Source: Nitrosospira multiformis (GTDB lineage Bacteria > Pseudomonadota > Gammaproteobacteria > Burkholderiales > Nitrosomonadaceae). Taken from it: a stretch of 64,000 nt of DNA. A program made the position numbers and the translations under genes. The notes beneath the pieces are model-generated. The model was not told the origin of the DNA, did no database searches, and was given only the letters and a program-made list of their open reading frames with translations. The stretch is taken from the NCBI RefSeq assembly GCF_900103165.1, contig NZ_FNKY01000001.1, positions 3,224,001 to 3,288,000 of the forward strand, read 5' to 3'. This document shows, in pieces, positions 1 through 64,000 of the stretch. Position 1 is the first letter of the stretch, and the number at the start of each line of letters is the position of its first letter.

Positions 1-139
1 CAGGAAAGGTTTGAGCTACACTGAGTTGGCACGGAATTCTCCCCTGGGTGTAAACGCCGAAAATTACTTGCGTTTACTTAATGGCCAGTATCCTGAGGGC
101 GAGCCGGTGCCCGGCCAGAAAATCAAAATAGTCAAATAA
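1..139 (+). CDS. M48-type metallopeptidase, C-terminal end (partial)
   Basis: An open frame enters from the left edge (codons in phase with base 2) and ends at TAA 137-139, leaving 45 visible residues. The visible tail contains the pieces YTELARNSPL, NAENYLRLLNGQYP and GEPVPGQKIKIVK. This pattern (a short repeat ending in a GQ-K-I-V strand) is typical of the C-terminus of periplasmic M48 Zn-proteases of the BepA/YfgC type. The catalytic HEXXH region would lie outside the window, so the family call rests on the tail only. Confidence 0.6.
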   Translation, partial: RKGLSYTELARNSPLGVNAENYLRLLNGQYPEGEPVPGQKIKIVK

Positions 140-218
140 GCACTTCGCTTGCAAGATAACTATCGGCTTTCTTCCGTGCTTTTAGCCAACCTGAAACGCT
201 TTTTTTTCTCAATGCAAG

Positions 219-881
219 CTACGCATTCTGGGCTAAAAGGGGATAGTCGGTAATCACGCCATCCACACCGAGCTCCCGGCAGTAGTCGTGCTCCATTTTT
301 GTCATCGGACCATAGACAAAATTACGAAAACCATCCATAGCCGCCTGCTTCAACAGGCTATCATCCAGAACATCATAATCCCACACAATATGATTGACCC
401 TGGGATTGCCATCACAATCAGAATCAGCCAGCAAGGAATTTAGCGTTTGTGGCCGATGCGCCACCAACAGGCCGCAATTAACCATAAGAGATGACGCGCA
501 GATTGCAACCAGATCGTGACGGAAGGAGCTGACGACAATCCGATGGCTGGCCTGATGCTTTTCAAGCACTCTTATGACCGAGGATAATGCCCTCGTTGTC
601 TTGATCTCGATATTCCACAGGATGCCGGAGAATTGCTCCAGCGCTTCATCCAGCGTTGGCACCTCATGTCCTGAAGCCTGTTCGATGTCTCTGCGGGTGA
701 GATCGGCCACGGCTTGCCCCGATGCAATCACACGATCATGAATCAGTACCGGCAGACCATCAAGACTGATGCGCACATCAGTTTCGATGCCGTTTACACC
801 CAGCGCTACCGCGGCTTCAAAAGCAGCCAACGTATTTTCAGGAACTGCGGTGTGTGCGCCACGGTGAGCTATTACCAGCAT
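219..881 (-). CDS. Glycerophosphodiester phosphodiesterase (GDPD family)
   Basis: A protein of about 220 residues that would hydrolyse glycerophosphodiesters to glycerol-3-phosphate and an alcohol. The N-terminus shows the GDPD signature AHRGAHTAVPENTLAAF, followed by GIETDVRISLDGLPVLIHD; these carry the catalytic His and the metal-binding Glu/Asp. The end, GVDGVITDYPLLA, is also typical of the family. No signal peptide is visible, so it is probably cytosolic, like UgpQ. An upstream TTG (893) would add four residues; I chose ATG at 881 because the AHRG motif then starts at the usual distance. No partner genes adjoin it. Confidence 0.88.
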   Translation of the reverse strand: MLVIAHRGAHTAVPENTLAAFEAAVALGVNGIETDVRISLDGLPVLIHDRVIASGQAVADLTRRDIEQASGHEVPTLDEALEQFSGILWNIEIKTTRALSSVIRVLEKHQASHRIVVSSFRHDLVAICASSLMVNCGLLVAHRPQTLNSLLADSDCDGNPRVNHIVWDYDVLDDSLLKQAAMDGFRNFVYGPMTKMEHDYCRELGVDGVITDYPLLAQNA

Positions 882-945
882 GATATAGTCCAAAGAAAAT
901 TTAATCCGTAAAACATAGTTGCAGCTATTCCTCTTTATAGTAAAG

Positions 946-1776
946 CTATGGGACCGCGCCTAAGTTTGCATCAATAAACTTTCTCAACGCTTCCACCCAG
1001 TCTTCCCGCATGAAAATAAATCCATTGTTGTGACCGCCCTGCAACCGCAGAAATTGCTTTGGTTCAGGTGCGGCCTGATACAGCGCCTCGCCATGCGTGA
1101 ACGGCACAATGTCATCCTGTGGACTATGCGCGACGAACACCGGGCAAGTAACAGTTCGCAAATAGTCAATCGTACTATATTCAAAACGGGATAACAGACG
1201 TACCGGCAAAAAAGGGTAAATCTTCGCCGCCATGTCGGGGATGGAAGTGAATACGGAGGCAAGTACCAGCAATGCCGGTTTTTCTCGCACCGCAAGCCAC
1301 GCCGCCACTGCGCCGCCCAAGGATTCACCGAATAATACAACATGCGTTGAGGGAATTTCTTTTGTTTCGGTGAGGTAACGCCACGCCGCCCGAGCATCAA
1401 GATAGGTACCGGACTCGGAAGGAGATCCGCTACTCTGACCATAGCCGCGATAATCGAAAATGAGGGTGTTGTAACCAAGGCGATGAAACATCAGCAGATA
1501 GTCCATGCGATGCGAAATATTGCCGGCGTTTCCATGAAAGAACAATACCGTCCCCGTTGCAGCTGGGACAGGGATAAACCAGCCATGCAGGGATTCACCA
1601 TCCGAGGTAGCAATTTCCACAGACTCGTAACCAAGTCCCCGGTCATCAGGTGTTTCGATGACATTTCTTCCGGATCCCGGATAATAGACAAGGCTCGATT
1701 GGGCGAAAAATATCAATGCTGCCAATGCAGCATAGGCGATTGCAGCCATAATGGATAAACTGAACAACATGCGCAT
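946..1776 (-). CDS. Alpha/beta hydrolase, membrane-anchored (YfhR/ABHD17-like)
   Basis: A 276-residue serine hydrolase. Residues 1-28 form a hydrophobic anchor (AAIAYAALAALIFFAQ), followed by the typical LVYYPG segment. The fold is supported by the oxyanion motif FFHGNAGN, the nucleophile elbow GESLGG, an acidic residue in SPQDDIVPF and the terminal histidine in GGHNNG. The family is also called DUF1749/BEM46-like; substrates are generally unknown. It is divergent from ppa, and the spacer contains a TATAAT sequence. Activity as an esterase or thioesterase is inference. Confidence 0.85.
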   Translation of the reverse strand: MRMLFSLSIMAAIAYAALAALIFFAQSSLVYYPGSGRNVIETPDDRGLGYESVEIATSDGESLHGWFIPVPAATGTVLFFHGNAGNISHRMDYLLMFHRLGYNTLIFDYRGYGQSSGSPSESGTYLDARAAWRYLTETKEIPSTHVVLFGESLGGAVAAWLAVREKPALLVLASVFTSIPDMAAKIYPFLPVRLLSRFEYSTIDYLRTVTCPVFVAHSPQDDIVPFTHGEALYQAAPEPKQFLRLQGGHNNGFIFMREDWVEALRKFIDANLGAVP

Positions 1777-1810
1777 GGACGGAAATCGGGTAATCTCTCA
1801 GACTCATAGT

Positions 1811-1816
1811 TATAAT
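1811..1816 (+). promoter_or_regulatory. Possible -10 element of ppa
   Basis: A perfect TATAAT lies 36 bases before the ppa start, in the spacer between the divergent hydrolase and ppa genes. No convincing -35 is seen at 16-18 bases upstream, so this is only a candidate. Confidence 0.3.
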
Positions 1817-1851
1817 AGACATTTTTCAGCCACCAAGAACAGGAACTTAAT

Positions 1852-2400
1852 ATGAATCTCGACCGGGTAAATTCTGGCCGTGACGTGCCCAATGATTTCA
1901 ACGTCATCATAGAAATACCCATGAACGCCGACCCCATCAAGTACGAAGTGGATAAGGAGACCGGCGCGATGTTTGTGGATCGTTTCATGTCTACATCAAT
2001 GCACTACCCATGCAACTACGGCTATATTCCTCACACACTGTCGAAAGATGGTGATCCGGTGGATGTACTGGTGATTTCGCCGGTTCCGCTCATTTCCGGC
2101 GTGGTAGTACGCTGCAGGCCGCTGGGCATGCTGAGAATGACTGATGAAGCCGGTGAGGACGCCAAAGTGCTGGCCGTACCCATAGATAAGCTATGTGGCC
2201 TCTACCGCAAAAAAAAATCCTACGACGATTTACCTGAGCTGGTGCTCTCGCAAATCGCACATTTCTTCGCGCACTATAAAGATCTGGAAACGGGAAAATG
2301 GGTCAAAATAAATGGCTGGGCTGGCGTCAAAGATGCCAAAGCGGAAATCATGAGCGGGGTCAAGCGTTATAACTCTGCTAAAAAGAAGCCAATGTTTTAG
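1852..2400 (+). CDS. ppa: Inorganic pyrophosphatase
   Basis: A 182-residue family I soluble pyrophosphatase that hydrolyses pyrophosphate to two phosphates and so pulls biosynthetic reactions forward in the cytosol. It matches the E. coli type closely: [12 protein letters not shown] near residue 21, FVDRFM at about 41, [13 protein letters not shown] at 51-63 and the metal-binding signature DGDPVDVL with D66, D68 and D71. The sequence DEAGEDAK is also conserved. An AGGAA ribosome site precedes the ATG. Length is normal (E. coli 176). Confidence 0.97.
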
Positions 2401-2462
2401 AACTCGTCGCAATGCAACGTAATTTTTGATCCGGCGTGCAAAGCACATCACTATTGATTCGA

Positions 2463-2503
2463 GCTGGATTCCACACCAAATCCGGAATGACGAAATTCCT
2501 GAT
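2463..2503. repeat. REP-like palindromic repeat (CTGGATTCC...GGAATGACG)
   Basis: The stretch GCTGGATTCCacaccaaatccGGAATGACGAAATTC is repeated with small changes at 35874-35912. The halves GGATTCC-type and GGAAT-type can pair into a hairpin. It lies between ppa and the GNAT gene. This class of extragenic palindrome is widespread in proteobacterial genomes. Confidence 0.65.
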
Positions 2504-2544
2504 ACTTGTTACCCATATAAATAGCAGCATGAGCATACGAAGAA

Positions 2545-3150
2545 ATGAGCTGGCTTGAACCGGTGGAGTTGAAGGGGGCGATTGTAACACTTGCCCCTCT
2601 CGGGATTGATCACGTCGAACCGTTGAAGGCTGCTGTACAGGATGGAGAGTTCTGGAAACTCTGGTTTGCGAAGGTACCCTCGCCGGAGCAAATGGAAAGC
2701 TATGTGATGCACGCCGTTGAAGATGCAGCGAAAGGAAATATCGCGTTTGCTGTCAGGCTCAATAAAACAAACCGGATTGTTGGCACCACCCGTTTTTATA
2801 ACGTTGATGAGTTAAACCAAAGGCCAATGCTAGGCTACACCTGGTATGCAAAATCAGTGTGTAAAACAGGCGTGAATAGTGAGAGCAAGTTTTTGTTACT
2901 TCGATATATTTTTGAGCAAAAAAATGCTATCGCGGTGGAGTTTAGAACACATTATTTTAATCATATCTCCAGAACTTCAATTGAAAAGCTGGGGGCAAAA
3001 CAAGACGGGGTTCTACGCAACCACCAAAGAATGCCTGATGGCTCAATCCGGGATACGGTTGTTTATTCAATACTTCAGCATGAGTGGCCAGCAGTGAAAA
3101 ACAACCTGTTGAGCAGGCTCTTGGCTAACTACCATGGCACCCCGGAATAA
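2545..3150 (+). CDS. GNAT family N-acetyltransferase (RimJ/RimL-like)
   Basis: A 201-residue protein with the layout of the RimJ/RimL branch of GNAT acetyltransferases. It has an N-terminal LEPVELKGAIVTLAPLG strand, the central IVGTTRFYNVDELNQRPMLGYTWY segment, and the C-terminal region with HISRTSIEKLGAKQDGVLRNHQRMPDGSIRDTV, where the GAKQDGVLRNH stretch is typical of protein- or amino-acid-modifying members. The acetyl donor would be acetyl-CoA; the acceptor is unknown. The gene stands alone after a REP-like repeat. Confidence 0.85.
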   Translation: MSWLEPVELKGAIVTLAPLGIDHVEPLKAAVQDGEFWKLWFAKVPSPEQMESYVMHAVEDAAKGNIAFAVRLNKTNRIVGTTRFYNVDELNQRPMLGYTWYAKSVCKTGVNSESKFLLLRYIFEQKNAIAVEFRTHYFNHISRTSIEKLGAKQDGVLRNHQRMPDGSIRDTVVYSILQHEWPAVKNNLLSRLLANYHGTPE

Positions 3151-3284
3151 ATTACGCCTCAATGGTATGTTGTATTGCCACCTGAAATAAACTTGAGTTA
3201 CTCGCTTCAGGAACTTCGGGAATGAGTAATCATCAAAGTTTACTGATGGAATGGCATTAGCGGTTTACCGCTGATCCAAAATTT

Positions 3285-4034
3285 ATGAGAGGGAGCATGA
3301 GCGCTGATGATTACCAGGAATGGCTGTTAAGCCGACGAAAAATGCTGACCCTGCTGGGAGCAGCGGGAATAAATATGCTCACTGGCTGCTCGTCTCGCGG
3401 CTCCGGTACCAGGGAAGTCAATGGAAGGATACTTTCCTGCATTGTCACCCCCCAGCAGACCGAGGGTCCCTATTTTGTTGACGAGCGCCTGCATCGTCCG
3501 GATATCCGCTCCGATCCCTCGGATGGCTCGATAAGAGAAGGATTACCTCTTGCGCTCGAAATTCATGTTTCCTCAGTAGATAAAACCGATTGCAAGCCGC
3601 TTGCGGGTGCTGTTGTGGATATCTGGCACTGCGATGCCCAGGGAGTTTATTCGGACGTTATGGATAGTGGTTTTAATACCGTTGGCAAGAAATTCCTGCG
3701 CGGCTATCAAGTCACAGATACAAACGGCAGCGTTCGATTTACGACTATCTACCCCGGCTGGTATTCGGGCAGAACCCCCCATATCCACTTCAAGATTCGT
3801 ACCGATCCAAAATATATGCGAGCCCGTGAGTTCACGTCGCAATTCTACTTCGACGACTCCATAACCGATCATGTTTATGCAACGCAGCCGTATGCCCAAA
3901 GGGGCCCGCGCGCGCCGAGAAATAAGGGGGATGGTATTTTCCGATGGAGTGGAGGAGACCAACTGATACTGACGCTCATCAAAAGTGATACAGGTTATGT
4001 TGGATCATTCAATGTCGGGCTGGAAATAAGCTAA
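3285..4034 (+). CDS. Intradiol ring-cleavage dioxygenase-like lipoprotein
   Basis: A 249-residue protein related to the beta chain of protocatechuate 3,4-dioxygenase. All four non-haem Fe(III) ligands can be placed: Tyr in HCDAQGVYSDV, Tyr in YPGWYSGR and the two histidines of TPHIHFKI. Near the N-terminus the segment SRRKMLTLLGAAG, followed by LTGCSS, looks like a twin-arginine signal ending in a lipobox, so it is probably exported folded and lipid-anchored. No other aromatic-degradation genes lie nearby, so a role in catechol catabolism is unsupported. The true start may be ATG 3297, just before the Ser-Ala-Asp-Asp segment. Confidence 0.83.
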   Translation: MRGSMSADDYQEWLLSRRKMLTLLGAAGINMLTGCSSRGSGTREVNGRILSCIVTPQQTEGPYFVDERLHRPDIRSDPSDGSIREGLPLALEIHVSSVDKTDCKPLAGAVVDIWHCDAQGVYSDVMDSGFNTVGKKFLRGYQVTDTNGSVRFTTIYPGWYSGRTPHIHFKIRTDPKYMRAREFTSQFYFDDSITDHVYATQPYAQRGPRAPRNKGDGIFRWSGGDQLILTLIKSDTGYVGSFNVGLEIS

Positions 4035-4100
4035 CCAGGCACCCCACCCTCACCCATCCGTAAAACCGCTCCACAGATCCGGGTGGCGATAGGAGAAAGC

Positions 4101-4835
4101 ATGATTGCAGGAAAATCACCCGAGACCTGGTACTGGTCACACGACATTGAATCAGATCAAATCGACAGCATAGTTGTGCCGGGCATGAATCTGATGCGGC
4201 TGTCGAGCTATGGCACGGGCAGTCACCGACGGTTCGCCGCGCTGATCTTCAAGGATTCCGGACTCGATCACAGTTACACGCTCGATCTCGACGCCGCCGC
4301 GATTGAAGTTCTGCCGCGTGAAACCGGAGCCCGGCCCGCCACCATCACTGTCGATATCAGCGGGTCACAGCGACGCTTTTCGTTGGTTTTGCAAAAGGAA
4401 CCGGGGCCACTGTCCAGCGTTCATCTCGATCTGGATGAGGTCACTGTGCGCAAGTTCCTCGACGGCCACCACGGCATCTCCGACTTTGTCACGTATGTCG
4501 CGGATGGGGTTCGTAAATATGCCGTGATTCTGGAGGAACGATCTGGATCATCATGGTTTTTAACCGGCCTCACCGCACACGAACTTGATACTAGGCTCGC
4601 CGAACTGGGTGCCAGCTTGCTGCGTGTGCGCGCCTACGTCGAGGACGGTCAGCAGCGATTCGCTGCGATCGCTGAGCAACCAGGCGCCGGCAAATGGGCA
4701 TGGTACGCCGGCCTTGATGCTGACGCAGTGGCCAGTAAACTTGACGCCAATAATGCCTACCCCTTTGATCTGGACGCCACGCGCGACGAGCGCGGCGTTC
4801 GCTTCACGGTGGTCATGTATCGTAACAAGCCGTAA
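4101..4835 (+). CDS. Five-repeat beta protein (bacterial tandem repeat domain 1-like)
   Basis: A 244-residue protein built from five tandem units of about 48 residues. Each unit runs from an acidic stretch of the LDLDAAAIE type to a closing strand: RRFAALIF, RRFSLVLQ, RKYAVILE, QRFAAIAE and VRFTVVMY. This resembles the bacterial tandem repeat domain 1 family, found in secreted or surface proteins. No signal peptide is visible. I chose ATG 4101 because AGGAGA sits 4 bases upstream; a GTG at 4083 is in frame. Function is unknown. It is followed by the convergent lon gene. Confidence 0.7.
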   Translation: MIAGKSPETWYWSHDIESDQIDSIVVPGMNLMRLSSYGTGSHRRFAALIFKDSGLDHSYTLDLDAAAIEVLPRETGARPATITVDISGSQRRFSLVLQKEPGPLSSVHLDLDEVTVRKFLDGHHGISDFVTYVADGVRKYAVILEERSGSSWFLTGLTAHELDTRLAELGASLLRVRAYVEDGQQRFAAIAEQPGAGKWAWYAGLDADAVASKLDANNAYPFDLDATRDERGVRFTVVMYRNKP

Positions 4836-4930
4836 CATCGCCGCAACACGCGATGCTTCACCCTGGCACTGTAAGCAATCGAACACCAATACCTGAGAAT
4901 TGAATTGCCTGGGTCCAGCCAGCTCTGTGC

Positions 4931-7306
4931 TCAGACAAGCTTGAACGCTGACTCAGAAGGACGGGCGCCGCGCTCGCCCAGTGACGCCTGAATCGCATCA
5001 GCCACGGTTTCCAGCAAGATGAACTGTAAAGCGGCCCGCGCCGCTTCGGGTACTTCGCTCAGATCTTTCTGATTGCGGGCCGGCAACAGCACTCTCCGCA
5101 AGCCCGCGCGTTGTGCGGCAAGCACCTTCTCCTTGATGCCACCCACCGGTAGTACCAACCCACGCAAACTGATTTCGCCCGTCATTGCCACGTCGTGATG
5201 CACCGGCCGATCGGTAAAAAGTGACGTGAGCGCCACGAACATGGCAACCCCGGCGCTGGGGCCATCCTTCGGAATAGCGCCCGCCGGCACGTGCACATGC
5301 ACGTCGATGCCGTCGAACATTGCCGCGGGAATATTGAGGTCGTTTGCATGTGCTTTTAACAGGGTGAGCGCCGCCTGAGCGCTCTCCTTCATGACATCGC
5401 CCAACTGGCCGGTCAGAATCAATTGTCCTCTGCCGCTTACCCGCGTGGCTTCGATGAAGAGGATGTCGCCGCCCACCGGCGTCCAGGCCAGACCGGTGGC
5501 CACCCCCGGTAAACTGGTGCGCAGCCCGATTTCATGCTCGAATTTCGCGGGCCCGAGGATGGCGTCGAGGTCCGCGGCATTGACACGTACCTGGAGGCGC
5601 TCATCATCGGCGACACGCATGGCTATGTGGCGCATTACGCGCCCAATTTCCCGTTCGAATTGGCGCACTCCAGCCTCATGCGTGTAATTGGCAATGATGC
5701 TATCCAGCGCCTCGGTCGCCAGTTCGCACTGCGCTTCGCTCAGGCCATTAGCCTCGCGTTGACGGTGCACCAGATAGCGCAGCGCGATCTGAAGCTTTTC
5801 CTCGCGGGTATAGCCCGGCAGATCGATGATCTCCATGCGGTCGCGTACCGGGGGCGGCACATGATCGATTACATTCGCCGTGGCAATGAAGACAACACGG
5901 CTCAAATCAAACGGTACGCCGAGGTAATTGTCGCGAAAGGTCGAATTCTGTTCCGGATCCAGCACTTCGAGCAGCGCCGCCGATGGATCGCCATGGAGAC
6001 TGGCCGACATCTTGTCGACCTCATCGAGCATCATCACACAGTTGCGCGCACCAGCTTTGCGCAAGCTTTGCACGATATTACCCGGCATTGCGCCAATATA
6101 GGTGCGGCGGTGACCACGCATCTCGGCTTCGTCGTGTACCCCGCCCAACGACACGCGGACGAATGGCCGCTGCAATGCGCGCGCGATGCTCTGGCCGAGG
6201 GAAGTCTTGCCCACCCCTGGCGGCCCGACGAAACATAGAATTGGCGCGCGGCCCTGAGGCTTGAGCTTTTGTACTGCCAGGAATTCGACAATACGCCGCT
6301 TGACACGATCAAGCCCGAAGTGGTCGGCCTCAAGAATCTGGCGTGCGGCATTCAAGTCGATGGGTGGATCGGCCGGCAACCGCCAAGGCAATTCAGTCAT
6401 CCATTCCAGATAAGTATGAAGCATTGAATATTCACTCGACGCGCCTGGCATCCGCTGCAGCCGCTGCAACTCTTTGCGCGCCTGTGCTTCTACCTCCTCT
6501 GGCATGCCGGCGTTGGTGATCGCCTCGCCCAACTGCTCGATTTCCTGATCATTGCCATCGCTTTCTCCGAGCTCCTTCTGGATGGTCTTCAATTGTTCAC
6601 GCAAAAGAAACTTGCGTTCACGATCCTCCAATTGTTCCTTCGTTCGCTCACCGATCTCCTGCGACAGCCTGAGTACTTCGATGCGGCGCGACAGGATCTG
6701 CAACACCTTTTGCAGCCTTTCCTCGGTACGCATGGTTTCAAGCAGCATCTGCTTCTCGTTTACTTCCGTATCGAGCAGACTGGCGGTAATATCCGCCAGG
6801 TGCGATGGCGCACGCGTTGCCTGCAGTGCATGCGCAAGCTCCGCAGGCACGCCGGGCAGCAGCGACAAGATCTCGACCGCACGTTCACGCAATTGCATGG
6901 CAAGCGCTTCAGCCTGGGTAGAAACCAGTTCCGATTCATCAATACGCTGCACACGAGCTGCCAGGAACGGATAACCCTCCACCAGTTCCTCGATGCGGAA
7001 ACGCTCAATCCCTTGGCATACGGCATGGCGTAACCCATCGGCCGAAGCGATGTGCCGCAAAACGTTGGCCACCGTACCGATGGGGCATAGCGCATCAATG
7101 CCCGGGTCATCGATAGCGGCGTCCTTCTGCAACACGATACCGACCGGGGTATTGGATTGAAGCGCGTGCTCAACAGCGGCGATCGACTTCACGCGGCCAA
7201 CGGTGATGGGCATTAGGACATGAGGAAACAATACGACATTGCGCATTGGCACCAGCGCAATCACCCCGTCGGGCAGGTTGAACCTGGTTGCGGCAGGCTG
7301 TTCCAT
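4931..7306 (-). CDS. lon: ATP-dependent Lon protease
   Basis: A 791-residue LonA protease that degrades damaged and regulatory proteins in the cytosol. Domains in order: the N-terminal substrate domain ([18 protein letters not shown]), a coiled coil ([20 protein letters not shown]), the AAA+ module with Walker A GPPGVGKT and Walker [10 protein letters not shown], and the serine protease domain with the catalytic Ser of KDGPSAG (about 684) and the catalytic Lys of GGIKEK (about 725). Frame continues upstream to 7462, but ATG 7306 is preceded by GAGAGGA and starts at the conserved N-terminus. It is not beside clpP/clpX, so it may be a second lon copy; this is inference. Confidence 0.95.
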
Positions 7307-7744
7307 GACATCCTCTCTTGGCAAAAAAACAGTTCCTGTTGCACAGATCAGTGAGCCCGGCTGCGCTATACTGAAAGCATTATTCTTCAAAAATGGCAGC
7401 GTGAAACATTGCATTGGAAGACAGGAATCTCGCATTCCTTGTGTCAGTCTAGCATGGGTCATCTAAACATCAACTTGATCGGATCTTCCCTGAACAATAT
7501 GACTATTTTTGGAACCATGAAGCACAAACCATACAACCCTGATTCCGGCAAGCCGTTCGTTTTCCTGGTTCGAACCAAATAATCCATTAGGGTGCGAGGT
7601 AATGGTGAAACGGGTTGCGAGACAGCTTTCGCCGGTTGGGCGTGCATGCCATTGTGTGCCGGGCGTAGATTTCATACAATCAAACTCACGCAACCACGCT
7701 TTAGTGGAATCGCTTAATTATGCGATGAGGGATGAAGGCTAAAA
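7307..7744. other. Intergenic region upstream of lon
   Basis: About 440 bases without a convincing gene. It must hold the lon promoter, but no clear sigma-70 or sigma-32 consensus could be placed. A 27-codon frame at 7499-7582 (+) encodes MTIFGTMKHKPYNPDSGK and a few more residues; it could be a small protein or the start of a lost gene. Open frames on the other strand here lack coding character. Confidence 0.4.
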
Positions 7745-8056
7745 ATGAGCAAATACCTCGTACAACTGGACTTCATTTCCTTTATCAAATTCAATTCATT
7801 GGCATTCTGTTGCGCCAATACGCTATTTTCACCTTTCAATGCCTTTTATACCTTTCAGAGCAGCGGTATCAGCAAAGCATTTCTTGTTCTCCTTTTGGCG
7901 CCATTTGCCGGCCTGCTTCTGGGGCTATTCTTTGGCGTCCTCGCCTTCCCGCTTTATAAGTTCCTGACTGCCCGTAGCCAGTTTCTTGCGGCGCTTTCAG
8001 GCAGTTTCCAGAAATTACCGGACAGCTCCGTGGATGAGCCTGTTACCGATGACTAG
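7745..8056 (+). CDS. Small hypothetical membrane protein
   Basis: A 103-residue frame with one strong hydrophobic segment (LVLLLAPFAGLLLGLFFGVLAF, about residues 47-68), a weaker hydrophobic N-terminal half and an acidic tail (SVDEPVTDD). A weak AAGG lies about 10 bases before the ATG. I recognise no family. The stop codon TAG lies inside the left end of a short inverted-repeat element (8053-8144), so the original C-terminus may have been altered by that insertion. Confidence 0.5.
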   Translation: MSKYLVQLDFISFIKFNSLAFCCANTLFSPFNAFYTFQSSGISKAFLVLLLAPFAGLLLGLFFGVLAFPLYKFLTARSQFLAALSGSFQKLPDSSVDEPVTDD

Positions 8057-8144
8057 CAACTTATCAAACTTAAAGGAAATCAACTGCAAAACGTCTGGCC
8101 GATCCCTATTTCGCCTCGATTCTTCAAGCCCGGCAGGCCGCTAG
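8053..8144. repeat. Family 1 inverted-repeat element (MITE-like), internally deleted copy
   Basis: The left end CTAGCAACTTATCAAACTTAAAG and the reverse complement of the right end CTAGCGGCCTGCCGGGCTTGAAG are related terminal inverted repeats. The interior (GGAAATCAACTGCAAAA, TCTGGCC, CTTCGATT-like) matches the longer copies at 40704-40881 and 51704-51880, but about 85 bases are missing. The left end supplies the TAG stop of the preceding small gene. Confidence 0.75.
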
Positions 8145-8169
8145 CAATTTGTTCCGTCAGGAGGGTCCA

Positions 8170-8526
8170 TTGAAAACCAAGGTAACCGTTGAAGAAGTAC
8201 TCTCCCGCATTCCTGGTCCCGTCACGGTGGAATGGCCTATGGGTGAGCGATTCGCCGTCGCCCTTGCCCATGGAACCATGTCGGTTGAGTATTACGCCCC
8301 TATCGGCCACGACCCGCAAACTCCGCATGAACAGGATGAGGTCTATTTTATCCATAAGGGAACGGGTGAACTCGTCATTCGCGGGAATTCGCATTCATTC
8401 AAGGCGGGTGATTGTCTTTTTGTGGCGGCCAATGTTGAGCACCGGTTCGAGAATTTCTCGAGTGATTTTGGAACTTGGGTGGTATTCTGGGGATCGAAGG
8501 GAGGCGAAAGTAACGAAAATCCCTGA
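8170..8526 (+). CDS. Cupin domain protein
   Basis: A 118-residue single-domain cupin. Motif 1 is seen as PHEQDEVYFIHKGTGELVIRG and motif 2 as FKAGDCLFVAANVEHRFENF, giving the His/Glu metal ligands. I chose TTG 8170 because GGAGGG lies 4 bases upstream; an in-frame upstream TTG at 8149 lacks a site. Cupins of this size are metal-dependent enzymes or sugar/ligand binders; the substrate is unknown. It sits directly before the GH13 gene on the same strand, 75 bases away. Confidence 0.8.
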   Translation: MKTKVTVEEVLSRIPGPVTVEWPMGERFAVALAHGTMSVEYYAPIGHDPQTPHEQDEVYFIHKGTGELVIRGNSHSFKAGDCLFVAANVEHRFENFSSDFGTWVVFWGSKGGESNENP

Positions 8527-8601
8527 TTCACCTATCGCCGGATAATCTGTCAACGTCAGAAGCACCCGCCCCATCAGTTGGAGAATCATGGGTATCAAGT
8601 C

Positions 8602-10449
8602 ATGAAGAATCTTCCTCTGAATCAGCTCGGCCCCCACGAATCCACGCCTGGCGTGGTAAATTTCGGTATATTGCTGCCATGGGTTTCGGCATCAAATGGC
8701 AATCGCCTATTCGTGAAAATCATTCACGAGCGCGACCAGTTCATCCAGGCGATTCAACCACTTGCATTCGAACTACAGCATGATGTCAATGCTGATTACG
8801 GCGATATCTGGTCGGCAGCCGTCGATTTCAACACGACTCGCGACTCGCAGCCAGGCTCGCGTTTCGGTGCGCCTGGCCGGCATGTGTACCGTTTCGAGCT
8901 GCACAATCCGAACGCCGGTGCGCTGGATTGGATCGTCGATCCCTACGCGCGCGAGTATGCCACCGGCAAACTTTCGGCCTTCACGCTCGGCTACACCCCT
9001 TATTCCTGGAGCACCGGCGAGACGGGCTGGAAAACACCCGCGCTAAACGACTTGATTCTGTATGAGCTGAACCTCGCCGAATTCGGTACCGGCTTGCAAG
9101 GTGCGATCGACCGGCTCGACTACCTTGCCGATCTCGGCGTGAATGCGCTGTCGGTAATGCCCGTCAACAATGTTTCGCTGGAGGTTGACTGGGGTTATCT
9201 GCCACTGGGCTATTTTGGAGTCGATGAGCGCTTTGGGCGACGCGACGATTTCCAGCGATTCGTCGATGCGGCACACCAGCGCGGACTAGCGGTAATTGTT
9301 GACGCAGTTTATGGTCATACCGGCGAGGACTTCCCTTACGCTGATCTCTACCGGCGGCTCCAGTACCAGGAAAATCCGTTCATGGGGTTGTTTGCTCAGA
9401 ACTATTTCGGTGTCAGCACTGATTTCAACCGCACTCTGACCCGCGATTTCTTCTTCAGTGTCAACCTTCACTGGTTGAATACCTATCATATCGACGGCTT
9501 CCGCTATGATTGCGTGCCGAACTACTGGGATGGCGCGCTGGGTATGGGTTATGCCAATCTGGTCTTCCATACCTACGAATACGTCAGAACCTCGATCGCC
9601 GGCCTCACCAGCCTAAGCCGGTTCGATGCACCGGAAGGCCCACGGCTGATCCAGATCGCTGAACAACTGGAAGCCCCGGAACAGATCCTCGAGCAAAGCT
9701 ACAGCAATGCCACCTGGCAGAATGCCACTTATGGAGCCGCAGTGGCTTGCGCTCGCGGCGCGGCGGGTGCGATCGGGAATCTCGGCCAGCGGCTTGGCGC
9801 GCTTGGATACGTCGAACAGGCAACCCACAATGGCGAAACAATGGCCAAGGCTCCGCTGCAATACATCGAGAACCATGACCACAGCCGCTTTCTATGTGAA
9901 TTCAGCCTGCGTCATCGCGACTGGAATCTATTATTTGCCGAAGGCGACCGTACGCAATGGTATCGGCTCCAACCCTATCTGATTGCACTGCTCGCGGCCA
10001 AAGGCATTCCCATGCTATGGCAGGGGCAGGAATTTGGCGAAAACTACTTCTTGCCCGATTCGGGTCTCGGCCGGGTCCTATTGCTGCGGCCGCTGCGCTG
10101 GGATTATTTCTATGACACGGCGGGTAAAAGCCTGGTCAAGCTGACTCGCGGGCTAATGAACCTGCGTAAGCGTTGCGCCGAGTTGCGTCGTGGCAGCCAT
10201 TATTTTTACAACGATTACGAGCGTTACCTCTCGCGTGGCATCCTGCTGTTCCAGCGTGAGACCGCCGCCGCGACGAGTCTGGTAGCAGTGAACTTTACCG
10301 ATGTTGATCAGGCTGTGCCGTTCATTTTCATGCGCGCCGGCAGCTACACCGAGCAACTGCACGGCCTGGATAACTTTTCTACCAATGCGGGGCAGGAGCG
10401 CTGGCTAACCGTCCCGTCCAATTATGGCCGCATATGGCGAAGCATTTGA
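8602..10449 (+). CDS. GH13 alpha-amylase family protein with N-terminal CBM48-like domain
   Basis: A protein of about 615 residues. Residues 20-135 look like the beta-sandwich found before the barrel in branching and trehalohydrolase-type enzymes. The catalytic barrel follows: YELNLAEFGTGLQGAIDRL, VDAVYGHTG (region I position), GFRYDCVP with the nucleophile Asp (region II), IQIAEQLEAP with the acid/base Glu (region III) and ENHDHSR (region IV). It would act on alpha-1,4/1,6 glucans or malto-oligosaccharides; the exact activity cannot be read. An in-frame TTG at 8578 would extend it by eight residues. No glg or tre genes are adjacent. Confidence 0.87.
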   Translation: MKNLPLNQLGPHESTPGVVNFGILLPWVSASNGNRLFVKIIHERDQFIQAIQPLAFELQHDVNADYGDIWSAAVDFNTTRDSQPGSRFGAPGRHVYRFELHNPNAGALDWIVDPYAREYATGKLSAFTLGYTPYSWSTGETGWKTPALNDLILYELNLAEFGTGLQGAIDRLDYLADLGVNALSVMPVNNVSLEVDWGYLPLGYFGVDERFGRRDDFQRFVDAAHQRGLAVIVDAVYGHTGEDFPYADLYRRLQYQENPFMGLFAQNYFGVSTDFNRTLTRDFFFSVNLHWLNTYHIDGFRYDCVPNYWDGALGMGYANLVFHTYEYVRTSIAGLTSLSRFDAPEGPRLIQIAEQLEAPEQILEQSYSNATWQNATYGAAVACARGAAGAIGNLGQRLGALGYVEQATHNGETMAKAPLQYIENHDHSRFLCEFSLRHRDWNLLFAEGDRTQWYRLQPYLIALLAAKGIPMLWQGQEFGENYFLPDSGLGRVLLLRPLRWDYFYDTAGKSLVKLTRGLMNLRKRCAELRRGSHYFYNDYERYLSRGILLFQRETAAATSLVAVNFTDVDQAVPFIFMRAGSYTEQLHGLDNFSTNAGQERWLTVPSNYGRIWRSI

Positions 10450-10549
10450 ATGTTTCTCGGTTATCCAGGCAATCACCCGACGACACTGGGAAATCCCATG
10501 AAAAACAAATTTGGCAGTACCGTTTACAGGGGTATACAATCTGAGCGTC

Positions 10550-10927
10550 ATGAGTAAACGCCGCCACATCTATTCTGTCATATTTGTATTATTTGTCAGC
10601 ATGCTGACGAACGCATTTGGCTGGGCGTTTAATGGCGAGGTATTTGCCCACGAACTGGATCATGAGCATCATGTTCTCTCGCTCGATCCGGCGGCGCATC
10701 TTGAGGCTCATCAGAATAGTGTTTTCAAGGATGAAGGCCATATGGATGCCGCTACGCATCTGTGCCTCCATGCAGCCGGGCAATATCAGCCCTTTTTCTT
10801 TACATCACCTCCGCTCGTACCTGCTTCCGCCGGTGCGGAAGCCTTGATGGTATTTGTTTCTGTCACCGTTCCCGAATCCATTCCGGATTCCCCGCTTCAT
10901 CCTCCCAAAAGTCACTTCGCAAGCTAG
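10550..10927 (+). CDS. His-rich exported protein of the czc locus (CzcI-like)
   Basis: A 125-residue protein with a hydrophobic export signal (IYSVIFVLFVSMLTNAFGWAF), then a histidine-rich stretch (HELDHEHH, AAHLEAHQ, HLCLHAAG) and a proline-rich end (PLHPPKSHFAS). The size, signal, His clusters and PP-containing tail recall the small CzcI/CopL-type periplasmic proteins found before czc genes, which are thought to bind or sense metal. It lies 243 bases before czcC on the same strand. The assignment rests on context and composition rather than a firm match. Confidence 0.6.
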   Translation: MSKRRHIYSVIFVLFVSMLTNAFGWAFNGEVFAHELDHEHHVLSLDPAAHLEAHQNSVFKDEGHMDAATHLCLHAAGQYQPFFFTSPPLVPASAGAEALMVFVSVTVPESIPDSPLHPPKSHFAS

Positions 10928-10979
10928 ATCGGCAGGCCACGCCGGTTAGCTCCTGACATTTGCCTGGTCTGCCCCAAGT

Positions 10980-11032
10980 CAACTAAAGGCGGCTAAGGCA
11001 ACTAAGGACAACTAAGGGTAGCTAAAGCCGCC
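10980..11032. repeat. Short direct repeats and hairpin before czcC
   Basis: Near-tandem units of about 9-10 bases of the type (C)AACTAAGG run through this stretch, bounded by GGCGGCT (10988-10994) and AGCCGCC (11026-11032), which can pair. It may be a leader structure or binding-site cluster for the czc genes, or simple slippage. Confidence 0.4.
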
Positions 11033-11170
11033 TGAAGCAATGTCAAGCGACCCGCCACGCGGATCTGCCGCCTTGTATCGGCGTTATAACCGCTTCGCTT
11101 ATAGCGATGTCGATTGCGCAATTGATTACGCAGCGGGTTATTGACGCATAACACTTGCGGAGAAATTCCT

Positions 11171-12609
11171 ATGAACTTTAAAGCATCGTTCGCGGTGCCA
11201 CGATGCCGGGTATCGGCCGGATTGCTTATTCTGACGCTCAGCTGCACATCCGCGGTCATTGCTGAAAATACTTTTTCTGGCGCATTGCCGGGTGGAAACG
11301 TGGATGACTCCACTCCCTCTTTGCCCGGAGAAAAGAATGACCTTACTTTGCGGGATGCTGCGCGCCTTACACTACAGCGTAATCCCGAACTGGCGGCTTT
11401 CACCAAGGAAATGCGTGCCCTTGAAGGGGCCACACTTCAAGCCGGACTGTTGCCGAATCCTGAGCTATTGGTAAACGTCGAAAATATTGGAAATACCCGG
11501 CCACTTACAAACGATATTAATTCCGCCGAGTCCGTCGCAAAAGAAGTTGTACAACAACTCACCACCATTCGGATCAGTCAACTGATCGAGCTTGGCGGAA
11601 AACGTGCTGCGCGCGTGGTGGCTGCTTCACTCAACCAGGAACTGGCCGCTCAAGACTTTGAGACCAGACGTGTGGAACTTATTGCACGGGTGGCAAATGT
11701 GTTTACCGAGGTCCTTGCGGGGCAAGAGCGTCTACGACTTGCAGAGGAGAGCCAGCAACTGGCGCAGAGGGTGGTGAACGCGGTAGCAAAGCGCGTTCAG
11801 GCCGGCAAGGTGCCACCCATCGAGGAAACCCGGGCGGGAGTCGCATTTTCCACCACTAGAATTGAGCTGGAACAGGCACAACGCGATCTGGCTGCGGCAC
11901 GCAAGCGGCTGACTCTGCTATGGGGCGACGCTTTCCCACAATTTAACAAGGTCCTGGGAAACCTTGAATCATCAGTTGTTCTGCCAAATTTCGAAGCACT
12001 TGCGGAACGTGCGCTCGCCAGCCCCATGGCACTGCGCGCCATGAAAAACATAGAACAACGTAAAGCACTGCTCGAAGTGGAGGAAACACGGCGCATACCA
12101 AACCTCACCATTAATGCCGGAGTCGTGCACCACGCGCAGCTCGGAGGCAATACGCCTATCGCCGCCGTGACATTACCGCTGCCATTGTTTAATCGTAATC
12201 AGGGCAATATCCGGGAAGCCCATCAACGCGTGAATAAAGCCATTGACGAGCAGGCAGCCATCGAGTTGCGGCTTAAAACAGAGCTTGCGCAGGCCTATGA
12301 GGCATTGTCAGCCGCACAAAGAGAAACCGGCATTTTACGCAATGAGATACTTCCCGCCGCCAAGAGCGCCTTTGAAGTTACCAATAAAGGCTACGAATTG
12401 GGAAAATTCGGCTATCTCGAAGTACTGGACGCGCAGCGCACCCTATTTCAGAACCAGATTTTGTATGTGCGCGCGCTAGCGAATTATCAGCGGCTGGTCA
12501 ATGAAATAGAGCGTCTGATTGCAGCACCGATTGATGGCGTCGCAGAAGTCAGACTGAGTCCTTCGGCCAGTAATGGCAAGAACGCGAATACAGCTTCAAG
12601 GAGTGGATT

Positions 12610-12613
<4 letters not shown>
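11171..12613 (+). CDS. czcC: CzcC-type outer membrane efflux protein
   Basis: A 480-residue TolC-like outer membrane factor, the outer channel of a CzcCBA export complex. It has a signal peptide (RVSAGLLILTLSCTSAVIA) and two TolC-type repeats with the characteristic helices: LTLRDAARLTLQRNPELAAF and AGLLPNPELLVNVENIG, then TTIRISQLIELGGKRAARV, and later NEILPAAKSAFEVTNKGY with FGYLEVLDAQRTLFQ. I chose ATG 11171, which has GGAG 9 bases upstream. Its TGA overlaps the GTG of czcB by 4 bases, so the two are translationally coupled. Confidence 0.93.
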
Positions 12614-17656
<5,043 letters not shown>

Positions 17657-17672
17657 CAGCGGGACACCCGCC

Positions 17673-18656
17673 TCAGCACTCTTTGCCGGAATGATCAGCA
17701 GATATGCGCAGCTCGCTCACGGCGCGGCCCATCTTGCGTCGCAGGAGAGTACGCAATGTCGTGCCATCAGCATAACCGACCTGAGTTGCAATCAGATCAA
17801 CACTGTCGCTGCTCGTCCTCAAAAGATGTAGTGCGCGCTCGACACGAAGATCCTGAAAATAGGAAAGTGGAGTTTTACCCAGTACGGCCCGCAGGCGGCG
17901 GGAAAGCGTTCTCTCGCTCGTACCTGCCGCACTGGCTGCATCGCTAAGTGAGAAGCCAGCGGCTAATCTCAGTCGTGCCCACTGCTCAAACCGTTCGACC
18001 AGGGGGTCCTCATGCGCAAGATGATCGGGAATCGCAAAAATTGCCTGCGATGGGCGGGGTTCGATTACGAGAAAACGGGCTGTTAATGCCGCGAGCGCCG
18101 GGCTGCTGCGCCTCACAAGCCATAGCGCGAGATCGATATGCGCAAGCGCGGCCCCGGCGGTGACAAAACGGGACGAGTTTACTACCATGCGGGACTCTTC
18201 CAGCGTCACAAGGGGATAAAGCTCTCGAAACAGGGGGGCAAGCCACCATGAGGTGGTAGCGCTCTGCCCATTGAGAAGCAAAGTGTTTGCAAGAACAAAT
18301 GTTCCAGTGCATGCGGCTCCCACCAGAACACCGCTATCAGACCATTGCCGCAAAAGCTCGCCGGCGTCCGCTACATCGCGGCGTTCAAGCGCCGCTCGCA
18401 GCGTTTCAGGCATTTTTGCCCCGAGTGCGGGAATCAATACGACATCCGGGTATGCGCATCGGGTGGCCGGCACCACTGGCACCGATAATCCCTGACTGGT
18501 ACGCACATGGCGGCGTGTACCAATAATGGTTATCTCGAAATGGGTTGAAAAAGCATTGTTGGCGCCCGCAAGATCATTCGCAACACTCAGGGTATCGAGA
18601 ATAGTCGACAACCCGGTGTCAAAAACTTCATCAAGTGCGAGAATGTGGATACGCAT
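17673..18656 (-). CDS. GlxA-type transcriptional regulator (DJ-1/PfpI + AraC HTH)
   Basis: A 327-residue regulator with an N-terminal DJ-1/PfpI-like domain (MRIHILALDEVFDTGLS; VGAACTGTFVLA carries the nucleophile-elbow Cys region) and a C-terminal AraC/XylS double helix-turn-helix (FSLSDAASAAGTSERTLSRRLRAVLGKTPLSYFQDLRVERALHLL is one continuous motif region around residues 235-280). Start chosen at ATG 18656, where homology begins; the frame runs further upstream. It is divergent from an ABM-domain gene 104 bases away and probably controls it and itself. Effector unknown. Confidence 0.88.
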   Translation of the reverse strand: MRIHILALDEVFDTGLSTILDTLSVANDLAGANNAFSTHFEITIIGTRRHVRTSQGLSVPVVPATRCAYPDVVLIPALGAKMPETLRAALERRDVADAGELLRQWSDSGVLVGAACTGTFVLANTLLLNGQSATTSWWLAPLFRELYPLVTLEESRMVVNSSRFVTAGAALAHIDLALWLVRRSSPALAALTARFLVIEPRPSQAIFAIPDHLAHEDPLVERFEQWARLRLAAGFSLSDAASAAGTSERTLSRRLRAVLGKTPLSYFQDLRVERALHLLRTSSDSVDLIATQVGYADGTTLRTLLRRKMGRAVSELRISADHSGKEC

Positions 18657-18683
18657 GGCAAGAATTATATCAAATTTGTCAAT

Positions 18684-18699
18684 CTTGCCACTTGGCAAG
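18684..18699. promoter_or_regulatory. Inverted repeat CTTGCC-N4-GGCAAG between divergent genes
   Basis: A perfect 6-bp inverted repeat with a 4-base spacer in the 104-base region shared by the GlxA-type regulator and the ABM gene. A palindrome here is a reasonable operator candidate for that regulator, although AraC-type proteins more often bind direct repeats. Confidence 0.4.
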
Positions 18700-18760
18700 A
18701 CCTGATGAACTCTCTAGAGTCAGTCTCTCGCTGTTCAACTTCAAAAAAGAGGAAATTATC

Positions 18761-19063
18761 ATGGTAAAAGTTGCATTGTTGGTGCGATTACAAGCCAAGC
18801 CTGGAAAAGAAGCCGATGTCATCCGTTTTCTCGAGCAGGGACTTGCCCTGGCAAATGCGGAAACCACCACGCCAGTCTGGTTCGCGCTGCAGCTGGGCCC
18901 TTCGACTTTTGGCATTTTCGACGCATTCACCGACGAGGCGGGGCGATCAGCGCATTTGACGGGTCCTATTGCCGCGGCACTGATGGCCAATGCGTCCGAT
19001 CTACTCGCCGAAGCCCCGCAAATCGAGCATGTGGATGTACTTGGCGCAAAACTTGCCAGCTAG
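18761..19063 (+). CDS. Antibiotic biosynthesis monooxygenase (ABM) domain protein
   Basis: A 100-residue dimeric alpha/beta-barrel type protein. The sequence MVKVALLVRLQAKPGKEADVIRF and the central TTPVWFALQLGPSTFGIFDAF, with FTDEAGRSAHLTGPIA, are typical of ABM domains (YgiN-like), which oxidise quinols or other small aromatics without cofactors or serve as structural domains. An AGAGGA site precedes ATG 18761. The gene is divergent from the GlxA-type regulator. The substrate is not known. Confidence 0.83.
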   Translation: MVKVALLVRLQAKPGKEADVIRFLEQGLALANAETTTPVWFALQLGPSTFGIFDAFTDEAGRSAHLTGPIAAALMANASDLLAEAPQIEHVDVLGAKLAS

Positions 19064-19139
19064 AATTTATTGGCTGCGAGTGCCGGATGGTCTATTGAAC
19101 GAATGAGAATCGGGTTTCTTTGAGGTGCTCTAAAGTAAT

Positions 19140-20102
19140 TTAGATTATCTCTACTCTCGGCATGGCGGAGCGACGATGTCGCCAGACAAAAAAACCAAGT
19201 AGGCCGATGCCGAAAAGGCTCAGGCTATCCGGTTCGGGAACGGCGAAACTGGCAAGGCTTTTGGTGAAGGAAGCGCCTAAAGAGCCATCAGGAAGAATAG
19301 GTTGCATGCTGACAACCAACAGATCGTATTCCCCCAGACTCAAGGATGGAGTTGAAAAGGCAAGCATCCCGAAATTACCGGCTAGAAAGACCGTATCCGG
19401 ATCTGGCATGTCTTCGGAAATCAGAGAGCCTGAAGCAATCGCTGACGATGATGCAAAATTCGTCGTGTGCAGGAAAGAGAGATCGAGTCCGCTATAAATT
19501 TGCAGTGCACTGATATTAAAAGCCGTTTGGGAGGCATTGCGTATGACGAACTGATCGAACAATTGTCCGGTGTCATCAAAGAAAAAGGAAGAATCAGACG
19601 CATCAAAGGGATGGCCGTCCGGGACGGATCCATTTTCTTCCTGCTTGTTCCCCGCATTATTGGCTTTTTGCTGGTCCGAAATGTATGTGCCGCTTTTTGA
19701 GAAATTTGGAAAAGTTTCGCTCCCAATACTCATGCGTAAAATATCAGCTCCGGGAATATTCTCGGCAGGAAAATTATAATTCCTCCCGCTTACGTATGGA
19801 CTATCTACGACGGTTGCCAAGCGTGCGTTGTTTTTAGTCACGCTGTCGACGGCTATATTGCCAGCCGGAGCTCCTTTGACGGTTGTTGCCTTAAGTGATT
19901 CATACCCCTTTAATGTATTGTCATATGTGAGATCAATCTTGATTTGACTTGCCTCACTCGATCGCGGCCCGGAAGCAAGTAGGGAACACCCGATAAGGGC
20001 TGCACACCATATTACTTGTGTAGCAGAAGATTCGACCCAGGTTTTGTGCTTGATACGGGCGATTCTGATCGAGGTATGAGTGTTACGATATTCTGCGGAC
20101 AT
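19140..20102 (-). CDS. PEP-CTERM sorting-domain protein
   Basis: A 320-residue exported protein. The N-terminus has a signal-like stretch (VIWCAALIGCSLLASG) after a long basic leader. The C-terminus carries the sorting signal: VPEPDSLSLFGIGLLGFF followed by WRHRR, at about residues 288-311. Such proteins are exported and processed by an exosortase (EpsH/XrtA system), usually in strains making exopolysaccharide; no exosortase is in this window. The middle is Ser/Asn/Asp-rich with no recognised fold. I chose ATG 20102 because GGGGGAG lies 5 bases upstream; the frame extends to 20192. Confidence 0.85.
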   Translation of the reverse strand: MSAEYRNTHTSIRIARIKHKTWVESSATQVIWCAALIGCSLLASGPRSSEASQIKIDLTYDNTLKGYESLKATTVKGAPAGNIAVDSVTKNNARLATVVDSPYVSGRNYNFPAENIPGADILRMSIGSETFPNFSKSGTYISDQQKANNAGNKQEENGSVPDGHPFDASDSSFFFDDTGQLFDQFVIRNASQTAFNISALQIYSGLDLSFLHTTNFASSSAIASGSLISEDMPDPDTVFLAGNFGMLAFSTPSLSLGEYDLLVVSMQPILPDGSLGASFTKSLASFAVPEPDSLSLFGIGLLGFFVWRHRRSAMPRVEII

Positions 20103-20161
20103 AGTTACTCCCCCCTGACAAAGATAAGAGACTTCGATAGTAAATGCCGCTATATCGATAC

Positions 20162-20280
20162 TTAAACCTGAATCCGGCAGCTGACCACTCATTTATCAGT
20201 CTAGCGATATAATTCATAAAGATATTTCGTGTCATTTGATTCTCACCTTTCGGGTGAGCTCGCCACGGGGCGGATTTATC
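20162..20280. repeat. Family 2 inverted-repeat element, copy 2
   Basis: Begins TTAAACCTGAATCCGGCAGCTGACC and runs through ATATTTCGTGTCATTTGATTCTCACC and GGGTGAGCTCGCCACGGGGCGGATTTA, matching copies at 17411, 27268 (inverted) and 38266. The right terminal repeat is degenerate. It lies just upstream of the PEP-CTERM gene and may carry or displace its promoter. Confidence 0.7.
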
Positions 20281-20419
20281 TCCATCAGCACCATCCCGAT
20301 ATTTTTTATAGATCACGCTGCTCTATATAGCAAGCCATGCAAAATCCAACGGATACACAACTGTTGGAAAAACTCTTGATCTTGTATGGAGAATGAATAG
20401 CCCTAAATCCTTCGGCTAA

Positions 20420-20600
20420 CGGCCTGCCGGATTTTCCTTACCAGTCGCATACTTGGCACTTATTTGTACGATAAGTCTGGCAAAGAGTGTCCCCCCTGGG
20501 CTGTACTGGCTGACGGATGAGGCGGTAGCAAGCGGAGCATACGTCATCTTTTGCCCGCCTGTATCGTCCTCGTTCGACGAGGCGACATTGTGGATCACCA
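20420..20600 (+). pseudogene. TraF-like (S26 signal peptidase) relic
   Basis: A short frame after a TAA at 20417 encodes a hydrophobic start (FSLPVAYLALICTISLA) and then KSVPPGLYWLTD, followed by GAYVIFCPP. This closely resembles the N-terminal part of conjugative-transfer peptidase TraF, where the Ser of the KS(V/I)P-GLYW motif is the nucleophile. The rest of the frame, to 20818, does not resemble TraF, and there is no start codon with a ribosome site. It is most likely debris of an integrated conjugative element. Length is far below the family norm (about 170-180 residues). Confidence 0.5.
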
Positions 20601-21181
20601 CAGAAGTTGGTCGCAGCGTGACGACCTTCCTTCTGCCCGACGAGTATCAACGGATTGGTCGGTCTTGCACCGGCCTTCCATTGCTTCCCCTCCGATCATT
20701 CGCTTTTAACGGTTCAACTAGGAGATTTTCATGGAAAACACGACACATCCATATTAATCCGCGTTTAATCAGCAAAACTGGTGCGAACACTCGCGGAATC
20801 GTTTGGCACCCGCACTGAAACCATTTTTATCGAAGGCGACCCTAGTAAAGAAATCGTAGGGTAGCTGCTGAACAGGAAGCCGATCTTGATCCGCGGCCGC
20901 ATGGCTATTCAGGGTGAAACCATTTTACTTTGGGAAGCATTGCGGAATATGTTGTCAGGCACGCTCCCTGCCCGGCGCTCACTATCAAACCCACGGTAGC
21001 CAACAGATCTGAGCTCCGCACTTCGCCTGTCTTGCCAAGAAACGATTAAGGCGGGGATGTTTTGCCTAGACTCTAGAACAAGATGCTCGCATCTGTTTTT
21101 TATCGGCAGGACATCGAATACATGCAGCTCCAATTTCCTGACAGAATCGAAAGCCTTCCATTGAGGTGAATCACTATGCGC
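20601..21181. other. Gene-poor stretch with decayed coding fragments
   Basis: No intact gene is seen. A 31-codon fragment at 20769-20864 (+) reads SAKLVRTLAESFGTRTET and continues IFIEGDPSKEIVG; it looks protein-like but has no start codon and is not identified. The rest has frequent stops on both strands. Together with the TraF-like relic this suggests an eroded mobile region. Confidence 0.4.
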
Positions 21182-21187
21182 CTCATC

Positions 21188-21225
21188 TAAGGGTTTCCCT
21201 TAGAGCAAAATAAGGGTTTCCCTAA
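21188..21225. promoter_or_regulatory. Two copies of palindrome TAAGGGTTTCCCTTA
   Basis: TAAGGG-TTT-CCCTTA (21188-21202) and TAAGGG-TTT-CCCTAA (21211-21225) are direct repeats of a palindrome whose starts are 23 bases apart, about two helical turns. That spacing suits paired operator sites. Downstream at 21244-21258 a ribosome-site-like GAGGAAATTAAT is followed by ATG and an immediate TAA, so whatever gene they served has been lost or replaced. Confidence 0.45.
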
Positions 21226-21267
21226 TACCATTTTTATTGCGAGGAAATTAATATGTAATCGTATTTG

Positions 21268-21360
21268 GGACTCTGACCACCCGTCCATCGGCGCAATGCC
21301 GGTTTAATCAGGACTCTGACCATTCGTCCGGCAGCAAAAAGGGACTCTGACCATCCGTCC
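21268..21360. repeat. Array 1 of the 19-bp motif GGACTCTGACCAYYCGTCC (3 copies)
   Basis: Copies at 21268-21286, 21311-21329 and 21342-21360. Each begins GGAC and ends GTCC, so the ends can pair. Between the first two lies CGGCGCAATGCCGG, able to form a small hairpin. The last copy starts 56 bases before the ATG of the following gene. Confidence 0.85.
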
Positions 21361-21363
21361 AAA

Positions 21364-21378
21364 TTGATTTTTAATCAA
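21364..21378. promoter_or_regulatory. Palindrome TTGATT-TTT-AATCAA before the ribosome site
   Basis: This inverted repeat sits between the 19-bp motif array and the AGGAGA ribosome site. It is repeated at 21944-21958, and as TTGAT-CTA-ATCAA at 22665-22677, where the arms still pair although the centre has changed. It could be an operator or a leader hairpin. Confidence 0.45.
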
Positions 21379-21397
21379 ATGGAACAGGAGAATCAAA

Positions 21398-21820
21398 ATG
21401 GCAACGACACTCGGCACAAAAGTAAAAGATACTTTTGCAGTTTTATCCCTGCTTGGTTTATTGGCTGTGGGTGCACCCACAAGCACCGTAAAAGCAGAAA
21501 ACCTCCCTGAATCAACTATTCAGGCCGCACCATCCTCAAACGAGCACAGCGTTTTGGCGAAGCGTTTTGAAGATGCCGCCCGGGAAATGCAGGCAAAGGC
21601 AGATGAGCAGAAGATGCTACTTGAACAGTACGAGCAGACAAATCTGTATGGCTGGCAATCTCGTAATTTGAAATCGCATACCGCAGCTTTGATACGCAAG
21701 TATGAGCAAGCGGCGTGGGCCAACATGAAGGAAGCCATGGCCCATCGCCAAATGGCGCAACAATCTCAGCCAGGTTACGCGATTCATGGCGGCGAAATGC
21801 CGCAAACAGGACGTAACTGA
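21398..21820 (+). CDS. Small exported coiled-coil protein, paralog 1
   Basis: A 140-residue protein with a signal peptide (TFAVLSLLGLLAVGAPTSTVKA, cleavage after about residue 30) and a helical, charged mature part (KRFEDAAREMQAKADEQKML, LEQYEQTNLYGWQSRNLKSH, LIRKYEQAAWANMKEAMAHR). It is probably periplasmic and alpha-helical. AGGAGA lies 7 bases before the ATG. Two paralogs follow in tandem with nearly identical signal peptides. I recognise no named family, and function is unknown. Confidence 0.75.
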   Translation: MATTLGTKVKDTFAVLSLLGLLAVGAPTSTVKAENLPESTIQAAPSSNEHSVLAKRFEDAAREMQAKADEQKMLLEQYEQTNLYGWQSRNLKSHTAALIRKYEQAAWANMKEAMAHRQMAQQSQPGYAIHGGEMPQTGRN

Positions 21821-21879
21821 TGCCGTACTTGGCTTGGCAGAACAAACTCGGAGGCTCCCGTAGTTTGCCTGTCATCTTA

Positions 21880-21941
21880 GGACTCTGACCACCCGTCCAT
21901 CGGCGCAATGCCGGCTTAATCAGGACTCTGACCATCCGTCC
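21880..21941. repeat. Array 2 of the 19-bp motif (2 copies)
   Basis: Copies at 21880-21898 and 21923-21941, separated by the same hairpin-capable CGGCGCAATGCCGG sequence and the same 43-base step as in array 1. The last copy starts 55 bases before the next ATG. Confidence 0.85.
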
Positions 21942-21977
21942 AATTGATTTTTAATCAAATGGAACAGGAGAATCAAA

Positions 21978-22340
21978 ATGGCAACGACACTCGGCACAAA
22001 AGCAAAAGATACTTTTGCGGTTTTATCCCTGCTTGGTTTATTGGCTGTGGGTGCGCCCATGAGCACCGTAAAAGCAGAAAATCTTCTTGAATCAGCAATT
22101 CAGACTGTGTCATCCTCAAATGAGCACAGCGTTTTGGCGAAAAACCCTAAAGATACCGCCAAAGAAATGCAGGTAAAGATGGACGAGCAGAAAAGATTAT
22201 TGGAGCACTACGAGGATAAAAGCTACCTTTATGGCAAGCGGGCACAAGACTTGCGATCGCACACTTCAGCATTGATACGCAAGTATGAGCAAGCTGCGTG
22301 GAGTCAACAAATGAAAGAAACGACGCTTATCGCCAGATGA
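21978..22340 (+). CDS. Small exported coiled-coil protein, paralog 2 (C-terminus frameshifted)
   Basis: A 120-residue paralog of the preceding gene with an almost identical signal peptide. The body reads DTAKEMQVKMDEQKRLLEHY, then LYGKRAQDLRSHTSALIRKYEQAAW. After MKET the frame diverges from the other two copies and stops early. Shifting by one base at about 22320 restores the conserved AYRQMTQ continuation, so a single-base deletion relative to paralog 1 is likely. It may still be made and exported because the signal and most of the helix remain. Confidence 0.65.
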   Translation: MATTLGTKAKDTFAVLSLLGLLAVGAPMSTVKAENLLESAIQTVSSSNEHSVLAKNPKDTAKEMQVKMDEQKRLLEHYEDKSYLYGKRAQDLRSHTSALIRKYEQAAWSQQMKETTLIAR

Positions 22341-22515
22341 CGCAAATTCTTATCCAATCATCAATAAATTATCACTCCACAGATAATGCAATACTGATTG
22401 GCCATGATATAAGCTATTTGATCCATCTGGATTGTCATCTTTCTGTGAAGTAATTATAATGGTAATTAATAAATCGTTCTGAATATGCTAACTTTTCCCA
22501 TTTGGCTGTCATCTA
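22341..22515. other. Spacer after paralog 2
   Basis: AT-rich non-coding DNA. The first part, in the shifted frame, continues the lost C-terminal region of paralog 2; the rest shows no recognisable feature before array 3. Confidence 0.4.
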
Positions 22516-22660
22516 GGACTCTGACCACCCGTCCGTAGCAGGACTCTGAATACCTGTCCGTCGGCGCAATGCCGGTTTATATCAAGGACTCTGACCACCC
22601 GTCCAATGTGAGGACTCTGACCATTCGTCCGGCAGAAAAAGGGACTCTGACTATCCGTCC
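22516..22660. repeat. Array 3 of the 19-bp motif (5 copies)
   Basis: Copies at 22516-22534, 22541-22559 (variant, GAATACCTG in place of GACCACCCG), 22586-22604, 22612-22630 and 22642-22660. The hairpin-capable CGGCGCAATGCCGG lies between the second and third. The last copy starts 55 bases before the ATG of paralog 3. Steps of 25, 45, 26 and 30 bases differ from arrays 1 and 2, so this is not a uniform tandem repeat. Confidence 0.85.
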
Positions 22661-22696
22661 CATATTGATCTAATCAAGTGGAACAAGAGAATCATA

Positions 22697-23119
22697 ATGG
22701 TAACGACACTCGGCAAAAAGGCAAAAGATACTTTTGCGGTTTTGTCCCTGCTTGGTTTATTGGCTGTAGGTACGTCCATAAGCAGCGTAAAAGCAGACAA
22801 TCTTCCTGATCAATCGGCTATTCAGACTGCGGTATCTCCAAGTGAGCATAGCGTTTTGGCGAGGCGTTTTGAGGAGGCCGCCAAGGAAATGCAGGTAAAG
22901 GCGGATAAGCAGAAAATACTACTGGAGCACTACGAGAATAAAAGCTACCTTTATGGCAAACGGGCGCAAGACTTGCAATCACACACTTCAGCGTTGATAC
23001 GCATGTATGAGAAAGGTGCTCGGTTATATATGAAGGAAGCTATCGCTCATTGTCAAATGTCGCAGAGTGTTAATTTGCCGGGTAAGCATCGGAGTGATGC
23101 CCATTGCACTCTTCCATGA
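22697..23119 (+). CDS. Small exported coiled-coil protein, paralog 3
   Basis: A 140-residue member of the same set. The signal peptide is conserved (DTFAVLSLLGLLAVGTSISS) and the mature part contains RRFEEAAKEMQVKADKQKIL, LYGKRAQDLQSHTSALIRMY and KEAIAHCQMSQ. The C-terminal tail (GKHRSDAHCTLP) differs from paralog 1 and holds a cysteine, as does AHCQ. It has the largest upstream motif array of the three. The set is probably a local gene amplification that kept its regulatory region. Confidence 0.72.
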   Translation: MVTTLGKKAKDTFAVLSLLGLLAVGTSISSVKADNLPDQSAIQTAVSPSEHSVLARRFEEAAKEMQVKADKQKILLEHYENKSYLYGKRAQDLQSHTSALIRMYEKGARLYMKEAIAHCQMSQSVNLPGKHRSDAHCTLP

Positions 23120-23159
23120 GAACAAATCGAACCACACAAATTGTTGTATCGACATGATA

Positions 23160-23176
23160 GAGGAATAGGATTCCTC
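23160..23176. other. Short perfect hairpin GAGGAAT-AGG-ATTCCTC
   Basis: A 7-bp stem with a 3-base loop between paralog 3 and the SMR gene. There is no T-run after it, so it is not a standard terminator. It lies 60 bases before the SMR start. Confidence 0.3.
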
Positions 23177-23235
23177 ACGAAGCACCTGATAAAGTCGCCT
23201 TGACCACTAACCATTCACAGATAGGATAAGAACAG

Positions 23236-23553
23236 ATGAGTTGGGTGTACCTCGTTCTCGCCGGCCTTTTTGAGATTGGCTGGCCAGTCGGCCTGAAAAT
23301 GGCCCAAGAGCCGCAGACGCGTTGGATGGGGATCGCCGTGGCTGTTGCGTTCATGTGTGTCAGTGGCTTCTTGCTGTGGCTCGCACAGCGCCACATACCG
23401 ATTGGAACCGCCTATGCAGTTTGGACGGGTATTGGTGCTGCAGGAACGTTCCTGGTTGGCGTACTGTATTACGGCGACCCAACATCATTTGCCAGGTACA
23501 TGGGTGTCGCGCTGATTATCGGGGGCGTCGTGACACTCAAACTGGCGCATTAG
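23236..23553 (+). CDS. SMR family small exporter (SugE/Gdx type)
   Basis: A 105-residue inner membrane protein with four helices and the conserved transport Glu13 in AGLFEIGW. The sequence WPVGLKMAQ, and later HIPIGTAYAVWTGIGAAGTFLVGVLYYGDP, is typical of small multidrug resistance proteins; the GLFEIGW and FLLWLAQRHIPIGTAY pattern fits the SugE/Gdx branch, which exports guanidinium. No guanidine riboswitch was recognised upstream, so substrate assignment is tentative. Confidence 0.88.
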   Translation: MSWVYLVLAGLFEIGWPVGLKMAQEPQTRWMGIAVAVAFMCVSGFLLWLAQRHIPIGTAYAVWTGIGAAGTFLVGVLYYGDPTSFARYMGVALIIGGVVTLKLAH

Positions 23554-23849
23554 TTACCATAGGAAGTAGATTCAGCGGCGATGAAGACCGGGCTGCGCGC
23601 CCATGAGCCCTATATTCTTGTACGATTTGCTTTCATTCTCCCCTCCCCTACCACTCACATAGCATCCTTTTCCTGAACGTACCCGTCCTGGTCTGCACGG
23701 CAACCGCGGCCTGCTGTGCTTCGATATCCGCCAGAGCGCCTCGTTGGCGTGCAAACCCATCGCATCTCCTTCCTCAATACGGACTCTACCCCTTCCAATC
23801 CCAGGATTTGGGTTAAAATGTCTTCTTAACTTGTTACGTATACCTTTAC
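23554..23849. other. Intergenic region before the DUF2863 gene
   Basis: About 300 bases with no supported gene. An open frame on the minus strand (23572-23982) overlaps the next gene and lacks coding character. No repeat or RNA feature recognised. Confidence 0.3.
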
Positions 23850-25067
23850 ATGAAAAAACCCCGCGTCCCGCATCGCACCAAATCACCACGCGTGGTTCAA
23901 GAGCTCTCCAGGCTGGCAGCGGGACTTGCGGCTTCCGGCAGCCGTATCGAGGATGCTTTCTGGGAGAACCGGCTTGCGGCAAAGATACATGCCCAATTGC
24001 GTACCGGCGACGATCAAAACCTTGAAGCGGCGCTGGATCAACTCTATGACACCGATTCTGTGGGTTACGGTGAATTCATTTACGCCATTGAAGCGGCGAT
24101 CGAATGCGGTGTACTGATGCGGGAAGGCATTGGTCATGATGTACTGATGTTCGCGGCGCCTATGTTGACCTGGTCGCGTTTCTCAATTCCTTCCGGCCTG
24201 ATATCCGAACCGGTACTTGCCGCTCTCCGGGCGCAGTTGCAGGCACATGTGCTGGCGGAAGATGTCCAATTCGTGCTGGCGGATTGCCTGTTCAGTCCCG
24301 ACCAGCTTCCACGTGGTTATCACCTCACGCATGAACTTGCCAACAAATTGTGGACAGCCGCGGTGGCGGGAGAACGGGACCTGCACATAAATCCACGCCA
24401 ACTGGCTGAAACCGGGCGTTTTCTGTCCGATACCCGTTACCTCCTCGGTGCGATTGCAGTTCCACAGGGGAAATCCATGTTCCGATGGCAGGAAGCTGAT
24501 GGAGCCAGCACAGACAAGAACGCCACTCCGCCTGGCGTAAAATTTTCCAAGCAGGAGACACTGCTCGCATGGCAGGCCCATGGCGCCGAAGCGCTTCGGC
24601 CGCTATTTCAGGGTTGCGCATTCGAATTGTTGATACCCGATGGTTTTTTTTCGGCATGGCGCATGGCGGATCGCCTTGCCCGGCCCTATTCCACCCATGC
24701 CACCATTGATTTTCTGCAATCAACGCTGAATATTTCCGCAAACAGGCTGCGTGCGGTGATCGCGCCCTTTTACGACCAGTGGCTGGAGGAATACCGAGTA
24801 AGCTTTACTCTCAAGGATCGCGACGAAGTCCTCTATGGCATCGTCTGGGCGCTGGTAGGTGACGAAGACGAAAACAGCGACACTGTGACGCAAATCGAAA
24901 CGACGCTGCGAGAATGCGGTATCACGCATACGACAGTGCTGGAAAACCGTTTCCTTCTGGAATATTGCGAAGAGTGCGGCGCACCGCTATTTCCAAATCC
25001 GGAGGGTGAAGTAGTACATGCTGAATTTCCCGACGAAGGCGAAGTTGCGCCGGTACATTTGCATTGA
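23850..25067 (+). CDS. DUF2863 family protein
   Basis: A 405-residue protein that I match to DUF2863, a conserved betaproteobacterial family of unknown function. It starts with a basic segment (KKPRVPHRTKSPR), has a largely helical middle and ends with a region holding two cysteines (EYCEECGAPLFPNPEGE), a possible metal-binding knuckle. No signal peptide or membrane helix is seen, so it is probably cytosolic. It is followed by a 9-bp stem hairpin. Confidence 0.72.
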   Translation: MKKPRVPHRTKSPRVVQELSRLAAGLAASGSRIEDAFWENRLAAKIHAQLRTGDDQNLEAALDQLYDTDSVGYGEFIYAIEAAIECGVLMREGIGHDVLMFAAPMLTWSRFSIPSGLISEPVLAALRAQLQAHVLAEDVQFVLADCLFSPDQLPRGYHLTHELANKLWTAAVAGERDLHINPRQLAETGRFLSDTRYLLGAIAVPQGKSMFRWQEADGASTDKNATPPGVKFSKQETLLAWQAHGAEALRPLFQGCAFELLIPDGFFSAWRMADRLARPYSTHATIDFLQSTLNISANRLRAVIAPFYDQWLEEYRVSFTLKDRDEVLYGIVWALVGDEDENSDTVTQIETTLRECGITHTTVLENRFLLEYCEECGAPLFPNPEGEVVHAEFPDEGEVAPVHLH

Positions 25068-25070
25068 AGC

Positions 25071-25099
25071 ACGCGCTGAAATAGCGTTAGTCAGCGCGT
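25071..25099. terminator. Hairpin after the DUF2863 gene
   Basis: ACGCGCTGA (25071-25079) pairs with TCAGCGCGT (25091-25099) across an 11-base loop, starting 4 bases after the stop codon. No T-run follows, so it may be a weak or factor-dependent terminator. Confidence 0.35.
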
Positions 25100-25264
25100 T
25101 GATCGGCTTCCCCAACGGGGGTGTTCGCATCGGTCACGGAATTATAGAAAATTACAATCGTTTTAATCTGTTATATCCTTGGCTATTCATGAAATTAAAT
25201 AGCCTTTTGCAGACTTAACCGACATAATCGCTCCATCAATTAACCGAAAACCGTATCGACATTT

Positions 25265-25810
25265 ATGAAGTTTCTTTTTGATCTCTTTCCGGTTATTCTG
25301 TTTTTCATTGCTTTCAAGATCTATGGAATCTACGCCGCCACCGCCGTAGCCATTGTGGCAACTTTTGCGCAAATCGGCTGGGTATGGTATCGCCACCGCA
25401 AGGTTGAAACCATGCTTTGGGTAAGCCTCGTTATCATCGTCATCTTCGGCAGCGCGACGCTGATACTGCAGGATGAAACTTTCATCAAGTGGAAACCGTC
25501 CGTGCTCTACTGGTTGTTCGCCGGTGCGCTGCTCCTGGCCCACGCGATTTTCAAGAAGAATTTGATTCGTGTCATGATGAAAGAGCAGATTGCACTTCCA
25601 GAACCCATATGGGCTCGCCTCAACGCTAGTTGGGCAGCATTTTTTGCATTGATGGGTGGCGCCAATCTCTATGTAGCCTTTAATTATTCCACTGAAACCT
25701 GGGTCAATTTCAAGCTGTTCGGGTTCATGGGACTGATGCTGGTATTTATCGTGGCTCAAGGACTGATACTGGGAAAGTATATGGAAGACAAGGAGGATAA
25801 AGAGGCATGA
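25265..25810 (+). CDS. yciB: Inner membrane protein YciB (septation protein A)
   Basis: A 181-residue membrane protein with five or six helices. The start [26 protein letters not shown], and later [24 protein letters not shown] and [21 protein letters not shown], are characteristic of the YciB/IspA family, which affects cell envelope synthesis and septation. Length matches E. coli (179). It overlaps yciI by 4 bases (ATGA), so the genes are coupled. Confidence 0.95.
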
Positions 25811-26109
25811 TGCTCTATGCGATAAGCGGCGAAGACATTCCGGAGAGCCTGGAAAAACGGTTGGCGGTCCGAGCGGCTCACCTGGAACGTCTCAATGAGT
25901 TGCGGCGAGAGGGGCGCCTTATTCTGGCGGGACCCTATCCGGCGATTGATAGTCCCGATCCTGGCCCCGCCGGATTCTCCGGCAGCCTCATCGTGGCGGA
26001 ATTTGAATCGCTCGAAGCGGCGCGCAGTTGGGCGGAAACCGATCCCTATGCCACATCGGGCGTATATGCAAGACTGACAGTCAAGCCATTCAAGAAAGTT
26101 TTGCCATAA
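25807..26109 (+). CDS. yciI: YciI family protein
   Basis: A 100-residue ferredoxin-fold protein of the YciI family. It opens [21 protein letters not shown] and has the conserved [17 protein letters not shown] helix, in which the His is implicated in catalysis in relatives, then [20 protein letters not shown] and a closing [17 protein letters not shown] segment. It may be a small hydrolase or lyase; no substrate is known. It is coupled to yciB and followed 8 bases later by bolA. Confidence 0.92.
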
Positions 26110-26117
26110 AAATAAAA

Positions 26118-26384
26118 ATGGTGAGTACAATCGAATTGATCAGGCAGAAGCTCGCTGTTCTTGATCCGGAGCAGATTCATATCGTGGATGAAAGCGCCAG
26201 GCATGCAGGGCATGAGGGTGCTAAAAGTGGTGGCGGACATTACTTGCTCACTATTGTCTCACGCGAATTTTCCGGCAAATCCGCTCTGGTCCGGCACCGC
26301 CTCGTCTATACCGTGTTGAAAGAGATGATGCATAAGGATATTCACGCGCTGAGTGTAAAAGCGTATACTCCCGAAGAAATTTGA
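26118..26384 (+). CDS. BolA family protein
   Basis: An 88-residue BolA-type protein. The KH-like fold is seen in IRQKLAVLDPEQIHIVDESARHAGHEG, followed by GGGHYLLTIVSREFSGKSALVRHRLVY and a C-terminal IHALSVKAYTPEE. The conserved His of RHRLVY is the usual iron-sulfur ligand shared with monothiol glutaredoxin. It sits in the yciB-yciI-bolA-ppiC order common in proteobacteria. The frame extends upstream, but ATG 26118 starts the fold. Confidence 0.92.
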   Translation: MVSTIELIRQKLAVLDPEQIHIVDESARHAGHEGAKSGGGHYLLTIVSREFSGKSALVRHRLVYTVLKEMMHKDIHALSVKAYTPEEI

Positions 26385-26414
26385 TTCGATTCAATCCACT
26401 GACAAGGAAAACCT

Positions 26415-27209
26415 ATGCGTTTTATGAAACTTTCTCAATTGACGGTACTCGGTATTTCCGGCTTGATCGCCGTAACGACTGTTCAGGCCCAATCCACACC
26501 CATGGCCAAGGTGAATGGAGTGTCAATTCCTCAGTCGCGCCTTGAATTTATTGTAAAAGCACGTGCCGCCCAGGGTCAGGCCGATAGTCCCGAAACCAGA
26601 AAAACCTTGCGTGAGGATCTCATAACCGAGGAAGTCATCGCGCAGGAAGCCCTGAAAAAAGGACTTGATAAGGATCCGGATTTCGTATCCCAGCTTGAAA
26701 TTGCCCGCCTGACAGCATTGGTCAGAGCATATCAAATCGATTATGTGAAGAACCACCCGGTCAGCGATGAAGAACTGAAGAAAGAATATGACTCACTGAA
26801 AACCCAGATGGGCGATAAGGAATACAAGGCACATCACATCTTGGTCGCTACCGAGGCGGAAGCAAAAGACATCATTGCGCGTATCAAGAAGGGCGGCAAG
26901 TTTGATAAGCTTGCGCAGGAAAAATCCATTGATGCCGGCAGCAAAAGTAAAGGCGGTGAACTCGACTGGAGTCCCGCGGCCAGCTATGTCCAACCCTTTG
27001 CCGAAGCCCTGATGAAAATGACCAAGGGTCAGCTTACCGAGCAGCCAGTGAAAACTCCTTTTGGCTGGCACGTCATCCGCCTGGATGACATACGGCCCCT
27101 GAAGATTCCGCCATTCGAGGAAATAAAGCAGAATCTGGCGCAACGCGTATTACAACGACAATTTGCAACCTTTGTCGGTGACCTCCGCGCCAAGGCAAAA
27201 ATCGAATAA
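26415..27209 (+). CDS. Peptidylprolyl isomerase, parvulin type (periplasmic)
   Basis: A 264-residue foldase. A signal peptide (LTVLGISGLIAVTTVQAQ) is followed by a SurA-like N-terminal helical domain and a parvulin domain from about residue 137: YKAHHILVATEAEAKDI, KLAQEKSIDAGSKSKGGELDW and TPFGWHVIRLDDI. It catalyses prolyl cis-trans isomerisation of exported proteins. AAGGA precedes the ATG. A strong terminator follows, closing the yciB-yciI-bolA-ppiC unit. Confidence 0.93.
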   Translation: MRFMKLSQLTVLGISGLIAVTTVQAQSTPMAKVNGVSIPQSRLEFIVKARAAQGQADSPETRKTLREDLITEEVIAQEALKKGLDKDPDFVSQLEIARLTALVRAYQIDYVKNHPVSDEELKKEYDSLKTQMGDKEYKAHHILVATEAEAKDIIARIKKGGKFDKLAQEKSIDAGSKSKGGELDWSPAASYVQPFAEALMKMTKGQLTEQPVKTPFGWHVIRLDDIRPLKIPPFEEIKQNLAQRVLQRQFATFVGDLRAKAKIE

Positions 27210-27234
27210 CCCGGAATTCAAGGTTTCATCAGAA

Positions 27235-27264
27235 AAAAGGCGGTCGGATTGACCGCCTTTTTTT
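27235..27264 (+). terminator. Rho-independent terminator
   Basis: GGCGGTC (27239-27245) pairs with GACCGCC (27251-27257) around a GGATT loop, flanked by A6 and T7. It lies 26 bases after the isomerase stop and, having an A-run and a T-run, could act in both directions. Confidence 0.9.
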
Positions 27265-27267
27265 ATT

Positions 27268-27382
27268 CTAAATCCGCCCTGTAGCGAGCTCACCCAAGAA
27301 ATGAAGACCGCGTGACGAAAAAAGTCGTTTTAAATCATCACACTGAAATGAGGTATCAGCGATCAACCGCTGGATTCAGGCT
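27268..27382. repeat. Family 2 inverted-repeat element, copy 3 (inverted)
   Basis: Read on the minus strand this gives CCTGAATCCAGCGGTTGATC ... TCATTTCTTGGGTGAGCTCGCTACAGGGCGGATTTAG, matching the copies at 17411, 20162 and 38266. It fills the space between the terminator of the isomerase gene and the alr stop codon (27385-27387), which lies at the element's edge. Confidence 0.65.
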
Positions 27383-27384
27383 CA

Positions 27385-28461
27385 TTACGTCACTATCGGC
27401 ATGCGCGGCGCCAGAGCGCACAACAACTCATAGCTTACCGTACCGGCCGACTGCGCTACCTCATCCACGGACAACCCTTTCCCCCAAAGTGTTACGGGAC
27501 TGCCTATGCCTGCATCTTCAATTCCGCTCAAATCCACATGCAGCATATCCATGGATATGCGTCCGATGAGCCGGGTACGCCTGCCATTCACCAGCACGGG
27601 GGTGCCGGCGGGCGCGTGGCGGGGGTAGCCGTCGGCATAGCCGCCCGCCACAATACCAACACGCATTGGCCGGTCGGCGCGAAACATGTGGCCATATCCC
27701 ACCCCGTCTCCAGACTTAAGCGCTTGCACCGCGATGATTCTGCTCGATATTGTCATGGCGGGATGCAAATCCAGTTCGTCAGCGGTTTTGTCAGGAAGCG
27801 GCGAAGCGCCATAAAGCATGATGCCGGGCCGCACCCAATCCGCATGTGTTTCGGGATAGCGCAGGATAGCGGCGGAGTTGGCCAACGAGCATGGCAGGTT
27901 CCGCCCTTTGGCAACAGCATTGAAGCGTTGCAGCTGCGCGGCAATGCTTTCATTTCCATCGGACTCATCGGCGCGGGAAAAATGAGTCATCAGCGTAATC
28001 TGGCCGATAGCGGGATTAGCTTTCAGCGTTTCCAGCGCGGCGGAGAATTGCTCAAGCGTGAAGCCCAAGCGGTTCATGCCGGTATTAAGCTTCAGAAACA
28101 CATCGAGCCTGCCGCCGCGTGGCCTGTATGCCGATAACATTGCCAGTTGCTCATGATGGTGGACCACGGTGCTTAAATGGTACTGTTCGATCCACGCCAA
28201 TTCCTCCATGGCAAAAAAACCTTCGAGCAGTAGAATGGCCTGGCGATAACCTGCTTCCCGCAAACGAACGGCGGCGTCAATTTCGAGCATGGCAAAACCC
28301 TCCGCGCGCTTCAGTGCTTCAGCCGCGCGCAGCAGCCCATGACCGTAAGCATCGGCTTTGATCACCGCCATGACACGCGAACGGGGAGCATAACGGCGAA
28401 CGACGGATAGATTATGTTCGAGCGCGGATAGATCAATCAGCGCCTGAATGGGACGTGACAT
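27385..28461 (-). CDS. alr: Alanine racemase
   Basis: A 358-residue PLP enzyme that makes D-alanine for peptidoglycan. The PLP lysine is K35 in VIKADAYGHG. Other family marks are LKLNTGMNRLGF, the MTHFSRADE segment, VRPGIMLYGASP and the region GVGYGHMFRADRPMRVGIVAGGYADGYPR with the second catalytic Tyr. SMDMLHVDL near the end is also conserved. Length is normal. It is divergent from lplT. Confidence 0.96.
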   Translation of the reverse strand: MSRPIQALIDLSALEHNLSVVRRYAPRSRVMAVIKADAYGHGLLRAAEALKRAEGFAMLEIDAAVRLREAGYRQAILLLEGFFAMEELAWIEQYHLSTVVHHHEQLAMLSAYRPRGGRLDVFLKLNTGMNRLGFTLEQFSAALETLKANPAIGQITLMTHFSRADESDGNESIAAQLQRFNAVAKGRNLPCSLANSAAILRYPETHADWVRPGIMLYGASPLPDKTADELDLHPAMTISSRIIAVQALKSGDGVGYGHMFRADRPMRVGIVAGGYADGYPRHAPAGTPVLVNGRRTRLIGRISMDMLHVDLSGIEDAGIGSPVTLWGKGLSVDEVAQSAGTVSYELLCALAPRMPIVT

Positions 28462-28650
28462 CAGCGTTCAGGGCGTGAGGAAATTTTGATCATTCCAGAT
28501 CCGGATTCAGAATTATTGATCCTGAAACAGCGGGTTTCAATTGGTGGCGTAAACGGTTTCATGGTATAAACTTTTTCGCCAAAATAAGCCGGGATGACCA
28601 TTGTATAATCTGACACCTAATGATGAGAAAGTTTTTGGAGGGAAAGCAGG

Positions 28651-29925
28651 GTGAAACGCGGATTCTATACCATCATGGCAGCGCAGTTTTTCTCTTCGCT
28701 CGCGGACAATGCGCTGCTTGTCATTGCCATTGCACTTCTGATAGAACTGCATGCGCCTGCGTATCTCACCCCGATGCTCAAGTTTGTATTCGTTTTATTC
28801 TATGTGATTCTCGCTCCTTTCGTCGGTGCTTTTGCCGATTCCATGGCCAAGGGGCGGGTAATGTTCATCAGCAATACGATCAAGATTGTGGGCTGTAGCC
28901 TGCTTTTCCTGGCTTCGCACCAGTATTTCGCCCTCACCGCCTATGCGGTCGTCGGACTTGGGGCTGCCGCCTACTCTCCCGCCAAATACGGAATACTTAC
29001 CGAACTGCTCCCTCCTGAAAAGCTGGTCATCGCCAATGGCTGGATCGAAGGGCTCACCGTAGCTTCCATTGTGCTGGGCACGGTATTAGGTGGACTGCTC
29101 ATAACCCCCTCAATCTCCGCCCTATTTCTGGGGTTCGACTTCCCCTTCATAGACACTGGCGTGGATACCGTACCGGAAGCAGGCATCCTCCTTGTCGCGG
29201 TTTTTTATAGTACCGCAGCCATCTTCAATCTATACATTCCCAACACCGGCGTGGATCACCGTATTCTCAAGAAGAATCCCATATTCCTGGTGCACGAGTT
29301 CGCTCACTGTATGAAGCTGCTATGGACGGATAAGCTCGGACAGATTTCACTCGCTGTTACTACACTGTTCTGGGGAGCTGGCGCAACACTTCAATTCATC
29401 GTATTGAAATGGGCCGACGCGGCACTCGGCTATCCGCTAAATAAAGCCGCCCAGTTGCAAGGTGTGGTCGCCATCGGGATTGCGCTAGGTGCGGTTGTCG
29501 CGGCACGGCTGGTATCGCTGCGGCAGTCCGTAAAAGTTATCCCGCTTGGCATTGCCATGGGTATTGTCGTGATGGCCATGATTCTGGCGCGCGACCTGTG
29601 GATTGCGATTGTGCTTCTTACGCTGATAGGCGGGTTGGCGGGATTTTTTGTGGTGCCAATGAACGCCTTGCTGCAACACCGCGGGCACATCCTGATGGGG
29701 GCGGGGCATTCCATCGCGGTACAGAATTTCAACGAGAACCTGAGCATCCTCACCATGCTGGCGATATATGCGGTACTGGTAAGCTTCGATGTGCACGTTT
29801 ATACCGTTATCATTCTGTTCGGCTTGTTTGTGGCGGTTATTATGGCACTGATACGTCAGTGGCATCTGCACAATCAGAGCATTGAGGATTCTCTCCATCT
29901 GATCGGAGCTCACAAGGGACATTAG
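28651..29925 (+). CDS. lplT: Lysophospholipid transporter LplT
   Basis: A 424-residue major facilitator protein that flips lysophospholipids across the inner membrane for reacylation. It starts MKRGFYTIMAAQFFSSLADNAL, as LplT does, and contains VVGLGAAAYSPAKYGILTELLPP and the N-rich segment NALLQHRGHILMGAGHSIAVQNFNEN (around residue 340). The start is GTG 28651, with GGAGGG upstream. The partner acyltransferase gene (aas) is not present here. A TATAAT at 28604-28609 may be its -10. Confidence 0.92.
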   Translation: MKRGFYTIMAAQFFSSLADNALLVIAIALLIELHAPAYLTPMLKFVFVLFYVILAPFVGAFADSMAKGRVMFISNTIKIVGCSLLFLASHQYFALTAYAVVGLGAAAYSPAKYGILTELLPPEKLVIANGWIEGLTVASIVLGTVLGGLLITPSISALFLGFDFPFIDTGVDTVPEAGILLVAVFYSTAAIFNLYIPNTGVDHRILKKNPIFLVHEFAHCMKLLWTDKLGQISLAVTTLFWGAGATLQFIVLKWADAALGYPLNKAAQLQGVVAIGIALGAVVAARLVSLRQSVKVIPLGIAMGIVVMAMILARDLWIAIVLLTLIGGLAGFFVVPMNALLQHRGHILMGAGHSIAVQNFNENLSILTMLAIYAVLVSFDVHVYTVIILFGLFVAVIMALIRQWHLHNQSIEDSLHLIGAHKGH

Positions 29926-29944
29926 CCGTTTAGCCCGGATACCG

Positions 29945-30451
29945 CTACAAAATAACCGGTGTATCGGGCAGTTCGTTCTCTCTTCCTGCCCGCTCTTTCT
30001 CTGGCCGGAAATGCTTTTGCAGATGGTTACCCACAGCGGCGATTCCGGCGACTACCCCTGATTCAAAATGGCCCTGACGAAAAGCCGTCTCCATTTCGCG
30101 GCAGATTTTTTCCCACTCCTCAGCGCTAACTTTGACGTTAATCCCCCGATCTGCAACGATCTCAACGTCGCGGTCCGCGAGCAGCAGGTAAACCAGCACA
30201 CCGTTGTTATGCTCGGTGTCCCAAACACGGAGTTGGGAAAATACCTCTACCGCCCGCGCCCGCGCCGGCTGATCTCTAAGCAAAGGCACGGTATCCAATG
30301 CTGCCTCCACTGCAAAGCAGACTTCACCCTCATGACTGATTTCCGACTGCTTGATGGCTTGCTCGATGGCTGCCAGGGAAGCATGGGGAAACAAGCGCCG
30401 CACCATCGCACGACCCGTAAGGAAATGCCGCAGTATGCGTGTAAGATTCAT
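29945..30451 (-). CDS. TPM domain protein
   Basis: A 168-residue soluble TPM-domain protein (LRHFLTGRAMVRRLFPHASL, then AIEQAIKQSEISHEGEVCFAVE and RVWDTEHNNGVLVYLLLADRDVEIVADRGI). TPM domains occur in phosphatase-like and membrane-repair proteins. It begins directly after the stop of the preceding TPM/YgcG-type gene. The three genes lemA, ygcG-like and this one run in one direction and probably form an operon. Confidence 0.88.
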   Translation of the reverse strand: MNLTRILRHFLTGRAMVRRLFPHASLAAIEQAIKQSEISHEGEVCFAVEAALDTVPLLRDQPARARAVEVFSQLRVWDTEHNNGVLVYLLLADRDVEIVADRGINVKVSAEEWEKICREMETAFRQGHFESGVVAGIAAVGNHLQKHFRPEKERAGRENELPDTPVIL

Positions 30452-31354
30452 TTACCATCTCCCTGAGGCGCCACCACCGCCAAAACCACCCCCTCCTCCT
30501 CCCCCAAAGCCGCCCCCTCCACCAAATCCACCTCCGCCGCTCCTGCCGCCCATTCCACCAAACCCACCGGGAGGCCAGCCACCCCGTCCGCCTCTGGCAA
30601 TTCCCCCACCCGCGTTACCAAACAGACTTATAGAGAACGCGAGAAAAGCGATAATCAAGGCAGCAATTATCGAAGAAAAAACGAGCCAGCCAATGAAGCC
30701 CCCCGCTACACTCATTATGGTGGCGCCAATGAAACGCCCAAATAGGGATTGCAGTACTCTGCCGGCTACGATAAGTGCAATAAAAATGAGAAAAACATTG
30801 TCCAGAACAATATCCATCCCTGCCGGAGCGCCATTGCCACGCCTGGGTTGCGGCGGAGGCAATGGTTCTCCTTCGATTACCCCAATTATTTTCTCGATTC
30901 CCGCATTGATGCCACCCGCGAAATCTCCCTGCCGGAGCCTGGGAACCATTATTTCTTCGATGATACGCTTCGCCATGGCATCCGGCAGCACACCCTCCAA
31001 TCCATAACCCACCTCGATCCGCAACGCCCTGTCTTGCTTCGCAATGACCAGCAGGATGCCGTCATCCACGCCTTTTCGCCCCAGTTTCCAGTTCTCCGCA
31101 ACTCGAATCGAATACTGTTCGACAGTTTCGGGATGCGTGGTAGAAACGGCCAACACCGCGATCTGGCTGCCTTTTTTTGCCTCGAATGCAGCCAGTTTCT
31201 GCTCCAGCTGCGCGGCCTGATTCGCGGTGAGTGTTCCGGTCAGATCGGTAACACGGGATTTGAAAGGCGGAACCGCCACTTCTGCCGCTGATAAGGAAGC
31301 AGAAAGAAGCAATACGATTAACGTGAGGGCCTTTCCCCAAGTTTGAATCATCAT
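30452..31354 (-). CDS. YgcG-type TPM domain membrane protein, Gly-rich tail
   Basis: A 300-residue exported protein. Signal peptide (ALTLIVLLLSASLSAAEVA), TPM domain (RVTDLTGTLTANQAAQLEQKL through YGLEGVLPDAMAKRIIEEIM), a hydrophobic segment near residues 190-250 and a C-terminal tail of Gly/Phe repeats (GGGGFGGGGGFGGGG) ending in SGRW. This is the typical architecture of YgcG proteins, which almost always sit beside lemA. The low-complexity tail makes a long false frame on the opposite strand. Confidence 0.92.
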   Translation of the reverse strand: MMIQTWGKALTLIVLLLSASLSAAEVAVPPFKSRVTDLTGTLTANQAAQLEQKLAAFEAKKGSQIAVLAVSTTHPETVEQYSIRVAENWKLGRKGVDDGILLVIAKQDRALRIEVGYGLEGVLPDAMAKRIIEEIMVPRLRQGDFAGGINAGIEKIIGVIEGEPLPPPQPRRGNGAPAGMDIVLDNVFLIFIALIVAGRVLQSLFGRFIGATIMSVAGGFIGWLVFSSIIAALIIAFLAFSISLFGNAGGGIARGGRGGWPPGGFGGMGGRSGGGGFGGGGGFGGGGGGGFGGGGASGRW

Positions 31355-31435
31355 CCTAGGTCCCTAAATCCCTTATGGGTCATGGGTGGTCAACCGCCAA
31401 GTTCTGATAGCGAACCCATTGAGACGCAATTTCTA

Positions 31436-32041
31436 TTATTTTGCCGGCGATGGTGTGCTGAAATCCACCTTGGGAGCGGAGGAAATTTCTTTCTCATTCT
31501 CTACGGTGAAGCCTGGCTTCACCTGAAAACCAAACACCATTGCGGTGAGATTGCTGGGGAATGAGCGCACCACCACGTTGTATTCCTGGACCGCCTTGAT
31601 GTAACGGTTGCGGGCCACCGTGATACGGTTTTCGGTACCTTCCAGCTGGGCCTGCAATTCACGGAAATTAGCATCCGATTTAAGTTGTGGATAATTCTCC
31701 GCCACTACCAGTAAGCGCGATAGGGCGCCCGACAATTCTCCCTGGGCGCTTTGAAATCTGGCAAATGCTTCCGGATTGTTGATCAGCTCCGGGGTGGCCT
31801 GGATGCTGCCCACTTTGGAACGGGCATTCGTCACCCCCAGCAGCACATCTTTTTCCTGTGCGGCGAAACCCTTCACCACATTTACAAGGTTGGGAACCAG
31901 ATCAGCGCGGCGCTGATACTGATTCAGAACTTCCGACCAGCCCGCCTTGATCTGTTCATCGGTAGACTGCAGTGTGTTGTAGCCACAGCCGCTTAAAGTA
32001 AGCGTAAGAAGCAATGTCAGGGACAACAGCAAATTATGCAT
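31436..32041 (-). CDS. lemA: LemA family lipoprotein
   Basis: A 201-residue LemA protein. The signal ends in a lipobox (LTLTLSGCGYN), so it is lipid-anchored. Family features: YNTLQSTDEQIKAGWSEVLN, QYQRRADLVPNLVNVVKGF, then SKVGSIQATPELI, FRELQAQLEGTENRITVARNRY and a YNVVVRSFPSN segment. I chose ATG 32041, which has AGGAAG upstream; the frame continues to 32299 without homology. First gene of the lemA-ygcG-TPM group. Confidence 0.93.
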   Translation of the reverse strand: MHNLLLSLTLLLTLTLSGCGYNTLQSTDEQIKAGWSEVLNQYQRRADLVPNLVNVVKGFAAQEKDVLLGVTNARSKVGSIQATPELINNPEAFARFQSAQGELSGALSRLLVVAENYPQLKSDANFRELQAQLEGTENRITVARNRYIKAVQEYNVVVRSFPSNLTAMVFGFQVKPGFTVENEKEISSAPKVDFSTPSPAK

Positions 32042-32253
32042 GGCATTCTTCCTGAAAGAATTGGGTTTGAGGAACCTCCGGTCAAGTTCCGGCGAGCTCT
32101 CCAGCAACATGATCCATAGGGGCTTTTCCGAGATCCACTGATTGTAAATGGGGATTAAACAGCAGATTGCAAGGGAACTTGGCATAAGCCTCCGTTGGTG
32201 CGGCGACATATGTCCCCTCGGCACATAAACGTCGGCAATGCGCTCACATTGGC

Positions 32254-33000
32254 TTACCCGGAAGCTCCCAGGCCTTGCATGGTACTTCTGGCAAAACACA
32301 AATCCTCCCAGACCTTTGCCTTGTCGGCAAGCGTACGCAGCAGATAAGCCGGGTGATAGGTGACAATAACAGGGATACCGGAATGCTCGTGCAACCTTCC
32401 GCGCAGACTGGCGATAGCGGCATCGGTATGCAGCAGGTTCTGCGCAGCGACTTTTCCCAGCGCAATGATGAGCTTTGGCTTGATCAAGCCGATTTGCCGC
32501 TCAAGATAGGGTGCGCACTGCCCCGCCTCATCGGGACTGGGATTTCTATTGCCCGGTGGACGGCATTTCACGATATTGGTGATATAAACATCCCGGCCGC
32601 GCTCCAGATTGATCGCCGCCAGCATATTATCCAGCAATTTTCCGGACGGTCCGACGAAGGGCTCTCCCCTGGCATCCTCCTCGGCACCCGGCCCTTCGCC
32701 TACGCATAGCCAATCGGCATTTTTGTCGCCTACGCCGGGTACGGTGCGGGATCGAGACCGGCAGAGCGGACACGCAATGCAACCCTCTACGCTTATCTTC
32801 AGCTCATCCCAGCCCATTCGCAGGATTTTCGAACGACGCTCTTCCGCAGCGTCAGTCGGGTGACTGACAACCTGTTCGCTGGACTCGACCAGTGCGGCAG
32901 GATCTTCCCCGGAAGCTCTGGCACGCCACAATGGAGTCAAACCCAGCTCCTTGAGTATTTCGTTGCGTCTGGCCCGCCTGGAATAGCCGGTCGCGGTCAC
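32254..33000 (-). CDS. Uracil-DNA glycosylase, family 4 type
   Basis: A 248-residue DNA repair enzyme that removes uracil. The 4Fe-4S cluster is indicated by CIACPLCRSR and the later CRPPGNRNP. Motif 1 is VGEGPGAEEDARGEPFVGPSGKLLD and the second catalytic motif is VTYHPAYLLR. The first 70 residues are variable, as in other members. The start is GTG 33000, overlapping the rimI stop by 4 bases (GTGA). The order tsaB-rimI-udg is common in betaproteobacteria. Confidence 0.92.
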   Translation of the reverse strand: MTATGYSRRARRNEILKELGLTPLWRARASGEDPAALVESSEQVVSHPTDAAEERRSKILRMGWDELKISVEGCIACPLCRSRSRTVPGVGDKNADWLCVGEGPGAEEDARGEPFVGPSGKLLDNMLAAINLERGRDVYITNIVKCRPPGNRNPSPDEAGQCAPYLERQIGLIKPKLIIALGKVAAQNLLHTDAAIASLRGRLHEHSGIPVIVTYHPAYLLRTLADKAKVWEDLCFARSTMQGLGASG

Positions 33001-33458
33001 AATATCAACTCCATGACGATGGAGTCCTCGCGTCCGCCCATCGCAGGATAATAATCCCTGCGTTTGCCGATCTGCCTGAACCCTATCCGCTCATACAGCC
33101 GGGCAGCCGCACGATTGGACTCTCGCACATCCAGAAACATCGAGCGCGCGCACTGGTCCCTGGCAATGCAAATAAAATACTGCAACAATTTCTCGCCCCA
33201 ACCCTTCCGTTGCGATCCCGCGGCGACGCTAAGCGTTAGTAAATGGGCTTCTTCGGGTCCGATTATCATCACACCGTAGCCAAAAAGATGCCCATTCTGC
33301 TCCAGCACCAGGCAATGATAGCCGGAATCGATCGAATCGCTGAAATTGCCGCGCGTCCAGGGAAAGAGAAAAACCTCCCGCTCGATTGCCACGACCGCAT
33401 CCAGGTCCGTCATCAACATTCGCCTGATTTGGGGCATTTCCCGCAATTGAGCGCTCAT
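32997..33458 (-). CDS. rimI: Ribosomal protein S18-alanine N-acetyltransferase
   Basis: A 153-residue GNAT enzyme. IRRMLMTDLDAVVAIEREVFLFPWTRGNF is the standard RimI start; the acetyl-CoA loop appears as VAAGSQRKGWGEKLL (Q/R-x-x-G-x-G/A), and FLDVRESNRAAARLYERIGF and a Tyr-rich RRDYYPA end follow. It would acetylate the N-terminal alanine of S18. Start and stop overlap both neighbours by 4 bases, so all three genes are coupled. Confidence 0.93.
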   Translation of the reverse strand: MSAQLREMPQIRRMLMTDLDAVVAIEREVFLFPWTRGNFSDSIDSGYHCLVLEQNGHLFGYGVMIIGPEEAHLLTLSVAAGSQRKGWGEKLLQYFICIARDQCARSMFLDVRESNRAAARLYERIGFRQIGKRRDYYPAMGGREDSIVMELIL

Positions 33459-34126
33459 CGTTCTTTTTCCTTCAGGGCCACCTTGTTACGGACATAAAGT
33501 GGCGTGGCATCAGCGGGGTCTACACCCAGTCCCTTCGCAAATCTCGGCTCAGCCAGTTGAATCATTTCGCGTGCATGAGGCCAGAGATCGCCAATGACGT
33601 GCTTGATACAGCCATCGTAGCGGGTGCGCAATGCTTCGCCATACATGGAAAAACCGCTGCCGCAACCCATCCAGCTCCTTCCACGTACTAATGGCGCTTG
33701 CTGTGGCGGGCATAGCGTCGGCCCACTCACCGGTTGCCACCCGTCGACCGTTTTTGTATAAGCGGCATGATAAATCTCGCTCATACGGGCGTCGAGCGCC
33801 GCAATCACGTTATTGCCCCCCGCTGCTTCCGCCAATGCTTCCAATGTGCATATACCGATTACCGGCAGATCCGCGCCAAAAGCCAGCCCCTGCGCCACTC
33901 CGCAAGCGATGCGCAAACCCGTGAAAGAGCCTGGCCCAGCGCCAAAGGCAATCCCATCCAATTGTGCCAGCGTCAGTCCGGTTTCGCCCAGCATTTGCCG
34001 CAGCATCGGCAAGATCAGTTCGGAATGCCGCTGTTCCGCGAGAATCTCCCGGCTGAGTATTTCGCCATCCAGCCATACTGCAATCGAACAGTACTCGGTA
34101 GAAGTATCAAGAGCGAGAATTTTCAA
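33455..34126 (-). CDS. tsaB: tRNA t6A synthesis protein TsaB
   Basis: A 223-residue ASKHA-fold protein needed with TsaD and TsaE for the t6A modification of tRNA position 37. It begins MKILALDTSTEYCSIAVW, followed by RQMLGETGLTLAQLDGIAFGAGPGSFTGLRI, the family hallmark, and then CGVAQGLAFG. Length is normal. First gene of the tsaB-rimI-udg chain. Confidence 0.94.
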   Translation of the reverse strand: MKILALDTSTEYCSIAVWLDGEILSREILAEQRHSELILPMLRQMLGETGLTLAQLDGIAFGAGPGSFTGLRIACGVAQGLAFGADLPVIGICTLEALAEAAGGNNVIAALDARMSEIYHAAYTKTVDGWQPVSGPTLCPPQQAPLVRGRSWMGCGSGFSMYGEALRTRYDGCIKHVIGDLWPHAREMIQLAEPRFAKGLGVDPADATPLYVRNKVALKEKER

Positions 34127-34257
34127 AGAGGCTGATCGAATGAGTAGGAAGGATTATAATGGGCTGGAGCAACACCCTTTCCGGCGGAAACTTATGTCGA
34201 GAATTCATTGTCCATTATTACGGCAATGTTACTTTAACATCATCTCAGGGAGGAGTC

Positions 34258-34698
34258 ATGAGCATCACGTGGATACTCGTTGCAAATGCAAGCGCAGCCT
34301 ATCTCTACGCAAATTGCGGGCCCAAAAAAGGACTACAGAAACTCAAAGAATTCAAACATGACGCCAGCAGGGAAAAAGGGCAGGATCTGGTATCCGACCG
34401 CCCCGGACACAACAAAAGTCACGGTAATGGCCGTGGCTCCTACATACCCGCCACTGATCCAAAACAAAACCAGGCGCAGAATTTTGCCCTTCAGCTAGCC
34501 AGGGAACTCGAGCAAGGGCGTACAACCAATAGCTACCAGCGTCTTATCCTGGTGGTATCAGCGCCGTTCATGGGACTCGTCAACGGCAGCTTGGGAAGCC
34601 ATGTGCGTACCCTGGTAAGCGACACCTTCGAGAAGGACTACACCAAAACCAGCGAAAAAAATCTGACAAGGCATCTGGAAAGCTGCATTTATCTCTGA
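34258..34698 (+). CDS. Host attachment protein family (baeRF-like)
   Basis: A 146-residue protein of the family annotated as required for attachment to host cells, now seen as a branch of archaeo-eukaryotic release-factor-like domains. Marks: TWILVANASAAYLYANCGPKKGL, LKEFKHDASREKGQDLVSDRPGH and SYQRLILVVSAPFMGLVNGSLG. AGGAGG lies just before ATG 34258. In a free-living bacterium attachment is unlikely to be its role; a ribosome-linked or nucleic-acid role is inference. Confidence 0.87.
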   Translation: MSITWILVANASAAYLYANCGPKKGLQKLKEFKHDASREKGQDLVSDRPGHNKSHGNGRGSYIPATDPKQNQAQNFALQLARELEQGRTTNSYQRLILVVSAPFMGLVNGSLGSHVRTLVSDTFEKDYTKTSEKNLTRHLESCIYL

Positions 34699-34710
34699 TA
34701 CGTGGCGTAG

Positions 34711-35280
34711 TCATGCCAAAGGCCAGCGGCGGATGGGAGTATATACCGGTCCGCTGCTGGTCTGCTCCGATTTGACCAGCATCCATTCACGCACCTGCCA
34801 GGCTATAGGCTCCGCCAATTCAGGCAAGGTCTGGCACGAAGCATCCCTCATCAACGTAATATGGGGTTTATAAGCTCGTTGCTCCAATGTGAACCCGGCG
34901 GTGGATAGCGCATTCTCTAGAGCACTCACCAGATCGATAAGTTTTGGAGGAATCCCGCCCGTCGCCGCGTATAAGATGCGATTACGTTTCCAGTAGCGAA
35001 TTTCTTCCACGGCAAAATCAAATGCGCTCGTGCCGGAATCTTTAATTCTGTCGGCTGCCAGACATAGCGTTTCCAGCTTGCTGGCACCCACTTCCCCCAC
35101 AAATACCAGGGTGAGATGAATATTTTCTGCTTTAGTTTTCCGTCCGACGCAGAGTGCTTCCCCTCGCAACTGTTCCGCCAACCCTGCCAATTGCTTCCGC
35201 GCCGCATCGTCCGGCCATATGGCAAAGAAAACCCGGGTTGTTCCTTCGCTGATATCCGGATTGCTCTCAGTTGTCCGCAT
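34711..35280 (-). CDS. thpR: RNA 2',3'-cyclic phosphodiesterase (LigT/ThpR)
   Basis: A 189-residue 2H phosphoesterase. The two catalytic H-x-T motifs are present: [11 protein letters not shown] in the N-terminal half and HITLMRDA in the second. [17 protein letters not shown] is the usual opening. It hydrolyses 2',3'-cyclic phosphates on RNA ends. Its start overlaps the ispF stop by 14 bases, so it is probably co-transcribed with ispF. Confidence 0.92.
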
Positions 35281-35764
35281 CGTCCATTCGGGTAATCAGG
35301 CATACCGCCTCCGCTTCTATCCCCTCACCCCTGCCAACCGGACCCAGGCGCTCGGCGGTTTTGGCCTTGACGTTGACATCCCCTGTCCGCATGCGAAGAT
35401 CCTGTGCGATATTGGTCACCATGGCGGGAATATGCGGCGACATTTTTGGTGCCTGAGCGATGATCGTGGCATCGATATTTATCACTTCATAATGATGCTC
35501 CGCCAGCAGACGGGAAACATTTTGCAATAACACGCGACTGTCGATGTTCTTGTAACGCGGATCGGTATCCGAAAAGTGCCTGCCGATATCACCCAGCGCC
35601 GCGGCACCCAGCAACGCATCGCAGATCGCATGCAGTAACACGTCCGCATCGGAATGCCCGAGCAGACCTTTTTCATAGGGAATGGCCACGCCGCCGATGA
35701 TAAGTTTACGGCCTTCGACCAATTGATGTACATCAAAACCCTGTCCGATTCTAACCTTGCTCAC
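35267..35764 (-). CDS. ispF: 2-C-methyl-D-erythritol 2,4-cyclodiphosphate synthase
   Basis: A 165-residue enzyme of the MEP isoprenoid pathway. It starts [22 protein letters not shown] and contains [28 protein letters not shown], with the zinc ligands Asp/His/His, and later [21 protein letters not shown] chose GTG 35764, preceded by GAGGG; an in-frame ATG lies upstream at 35806. ispD is the next gene upstream but is separated by 218 bases holding two REP-like units. Confidence 0.95.
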
Positions 35765-35814
35765 TCTTTTCCCTCTCTTTTTATCTCTTATTGATCCAGC
35801 GGGCACAATACAAA

Positions 35815-35912
35815 CGTCATACCGGCGAAAGCCGGTATCCAGTGACGTTCAAGGCACGCCACTGTTGGTTTGGACTGGATTCCGGGTCAAGCCCGGAATG
35901 ACGAAATTCATG
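35815..35912. repeat. Pair of REP-like palindromes between ispD and ispF
   Basis: CGTCATACCGGCGAAAGCCGGTATCCAGTGACG (35815-35847) folds through ACCGGC/GCCGGT. A second unit at 35874-35912, CTGGATTCCGGGTCAAGCCCGGAATGACGAAATTC, folds through TTCCGGG/CCCGGAA and matches 2463-2503. Such units often sit between cotranscribed genes. Confidence 0.75.
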
Positions 35913-35982
35913 GTATTTTCTCGCCTGTCGATAGTGAATCTTAAAGCTTATACCGCTCATAGCACTCCTGCGGCCACACTAC

Positions 35983-36678
35983 TCAGGGATTTCTCAGTAT
36001 CAACTCCGCCAGCGCAAGATCCTGAGGATAGGTCACTTTCAGATTGCGTGCATCGCTTAGAACCAGCTTGGGATGCAAGCCCAGCGCTTCAATCGCCCCG
36101 GCATCGTCGGTCATGGTTACGCCACCCATCATGCTCAACGCTTCCACGAGCAACTTATAACGGAACATCTGTGGCGTTTGCGCCTGCCATAGATTTTCCC
36201 TGGATTCGGTATACTCAACCCGCCTGCTGGCATCGCCGCGTTTTAACGTATCCGCCACCGGCACCGCGAGCAACCCCCCCACCTCATCATCAGCCAGTTC
36301 ATCCAGCAGCTTGTCGAGTTGCATCTCAGCTAAACAGGGCCGCGCTGCGTCATGCACCAGCACCCAGTCGTCATCGCCAATGGACGAGACTCCTCGTGCC
36401 GCCTTCAGGCCATTGAGCACGCTTTCAGCGCGCGTGGCACCGCCACATTCAAGTACCTCCAGTTTGCCGGAGAAGTCTGACCAGTCATGCCGCAACCATT
36501 CCTCATCGCCGGGCGCAAGCACGACGAATACGCAGGTGATCCGTGATGAGCTGCACAAGATTCTCAAGGCATGATATATCATGGGCTTGCCAGCCAACGA
36601 CAGATACTGCTTGGGAAGCTCGTCTCCCATACGTGAGCCGGAGCCAGCTGCGGGAATTAGTGCAAAAAAATTGGGCAT
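35983..36678 (-). CDS. ispD: 2-C-methyl-D-erythritol 4-phosphate cytidylyltransferase
   Basis: A 231-residue nucleotidyltransferase of the MEP pathway. The CTP loop is [23 protein letters not shown], followed by [25 protein letters not shown] and the [13 protein letters not shown] active-site segment; [14 protein letters not shown] and [12 protein letters not shown] complete the match. It transfers CMP to MEP. It is upstream of ispF on the same strand. Confidence 0.95.
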
Positions 36679-36772
36679 TGCATCGTGAAATAGCGCGGAA
36701 TCAATCGATCAAATCCGGTAAAAAACAGCGCCTCCACCCTCGCGGGGATTGTTACCATGATTACCAGGCAGA

Positions 36773-37528
36773 TTATAAATTACAATAAGTCAGCTCAAAC
36801 TTTACATCATCATCGTATATCTTGGTTTTTTGCCTGGAACCGGAGATGACGAAACGAATGTTAAGTGCATATTTATTGGCACTGATTTCAGGAACACAAG
36901 GCAAACCCTCGTCTACCTTCAGGCACAGCATATGCGCCACCCGTGCGGATCCCATTTGCTGAAACACACCATGGCGGGCGATATGCGGAAAAGTCTTGCC
37001 GCTGCACCGTAGCAGGTTCAAAACAATACTGAAGGCTTCCTCCAGTGGCAGCATCGGCGCCACCCACTCGTTGAGATCATTACGGCGCAGGATGGGATCC
37101 AGATGCAGCCAATAGTGATAAGACGGCAGATCGAATTCACATGCCCCACCCGGTATTCCCATACGCTGCTTGATACTCATCAGCCATTCATCTTCACGCA
37201 TATGTTCCCCGATTTTTCCCGCCATGTTGAGCATGCTGTGGGATGCTGCCTGGATGTTACTCAGCACTTCGTTCAACGCACCTTCGGAAATATCCGGACT
37301 TTTACGCATGGTTTCCAATGCCTGCTTTTGGCGCTCCAGCTCCTGCAATAATTCCGACTTCATATCAGCGCGGCTCGTTACATCGAGTATTTCAAACAAG
37401 GTAACAAGCGCGGAGTGGTGCTCAATGGCTTCGTCCCTGGCCGAAAAGAAGGCTACCTTGTCAAACAAATCCTCGAGCCGCAGCAAGGTGCGAATGCGCT
37501 CATTAAGGGGATGTTCGTAGCAAATCAC
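36773..37528 (-). CDS. zapD: Cell division protein ZapD
   Basis: A 251-residue protein matching ZapD, which bundles FtsZ filaments at the division ring. The N-terminus VICYEHPLNERIRTLLRLEDLF is the family mark; DLPSYHYWLHLDP and EAFSIVLNLLRCSG are also conserved. The frame extends to TTG 37564, but GTG 37528 gives the usual length (E. coli 247); neither start has a strong ribosome site. In many betaproteobacteria it follows coaE and pilD, as here. Confidence 0.9.
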   Translation of the reverse strand: MICYEHPLNERIRTLLRLEDLFDKVAFFSARDEAIEHHSALVTLFEILDVTSRADMKSELLQELERQKQALETMRKSPDISEGALNEVLSNIQAASHSMLNMAGKIGEHMREDEWLMSIKQRMGIPGGACEFDLPSYHYWLHLDPILRRNDLNEWVAPMLPLEEAFSIVLNLLRCSGKTFPHIARHGVFQQMGSARVAHMLCLKVDEGLPCVPEISANKYALNIRFVISGSRQKTKIYDDDVKFELTYCNL

Positions 37529-37655
37529 GATAGTAAGCCAAGGGGCGGGGTTGATGCGGGACAAGACATGTGATATTGCCCTATGAAACAGAATTTTACA
37601 ATCAGAATTGGCATTAAAATTGCTCTGTAATGAAAGGAAAATGATCGCTTAAAAA

Positions 37656-38261
37656 TCAACCTTTGCTCGCCAAAGCGAGATATTTTTTGTGCAGCGCATC
37701 CACCTGTTGCCGGAGATGCAACACATCCGCATCATTGGCAATCACATCATCCGCTCGCCGTAATCGTTCCTGACGTGAGAGCTGGCTGGCCATAATGGCA
37801 TGCACAGTCTGCTCATCCATTCCCGTGCGGGCCATGGCACGAGCGATCTGCTCATGTTCGTTGCAATCCACTACCAGGATACGCTGGATCATTTCACGGT
37901 AGCCGCCTGTTTCCAGCAGCAACGGCACAACGACTATTCCGTAGGGGGCGGAGAAAAGTGCAGCACGGCGAGCCACTTCAATACGAATAAGAGGGTGGAG
38001 AATCGCCTCAAGCTCTCGCCGCCAGCCGTCGTCGGAGAAAACCAGAGTCCGCATTTCTTTCCGGTCCAGCGCACCTTCAGCGGTAATGAATTTCCCGGTA
38101 AATATTTTCCGAATGGCCGGAATCGCGGCGCCCTGTGGCTGGGTAAGTTCATGCGCGATCGCATCGGTATCAACCACGTCGGCACCCAGCAATGCAAAGA
38201 ATTTCGCGGCGGTAGTTTTGCCGCTCCCGATTCCTCCAGTTAAACCTATTATCAAAGACAT
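37656..38261 (-). CDS. coaE: Dephospho-CoA kinase
   Basis: A 201-residue kinase for the last step of coenzyme A synthesis. Walker A is GLTGGIGSGKTTAAKFF at residues 6-22; DTDAIAHELTQPQG, FSAPYGIVVVPLLLETGGY and the RQERLRRADDVIANDAD lid region follow. It belongs to the pilD-coaE-zapD group on this strand, with a family 2 element between pilD and coaE. Confidence 0.95.
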   Translation of the reverse strand: MSLIIGLTGGIGSGKTTAAKFFALLGADVVDTDAIAHELTQPQGAAIPAIRKIFTGKFITAEGALDRKEMRTLVFSDDGWRRELEAILHPLIRIEVARRAALFSAPYGIVVVPLLLETGGYREMIQRILVVDCNEHEQIARAMARTGMDEQTVHAIMASQLSRQERLRRADDVIANDADVLHLRQQVDALHKKYLALASKG

Positions 38262-38265
38262 AAAT

Positions 38266-38400
38266 CAAACCTAAATCCGGCAGTTGACCGCTTATTTTGT
38301 CAGTCTATAACTATGATTCGTAAAAAACTTTTGCACCATTTATTCTCGCCTTTTGGGTAAGTCCGCTACGAGGCGTCTAATTACCGGACTTAGGTTAAAA
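38266..38400. repeat. Family 2 inverted-repeat element, copy 4
   Basis: The left end CAAACCTAAATCCGGCAGTTGACCGC and the reverse complement of the right end (TTAACCTAAGTCCGGTAATTA) form terminal repeats about 20 bases long. The interior shows TTATTCTCGCCTTTTGGGTAAGTCCGCTACGAGG as in the other copies. The right end contains TTA 38395-38397, the stop codon (TAA) of pilD. No coding capacity. Confidence 0.78.
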
Positions 38401-39258
38401 TAAATCAAGATAGGCGCTATTGATCTGATTTCCCCAGAACAAGGCAACGAAGCCGCCGCCAACCAGATACGGCCCGAACGGAATGGGAACGTGACGCCCG
38501 TGCTTTGCGATCACTATCAGTCCGATACCTGCTATGGCTCCCACCAGGGAAGAAAACAGAATGACCAGTGGCAGCATTTGCCATCCGAGCCACGCGCCGA
38601 TCACGGCAAGCAATTTGAAATCGCCATACCCCATGCCTTCCCTGCCGGTAATAAGTTTGAAGCACCAGTATACCGACCACAGCGCAAGATAACCGGCAAC
38701 GGCACCGATAACTGCGGAGCGGATGTCGGTGAAACCATCGCCCAGATTGACCAGTAATCCTCCCCACAGCAAAGGTAACGTAATGTCGTTGGGGAGTAGC
38801 TGCGTATCCATGTCGATGAATGCTAGCGCCATCATTGCCCAGGCAAAAACCAACGCCGCGAAAGCAGCAAAGCCATAGCCGAAATGCCAGGCTATGAAAC
38901 CACTGATAAAGGCGGTTAAAACCTCAACAACAGGATAACGCGTGGAAATGGAAGTATGGCATTGGGAGCAGCGGCCTCCTAAAAACACGTAACTCACTAC
39001 TGGAATATTCTCGAGGGCGGTTATTTTGTGTCCGCAATGAGGACAAGCGGAACGCGGAATAACGATATTGAATGGGGACTCCACCTCAACCGGTTCCCCA
39101 CGCAACTCGGCGCATTGCCGCCGCCATTCCCGTTCCATCATTTTCGGCAAACGGTAAATAACGACATTCAAAAAACTGCCCACCATCAGACCAGCGATGG
39201 AGCAAAGCGAAATAAAAAAAACTGGAGAGTATTGCAATAGGTAATTAAATGACATCAA
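38395..39258 (-). CDS. pilD: Prepilin peptidase / N-methyltransferase
   Basis: A 287-residue inner membrane protease that cleaves and methylates type IV prepilins. The cytoplasmic zinc domain has CPHCGHK and CSQCHTS; the GxGD aspartyl motif is MGYGDFKLL, and the first Asp lies in FIDMDTQLLPNDITLP. Several membrane helices follow. The stop codon lies inside the right end of the family 2 element, so the final residues (YLDLF) may have been set by that insertion. Confidence 0.94.
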   Translation of the reverse strand: MMSFNYLLQYSPVFFISLCSIAGLMVGSFLNVVIYRLPKMMEREWRRQCAELRGEPVEVESPFNIVIPRSACPHCGHKITALENIPVVSYVFLGGRCSQCHTSISTRYPVVEVLTAFISGFIAWHFGYGFAAFAALVFAWAMMALAFIDMDTQLLPNDITLPLLWGGLLVNLGDGFTDIRSAVIGAVAGYLALWSVYWCFKLITGREGMGYGDFKLLAVIGAWLGWQMLPLVILFSSLVGAIAGIGLIVIAKHGRHVPIPFGPYLVGGGFVALFWGNQINSAYLDLF

Positions 39259-39277
39259 AATCGCGGCGTCAGAATTG

Positions 39278-40582
39278 CTAATCCGTGACCGGCTCCCCAG
39301 TTCCTGCAGCTGCCGTCAGACTGGGGAAAATTCGGACTACCTTGACCACCCGATCCTGAGTCTGGAGGATTTCCATTGGATAATCCGCTATTTTCAGACT
39401 GGTGCCGGCCTCAGGGATATCCTGGAAGTGTTCCAGAATGAGGCCATTAAGGGTCTTAGGGCCGCCGAGAGGCAGCTGTAACCCCAGCTTTCGATTAAGA
39501 TCGCGCAGCAGGCTGCTGCCTTCCACTATGACACTGCCATTCTCCTCCTGTTTCACCAATATACGTGCTTGTGTCGGTGCGTGTGTGGTGAATTCCCCGA
39601 TAATTTCTTCGACGATATCCTCCAGCGCCACCAGTCCCATCCATTCGCCATACTCATCCACGATGAGGCCAACGCGCTCGCGGTTTTCCTGGAACAATTG
39701 CAGTTGCGAAAACAGGGGCGTGCCGGACGGAATAAAGTAGGGCTCGCGCATGATTTTCTCCAGTATCGCGGCGGTAATCTCGCCGCTTCTCATCTGGTTC
39801 AGTACTTTGCGCACATGAATGATACCGGTCACGTTGTCCGGCGTTCCCCGGTATACCGGCAGACGGGTGTGATGGCAGGTTAACAGTTGATTGTGGATGG
39901 TTTCATCGTCGGCGCCCAGATCTATCGCTTCGATCTGACCGCGCGGTACCATGACGTCGTCAACGGTGACGGTCTCAAGGTCAAACAGATTGAGCAGCAT
40001 ACTTTGGTGTTTTTTACGAATGAAGTGTCCCGCTTCCAGTACCAGTGTTTTGAGCTCTTCCAGGCTGACTGTTTGCGCGGCGCTATCCTCCCTGGGCTTC
40101 AGGCGCAAAATAGTGAGCAGCGCCTGCACGAACAGGTTGACGAACCATACCACGGGGTAGACAACTTTCAGCAATGGGGTCAAGACGTAACTCGACGCCA
40201 GCGCGATGCGCTCGGGGTAGGCAGCGGCGATCACCTTGGGGGTAATTTCGCTGAACACCAGGATGGCGAAGGTCACGCATATCGTTCCGATAAACAGGGC
40301 CAGATCGTTCTGCCCGAAGAAATTCGAGATAATCACCGCAACCAGCGTCGCGGCCGCGGCATTCAACAAATTATTGCCAAGCAGAATCACGCCCAGAAGT
40401 CTGTCGGTATTCAGCAATAGTTGAGAGGTCAGGCGAGCGCCATGGTGTCCCTCTTTTGCAAGATGTTTCAACCGGTAACGGTTGATGGCCATCATGCTGG
40501 TTTCAGAAAGGGAAAAAAAAGCGGATAGAATCAATAAAACAACCAGTGCCACTAGCAGCACATACAACGGCATGTCTTCCAA
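39278..40582 (-). CDS. CorC/HlyC-type CNNM membrane protein with CBS domains
   Basis: A 434-residue protein. The N-terminal DUF21/CNNM membrane region (LILSAFFSLSETSMMAINRYRLKHLAKEG) is followed by a CBS pair (VDDVMVPRGQIEAI, LPVYRGTPDNVTGIIHVRKVL, VGLIVDEYGEWMGLVALEDIVEEIIGEF) and a C-terminal CorC_HlyC transporter-associated domain (GSSLLRDLNRKLGLQLP). Family members are linked to Mg/Co homeostasis. It often neighbours ffh and the cytochrome assembly gene, as here. Confidence 0.92.
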   Translation of the reverse strand: MEDMPLYVLLVALVVLLILSAFFSLSETSMMAINRYRLKHLAKEGHHGARLTSQLLLNTDRLLGVILLGNNLLNAAAATLVAVIISNFFGQNDLALFIGTICVTFAILVFSEITPKVIAAAYPERIALASSYVLTPLLKVVYPVVWFVNLFVQALLTILRLKPREDSAAQTVSLEELKTLVLEAGHFIRKKHQSMLLNLFDLETVTVDDVMVPRGQIEAIDLGADDETIHNQLLTCHHTRLPVYRGTPDNVTGIIHVRKVLNQMRSGEITAAILEKIMREPYFIPSGTPLFSQLQLFQENRERVGLIVDEYGEWMGLVALEDIVEEIIGEFTTHAPTQARILVKQEENGSVIVEGSSLLRDLNRKLGLQLPLGGPKTLNGLILEHFQDIPEAGTSLKIADYPMEILQTQDRVVKVVRIFPSLTAAAGTGEPVTD

Positions 40583-40703
40583 AAACGCCTCTATGCAAGT
40601 AGAAAAAATTCAGAATTGGAGGGTACTGATCAAAAATTCGACTGCCTGAAATTTTTGACGATCGGTAGATCCATCTAAACCCGTTTCCCTGCGCACTGTG
40701 TAC

Positions 40704-40881
40704 CTGGCAGCCTATCGGACTTAAAGGAAATCAACTGCAAAAGCAGCCCTAAAGCATCTGGCCGGCCCATGGTTCGCCGCTTTTCAGTCGATAGAATAAC
40801 TATTGGCCTTCAAAATCGTCAAAACCTGTCCTCGCCCAGTCACTTTTTCGCTTCGATTCTTCAAGTCCGACAGGCCGCTAG
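40704..40881. repeat. Family 1 inverted-repeat element, full copy (178 bp)
   Basis: Left end CTGGCAGCCTATCGGACTTAAAG; reverse complement of right end CTAGCGGCCTGTCGGACTTGAAG. The interior contains CTATTGGCCTTCAAAATCGTCAAAA, identical over 25 bases to the copy at 51704-51880 read in reverse. The right end carries the stop codon (CTA 40878-40880, TAG on the minus strand) of the cytochrome assembly gene. No coding capacity. Confidence 0.85.
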
Positions 40882-41711
40882 CGCTGCAGTATCACTTCCA
40901 GTACAAATTTACTGCCGAGATAGGCCAGCAGCAGAATAATGAATCCAGCCAGTGTCCAGCGGATAGCGATGCGTCCGCGCCAGCCGTAAAGCTGCCTACC
41001 CGTTAGCAGCGCGGCGAAAACACCCCAGGATATGATACCAAACAGAGTCTTGTGGGTGAATTTGAGCGGCTGACCGAATACTTCCTCCGAGAAAATAATG
41101 CCACTGAGGAGCGTCAGCGTGAGCAGTATGAATCCCACCCAGATGACACGGAACAACAATTTCTCCATCGTAAGAAGCGGGGGCAGATTGGCCAGCACCG
41201 ATGGCATTGACGGATGATGCAGGCGACGCTCCACCACCGCCATCAGCAACGCATGGAGGGCGGCAATGGTCAGCAGACTGTATGCCAGCATGGCGATGGA
41301 GATGTGAGCCTTGAAAGCGGGTAATTCCGTATTGGCCAGAGGACGCAGCGATGGAAACGCCAGGGGCAGCAGCACCGCCACCGCTGCCACCGGCGCCACC
41401 AGGGTCTGCAATCCTTCCAGACGATAGAAGAAACCGGACAGCCAGTAAATCGTGGCGGTAAGCCATACGATGGACGAAACCGCGCTGCCCACGCCAAAAT
41501 TCAATCCGGCGCCAGAGAATACGGACTGATAAAGCGTATAGCCGTGCAGCAGCAGTGGCACAAGAATGGCGTAACGTTCCCATCCCGCAGCTATAATGAT
41601 GTCGCCTGATGATCGTACGGGGGCATTCCATCTGGTGCGCCAGAAATGCCAGCCAATCAGACCATAAAGCAGACAAGCGGCAACATAGGCTAGAATAACG
41701 GACATTGACAT
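40878..41711 (-). CDS. Cytochrome c assembly (CcsA/YpjD-like) membrane protein
   Basis: A 277-residue protein with eight predicted membrane helices. The segment KTLFGIISWGVFAALLTGRQLYGWRGR, with LPAFKAHISIAMLAYSLLTIAALHALLM earlier, is typical of the CcmC/CcsA/YpjD superfamily; the conserved histidines (AHIS, THKT) could bind haem. It is divergent from ffh, the usual arrangement in proteobacteria. The stop codon is within the family 1 element. Confidence 0.9.
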   Translation of the reverse strand: MSMSVILAYVAACLLYGLIGWHFWRTRWNAPVRSSGDIIIAAGWERYAILVPLLLHGYTLYQSVFSGAGLNFGVGSAVSSIVWLTATIYWLSGFFYRLEGLQTLVAPVAAVAVLLPLAFPSLRPLANTELPAFKAHISIAMLAYSLLTIAALHALLMAVVERRLHHPSMPSVLANLPPLLTMEKLLFRVIWVGFILLTLTLLSGIIFSEEVFGQPLKFTHKTLFGIISWGVFAALLTGRQLYGWRGRIAIRWTLAGFIILLLAYLGSKFVLEVILQR

Positions 41712-41770
41712 TGCGGACTAAAGCGGAATTCCGGCTAGTCTACACCAATTTTTCTTGAGGGGCATTTAGC

Positions 41771-43120
41771 ATGTTCGACAATCTTACCAACCGGCTTTCC
41801 GTTGTTATCAAAACCCTGCGGGGCGAAGCACGGCTGACTGAAGCCAACATCCAGGACGCATTGCGTGAAGTGCGCATGGCGCTCCTGGAGGCCGATGTGG
41901 CCTTACCGGTGGTTAAGGAATTTATTGCGCGCGTCAAGGAAAAAGCTGTCGGCAAGGAAGTCATGAGCAGTCTCTCACCGGGACAGGCGCTGGTGGGTGT
42001 GGTACATCAGGAACTTATCGCCATCATGGGAGGAGAAAAGGCCGATATCAACCTGGCGACCGTACCGCCGGCAGTTATCCTCATGGCGGGACTGCAGGGC
42101 GCCGGCAAGACGACCAGCAGCGGTAAACTCGCGAAATGGTTGATGGAGCAGAAGAAGAAAAAGGTATTACTGGTTTCCTGCGACACTTATCGTCCCGCCG
42201 CCATTCAGCAACTGGAACTGCTGGCAAATCAAACCGGCACGGACTTCTTTCCTGTCCACGCGGGGCAGCAACCAAAAGAAATTGCCGCCGCTGCCCTGGA
42301 TTTTGCTCGCCGGCACTTCCACGATGTCATGATTGTGGATACCGCTGGACGATTGGCTATCGACGAAGCCATGATGGAGGAAATCAGAGAGCTGGAAACG
42401 CTGCTGAAGCCTATCGAAACGCTATTCGTGGTGGATGCAATGCAAGGGCAGGACGCGGTCAATACCGCAAAAGCATTTGCCGAGGCGTTGCCTTTGACAG
42501 GGGTCATCCTCACCAAGCTTGATGGCGATGCCCGGGGTGGAGCTGCACTGTCCGTGCTTCAGGTCACCGGCAAGCCCATAAAATTTGCCGGCGTAGCTGA
42601 AAAAATGACCGGGTTGGAGGCATTTCATCCAGATCGCATGGCGTCACGCATTCTCGGCATGGGAGACGTGCTGGGATTGATTGAGGAAGCCCAGCGCGGC
42701 GTGGATCAGCAAGAGGCCGAGAAGCTGGCCAAGAAGATAAAATCGGGCAAGAGCTTCGATCTGAACGATTTTAAAATGCAGTTTCAACAAATGAAAAATA
42801 TGGGCGGCATGAGCGCCATGATGGACAAATTACCCGCACAATTGACTCAAGCTGCGCAGAAGGTAAAAATGGACGACAAGGTCATGGGGCGCACCGAGGG
42901 CATCATCAATGCCATGACGCCGCAAGAGCGACTCAAACCGGAAATTCTGAAGGCGTCACGCAAGCGTCGCATCGCCACAGGAGCGGGCGTCCCGGTACAG
43001 GAAGTGAACCGCCTGCTGGCGCAATTCGAACAAACGCAGAAGATGATGAAAATGATGAATAAAGGCGGGATGGCAAAAATGCTGCGAGGGATGAAGGGAA
43101 TGCTGCCGGGAATGCGGTAA
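41771..43120 (+). CDS. ffh: Signal recognition particle protein Ffh
   Basis: A 449-residue SRP GTPase that delivers nascent inner-membrane proteins to FtsY. N-domain (MFDNLTNRLSVVIKTLRGEARL), G1 motif GLQGAGKTTSSGKL near residue 107, VDTAGRLAIDEAMM, TKLDGDARGGAALS and the methionine-rich M domain (MKMMNKGGMAKMLRGMKGMLPGM). Length is normal. The 4.5S RNA gene was not seen in this window. Confidence 0.97.
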   Translation: MFDNLTNRLSVVIKTLRGEARLTEANIQDALREVRMALLEADVALPVVKEFIARVKEKAVGKEVMSSLSPGQALVGVVHQELIAIMGGEKADINLATVPPAVILMAGLQGAGKTTSSGKLAKWLMEQKKKKVLLVSCDTYRPAAIQQLELLANQTGTDFFPVHAGQQPKEIAAAALDFARRHFHDVMIVDTAGRLAIDEAMMEEIRELETLLKPIETLFVVDAMQGQDAVNTAKAFAEALPLTGVILTKLDGDARGGAALSVLQVTGKPIKFAGVAEKMTGLEAFHPDRMASRILGMGDVLGLIEEAQRGVDQQEAEKLAKKIKSGKSFDLNDFKMQFQQMKNMGGMSAMMDKLPAQLTQAAQKVKMDDKVMGRTEGIINAMTPQERLKPEILKASRKRRIATGAGVPVQEVNRLLAQFEQTQKMMKMMNKGGMAKMLRGMKGMLPGMR

Positions 43121-43133
43121 AGACACGTTTCGC

Positions 43134-43667
43134 TTACTCCGCTGCCGGTACCTTTTCGAGCCCCATCACCTGTGCGCCTGCTGTAATATTTCTTGTCTTG
43201 AACCAGCCACGATTCATTTCCAGCGCATATTTTGCCGCACCGGCGGAACTATGCGCTGTTTTAGTGTTGGGCGCCATATCGGCAATATTGAGAATCACCC
43301 CTTTTCCATCGATAAAAGCGACGCTCAATGGAATATCGGTATTCATCATCCACATACTCTGCCGGCCAATATAGGAAAACACAAATAGCATCCCGTTATT
43401 CTCACCCATCGACTGTCGAAACATCAGTCCTTGCGAACGGGTATCATGGGTGTGCGCAACTTCCGCGGAAACAGTATGGCCTGAAATCCTGAGTTGGCTT
43501 ACCGGCATTTCGGCATGAGCGGCCGCCGGCAAAAGAAAAACAAAAAGAATTGCAAGAATGCGTATTAACCTGAACCGGGCAGCTGCAGAGGATTTGTCCG
43601 GGAAAGTAAAAGTCAAATAGCGCAAGAAGTGCTGGCGAACCATGGCGCGCAACCGAAGCCGGTTCAA
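43134..43667 (-). CDS. DUF192 family exported protein
   Basis: A 177-residue protein. An N-terminal hydrophobic signal ([20 protein letters not shown], about residues 35-54) leads into a DUF192 domain: [45 protein letters not shown] and the closing [12 protein letters not shown] segment. The first 30 residues before the signal are unusual, so a start at ATG 43643 (MVRQHF) is possible. Function of the family is unknown; some archaeal members bind small ligands. It overlaps dut by 4 bases. Confidence 0.88.
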
Positions 43668-44113
43668 TGCTTGCCGGTACTGCCGAAACCATTCGCACCC
43701 CGGTGACTCAGCTCAAAGTCATTAACCACGTTAAAATCCACCTGCACCACCGGCACCACTACAAGTTGGGCGATGCGCTCCAGCGGATTCAGCGGAAAAG
43801 GGCTATGTCCGCGATTCCAGCAGGACACGAATATCTGCCCCTGGTAATCGGAATCGATAAGACCGACCAGATTCCCCAGGACAATGCCATGCTTGTGACC
43901 CAGCCCGGAGCGCGGAAGCACCATCGCGGTAAGCCCAGGATCAGCAAGATGGACGGCGATGCCGGTGGGGATAAGATTGGCCTCACCAGGTTCGATGGTC
44001 ATTACATGATCAATGCACGCCCGCAAATCCAGACCCGCGGAACCGGAGGTCGCGTAAGCCGGCAACTGATTTTTCAAACGTGGATCGAGAATTTTGATGT
44101 CAATTTTTATCAT
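43664..44113 (-). CDS. dut: dUTP diphosphatase
   Basis: A 149-residue trimeric dUTPase that hydrolyses dUTP to dUMP and keeps uracil out of DNA. All five motifs are present: [12 protein letters not shown] (1), [14 protein letters not shown] (2), [13 protein letters not shown] (3), [11 protein letters not shown] (4) and the C-terminal [12 protein letters not shown] (5). I chose ATG 44113, at the family start [13 protein letters not shown]. It lies 16 bases after the coaBC stop and overlaps the DUF192 gene. Confidence 0.96.
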
Positions 44114-44129
44114 GTCAGCCTGTCTGGAT

Positions 44130-45338
44130 TTATTTTTCGGTTTGTTTCTCGTACAACGATGCAATATGTTTAATCAACCGTCGCGCTTGCTCAATTTTCG
44201 GCGCTTTCGGCAGATTATTTTTGCCGTCGTTATCAAATAAAGTCAACATACTTTCATCGGAACCGATGGTATCCTGAGCCAGATTGGCGGCGAGTAGCGG
44301 CAGTTTTTTCTTGCGCCGCTTGGCTTCGGCATTTCTTTCCAGATCTTCGGTCTCTGCCGCAAAGCCCACGCAAAAAGGGGGTTGGGGCAGGGTTGCGACA
44401 TACTCCAGGATATCAGGGTTAGGTATGAATTCCAGCGTGATACCGCTTTCCGTTTTTTTTGTTTTCTGTTTATTCGTATTGATGGCACGGTAATCCGCCA
44501 CCGCCGCGACGCTCACAAAAATATCGATGCGGGAGATCTCTTTTTTTACAGCCGCCAGCATATCCCGTGCGCTCACCACATTGACGAGCCTGGCCGCCAC
44601 GGGAGCTTCCAGGCACACTGGACCGGAAATAAGCGTGACTTCCGCTCCCGCTTCGAGCGCCGCGCGGGCCACCGCGTAACCCATTTTTCCCGAACTTAAG
44701 TTAGTGATGCCTCTGACCGCGTCGATAGCTTCGTAGGTAGGTCCCGCGGTAACGAGCACGCGCTTGCCTTGCAGCAGCTTTGGCTGAAAAAAAGCACATA
44801 TTGTTTCAGCAAGCTCAGGCGCTTCCAGCATGCGGCCCATGCCGATCTCACCGCAGGCCTGGACGCCGCTGGCGGGACCGAGTATCGTCACCCCGTCGCG
44901 CTTTAGCGTAAAAATATTACGCTGAGTCGCGGGATTTTCCCACATTTGCCGATTCATGGCGGGGGCAATCATCAACGGACAATCGCGCGCAAGGCACAGC
45001 GTCGAGAGTAGATCATCGGCAAGTCCACAGGCAAGCTTGGCAATAAAATCCGCGCTGGCGGGAGCGACAAGAATGGCATCAACGTTGCGCGAAAGATCAA
45101 TATGAGCCATGCTGCTGGCAATGCTGGTGTCCCAAAGATCCGTGAATACCTGTTTACCGGTTAACGCCTGTAACGTCGCGGTACCCACGAAATGCCGGGC
45201 TGACTCGGTCATTACCGCTTGCACATCCATGCCTTCATGTATCAGAAGGCGTGCGAGTTCCGCTGCTTTGTATGCGGCCACACCACCGGTCAGCCCCAGC
45301 AGCAGACGCCTGTCAGTGGCCAAGGATGTGTCGGTCAT
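44130..45338 (-). CDS. coaBC: Phosphopantothenoylcysteine synthetase/decarboxylase
   Basis: A 402-residue bifunctional enzyme of coenzyme A synthesis. The N-terminal flavoprotein half ([20 protein letters not shown]-type [17 protein letters not shown]) decarboxylates; the C-terminal half ([29 protein letters not shown], then the KKKLP and FVGFAAET regions) makes the cysteine conjugate with CTP. ATG 45338 was chosen; an in-frame ATG at 45359 adds seven residues. It precedes dut, the common order coaBC-dut. Confidence 0.95.
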
Positions 45339-45486
45339 AAGCACGTGGAATGAAATCATTTCGATAGAGAAACAGGAGTTTAACCTAAAAACGGCGTGTT
45401 ATTAAGGGGAATGGTCTCCCTCCGAGAAGATCGCCTTTCCGGTTCCAATTCAACTTTGCTGTACTTCTGCCGTTACCCATTACATT

Positions 45487-46161
45487 ATGGCAATTCCAGA
45501 CTGGCCCGAATCCGAACGTCCGCGCGAAAAACTCCTGAAGAACGGAGCGACGAATCTTTCCGATGCCGAACTCCTGGCGATATTCCTGAGAACGGGTATA
45601 AAGGGAAAAAGCGCCGTGGATCTGGCGCGTGAATTACTCAAGCATTTTGACGGTTTAACAGGTCTGTTTGCCGCGAATCAAGTTATTTTTTGCCAGGTGC
45701 CTGGAATGGGGCCAGCCAAATACGCCCAGCTACAGGCAGTACTGGAAATGGCGCGGCGCGCCCTGGAAGAAAAACTGAAAACGGGTGACACCATGAGTTC
45801 GCCAAAATCAGTGCGCGATTATTTGCGCCTGAGTCTTGAAGGCAAGAAGCACGAAATTTTTATCGGCATTTTTCTCGATTCCCAGAATCGCACTATTGCA
45901 GCCGAGGAGCTGTTCAATGGCACGCTCACCCAGACCAGCGTATACCCGCGAGAGGTGGTAAAGCGGGCGCTGCACCATAACGCCGCCGCTATTATCTTTG
46001 CCCACAATCATCCTTCTGGTGTGGCGGAACCGAGTCAAGCCGATGAGATCCTGACCCAATCGCTCAAGCAAGCGCTTGCGCTGGTGGATGTAAAGGTCCT
46101 GGATCATTTTATAATTGGCGGCGGAACAGCCATGTCGTTCGCCGAGCGAGGATTGATTTGA
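45487..46161 (+). CDS. radC: RadC family protein (JAMM/MPN+ domain)
   Basis: A 224-residue protein. It starts [37 protein letters not shown], has an HhH-like segment ([23 protein letters not shown]) and ends with the JAMM metalloprotease-like motif [14 protein letters not shown]. The direct DNA-repair role once given to RadC has been questioned. It is divergent from coaBC and upstream of rpmB, as in E. coli. Confidence 0.94.
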
Positions 46162-46162
46162 T

Positions 46163-46192
46163 TTGAGAAAATCTTTGAAATCGGGATATAAT
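46163..46192 (+). promoter_or_regulatory. Sigma-70-like promoter of rpmB-rpmG
   Basis: TTGAGA (46163-46168) and TATAAT (46187-46192) are separated by 18 bases and lie 31 bases before the rpmB ATG. This is a good consensus match in the right place for a ribosomal protein operon. Confidence 0.6.
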
Positions 46193-46223
46193 AGGCGTTT
46201 TTCGAACTCTGGAGTGGCTTATC

Positions 46224-46460
46224 ATGGCACGCGTATGTGAAGTAACCGGCAAGAAACCGATGACTGGCCACCATGTTTCCCACGCTAACAACAAGACCAA
46301 GCGGCGCTTTCTACCTAATTTGCAGCGTCGCCGATTCTGGGTGGAAAGCGAGAATCGCTGGATCAGCCTGCGCCTGTCGAACGTGGCGCTGCGGACAATA
46401 GATAAGAACGGTATTGACGCGGTACTGACCGATATGCGTGCCCGCGGCGACCGCATTTAA
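46224..46460 (+). CDS. rpmB: 50S ribosomal protein L28
   Basis: A 78-residue ribosomal protein, same length as E. coli L28. [34 protein letters not shown] is the diagnostic N-terminus, with the C-terminal [16 protein letters not shown] segment. It is followed after 47 bases by rpmG in the standard order. Confidence 0.97.
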
Positions 46461-46507
46461 AAACATCATGAAGCGCTATTCAGGCTTCGGCATCTAAGGA
46501 CATCATT

Positions 46508-46663
46508 ATGCGGGAAAAAATAAAACTTGAATCTTCGGCTGGCACTGGTCATTTCTATACCACCACTAAGAATAAACGCACCACGCCGGAAAAATTAGAG
46601 ATTCTGAAGTTTGATCCGGTAGCGCGAAAGCACGTCAAATACAAGGAAATCAAACTCAAATAG
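46508..46663 (+). CDS. rpmG: 50S ribosomal protein L33
   Basis: A 51-residue protein starting at ATG 46508 and ending at TAG 46661-46663. [20 protein letters not shown], followed by [16 protein letters not shown] and a lysine-rich end (YKEIKLK), is a full-length L33. The Cys pairs of the zinc-binding version are absent, so it is the C-minus type. It lies directly downstream of rpmB, with a strong terminator after it. Confidence 0.97.
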
Positions 46664-46724
46664 GACTTTCATAACAGCGGGACCCGGCTGCCTATAATGA
46701 TATCTCCGGCAAAAACCCGGAGTC

Positions 46725-46763
46725 CCAAATAAAAAACCCGCTATTAGCGGGTTTTTTATTTGG
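46725..46763. terminator. Bidirectional rho-independent terminator
   Basis: AAATAAAAAACCCGC pairs with GCGGGTTTTTTATTT around a TATTA loop, giving a near-perfect stem with A- and T-runs on both sides. It sits between the convergent rpmG and desaturase genes and can serve both. Confidence 0.95.
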
Positions 46764-46789
46764 ATCCATACCTCTCTGCTTTTAATTTC

Positions 46790-47956
46790 TCAGGCGTAGC
46801 AACGTAACCTGCGGGAGAAGTTTTGCAGCACCTCGATGCCACTTTCCTCGGCACGGTGACACCAGTCCTCTAATTGCTTGACCAGCTCATCTTTGGATGT
46901 CGTGGAGCGTTGCCATACCGCCATAAGCTCTTCACGCATTGTATAGACCTTGTCGAGGGTGATAGTTTTGCTCAGCACCAGACTCAACTTGGCGCGCTCG
47001 TCTTCTTGCAGGGTTCTGGAGTCGGCAAGTACCCATCGTTTAAGCGTGGGTCGATCCACACCGAGATTCGTAGCCGCTTCCTTCAGATGGTCGACTTCCT
47101 TGGCCAGTGTTTGCTTGAGCGATTGAGCATACTTTGCAAGTACTTCATAGCGGTGAGAAATGACCGCTTGCAGCGTATCGAGATCACATGTTGTCTTGGC
47201 CGCATCAAGGCGCAGTTTGGGGGCCACTTTCTTCACCTGGGCCAATCCCATCGATTGCAGAATACATATGTACATCCAGCCGATGTCGAACTCGTACCAT
47301 TTATTGGATAATCGCGCGGAAGTCGCATAAGCATGATGATTATTATGCAATTCCTCCCCGCCAATGAGGATACCCCAGGGAACAATATTGCGGCTGGCAT
47401 CCTCTGCCTGGAAAGTGCGATATCCCCAGAAGTGTCCAATTCCGTTGATGACACCGGCAGCCATGATCGGCGCCCAGGCCATCTGTATCGCCCAGATCGT
47501 AAGCCCCATGGTTCCGAACAGAATGAAATTGATGATCAGCATCAGCGCGACACCCTTGCGGCTTTGACCGGAGTAGACATTGCGCTCCAGCCAGTCATCC
47601 GGTGTACCGTGACCATATCTTTCGAGGGTTTCCAGATTCTTGGCTTCTTTCCGGTAGAGTTCCGATCCTTCCCTCAGTACTTTATTGATACCCAATACTT
47701 GGGGGCTATGGGGATCGTCAGCAGTTTCGCACTTGGCATGATGCTTACGGTGTATCGCTGTCCATTCCTTGGTGACCATGCCGGTAGTGAGCCATAGCCA
47801 GAAACGGAAAAAATGGCTGGGCAGCGGATGCAGCTCCAGAGAACGGTGAGCCTGATGGCGATGAAGATAGATTGTGATGCTGGCAATAGTGATATGAGTG
47901 AGAGCCAGAATAACTACGATATAACCCCACCACGGTAAATCAATAAGACCAGTCAC
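46790..47956 (-). CDS. Fatty acid (acyl-CoA/delta-9) desaturase with C-terminal extension
   Basis: A 388-residue membrane di-iron desaturase. The three histidine boxes are visible: HRHQAHRS (about residue 32), HRKHHAKCE and GEELHNNHHAY. Hydrophobic segments lie around them. After about residue 250 there is a soluble helical extension (LRLDAAKTTCDLDTLQAVIS; YTMREELMAVWQRSTTSKDELV; EESGIEVLQNFSRRLRCY). This tail looks more like the C-terminal helices of some transposases than like desaturase sequence, but it is in frame and without a break. Confidence 0.9.
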   Translation of the reverse strand: MTGLIDLPWWGYIVVILALTHITIASITIYLHRHQAHRSLELHPLPSHFFRFWLWLTTGMVTKEWTAIHRKHHAKCETADDPHSPQVLGINKVLREGSELYRKEAKNLETLERYGHGTPDDWLERNVYSGQSRKGVALMLIINFILFGTMGLTIWAIQMAWAPIMAAGVINGIGHFWGYRTFQAEDASRNIVPWGILIGGEELHNNHHAYATSARLSNKWYEFDIGWMYICILQSMGLAQVKKVAPKLRLDAAKTTCDLDTLQAVISHRYEVLAKYAQSLKQTLAKEVDHLKEAATNLGVDRPTLKRWVLADSRTLQEDERAKLSLVLSKTITLDKVYTMREELMAVWQRSTTSKDELVKQLEDWCHRAEESGIEVLQNFSRRLRCYA

Positions 47957-48158
47957 AGTGAAATCCTTTTAGAAAATTTCCAGAGAGAAGGGATACAGCA
48001 ATTTAAAGGGAAACTAACGTTTAGTCAAGAGATTATACTTCATAAAATATAGTGTGGTGCATCTACTTCTGACACAAAAAGACGGGGCGCAATGCAGCAC
48101 TTGTCCGGACACTTGGAAGAACGACTTGGCGATCAGAATTTGGCACAAATCCCGGCTC

Positions 48159-48455
48159 CTACCGCCGCTTCTTACCAATTCCGGGGGGAACATCCGATGG
48201 GATGCCTCTGCGCTCGGTATCCTTCAGTCCACGCTCAATGTCTTCTACGGCCTGTTTTACCGTATCCCGCGATTCCTGATGTGCCGTGGCGGAAGCAGTA
48301 CTTGCCGAGCCGGTCGTCTCGTCTCGATCATGAGGCAATAATAATTCTCTCTTCTCCTGTTTTGGAGAAGGAGGCTTTATCACATCTTCGGCTTTCTTCT
48401 TCGCATCAGCGTAAGCTTGTTGCTGGCGCGGATTCTTACTTTTCCGGATAGTCAT
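48159..48455 (-). CDS. Small basic hypothetical protein
   Basis: A 98-residue hydrophilic protein, Lys/Arg/Glu-rich (MTIRKSKNPRQQQAYADAKK; KQEKRELLLPHDRDETTGSA; KQAVEDIERGLKDTERRGIPSDVPPG) and ending KKRR. It looks disordered, with a short helix and a Ser/Thr/Ala middle. The pattern resembles small stress-linked proteins of soil proteobacteria, but I recognise no named family. Confidence 0.6.
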   Translation of the reverse strand: MTIRKSKNPRQQQAYADAKKKAEDVIKPPSPKQEKRELLLPHDRDETTGSASTASATAHQESRDTVKQAVEDIERGLKDTERRGIPSDVPPGIGKKRR

Positions 48456-48584
48456 GTCCTTACTCAGATCGCGGGAATGTTGGATAGTTCAGATTGCACT
48501 TCTTAAATAGCAGATTATTATCTTAGTAGTTGCGCAAAATCTATCTGCATCGATATCGTTATATTTGCTTTAGTGTCCTGCGGC

Positions 48585-48648
48585 GCATTTGTCCGAGTGC
48601 ATCCGGCTTTTGCAGCGAGCTTCCTTTAAGCCGACTGGCTGGCAGCCA
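48585..48648. repeat. Probable diverged end of a family 1 element
   Basis: TTGCAGCGAGCTTCCTTTAAGCCG, preceded by TGTCCGAGTGCATCCGGC, aligns with the end of the family 1 copy at 51704-51880 (TTGCAGCTGACTTCCCTTTAAGTCCG, preceded by GGTCCGACCCGATGC). The other end could not be found, so this is a partial or decayed copy. Confidence 0.4.
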
Positions 48649-48718
48649 ATAACTTCTTGCCAGGATATGTTAAATTGGGACCATTGATGGATCTAATGAA
48701 TTTTAAGGAGCACCTGGA

Positions 48719-48808
48719 GTGAATATCAGGCATGGCAGCCCGAAAGAAGCGGAAGAAGCGTTGACCAACAGTGCCGCCGGGCGCTACACCCGCCAATACA
48801 AGCGATGA
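48719..48808 (+). CDS. 29-residue frame coupled to the CHAD gene
   Basis: GTG 48719 to TGA 48806-48808 encodes MNIRHGSPKEAEEALTNSAA and GRYTRQYKR. AAGGAG lies 11 bases upstream. Its stop overlaps the ATG of the CHAD gene (ATGA), the arrangement of translationally coupled genes. It may be a leader peptide, a small protein or an upstream part of the CHAD gene separated by a frameshift. Confidence 0.4.
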   Translation: MNIRHGSPKEAEEALTNSAAGRYTRQYKR

Positions 48809-49779
48809 AGCGTGCCTTGCAGACCGCTCGCTCCGCTACATCGGGTAATCCCGCTTACGGAATGCTGCACACAGCAATCAGTGAAGCATTGAAGCACCTG
48901 AAGGCGCCGCCGCCCATTTCGGATGAATCAATTCACGACGCACGCAAGTCTCTGAAGAAAGCACGCGCGGCACTGCGGTTATTGCAGGACGGAATGAGCA
49001 AGCACACTTATGAAGCGGGAAACTCCGGGCTCAGGGATGCAGGTCGCTTCCTGTCGCCGTTCCGTGATGCAAGATCATTAATTGACGCCTTCGATTCGCT
49101 GCATGACCGGTACGGCGACAAGCTGCAAGGCGTGAACCTTGCTCCCCTTCAGAAAATATTGCACGCAAATCTGACAAAGGCTCGACGCCATTTTCTACAC
49201 ACGCCAACCGAGCTGAAGAATTGTATCCGGCTACTTAAAGACTGCACCACCTTGGCAAAAAAGGAGGAATTTTCGTCTATTGATTCCGAAACCATCGAAA
49301 AGGGGTTACGGCGCATCTATCGGAAGGGTTGCGAAGCACGCGCTGAAGCTGATACGGCCCGAACACCGGAAGCGCTCCATGAATGGCGAAAGCAGGTGAA
49401 ATATTTGCTGAATACGGTGGAGGCCCTTCATCCTCACGAGAAGAGGGGTGTAGTAAAAATCTTGAAATGGATTGATCAATTGGCTGACTACCTGGGAAAC
49501 GATCACGACCTTGCCATGCTTTCACAGGAAATTGCGCGGGGAACTTATGCATCAGTTAATTCCGAGGTGATAAAAACGCTGCATGGATTAATTGACCGGC
49601 GCCGGACAAAACTACAGAAAAAAGCGTTCAGTTTGGGAAAAAAACTTTATGACTGGAAACCTAAACGATTTACGCAACGTATATTGAAACAGATATCTCC
49701 AGCATCCCCAACCGCTGCGGCACCCTCAGTCATAAAATCATCTCCCACGAATGACCGACAACAAAAAGCCAGCGGTTGA
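48805..49779 (+). CDS. CHAD domain protein
   Basis: A 324-residue, almost wholly helical and strongly basic protein. Conserved histidine/lysine helices are seen: ESIHDARKSLKKARAALRLL, FLSPFRDARSLIDAFDSL and EALHEWRKQVKYLLNTVEAL. CHAD domains bind inorganic polyphosphate and locate to polyphosphate granules. There is no CYTH domain, so this is the stand-alone type. No polyphosphate kinase gene is adjacent. Confidence 0.9.
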   Translation: MKRALQTARSATSGNPAYGMLHTAISEALKHLKAPPPISDESIHDARKSLKKARAALRLLQDGMSKHTYEAGNSGLRDAGRFLSPFRDARSLIDAFDSLHDRYGDKLQGVNLAPLQKILHANLTKARRHFLHTPTELKNCIRLLKDCTTLAKKEEFSSIDSETIEKGLRRIYRKGCEARAEADTARTPEALHEWRKQVKYLLNTVEALHPHEKRGVVKILKWIDQLADYLGNDHDLAMLSQEIARGTYASVNSEVIKTLHGLIDRRRTKLQKKAFSLGKKLYDWKPKRFTQRILKQISPASPTAAAPSVIKSSPTNDRQQKASG

Positions 49780-49960
49780 CCACTCCTTTTTAAGAAGACC
49801 CATAGAGATCTGACATCATTTGACGCTTGAGTTCGCTGCCGGATTCGGGATAAAAGAAATTGTGGCTTGATCTCCGCCTTAGTGGGCTTCCGCACCGAAA
49901 TTCTTGATGTGTTCACGTAAAATTTTTTGTAGCAATTTTGCCACGCCAAGGAGAAGTGCC

Positions 49961-50320
49961 ATGAAACTTTCAATGCCATCGGCCCGATCACTAGCGTTTG
50001 CTGGCGCACTGATCTTCATGGGAACTGGTTTGACTCATGCCCAGCCCGTCGGGGGGCAATCCCCTCAAGGACAGAACAGGTCCGTAATCGGTCAGCCTCC
50101 ATTAGGTCAGAACAGCTCCATTATTGGCCAACCCCCTGGGGGACAAAGCGGCACCAGGCCGATACAGCCGAATTATCCAAATACCGGTTCAGCGATCGGG
50201 AGTGATCCCGTAAAAGACAAACTGAACCAGACAAACCGGGAAGCCGCTGACCTGGATCGCGACGGCAGGATTAGTCCGGAAGAGGCCGCCAGAATGCCGG
50301 GAATACCCGCGTCACGATAA
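49961..50320 (+). CDS. Exported EF-hand protein
   Basis: A 119-residue protein. A signal peptide (SLAFAGALIFMGTGLTHAQ) is followed by Gln/Gly/Pro repeats of the type GQ(P/S)PxGQ (GGQSPQGQ, GQPPLGQ, GQPPGGQ) and a C-terminal EF-hand loop, DLDRDGRISPEEA, with Asp/Asp/Asp/Glu calcium ligands. AAGGAGAAG precedes ATG 49961. It is probably periplasmic or surface-located; role unknown. The GQ repeats recall the Gly/Gln-rich protein encoded at 51176. Confidence 0.75.
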   Translation: MKLSMPSARSLAFAGALIFMGTGLTHAQPVGGQSPQGQNRSVIGQPPLGQNSSIIGQPPGGQSGTRPIQPNYPNTGSAIGSDPVKDKLNQTNREAADLDRDGRISPEEAARMPGIPASR

Positions 50321-50367
50321 GCTGCTACTGAGGACACTATTTCCATGTTTATCCGCCCAGGGCCACC

Positions 50368-50906
50368 TCATGGCGGCAATTGGCCCCGGCTGCGCCATGT
50401 TTCTGCTACTTCCGTTCTAGCCGGCCGTGATGCGCTCGGCATTTCAGATTGCGCCGATTCTTTTCTCGACCCGTGCGCACCAACATATACCCAGGTGAAT
50501 TCAGCCCCCAGTAAAAAGATCTGAGCCGAATAATAGACCCACACCAGTACTACCACGAGCAAACCTGCTGCACCAAATCCCGAGCTAACGGCGCTTTTCC
50601 CAATATAGATACCTATCAGAAGTTTTCCCACCGTAAACAATAATGCGGTTACGGTTGCACCGGCCCAGACATCCTGCCAATGAATCTTGACTCGCGGCAT
50701 AAATTTGTAAAGCATCGCGAACATGACGGTCATTAAGGCAAAGCTGAACAAAAAATTCAGCGCGGTCGCCCATATTTCAAGACTTGCAAAATAGGGTCCC
50801 CACCATTTCCCTAATGCGGCCATCGCAGCGCTGAATACGAGCGATACCATCGTCAGGAAACCTATTCCGAGTATTATTCCGAAGGACAGTAGCCGGGATC
50901 AGATCA
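50368..50906 (-). pseudogene. YihY/BrkB family membrane protein, 5'-truncated
   Basis: From the stop at 50368 the frame reads back through ATG 50850 (160 residues), and homology continues past it: RLLSFGIILGIGFLTMVSL is in frame up to a TGA at about 50907. YihY proteins are near 300 residues with six helices; here only the last three helices (LVFSAAMAALGKWWGP, ALNFLFSFALMTVMFAMLYKF, FGAAGLLVVVLVWVYYSAQIFLLGAEFTWV) remain. The upstream sequence has no further match, so the first half has been deleted or replaced. Confidence 0.75.
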
Positions 50907-50911
50907 GCGAT

Positions 50912-51175
50912 GCGGCTATCACCTAATTCCCGCCCACCGTTCAAGAAATACAAATGGTATGTGGAAGAATCTGGTTGCCATGATCTGTTCAGCCGTTTTT
51001 CATAAGGAAGCGTGCTGGAGTCGTTGGCTACTCTCCTGCGCCAACTCGTCAGTTAGGTAAAACTGCGGTAACGTCGTATTCCAGGCCTATAAGTCCCGAA
51101 AGACCCAGAGGCGTCGCAACCAACTCTTCACGATTGAGCCCCGGAAGAACCCCCGGAGCCATTTAGCCGGCGAGG
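50912..51175. other. Intergenic region with possible coding debris
   Basis: No convincing gene. A 37-codon frame at 51049-51162 (-) reads MAPGVLPGLNREELVATPLG and on; it lacks a ribosome site and is not recognised. The stretch joins the truncated YihY gene to the next small gene. Confidence 0.3.
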
Positions 51176-51529
51176 CTAATACCGGCCAAGCGGATCAGGA
51201 CCGGACCCTTCGTGACTCTCTCTTTTATCACGGTCAATAATGGACTCGGTACCAGGCTTCGTTTCCTTTTTTTCGCTCGAACTATCTGATTTCTTCTTAG
51301 GCTCGCCTTTTTTAATGGTGCCATACTCCTGCCCGGCAGGAGTCTTCCCCGGCTTATATTGTCCGGCTCCGGATTGTCCGATTGGGGGACTATCCATTGG
51401 CCCGGTCTGAGCATGAGCTGAACCGTATATAAACAGAATCAATATCAAACCCAGCACGCTGAAACCTGCGTGGGTAATGAGCTGCGAGGATCGCGGCGCT
51501 TCATTTCTAGCTGTTGCAGGATAATTCAT
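51176..51529 (-). CDS. Small exported hydrophilic protein
   Basis: A 117-residue protein. A hydrophobic signal (SVLGLILILFIYGSAHAQ, about residues 24-41) is followed by GPMDSPPIGQSGAGQYKPGK and a highly charged Lys/Glu/Ser tail (KKGEPKKKSDSSSEKKETK, RDKRESHEGSG). The mature part looks disordered. The PPIGQSGAGQ stretch resembles the GQ repeats of the EF-hand protein encoded at 49961. Function unknown. Confidence 0.65.
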   Translation of the reverse strand: MNYPATARNEAPRSSQLITHAGFSVLGLILILFIYGSAHAQTGPMDSPPIGQSGAGQYKPGKTPAGQEYGTIKKGEPKKKSDSSSEKKETKPGTESIIDRDKRESHEGSGPDPLGRY

Positions 51530-51703
51530 GGTGAGATTCCTTTCATCCGTTCAGCGATGGTGCTGTGGAAGAATAATACAAAGCATTCCCCACCCCTTCA
51601 GTGCGCTACCGCACGAGACCGGAATACGAATTCACGGAGTTACAGAGGCTCATCAAGCTCGTCGAGAGCACCTGCAACATCTGCCTGGGGTGAAATATCC
51701 GGG

Positions 51704-51880
51704 CTGACAGCCCGCCGGATTAAAGAATCAAAGCGAAAAATGGCTAGTAGGGACAGATTTTGACGATTTTGAAGGCCAATAGTCGTTCTATATGAGGCGA
51801 AGATGGCGAGATATGGTCCGACCCGATGCTTTACGCCCGGCTTGCAGCTGACTTCCCTTTAAGTCCGGCAGGTTGTTAAG
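51704..51880. repeat. Family 1 inverted-repeat element, full copy (177 bp, inverted)
   Basis: Read on the minus strand: CTTAACAACCTGCCGGACTTAAAGGGAAG at one end and, as the reverse complement of the other end, CTGACAGCCCGCCGGATTAAAG. The interior includes CTATTGGCCTTCAAAATCGTCAAAA, identical to the copy at 40704-40881. TTA 51876-51878 in its end is the TAA stop of the lipoprotein gene at 51876. Confidence 0.85.
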
Positions 51881-52184
51881 GGGGCGTTTCCTCTGGCTTC
51901 TTGTCGCATTTGATTTCCCAAATAAGGCGCGAGGACGTGACTCCGCCGGTCGGACCCATAATTGGACGCGCCTCTTCAGAAATAAGCGTATATCCCGTCA
52001 TGCACAGATTCCTGGCATCGATGTCCATGGATCTGATGGTTTGCTCCCTTGATCCCGACTCTCCGTCATATAAACTTGTAATGGAGTAAATCCTTGAACC
52101 GTCAGCCGCGGTAGTGGGCGTGCCGTCAGCCAGCATCGAACCGCAACCCGCGAGCAAGGGAAGGATCAACAAAGCGCTTTTCAT
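51876..52184 (-). CDS. Small lipoprotein, hypothetical
   Basis: A 102-residue protein with a short signal and lipobox (LLILPLLAGCGSM), so it is probably lipid-anchored. The mature part (SRIYSITSLYDGESGSREQT; ARNLCMTGYTLISEEARPIM; SSRLIWEIKCDKKPEETPP) has two cysteines that could form a disulfide. I recognise no family. The stop codon lies inside a family 1 element. A short fragment resembling its C-terminal coding region recurs at 52259-52290. Confidence 0.65.
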   Translation of the reverse strand: MKSALLILPLLAGCGSMLADGTPTTAADGSRIYSITSLYDGESGSREQTIRSMDIDARNLCMTGYTLISEEARPIMGPTGGVTSSRLIWEIKCDKKPEETPP

Positions 52185-52340
52185 AGATTTAATATCCTTC
52201 CTTGATAAAGTCCGGACAATTTACCATATCGAGTGCCGCAGCGATGCAACTGTCAGTTTTGCTGTCGCATCTGATTTCTCAAATAAGATGCGTGAAACGC
52301 TGATCTTCCCAAGCCGAATTATGGCGACTTCCATTATCAA
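52185..52340 (-). pseudogene. Fragment resembling the neighbouring lipoprotein gene
   Basis: TTGCTGTCGCATCTGATTTCTCAAATAAGATGCG at 52259-52292 matches TTCTTGTCGCATTTGATTTCCCAAATAAGGCGCG in the lipoprotein gene (51899-51932). On the minus strand both encode an RLIWEIKCDK-like segment, partly degraded here. It is best read as the remnant of a tandem duplicate. Confidence 0.5.
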
Positions 52341-52566
52341 TCTTTTCTCTCCCTGATACTCATTGATGCGTGCTGCGCTCAATCCGCAACTGTTTCCGCA
52401 GTGCTGGGGGCAGTATATCGGCCAGCGCGGCATCGGTCCGTCCGCGAGCAACACGCGGTTGCCCATTATAAGCACAACGGCAATCTGCTTAAGCAGCGCG
52501 GTCTCGTCATCGCGATGCAGGCAACCTCACCGCGGGATGTAAATATGAGCGTGTTACTCCCCTGGG
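52341..52566 (-). pseudogene. Relic of the 3' end of putA
   Basis: The sequence from CCTGATACTCATTGATGCGTGCTGCGCTCAA through GCAACCTCACCGCGGGATGTAAATATGAGCGTGTTACTCC matches two parts of the putA region: the 3' flank and end at about 58898-58926, and the internal segment 59140-59335, with about 210 bases between them missing. On the minus strand a GNRVLLADGPMPR stretch is still readable (intact PutA: GNRALLADGPMPR). Stops and frame breaks show it is dead. Confidence 0.8.
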
Positions 52567-52885
52567 CGCCTTCCGTCGGAAGCTTTTCTAGCTCAAATTC
52601 CTTTGGCAAGCTCTGCGTTATCACGATGAAGTTAGCATTCATTTTAATTGGATAATTGCTATCTTTTCTGGTCCGGGATGTGTCGTGTTACGTAATGAGA
52701 TTTAATTTTAATCGCGGGCCAGCCCAGGATATTAATTTTTTCTTTCGACTATTGTCCGTCGCAAGGCAAGGATCCCAATTTAATTCAATAATGTAGGGAA
52801 TTCCTGACAAGGCATTCATTTGTGCCGACTTCACATCTCAGCTTTATCCGACAGACATGTGAAGTTTTTGTGATAAATTTCATAC
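52567..52885. other. AT-rich leader region of the TonB receptor gene
   Basis: About 320 bases with no gene seen; it lies between the putA relic and the palindrome at 52886. Its base composition is lower in GC than its surroundings. It probably contains the promoter of the receptor operon. Confidence 0.35.
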
Positions 52886-52905
52886 GTATGATTAAATAAT
52901 CATAC
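52886..52905. promoter_or_regulatory. 20-bp perfect palindrome before the TonB receptor gene
   Basis: GTATGATTA-AA-TAATCATAC is a perfect inverted repeat; it is preceded by the palindrome ATACGTAT. GATAACGATAA at 52922 is partly Fur-box-like. The site lies 61 bases before the ATG and is a good operator candidate for metal- or ligand-dependent control. Confidence 0.5.
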
Positions 52906-52966
52906 TTCTTAACAATATAAAGATAACGATAACCGGGCCCGTCGTTCGGATAAAAGAGGGAAAATC

Positions 52967-55171
52967 ATGGGACAAGAATTCATCTTGTTGAGATGTATGG
53001 TGGCGACCTTATTCGTCTCCGCATTACCTGCTTTAGCGCAGCAGTCCCAAAAAATAAATGATGTTGAAAAGAACGCCGAGAAAGGGTTAGAAACCCCGAC
53101 ACAGCCGTCAGTCCCTTTCCAGGTGGCCGCCAATGATCTGAAGGTTGTCAGGCTCGAACCCCTCGTCATAAAGGGTCAGAGCCTTACCATCAGCAAGAAT
53201 CAGCCGTTTAGCGTGCATGTGTTCGACAAGGATTTCATTGCTGATCGTCAGGTTGCCAACCTGGAGCACCTCTTCCGTGAAACGGCAGGCATGGAAGTAC
53301 GAAGTCTAGGTTACGGCAGCGTTGCCAGCTCCATTAACCTGCGTGGTTTTGCCGGTGGCGGGCATGGCGGTGATATAGGCTTCGTAATTGACGGCATTCC
53401 ATTGAATGAAGCCTCAAGCCATGCTGACGGCTACGCTGATATGAGCGTAGTCATCCCGCTGGAGATCAATGCCATGAGAATTTTCAAGGGCCCGGTATCG
53501 GCCCTGTATGGAAACTTCAACCGGGCCGGCGTAGTGGCGTTGGAAACCCGCCGGTCCGGCAAGTATGCTGAACTGGATGTGCGTGGCGGTTCGTTCGGAA
53601 CCGTGGATTTGCAGGCGGCTGCCGGCGGGAAATTTTATGGAGTGGATTTCAATGCTGCCGTGCAAAACTTCACCACCAACGGCTTTCGTCCTCAATCGGA
53701 CAGCAATCGCCAGACCGGATCGCTCAGTGCAGGGTACAACTTTACCGACAAGACGCGCTTTACCATAGCCGGCCGGGCGCATACTGGGGAGGCGAATACC
53801 GCCTCCGTGATCGCCCAGGATCAATACGATAATCGCCACAACCGCAGTGCCTTCTTCGCAAAAAATCCGAATGTCCAGAACGATGGCACCGACAAGGATC
53901 TCTATACCATAAGGGGAGACCTTTCCCATGCGATTACGCCGCAGATAACCGCCGCGCTTTTTGGCTACGCCACCACGCAGACATTTCGCCGGTCCTTTAC
54001 ACGGCTGACCAATGCCACCACCTGGCAGCAGCGGCAGGAAGATTATGATCGAGATGTACTGGGATTCGGACTCAACGTCAACGGCAAACACAACTTTCTG
54101 TTCAAGCCTCTGACTTGGGTACTCGGAGCGGAACGCTATGAAGAGAAAACCTTGTACAAGTATGCCGATGCGCTGAACAATGGCCAGTTCACACCCACCA
54201 CCCTGACCGCAGGCGTCAATGGCGGCAGTGGAACCCTTAACCGGAATCTCAAAACCAATTATATTTCATTGTTTGCCCAAACCGAATGGGTACTCAACCC
54301 CTATTTCAGGCCTTCCTTCGGCATTCGCAGAGATTTTATCGACGGGGAGTGCGACCGGCGCGGCCTCGAAACCCGCACCGGTGCAAGCGCGCAGTGCGGC
54401 AAGATGGAGAATTTCGATATTACCACGCCCAAGTTCGGCTTCCGCTCCACGCTGTGGCCGGGGCTCCTGGAAGCGCGGCTGAGCGTGGCCGACGGTTTTG
54501 CGCTGCCGAGCGATGCGGCAAAATTCACACCTGGCATCGGTGTCAAGCCCACTACGTTCAGACAGCTCGAGCTGGGTTTCACGCTTACGCCAGGGTCGAT
54601 GTTGATAATCGATGTGGCCCATTACCAGATAGAGAGCAAGAACGAGGTGGCACTGCCAAATCCTGCCCTGCTCGATTATGTCAATGTCGGAAAAACCAAG
54701 CGAATCGGCACCGAGGCTGAAATCCGGTTCATGCCAGCACAATGGTTTGAAGCCACCGCGGCGATTTCCAATTTCAACTCGAGAATTACCGAAACCTTGC
54801 CTAACCAGGCTTACCTGCTCGGTGCCGACGTCGTGGGGATGCCCAAATTCATGGCGACGTTTACAGGCACAGTGCGGCCCATGCCTGGCATGGCGATCAC
54901 CGCCATAGGCAGAATATTTGGCCGTTATCCAATCAACCTGCCAACGGCCACGGCAGCCCAGGCATATTATGACGGGTACGAGACGGTGGACATAATAGCG
55001 AGCTATGAGCCAAGGTCGCAACCGTGGAATATGCGGGGGCGTTACTTCGTCCAGGTATTCAACTTGACGGACGCGCGCTATGCCTCTTCCGCCGGCATAA
55101 CAAGCGGCTCAAGGACCTATAATCCGGCAGCCCCCCTTACGGTGCTGGGCGGAATTTCGTTCAAATTTTAA
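52967..55171 (+). CDS. TonB-dependent outer membrane receptor
   Basis: A 734-residue receptor. A signal peptide (CMVATLFVSALPALAQQ) is followed by a TonB-box-like RLEPLVIKGQ, a plug domain (NLEHLFRETAGMEVRSLGYG, SSINLRGFAGGG, GFVIDGIPLNEASSH, RIFKGPVSALYGNFNRAGVV) and a 22-strand-type barrel ending in LTVLGGISFKF, with the usual terminal Phe. It imports a bound ligand using TonB energy. The substrate is unknown. GAGGGAAAATC precedes the ATG. It is followed 28 bases later by ABC exporter genes on the same strand. Confidence 0.93.
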   Translation: MGQEFILLRCMVATLFVSALPALAQQSQKINDVEKNAEKGLETPTQPSVPFQVAANDLKVVRLEPLVIKGQSLTISKNQPFSVHVFDKDFIADRQVANLEHLFRETAGMEVRSLGYGSVASSINLRGFAGGGHGGDIGFVIDGIPLNEASSHADGYADMSVVIPLEINAMRIFKGPVSALYGNFNRAGVVALETRRSGKYAELDVRGGSFGTVDLQAAAGGKFYGVDFNAAVQNFTTNGFRPQSDSNRQTGSLSAGYNFTDKTRFTIAGRAHTGEANTASVIAQDQYDNRHNRSAFFAKNPNVQNDGTDKDLYTIRGDLSHAITPQITAALFGYATTQTFRRSFTRLTNATTWQQRQEDYDRDVLGFGLNVNGKHNFLFKPLTWVLGAERYEEKTLYKYADALNNGQFTPTTLTAGVNGGSGTLNRNLKTNYISLFAQTEWVLNPYFRPSFGIRRDFIDGECDRRGLETRTGASAQCGKMENFDITTPKFGFRSTLWPGLLEARLSVADGFALPSDAAKFTPGIGVKPTTFRQLELGFTLTPGSMLIIDVAHYQIESKNEVALPNPALLDYVNVGKTKRIGTEAEIRFMPAQWFEATAAISNFNSRITETLPNQAYLLGADVVGMPKFMATFTGTVRPMPGMAITAIGRIFGRYPINLPTATAAQAYYDGYETVDIIASYEPRSQPWNMRGRYFVQVFNLTDARYASSAGITSGSRTYNPAAPLTVLGGISFKF

Positions 55172-55199
55172 TCCAGTTCGTCTTCAAAGGAGAACTACA

Positions 55200-55916
55200 T
55201 TGCTTCACGCTCAGGATCTCACCAAGCGGTATAACGGCGTACTGGCATTGGACCGGCTGAATCTTACCGTGGCGGGTGGGGAAATCTTTTGCCTGCTAGG
55301 CGGCAACGGAGCGGGCAAGACCACCACCATCAACCTGTTTCTAAATTTCGTCCCGCCGTCCAGCGGACGAGCGCTAGTGGACAACATTGACGTCACCAGG
55401 AATCCGCTTGAGGCCAAGCGTCAAATAGCCTACATCCCGGAAACCGTGATGTTGTATGGCAGTTTATCCGGCCTTGAGAATATTTCCTACTTTACGACGC
55501 TCGCACTTGGAGTAAAGCGGCCTGACGACGAGTTGCTGGAACTTCTGGATCAAGCGGGATTGGCGCGAGAAGCGGCATTCAAGCGCGTTGGAGGCTATTC
55601 CAAGGGAATGCGTCAAAAGGTGGGAATTGCAATTGCGATGGCCAAGAATGCGAGAGCGCTGTTGCTCGATGAACCCACGTCAGGTCTTGATCCCCAGGCA
55701 GCAAATGAATTTGCCTCCCTGCTCCAAAAATTGAAACATAAAAATATAGCTATCCTGATGACCACGCACGACCTTTTCCTCGCCAAGCAAACCGGAACAC
55801 ACGTGGGCATCATGCGCAGCGGAAAACTGATATCGACACTCGCTACAGTCGATGTGGATTCCACGGATCTGGAACGAATATACCTGGAGATTTCCGGGAG
55901 CAGGCAATTGGCATGA
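55200..55916 (+). CDS. ABC transporter ATP-binding protein
   Basis: A 238-residue ATPase subunit. Walker A GGNGAGKTTTI near residue 35, signature YSKGMRQKVGIAIAM and Walker B ALLLDEPTSGLD, with the H-loop in TTHDLFL. It is the single-domain ABC-2 exporter type, as in NosF/CcmA relatives. The start is TTG 55200 with AAAGGAGAAC before it. It overlaps the first permease gene by 4 bases (ATGA). Confidence 0.94.
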   Translation: MLHAQDLTKRYNGVLALDRLNLTVAGGEIFCLLGGNGAGKTTTINLFLNFVPPSSGRALVDNIDVTRNPLEAKRQIAYIPETVMLYGSLSGLENISYFTTLALGVKRPDDELLELLDQAGLAREAAFKRVGGYSKGMRQKVGIAIAMAKNARALLLDEPTSGLDPQAANEFASLLQKLKHKNIAILMTTHDLFLAKQTGTHVGIMRSGKLISTLATVDVDSTDLERIYLEISGSRQLA

Positions 55917-57394
55917 GTAATCTAGTTCAATCACATGTTGGGGTCAGCTCCGGGACAACTCTCCGAGGCGGTATCATTGCGGTCGTGGCCAGGAAAGAGT
56001 TCCTGGAGCTGTTGCGCGACAGGAGGCTCACCTGGATGGCGGGAACGTTTTTACTGCTGATGCTGGGCGCGTTTCTGATGGGATGGCAGCAGATGCAGCA
56101 GACAAGGGTGGAACGGACCGCAGCGCAGAATGTTTCGTACGCTCAGTGGCTCGGTCAAGGCGAAAAGAATCCGCATAGTGCAGCTCATTTTGGGCAGTAT
56201 GCATTCAAGCCTTCCAGTCCACTATTATTTGTTGATCCCGGTATTACGCCGTTTGTGGGCGTAAGCGTCTGGATGGAGGCCCACAAGCAGAATGAATTCA
56301 AGTTCCGTCCGGCTCGCGATGCAACATCACTACAGCGGTTTGGCGAGCTATCCGTTGCCTTCATATTGCAAGTATTGGCACCCCTGATAATCATCCTGCT
56401 GACATTCTCCGCTTTTACGGGGGAGCGGGAACGCGGTACGCTGCGCCAATTGCTGAGCGTTGGCGTACACCCATTACAGTTGCTGGCCGGGAAAGCGCTG
56501 GCAAGCACGCTCGCTCTCTGTGCATTGATGCTGCCATTGGCAATGGGAAGCTTGATAATGCTGCTTCCCTCATCCGAGCACCATGTCGGCATCGATAACA
56601 TACGCGAGCGCGTGATCCTCATGATGGCGGGCTATGCGATTTACCACGCGGGTTTTACCGCATTGTCGCTTGGTATCTCGGCACTTGCGAAATCCTCCCG
56701 CAAGGCTCTGGTGTTATTACTCGCTTTCTGGGTGCTGAACAGTTTTGTCGTACCGCGCCTGATGATCGACCTGGCGCGTGGCGCAAGCCCGACACCTAGC
56801 GCGGTAGAATTCCAGACCGCCCTGACCGAGGCACGCAAAGCCACTTTTGGGCATGACGATACTCATCCTGCCTATCTCAGTTTTCGCGATGATGTATTGA
56901 AGCAGTATGGTGTATCGAAAGTTGAGGAGCTTCCCGTGGATTTTGATGGATTGGCGCTACAGGAGGACGATATGCGCGGCTACCGTATTTTTGACAAAGC
57001 CTACGGTGCGTTGTGGGACAGTTATGCGCAACAGGAAAGGATACGTTCGTTCGCAGGGTTTATGTTTCCGTTGATGGCGATGCAACCTATCTCGATGGGG
57101 CTGGCAGGTGCGGATATCGAACACCATAACGATTTTGCACGCGCCGCCGAAACATACCGCCGTCATATTCAGGGCATAACGAGCGACGATCTGGTAAGAA
57201 ACCGGAAGTATGGCAACAAGGAGTATAAAGCTGCTCCGGAGCTGTGGGCAAAGATACCGGCATTCACCTATCAAATTCCCGGTACCCGCTGGGTGTGGGA
57301 CCGGCAAGGCTTCAATTTCCTGATACTGGCAACTTGGGCATTTGTAATGGGAATTATCGCGGTATTTGCCGCCCGCCGCTTGTCGCCGGTATGA
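55913..57394 (+). CDS. ABC-2 type permease (DUF3526-like), first copy
   Basis: A 493-residue inner membrane protein. An N-terminal helix follows the RKEFLELLRDRRL segment; a large periplasmic loop (about residues 55-145) precedes the GERERGTLRQLLSVG cytoplasmic coupling helix and more helices. A second loop (about 300-450) is followed by the last helix (LILATWAFVMGIIAVFAARR). This matches the DUF3526-containing permeases that occur in pairs with one ATPase. Substrate unknown. It overlaps the next gene by 4 bases. Confidence 0.85.
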   Translation: MSNLVQSHVGVSSGTTLRGGIIAVVARKEFLELLRDRRLTWMAGTFLLLMLGAFLMGWQQMQQTRVERTAAQNVSYAQWLGQGEKNPHSAAHFGQYAFKPSSPLLFVDPGITPFVGVSVWMEAHKQNEFKFRPARDATSLQRFGELSVAFILQVLAPLIIILLTFSAFTGERERGTLRQLLSVGVHPLQLLAGKALASTLALCALMLPLAMGSLIMLLPSSEHHVGIDNIRERVILMMAGYAIYHAGFTALSLGISALAKSSRKALVLLLAFWVLNSFVVPRLMIDLARGASPTPSAVEFQTALTEARKATFGHDDTHPAYLSFRDDVLKQYGVSKVEELPVDFDGLALQEDDMRGYRIFDKAYGALWDSYAQQERIRSFAGFMFPLMAMQPISMGLAGADIEHHNDFARAAETYRRHIQGITSDDLVRNRKYGNKEYKAAPELWAKIPAFTYQIPGTRWVWDRQGFNFLILATWAFVMGIIAVFAARRLSPV

Positions 57395-58878
57395 GCGCGC
57401 CGGGAGCCAGCATGTCTTCATTCTTTTCATTCCGCGAGGTTTTTCGCCACGAGTGGCATAGTTTTAAAGCGGAGAGGGTGATCGGGAGTATTTTGGTCAT
57501 GCTGTCAATAGCCGCCGGGTATGGCCTCGTCAACGGCAAAACGTTGGTTGAGAAGCAGCGGTATGCGACGGAGGCAGCAGGAAAAGAGGAACAGCTGAGA
57601 TTGAACGATAATCTCCAGAAGCTGGTTGCGATGCAGAAAGGCGAGTATATCGCTTCAAGCGCTTTCCGGAATCCAGCCAATCCCCTGTGGATCGGAAGCC
57701 GCCACGCAGCTACCTATGCGGTTCTTCCTCCCGGCCCCCTTGCTTCGACCGCTATCGGTCAAAGTGACTTGAATCCTTCCTACATTTTAATATCCGCCGA
57801 CAGCAAGGAAACGTTTACTTTCAACGAGGAGATTGAGAATCCAGGCAACCTCCTCATTGGTCATTTCGATCTGGCGTTTTTTATGGTTTATCTCTTGCCA
57901 TTGCTCATTATCGCGTTGTCCTACAACGCCCTTTCAGGCGAGCGCGAACAAGGTACGCTGGCAATACTCATGGCGAATCCTATCCGGCTAAGCATCGTGC
58001 TTCTTGCCAAGCTTGCATGCAGGGCCACATTGCTTATTCTGCCGCTGGCGACGGTAACCGTCGGATTTGTTGTTTTCGAGAACCCTTTTCAGTCATTTTC
58101 GACCGATGTCGCGGTACGTCTCGCATGGTGGATCGGACTCGCCATCGCTTATGCTTTGTTCTGGTTTTCCGTTACAGCTGTGGTTTCCATTCAGGGCAAA
58201 AGCTCGGAACATAATGTGCTGGTTCTTATAGGCCTATGGGTAGTGTTTTCACTGATCGTGCCCACGTTACTTAGCGTCGCCGTAAATGTGGCGTATCCAG
58301 TTCCATCCAGAGTAGAGATGATCAACAGCTTGCGCGCTATACAGACAGATGTCAGCAAGGAGTATGACGCTTCAGTAGCTCGCTACGAGGAGGAGCATTC
58401 CGCCATGTCAGGCAATGATGGCGTTCTGAACAAAAAAGACCTGGGTGCTGCTCGCAAGAGAATTCTTGTGCAACAGTCTGCAGCCCGCTTGACTGAGAAG
58501 CTCATGACACAGCATAACGATCAACTGACGCATCAGCAACGCATCGTAGACTGGCTGGGTTTCTCATCTCCCGCGATTGTCATGCAGGGGGGATTGAATG
58601 ATATAGCAGGAACTGGAAATAGCCGTTACCAGCACTTCATGGGGCAGGTTGACCGGTTTTACACTGATTGGCAGGGGTTTTTTATACCCAGGGCATTGAA
58701 AAATATTGCCTTAACACCGGAAGACTACAATAATTTTCCTCGTTTCCAATACCAGCCCCAACCACTTTCCGATTTGAATTCACGTTTGATGCGCACTCTT
58801 CTCGGGCTGCTCATTCCGGCTATCCTGTTGGGTTATCTTGGCGCCCGGCGCATTTCCCATTATCCCGTCACAGCCTGA
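57391..58878 (+). CDS. ABC-2 type permease (DUF3526-like), second copy
   Basis: A 495-residue paralog of the preceding permease with the same layout: REVFRHEWHSFKAERVIGSI, first helix, periplasmic loop, LSGEREQGTLAILMANP as the coupling segment, further helices, a long second loop and a final helix (LLGLLIPAILLGYLGARRI). ATG 57391 overlaps the previous stop. The two permeases probably form a heterodimer with the ATPase encoded at 55200. The frame upstream of 57391 is not coding in this phase. Confidence 0.85.
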   Translation: MSAPGASMSSFFSFREVFRHEWHSFKAERVIGSILVMLSIAAGYGLVNGKTLVEKQRYATEAAGKEEQLRLNDNLQKLVAMQKGEYIASSAFRNPANPLWIGSRHAATYAVLPPGPLASTAIGQSDLNPSYILISADSKETFTFNEEIENPGNLLIGHFDLAFFMVYLLPLLIIALSYNALSGEREQGTLAILMANPIRLSIVLLAKLACRATLLILPLATVTVGFVVFENPFQSFSTDVAVRLAWWIGLAIAYALFWFSVTAVVSIQGKSSEHNVLVLIGLWVVFSLIVPTLLSVAVNVAYPVPSRVEMINSLRAIQTDVSKEYDASVARYEEEHSAMSGNDGVLNKKDLGAARKRILVQQSAARLTEKLMTQHNDQLTHQQRIVDWLGFSSPAIVMQGGLNDIAGTGNSRYQHFMGQVDRFYTDWQGFFIPRALKNIALTPEDYNNFPRFQYQPQPLSDLNSRLMRTLLGLLIPAILLGYLGARRISHYPVTA

Positions 58879-58923
58879 TTGCAACGATGCTCTTTCCCTG
58901 ATGCGCATTGATGCGTGCCGCGC

Positions 58924-61900
58924 TCAAGCACCCAGCATCATCAGGCTCGCATTGCCACCGGCGGCGGTCATGTTCACGCTCACCACTCGCTCGGTGGCCA
59001 GCCGGTACAGCGGAAAATCGTGACCATCAGTTGCGATCAGCGGTACCCTTGCACCGTCGCGTGCAGCGAGTTCGCAGCGTAGCCGATACGCATCGTCCGC
59101 TGGCCCAGCATAGAGTACAGCGGCGATCGCCTCGTGCATCCAGCCACGCTCAACCCGTAACTGTTCGCACACCGTTGGGGGCAGCGTATCGATCAACGCG
59201 CGCGGCATCGGCCCGTCCGCGAGCAACGCGCGGTTGCCCGTTGCAAGCACGGCGGCAATTTGCTTAAGCAGCGCGGTCTCGTCATTCGCAATACAGGCAA
59301 CCTCGCCGCGTGGCGCAAACATGAGCGTGTTGCTCTCCCCCGTCGGTCCCGGCAGCGGAATGTAATGCATCAGGGGGGTGCGTACCGCATAGTCCGTACA
59401 GCGCTGGGCAAATGCGGAGCGGCCGGTCTGCCGCGCCCACCCGATAAGCACTTGCAGGGCTGCCAGCGCGCCCGGTTCACCCTGTTCGTCCTTTTTGCGG
59501 ACACTCCCCATGCGCGCAAGCGATATCGGTGCTTGGCGCAGCAGGCGATGCAGGTATAGCGGTCCGCCAGCCTTGGGGCCGGTGCCGGATTTACCCTCGC
59601 CGCCGAATGGCTGCACTCCCACTACTGCCCCGATCATGTTGCGGTTCACGTAAATGTTGCCGGCATGTACGCGGGCCGCAACGAAATCTATAGTTTCATC
59701 TATCCGGCTGTGCACGCCGAACGTGAGCCCGTAACCGGTCGCGTTGATGCAACTGACCAGTTCGTCCAGCCGGTCGCGCGCGAAGCGCACAACATGCAGC
59801 ACCGGGCCGAACACCTCACGCTCCAGCTGGCCGATATCGCCGATCTCGATCAGAGTCGGCGGGACAAAGGTGCCGTTCACACAAACGGGCGGCAGTGGCA
59901 GCTGGAACACCGCGTGACCGGCCTCCCGCATCTTCTCGATGTGATCAAGCAACGTGCGCTGCGCATCGGCATCGATCACCGGACCGACGTCGGTGGCCAG
60001 CCGCCCAGGGTCGCCGAGTGCAAGTTCCTGCATCGCACCCTTCAGCATCTCCAGAACACGGCCGGCAATATCTTCCTGCAGGCACAGCACGCGCAGCGAT
60101 GAGCAGCGCTGTCCGGCGCTGTCGAATGCGGACACCAGTACGTCCTGTACCACCTGCGCAGGCAACGCGGATGAATCGACCACCATGGCGTTCTGACCAC
60201 CGGTCTCGGCAATCAGCGGGATCTCCTCATCCCGCGAACGCCTGGCAAGCGTGCCGTGGATGACCTGCGCAACTTCGGTCGAGCCGGTGAAGATCACGCC
60301 GTGCACGCGCGGGTCGCCAGTGAGCCGCGCGCCGGTCGTCTCGCCGCGTCCCGGCAGGAACTGCAGTGCCGCGCGTGGAATACCGGCCTCATACAGCAAT
60401 CTCACCGCGGTTGCTGCAATCAGCGGCGTCTGCTCGGCCGGCTTCGCGAGCACCGGGTTGCCGGCGGCGAGCGCGGCACTCACCTGACCGATGAAAATCG
60501 CAAGCGGAAAATTCCATGGACTGATGCAAACTACCGGCCCGAGTGCTTCCGGCTGGCTGCCGTTCGTGAACTGGCTACGCATCTGCTGCGCGTAATAGCG
60601 ACAGGAGTCAACCGCCTCGCGCACCTCTGCGAGCGCATTCGGCAATGACTTGCCGGCCTCGCGCACCGCGAGCCCGATGAGCTCCGCACGGTGCGTCTCA
60701 AGTGCGTCGCCCGCACACTCGATCAACGTCGCACGGAACTCAAGCGGCACCGCCTGCCATTCGGGTGCAAACGCCAGCGCGGCTGCGAGCGCCGCTTCGA
60801 TGTCGCTTTTACTCGCTTCGATCACGGTGCCAACACGATCGGTACGATCGGCAGGATTGAAAATCGGCAGCCGTTCGCCATCGGTGCGGTCACCACTGGC
60901 CAGCATCGGCATAGCCAGCCAGTCCCGGTCTTCCAGCACGGTCAACTCGGCGGCCAATTTGGCGATCGCGTGCTCGTCGCTGAAATCGATGCCGGATGAA
61001 TTCCTGCGCCCACTGCCGTACAAGTCGCGCGGCAGTGGAATCGCTGGATGCGGCATCGATCCCTCATGCTCAACCTGGGCGACCGGATCGGCAATCAGCT
61101 CATCCACACTCACGTCCTCATTGAGAATGCGGTTGACGAACGACGAGTTTGCGCCATTCTCAAGCAGGCGCCGCACCAGATAGGCCAGCAATGTATCGTG
61201 GCTGCCGACGGGTGCATAGATCCGGCACGGCTTGGCGAGTTGATCCGCACCAGTCACCTGATCGTACAATGTCTCACCCATCCCATGCAGGCATTGGAAC
61301 TCGTAGTCGTCAACCCGCGCGTCCTGCGCCATCTGATAAACCGCCGACAACGTGTAGGCATTATGCGTCGCAAACTGCGGGTATACCGCGTCCGGCGCGC
61401 GCAACAACCGCTGCGCGCAGGCAAGGTAGGCGACATCGGTGTGCACCTTGCGCGTATAGACCGGATAGCCTTCCAGCCCGTCGACCTGCGCACGCTTGAT
61501 TTCCATGTCCCAATACGCGCCCTTGACCAGCCGGATCATGATCCGGTGACCGCTGCGGCGTGCGAGATCGATGATCCAGTCAATCACGAATGGACAACGC
61601 TTTTGATAAGCCTGGACGACGAAGCCGATGCCATTCCAGCCGGCCAATTCCGGGTCGAACGCGAGCGTCTCCAGCAGATCGAGCGAGAGTTCGAGCCGGT
61701 CCGCTTCTTCAGCGTCGATATCCAGTCCGATGTCATAGCGCCTCGCGAGCAGCAAGAGGGATTTCAGCCGCAGCAAAAGTTCAGCGACCACACGCTCGCG
61801 CTGGGCGCGCATGTAACGCGGATGCAACGCGGAAAGCTTGACCGAGATCCCGGGTCCCGCGTAGATCCCACCGCCGGCGCTCTCCCCGCCGATGGCGTGG

Positions 61901-62589
61901 ATCGCGGCTTCATACGACGCATAATAGCGGCCGGCGTCGGCTGCGGTTAATGCAGCCTCGCCCAGCATGTCATACGAATAGCGGTAGCCGCGCGCCTCGT
62001 GTTCACGGGCGCGCTCAAGCGCCTCCTGGATCGTCTCACCGGCCACGAACTGTTGCCCCAGCATGCGCATCGCAAGATCCATGCCCTTGCGAATCAGCGG
62101 CTCCCCTCCTTTCGCGGCCAGATGCGTCAGCGCGGATGCCAGCCCGTCTTCGCTATGGGTGGACACCAGTCTGCCGGTGATCAGCAGACCCCAGGCGGCC
62201 GCATTCACGAACAGCGACGGACTCTTCCCAAGGTGTGAACTCCAGTCACCCCTGCTGATCTTGTCGCGTATCAGGCGGTCGGCGGTTTCCGGGTCCGGGA
62301 TACGCAGAAGTGCCTCGGCTAGACACATCAGCGCGATGCCTTCCTGACTGGACAGTGAAAATTCGTTCATCAGCGCGTCGACCCCGCTGGCACGGGCGCG
62401 CTTGTCGCGGACTGTGACAACCAGCTTGCATGCACGTTCTCGCGCCTGGGACCGGCTTACGCACGGCAGATCGATCTGAGTCGCCAGATTGTTAACACTT
62501 TGTGCCTCATCGTGCCGGTAGGCATCGGTGATCGCGGCACGCAGTGGCGGTTGCGGAGTACGGGGTTCGGATTGGAGAGCGGCAGTCAT
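58924..62589 (-). CDS. putA: Bifunctional proline dehydrogenase / P5C dehydrogenase PutA
   Basis: A 1221-residue enzyme that oxidises proline to glutamate in two steps. The FAD-binding proline dehydrogenase barrel spans about residues 130-470 (GEAALTAADAGRYYASYEAAI; VKLSALHPRYMRAQ; GLDIDAEEADRLELSLDLLE; RLVKGAYWDMEIKRAQVDG). The aldehyde dehydrogenase follows, with AETGGQNAMVVDSSA (Glu) and FDSAGQRCSSLRVL (Cys). A C-terminal ALDH-like tail is present. The N-terminal ribbon-helix-helix repressor domain of E. coli PutA is absent, so it cannot autoregulate that way. The gene is visibly richer in GC than its neighbours. Confidence 0.95.
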   Translation of the reverse strand: MTAALQSEPRTPQPPLRAAITDAYRHDEAQSVNNLATQIDLPCVSRSQARERACKLVVTVRDKRARASGVDALMNEFSLSSQEGIALMCLAEALLRIPDPETADRLIRDKISRGDWSSHLGKSPSLFVNAAAWGLLITGRLVSTHSEDGLASALTHLAAKGGEPLIRKGMDLAMRMLGQQFVAGETIQEALERAREHEARGYRYSYDMLGEAALTAADAGRYYASYEAAIHAIGGESAGGGIYAGPGISVKLSALHPRYMRAQRERVVAELLLRLKSLLLLARRYDIGLDIDAEEADRLELSLDLLETLAFDPELAGWNGIGFVVQAYQKRCPFVIDWIIDLARRSGHRIMIRLVKGAYWDMEIKRAQVDGLEGYPVYTRKVHTDVAYLACAQRLLRAPDAVYPQFATHNAYTLSAVYQMAQDARVDDYEFQCLHGMGETLYDQVTGADQLAKPCRIYAPVGSHDTLLAYLVRRLLENGANSSFVNRILNEDVSVDELIADPVAQVEHEGSMPHPAIPLPRDLYGSGRRNSSGIDFSDEHAIAKLAAELTVLEDRDWLAMPMLASGDRTDGERLPIFNPADRTDRVGTVIEASKSDIEAALAAALAFAPEWQAVPLEFRATLIECAGDALETHRAELIGLAVREAGKSLPNALAEVREAVDSCRYYAQQMRSQFTNGSQPEALGPVVCISPWNFPLAIFIGQVSAALAAGNPVLAKPAEQTPLIAATAVRLLYEAGIPRAALQFLPGRGETTGARLTGDPRVHGVIFTGSTEVAQVIHGTLARRSRDEEIPLIAETGGQNAMVVDSSALPAQVVQDVLVSAFDSAGQRCSSLRVLCLQEDIAGRVLEMLKGAMQELALGDPGRLATDVGPVIDADAQRTLLDHIEKMREAGHAVFQLPLPPVCVNGTFVPPTLIEIGDIGQLEREVFGPVLHVVRFARDRLDELVSCINATGYGLTFGVHSRIDETIDFVAARVHAGNIYVNRNMIGAVVGVQPFGGEGKSGTGPKAGGPLYLHRLLRQAPISLARMGSVRKKDEQGEPGALAALQVLIGWARQTGRSAFAQRCTDYAVRTPLMHYIPLPGPTGESNTLMFAPRGEVACIANDETALLKQIAAVLATGNRALLADGPMPRALIDTLPPTVCEQLRVERGWMHEAIAAVLYAGPADDAYRLRCELAARDGARVPLIATDGHDFPLYRLATERVVSVNMTAAGGNASLMMLGA

Positions 62590-62737
62590 TAAGGGCCTGC
62601 GTTACTACGTGGAAAGCGGTTTTCTCATCATTTCCCCGCCATTTTCTGTTGCACGAGACCGGGCCGCAGTCATCCATCATGATCCCAAAACATCGCCGGG
62701 ACAATTTCTTGGAACCGCCACCCGCCACATCATTTTT

Positions 62738-63058
62738 TTATGCCTGCTGCCTCACAAACTCTTGCCACGCAGCGGCTGCCGCTTCAAAATCATTGATTGA
62801 AATCTTGACTGCTTCTCCAGGTTTCTCCGCATAATCCTCCTCGATTTCAACTTGATCCGGAAACAAGCGGAGCCAATAAGCGTTTCCTATCCGCTCCCAC
62901 GAAGAAATCCGCCCTGATTTAACTTCCCTGGTTTTCTGCAACAGCTCTTCCGCCCATTGAGCATTCTTTTGTATGTCAATGGTAAGGTAAGCGATGATGA
63001 GATCGTGAGCCGAATTGTCACGGAGGCGGCCCGGCCAGGCAAAACTATCGGCACTCAT
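62738..63058 (-). CDS. Putative immunity protein of the EndoU nuclease
   Basis: A 106-residue acidic protein without signal peptide: IIAYLTIDIQKNAQWAEELL, ISSWERIGNAYWLRLFPDQV, EEDYAEKPGEAVKISINDFE and AAAWQEFVRQQA. It starts at ATG 63058, overlapping the stop of the nuclease gene (ATGA), the arrangement expected for a toxin and its inhibitor. It has some likeness to the UPF0231 (YacL) pattern of W-x-R-x-G-x-x-Y and C-terminal DF...F, but this is weak. The inhibitor role is inferred from position. Confidence 0.6.
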   Translation of the reverse strand: MSADSFAWPGRLRDNSAHDLIIAYLTIDIQKNAQWAEELLQKTREVKSGRISSWERIGNAYWLRLFPDQVEIEEDYAEKPGEAVKISINDFEAAAAAWQEFVRQQA

Positions 63059-63615
63059 TGGCGTATGGGAAATGCTGTGTTGATCTTATTGTTTCCAGGC
63101 GCGGCAAAGCCAATGAGGAAAAACTCTTCGTTGTTGCTGCAATAGCCTGACAGCTCCTCCTTCGTCACATGGGTTGGCCGGTTTTTGCCACATTTCACCC
63201 AGCCTGGGGAGCCTTCCGGGCAACTGCGATCCGGATGCGCCGATGCATAGGAAATGGAATTGAGAACCTGTTCGGTTGAGCAGCTGTCGGGAAACATCGA
63301 AGAAAATTTGCTTCTATCGGGATTATTAGTATGTGACCATCTGCCGGTATATATTCCCGCTGAATTGGGCGAATCTTGTACCGTAAAATTCCTGACCGTC
63401 GCGGGATTCACGCCGCCAGGACGCGAATGAAAACCTTTTGGACGGCTGTTTGTCCATTCTCCGCAAAAGACATGCTTCTGACTCATTTGCAAGCCGTTAC
63501 CAAGTGTAGCCCAGTGAGGCAGCGTTGAACAATTCACCCCAGCCAATGCATGTAGCGGGAATAAGAAGAATGCGAACAGGTATGCAAGAAGAATAATCGG
63601 TCGCGCATCATACAT
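63055..63615 (-). CDS. Secreted EndoU-type nuclease (toxin)
   Basis: A 186-residue protein. A signal peptide (IILLAYLFAFFLFPLHALAG, residues 7-26) is followed by a bacterial EndoU domain: QKHVFCGEW with H48, KGFHSRPGGVNPATVRNF with H63, SAGIYTGRW and SSMFPDSCSTEQVLNSI. The two histidines and the conserved FPDS-x-S segment are the family's catalytic and substrate features; the domain cleaves RNA in polymorphic toxins. ATG 63615 has AGGAAG upstream. It is followed by an overlapping gene likely to give immunity. There is no large CdiA or Rhs partner. Confidence 0.85.
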   Translation of the reverse strand: MYDARPIILLAYLFAFFLFPLHALAGVNCSTLPHWATLGNGLQMSQKHVFCGEWTNSRPKGFHSRPGGVNPATVRNFTVQDSPNSAGIYTGRWSHTNNPDRSKFSSMFPDSCSTEQVLNSISYASAHPDRSCPEGSPGWVKCGKNRPTHVTKEELSGYCSNNEEFFLIGFAAPGNNKINTAFPIRQ

Positions 63616-63706
63616 CGCTTCTTCCTCGATGACAAAATGGATATCGGTGCAACGGATGAGTAGATTAGCATGCTTTGAATGCCGCTGGATTGGGCAATAA
63701 CCCATA

Positions 63707-63742
63707 ACATCCCTTACATCCCTTACATCCCTTACATCCCTT
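63707..63742. repeat. Tandem repeat ACATCCCTT x4
   Basis: Four perfect 9-base units between the EndoU gene and the downstream PPC gene tail. On the minus strand they would read AAGGGATGT; the number of units could vary between strains. Confidence 0.85.
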
Positions 63743-63856
63743 ACGGCCGCTGGTGTCCGGCTGGACAGCGCGGAAGATAGGAGAATTCCCGAGCAACGCA
63801 GGAGACGCCGGAGTGCGATTACCGACAGCGCACGAAATGGAACGCGCGCGATGGCG

Positions 63857-63886
63857 ATGCCGCATTATCCCAGGATAATGCGGCAT
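63857..63886. terminator. Long perfect hairpin at the end of the PPC-domain gene
   Basis: ATGCCGCATTATCC and GGATAATGCGGCAT form a 14-bp perfect stem with a CA loop, 6 bases beyond the stop codon of the minus-strand gene. No T-run follows, so it may act as a stability or attenuation hairpin rather than a standard terminator. Confidence 0.6.
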
Positions 63887-63892
63887 GCAGGA

Positions 63893-64000
63893 TCAGGTTC
63901 TAACCGAGATGCTGTAAGAACCCGTGCCGGTTGGGCTGTAATGCCTGACCTGGGCATAGTAAACGCCAGGCGCAAGGTTGACGGCAATCCTTGAATTGGT
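63893..64000 (-). CDS. C-terminal end of a PPC-domain secreted protein (partial)
   Basis: A frame enters from the right edge and ends at TGA (63893-63895), leaving 35 residues: NSRIAVNLAPGVYYAQVRHY and SPTGTGSYSISVRT. The LAPGVYYAQVRHY and G-SYSISV pattern is typical of bacterial pre-peptidase C-terminal (PPC) domains in secreted proteases and similar proteins. The catalytic part is outside the window. Confidence 0.65.
   Translation of the reverse strand, partial: TNSRIAVNLAPGVYYAQVRHYSPTGTGSYSISVRT

Follow-up and report, generated by a model that had tools for sequence, protein, structure and literature searches.

The 19-nt repeats in front of three paralogous genes of Nitrosospira multiformis form a real, conserved and clade-limited regulatory array, which has neither an Rfam entry nor a description in the literature searched. 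At a probability of roughly 55%, we read the repeats as recognition sites that are arrayed within the transcribed 5' leaders of a small Nitrosospira and Nitrosovibrio gene set, exerting control after initiation; here we infer transcription, action as RNA, a binding factor and a switch at the ribosome site. More tentatively, it might be argued that expandable arrays of 19-nt RNA units, together with the ribosome site and the first codons, make up a portable leader module shared by singleton amoC genes and an exported helical family, and as such represent an undescribed class of post-transcriptional control.

Ammonia oxidisers drive nitrification and the release of nitrous oxide from soil. To our knowledge, little is known about how they control their monooxygenase genes after transcription start. 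The array ties singleton amoC and a part of an expanded exported-protein family into one candidate regulon. With a copy number of 2 to 14 the dosage of the control element is directly testable, and the motif is specific enough in sequence for capturing its partner.

Three arrays before three paralogues

The window, the whole stretch of 64,000 nt that was analysed, is part of a 3.5-Mb genome in a genus of which 23 genomes were examined. It contains three paralogous genes, each preceded by an array of the motif. The sequence-only reading had counted 3, 2 and 5 copies, and these ten are borne out against 0.05 expected in shuffles; eight are exact, one has a single mismatch and one has three. All lie on the + strand, as do the three genes and the leader features listed in the next paragraph. 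The idea that the array encodes a repeated peptide was rejected by inspection, as many steps (e.g. 34 and 26) are not multiples of three and one motif frame contains TGA.

Upstream of array 1 lie the dyad CTAAGGGTTTCCCTTAG of a putative promoter element (21187-21203), common to array-free relatives of the gene family, and the element GGTTTCCC (21215-21254), with a -10-like TTAATAT at 21248-21254 that ends 13 nt before the first motif. Array 1 (21268-21360) consists of copies at 21268-21286, 21311-21329 and 21342-21360, and its spacer holds an inverted repeat, CGGCGCAATGCCG (21289-21301), which is found again in array 2 (21901-21913) and array 3 (22562-22574). Between array and ribosome site stands the palindrome TTGATTTTTAATCAA (21364-21378), followed by a Shine-Dalgarno-like AGGAG (21386-21390) and gene 1 (21398-21820), which codes for a small exported-looking helical protein of 140 aa, the fold being predicted on gene 3. 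Array 2 (21880-21941) has copies at 21880-21898 and 21923-21941; behind it lie the same palindrome TTGATTTTTAATCAA (21944-21958) and gene 2 (21978-22340, 120 aa), whose C-terminus, judging from the alignment, is read in a different frame from paralogues 1 and 3. Upstream of array 3 a sigma-70-like promoter, TTGTCA-17-TATAAT (11/12), is located at 22432-22460. This array (22516-22660) has copies at 22516-22534, 22541-22559, 22586-22604, 22612-22630 and 22642-22660, and is followed by a palindrome with a changed centre, TTGATCTAATCAA (22665-22677), and by gene 3 (22697-23119), again for a small exported-looking helical protein of 140 aa. Promoter-like sites between 21000 and 23300 number 3 against 3.4 expected in shuffles, a count that is not significant.

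Next after gene 3 comes a small multidrug resistance (SMR) gene (PF00893). Just upstream of the arrays, 20781-20935 holds what is left of a broken universal stress protein gene, and full-length relatives of this gene adjoin arrays in loci L013, L017 and L022.

The distance between the last motif and the ATG had been given as 56, 55 and 55 nt. These values are correct if counted from the start of the last motif and do not hold from its end, from where 37, 36 and 36 nt are obtained. Likewise, the TTGAT..ATCAA palindrome is indeed present in all three leaders, including the one with a changed centre. The argument built on its kept symmetry is weak, however, because whole classes of array-led genes are without it: by inspection, neither the three amoC leaders nor the RidA-type leader, L021 or L023+ contain the palindrome, and in some further leaders it is partly broken.

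Spread of the motif and genes behind the arrays

A script with stated thresholds, run on the fetched loci, yields 133 motif copies with 48 different sequences, arranged in 29 clusters and present in 6 of the 23 Nitrosospira/Nitrosovibrio genomes; one more copy (GGGT/GCCC, in L016) falls outside these thresholds. The 29 clusters exclude the single copy of L025 (genome G021) and count two at contig ends of G014, namely the one-copy first cluster on the minus strand of L016 and the cluster of L020, which may be one split array. Complete arrays comprise 2 to 14 copies. The window's genome alone carries 43 copies in nine clusters (10 copies in the window, 9 in L013 and 24 in L014). A motif scattered over this genome without link to genes was looked for and not found, all 34 matches with at most two mismatches being confined to three regions.

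Intact genes follow 24 of the 29 clusters, 20 belonging to the small helical family, three being amoC, the gene for subunit C of ammonia monooxygenase, and one being of RidA type. Four clusters (the second and third of L013, the first and third of L017) have no intact gene start nearby, and one (L020) ends at a contig end. Behind the third cluster of L013 and the first of L017 the next long ORF is a universal stress protein, starting 216-227 nt further on.

When 41 genomes were searched with up to two mismatches, seven matched, all of the Nitrosospira/Nitrosovibrio genus; one of these, G021, has a single two-mismatch match counted as chance, which leaves 6 of the 23 genomes with arrays. A permissive search of the 17 array-free genomes gave 18 matches, and these are taken as chance because a reversed-pattern control gave a similar number (15). 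In a tandem-pattern scan of 84,980 genomes (one per species, a set that possibly leaves out the window's own record) matches were found in Nitrosospira/Nitrosovibrio only. They concern 11 stretches, carried by Nitrosospira sp. NpAV, N. multiformis Nl7, Nitrosospira sp. 56-18, Nitrosospira sp. Nl5 and Nitrosovibrio sp. Nv17.

The sequence-only reading had offered as an alternative that the copies were bound by a transposase and mark the ends of an insertion element since lost. Sub-terminal repeated transposase sites are known in some elements, and L013 does contain an ORF with a transposase domain (PF05598), about 2.7 kb from the nearest copy; none was noticed among the other listed ORFs, of which the profile search covered a minority. 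Against this, the motif maps show no inverted second end, and neither the tandem-pattern scan of viral contigs nor a DNA search of plasmids with leader 1 gave a match. Moreover, recurrent clusters are found in 6 genomes in front of unrelated genes, at a similar distance to the ATG and always sense to the next intact gene, which makes a lost element hardly credible.

Each of the 23 genomes has between 3 and 24 matches to the small helical family, the window's genome having 22, and relatives at 34-49% identity are carried by methanotroph plasmids. The earlier description of these proteins as short, exported and helical and of no known family agrees with our results: they look exported by inspection, helices are predicted, and no Pfam or NCBIfam match above cut-off was obtained. 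In the structure predicted for gene 3, an N-terminal helix is followed by a stretch of low confidence and then by a two-helix hairpin predicted with confidence (pLDDT >90 over most of the hairpin; pTM 0.59). A PDB search with this model gave generic helical hairpins only, the best match having an E of 0.51, and therefore no function can be assigned from the fold.

The other two gene types are readily recognised. All three array-led AmoC match PF04896 at E <1e-125, so that their identity is firm, and the RidA-type protein is assigned to PF01042. AmoC of L018 and L024 share 91 and 93% identity with AmoC of L015; for other full-length AmoC of the genus the values are 83-86% or 70-76%. In the three genomes with array-led amoC, draft assemblies in which the amo operons look badly assembled, amoA matches (PF02461) lie on other contigs only, and none was found in G014. 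As far as seen, the array-led amoC genes are singletons. No motif copy was found, even at up to five mismatches, in the upstream stretches of other amoC genes in 24 loci (23 distinct ones, L036 lying inside L075; in L073 no gene start was found).

Some further elements were noted at these loci. Upstream of other amoC genes, in L057-L060, another repeated element, CTGGTAGTTT, with an A/T-rich flank, occurs twice. By eye, L017 holds an amoC-like relic, consisting of a leader of amoC type with the first codons but lacking an amoC ORF, and L013 holds a leader resembling the amoC type; L019 contains a C-terminal amoC fragment of 28 aa. A BBP2 porin gene lies between array-led small genes in L014 (5709-7094), L016 (4669-6033) and L023 (4396-5781). 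A glutathione S-transferase/metaxin-like gene is found near arrays of an amoC locus and of small-protein loci alike (L014 502-1215, L015 4583-5284, L023 8232-8948), with a similar ORF in L020 by eye.

Conservation of the motif, start region and promoter-like sequence

Mismatch rates were determined for four pairs of related clusters (L013-1 being used in two), with gap columns excluded. The motif differs at 2.2, 1.8, 3.5 and 5.1% of positions, the linkers between copies at 14.1, 22.2, 16.7 and 29.8%. Between the last motif and the ATG the rates are 2.7, 0, 16.7 and 2.7%, and in the first six codons none of 72 positions is mismatched across the four pairs. Rates rise again in the rest of the coding sequence (14.4, 10.9, 13.8 and 14.0%), and the 120 nt upstream show 16-38%. 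In the fourth pair 16 gap columns fall inside the motif, one array missing a copy. Motif and start region are thus conserved above their surroundings. Together with the presence of clusters before three unrelated gene types, this upholds the earlier proposal of a functional regulatory region that was copied along with the gene.

Position and orientation are equally constant. The motif is sense to the next intact gene in all 24 clusters that have one, and the distance from the end of the last copy to the ATG is 29-43 nt, in 18 of the 24 being 36-38 nt. A selfish or passive tandem repeat, spread by slippage and gene duplication and without function, would be in line with the wide range of copy numbers (2 to 14), the evident tandem duplication with the gene and the confinement to one clade. 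Such a repeat would not be expected to be better conserved than linkers and coding sequence, to keep its distance to the ATG before unrelated genes, or to have the arms of its last copy intact before 24 of 24 intact genes, and we regard this explanation as improbable.

The conserved start region extends into the protein. A start pattern M-[AV]-[TVM]-[TAILS]-[LF]-[GA] is present in 20 of 20 array-led members of the small family against 0 of 31 array-free ones, counted over the 51 members in fetched loci with a pattern composed after seeing them. Since AmoC N-termini also tend to M-[AS]-T, an amoC-like gene may have been the source from which array, ribosome site and first codons were jointly acquired. 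On a protein tree built without the first 40 residues, array carriage needs 4 changes (bootstrap 3-5) compared to 15.9 with shuffled labels. Six array carriers constitute one well-supported group and the rest are placed elsewhere with weak support; a single origin of the carriers may agree with the starred branches of the tree.

Promoter-like sequence was found by pattern upstream of 13 of the 28 clusters tested (all except the one-copy cluster at a contig end): seven cases are of GGTTTCC type, four of TTGACA-N16/18 type and two of GGAAnT-N17 type. The three patterns, of which A and C were composed after seeing the sequences, match 9, 6 and 3 of 1,522 bins of 130 nt, arrays included. The third type, GGAAnT-N17-TCTAAYAT, which we take to resemble extracytoplasmic-function promoters, was recognised by eye before three more clusters. 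The 15 clusters that match no pattern are made up of window array 3 with its own TTGTCA site, three by-eye cases and eleven without a nameable promoter, several of the latter being second arrays in tandem gene rows. Because promoter-like sequence lies upstream of about half of them, the arrays are probably transcribed.

In the seven GGTTTCC-type cases the -10-like TTAATAT ends at +40, and from there to the first copy it is 13-14 nt, or 46 nt in two cases. Thirteen array-free relatives of the small family have a GGTTTCC[CT] element, then a TAGGAT hexamer ending at +40 (11 cases) or +41 (2 cases), and then the gene. The spacing is alike with and without array, and therefore the array sits between the same promoter and gene. 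Before the array-free members (in L014, L016, L019, L023, L026, L028, L031, L032, L034, L039, L040 and L045) the element is accompanied by an upstream CTAAGGG..CTTAG-like dyad, at near-fixed spacing to TAGGAT. Judged by this sequence pattern, these genes are a candidate regulon of an activator.

Action as RNA or DNA and relation to known systems

In 125 of the 133 copies all four arm pairs of GGAC/GTCC are kept, including four copies in which they read GGGC/GCCC, and in 8 an arm pair is broken. The two-sided change to GGGC/GCCC is seen only in the copies that lead related arrays, and a single event may account for it; one wobble copy is found among the arm changes. Twelve copies have an interior of 12 instead of 11 nt, and in 11 of these GGAC/GTCC is kept. 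Where an intact gene follows, the last copy has intact arms in every cluster (24 of 24), compared to 2 of 4 clusters without such a gene.

Leader RNA stability above that of shuffles was not found (z of +0.66, +3.56 and -0.53; mean z of +0.24 over 24 leaders), and an 11-copy array folds worse than 100 of 100 shuffles. In 22 of the 24 leaders the stem of the last copy itself forms with a probability of less than 0.15. Pairing of the last copy with the ribosome site is part of the minimum free energy structure in 19 of the 24. Motif and ribosome site have on average 4.70 expected pairs compared to 2.79 with a shuffled motif, though for individual leaders between 2 and 85 of 100 shuffled motifs do equally well; the ATG offset of L024 is one base off in this analysis and two in the leader-fold analysis. 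Helical phase is absent from the unique step lengths (Rayleigh p 0.44-0.88), and the R of 0.28-0.41 over all 104 steps is inflated by repeated steps.

Multi-copy sites are common for DNA-binding regulators, and the array might be a DNA operator in the transcribed leader, bound by a dimer on the GGAC/GTCC half-sites or by an asymmetric monomer and serving as road-block or nucleation array. The arms do form a dyad, GGAC-N11-GTCC, which changes together in four copies, RNA folding is not favoured, and kept arms around a changed interior also fit a two-part DNA site. Less easily accommodated are the conserved interior TCTGA..A, whose asymmetric sequence always has the same orientation to the next intact gene, the interior length of 11 or 12 nt with arms kept, the steps without helical phasing and the differing promoter types upstream. 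We consider an operator doubtful, though the most serious of the alternatives. Overall, RNA action appears favoured over DNA action by about two to one because of position, orientation, more than one promoter type, arms kept with a 12-nt interior, the GGGC/GCCC change, the wobble copy and the lack of phasing.

If the repeats are RNA recognition sites, as we prefer, each 19-nt copy (about GGAC-UCUGA-NN-A-YYY-GUCC) would be one unit of recognition for a trans-acting factor. An RNA-binding protein is the likeliest such factor, a small RNA being less likely. The copy number (2 to 14 in complete arrays) would then set avidity, and a bound factor would alter how well the mRNA is translated or how long it survives. 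The ribosome site GGAAYAGGAG is in many leaders predicted to pair with the 3' half of the last copy, and occupancy of this copy might free or block the start.

Several known leaders share part of this layout. CsrA/Rsm leaders and CsrB-type RNAs likewise carry many short GGA-bearing sites with the last near the ribosome site, whereas the conserved interior of our motif differs from the CsrA consensus. A CsrA-regulated leader was considered and rejected: a search for CsrA (PF02599) was negative in all 23 genomes of the genus and positive in 3 of 14 controls, and GGA lies in the 5' arm, not exposed in a hairpin loop. This arm has a low pairing probability in most leaders. Leaders of TRAP type with repeated trinucleotides resemble the arrays as a row of short RNA sites giving avidity, but the unit there is a spaced triplet, here 19 nt with paired arms. 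ANTAR sites comprise two hairpins with six-base loops and are coupled to a terminator; 2-14 copies and interiors of 11-12 nt set our arrays apart. The likeness to tandem stem-loop leaders of the EutV type (PMC3369931) would lie in small leader hairpins bound by a protein.

The leader position, the conserved interior and the tandem layout could also suit a metabolite-binding riboswitch array, each copy being a tiny aptamer and the tandem giving a steep response. A 4-bp stem enclosing 11 nt would make a very small aptamer, however, and we know of no precedent for up to 14 copies. Covariance models of Rfam 15 gave no match up to E=1 at the arrays searched, those in the window and in six loci. This explanation is thus very improbable. 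The guanidine-II (mini-ykkC) riboswitch also has tandem small leader hairpins, and the window has an SMR gene (PF00893) behind gene 3. Unlike that riboswitch, the window stretch has no Rfam match at E<=1, the arrays precede small-protein genes, and the interval from gene 3 to the SMR gene is free of motif copies.

The array element is not described in the accessible parts of the literature searched on Nitrosospira, amoC upstream regions, riboswitches and tandem leaders, including PMC5960693 and PMC4964001. Literature matches to the first 12 letters of the motif concern, by their titles, mammalian topics only. As a separate observation, L021 does contain a guanidine-I riboswitch, at 388-493 on the minus strand, with a score of 94 bits.
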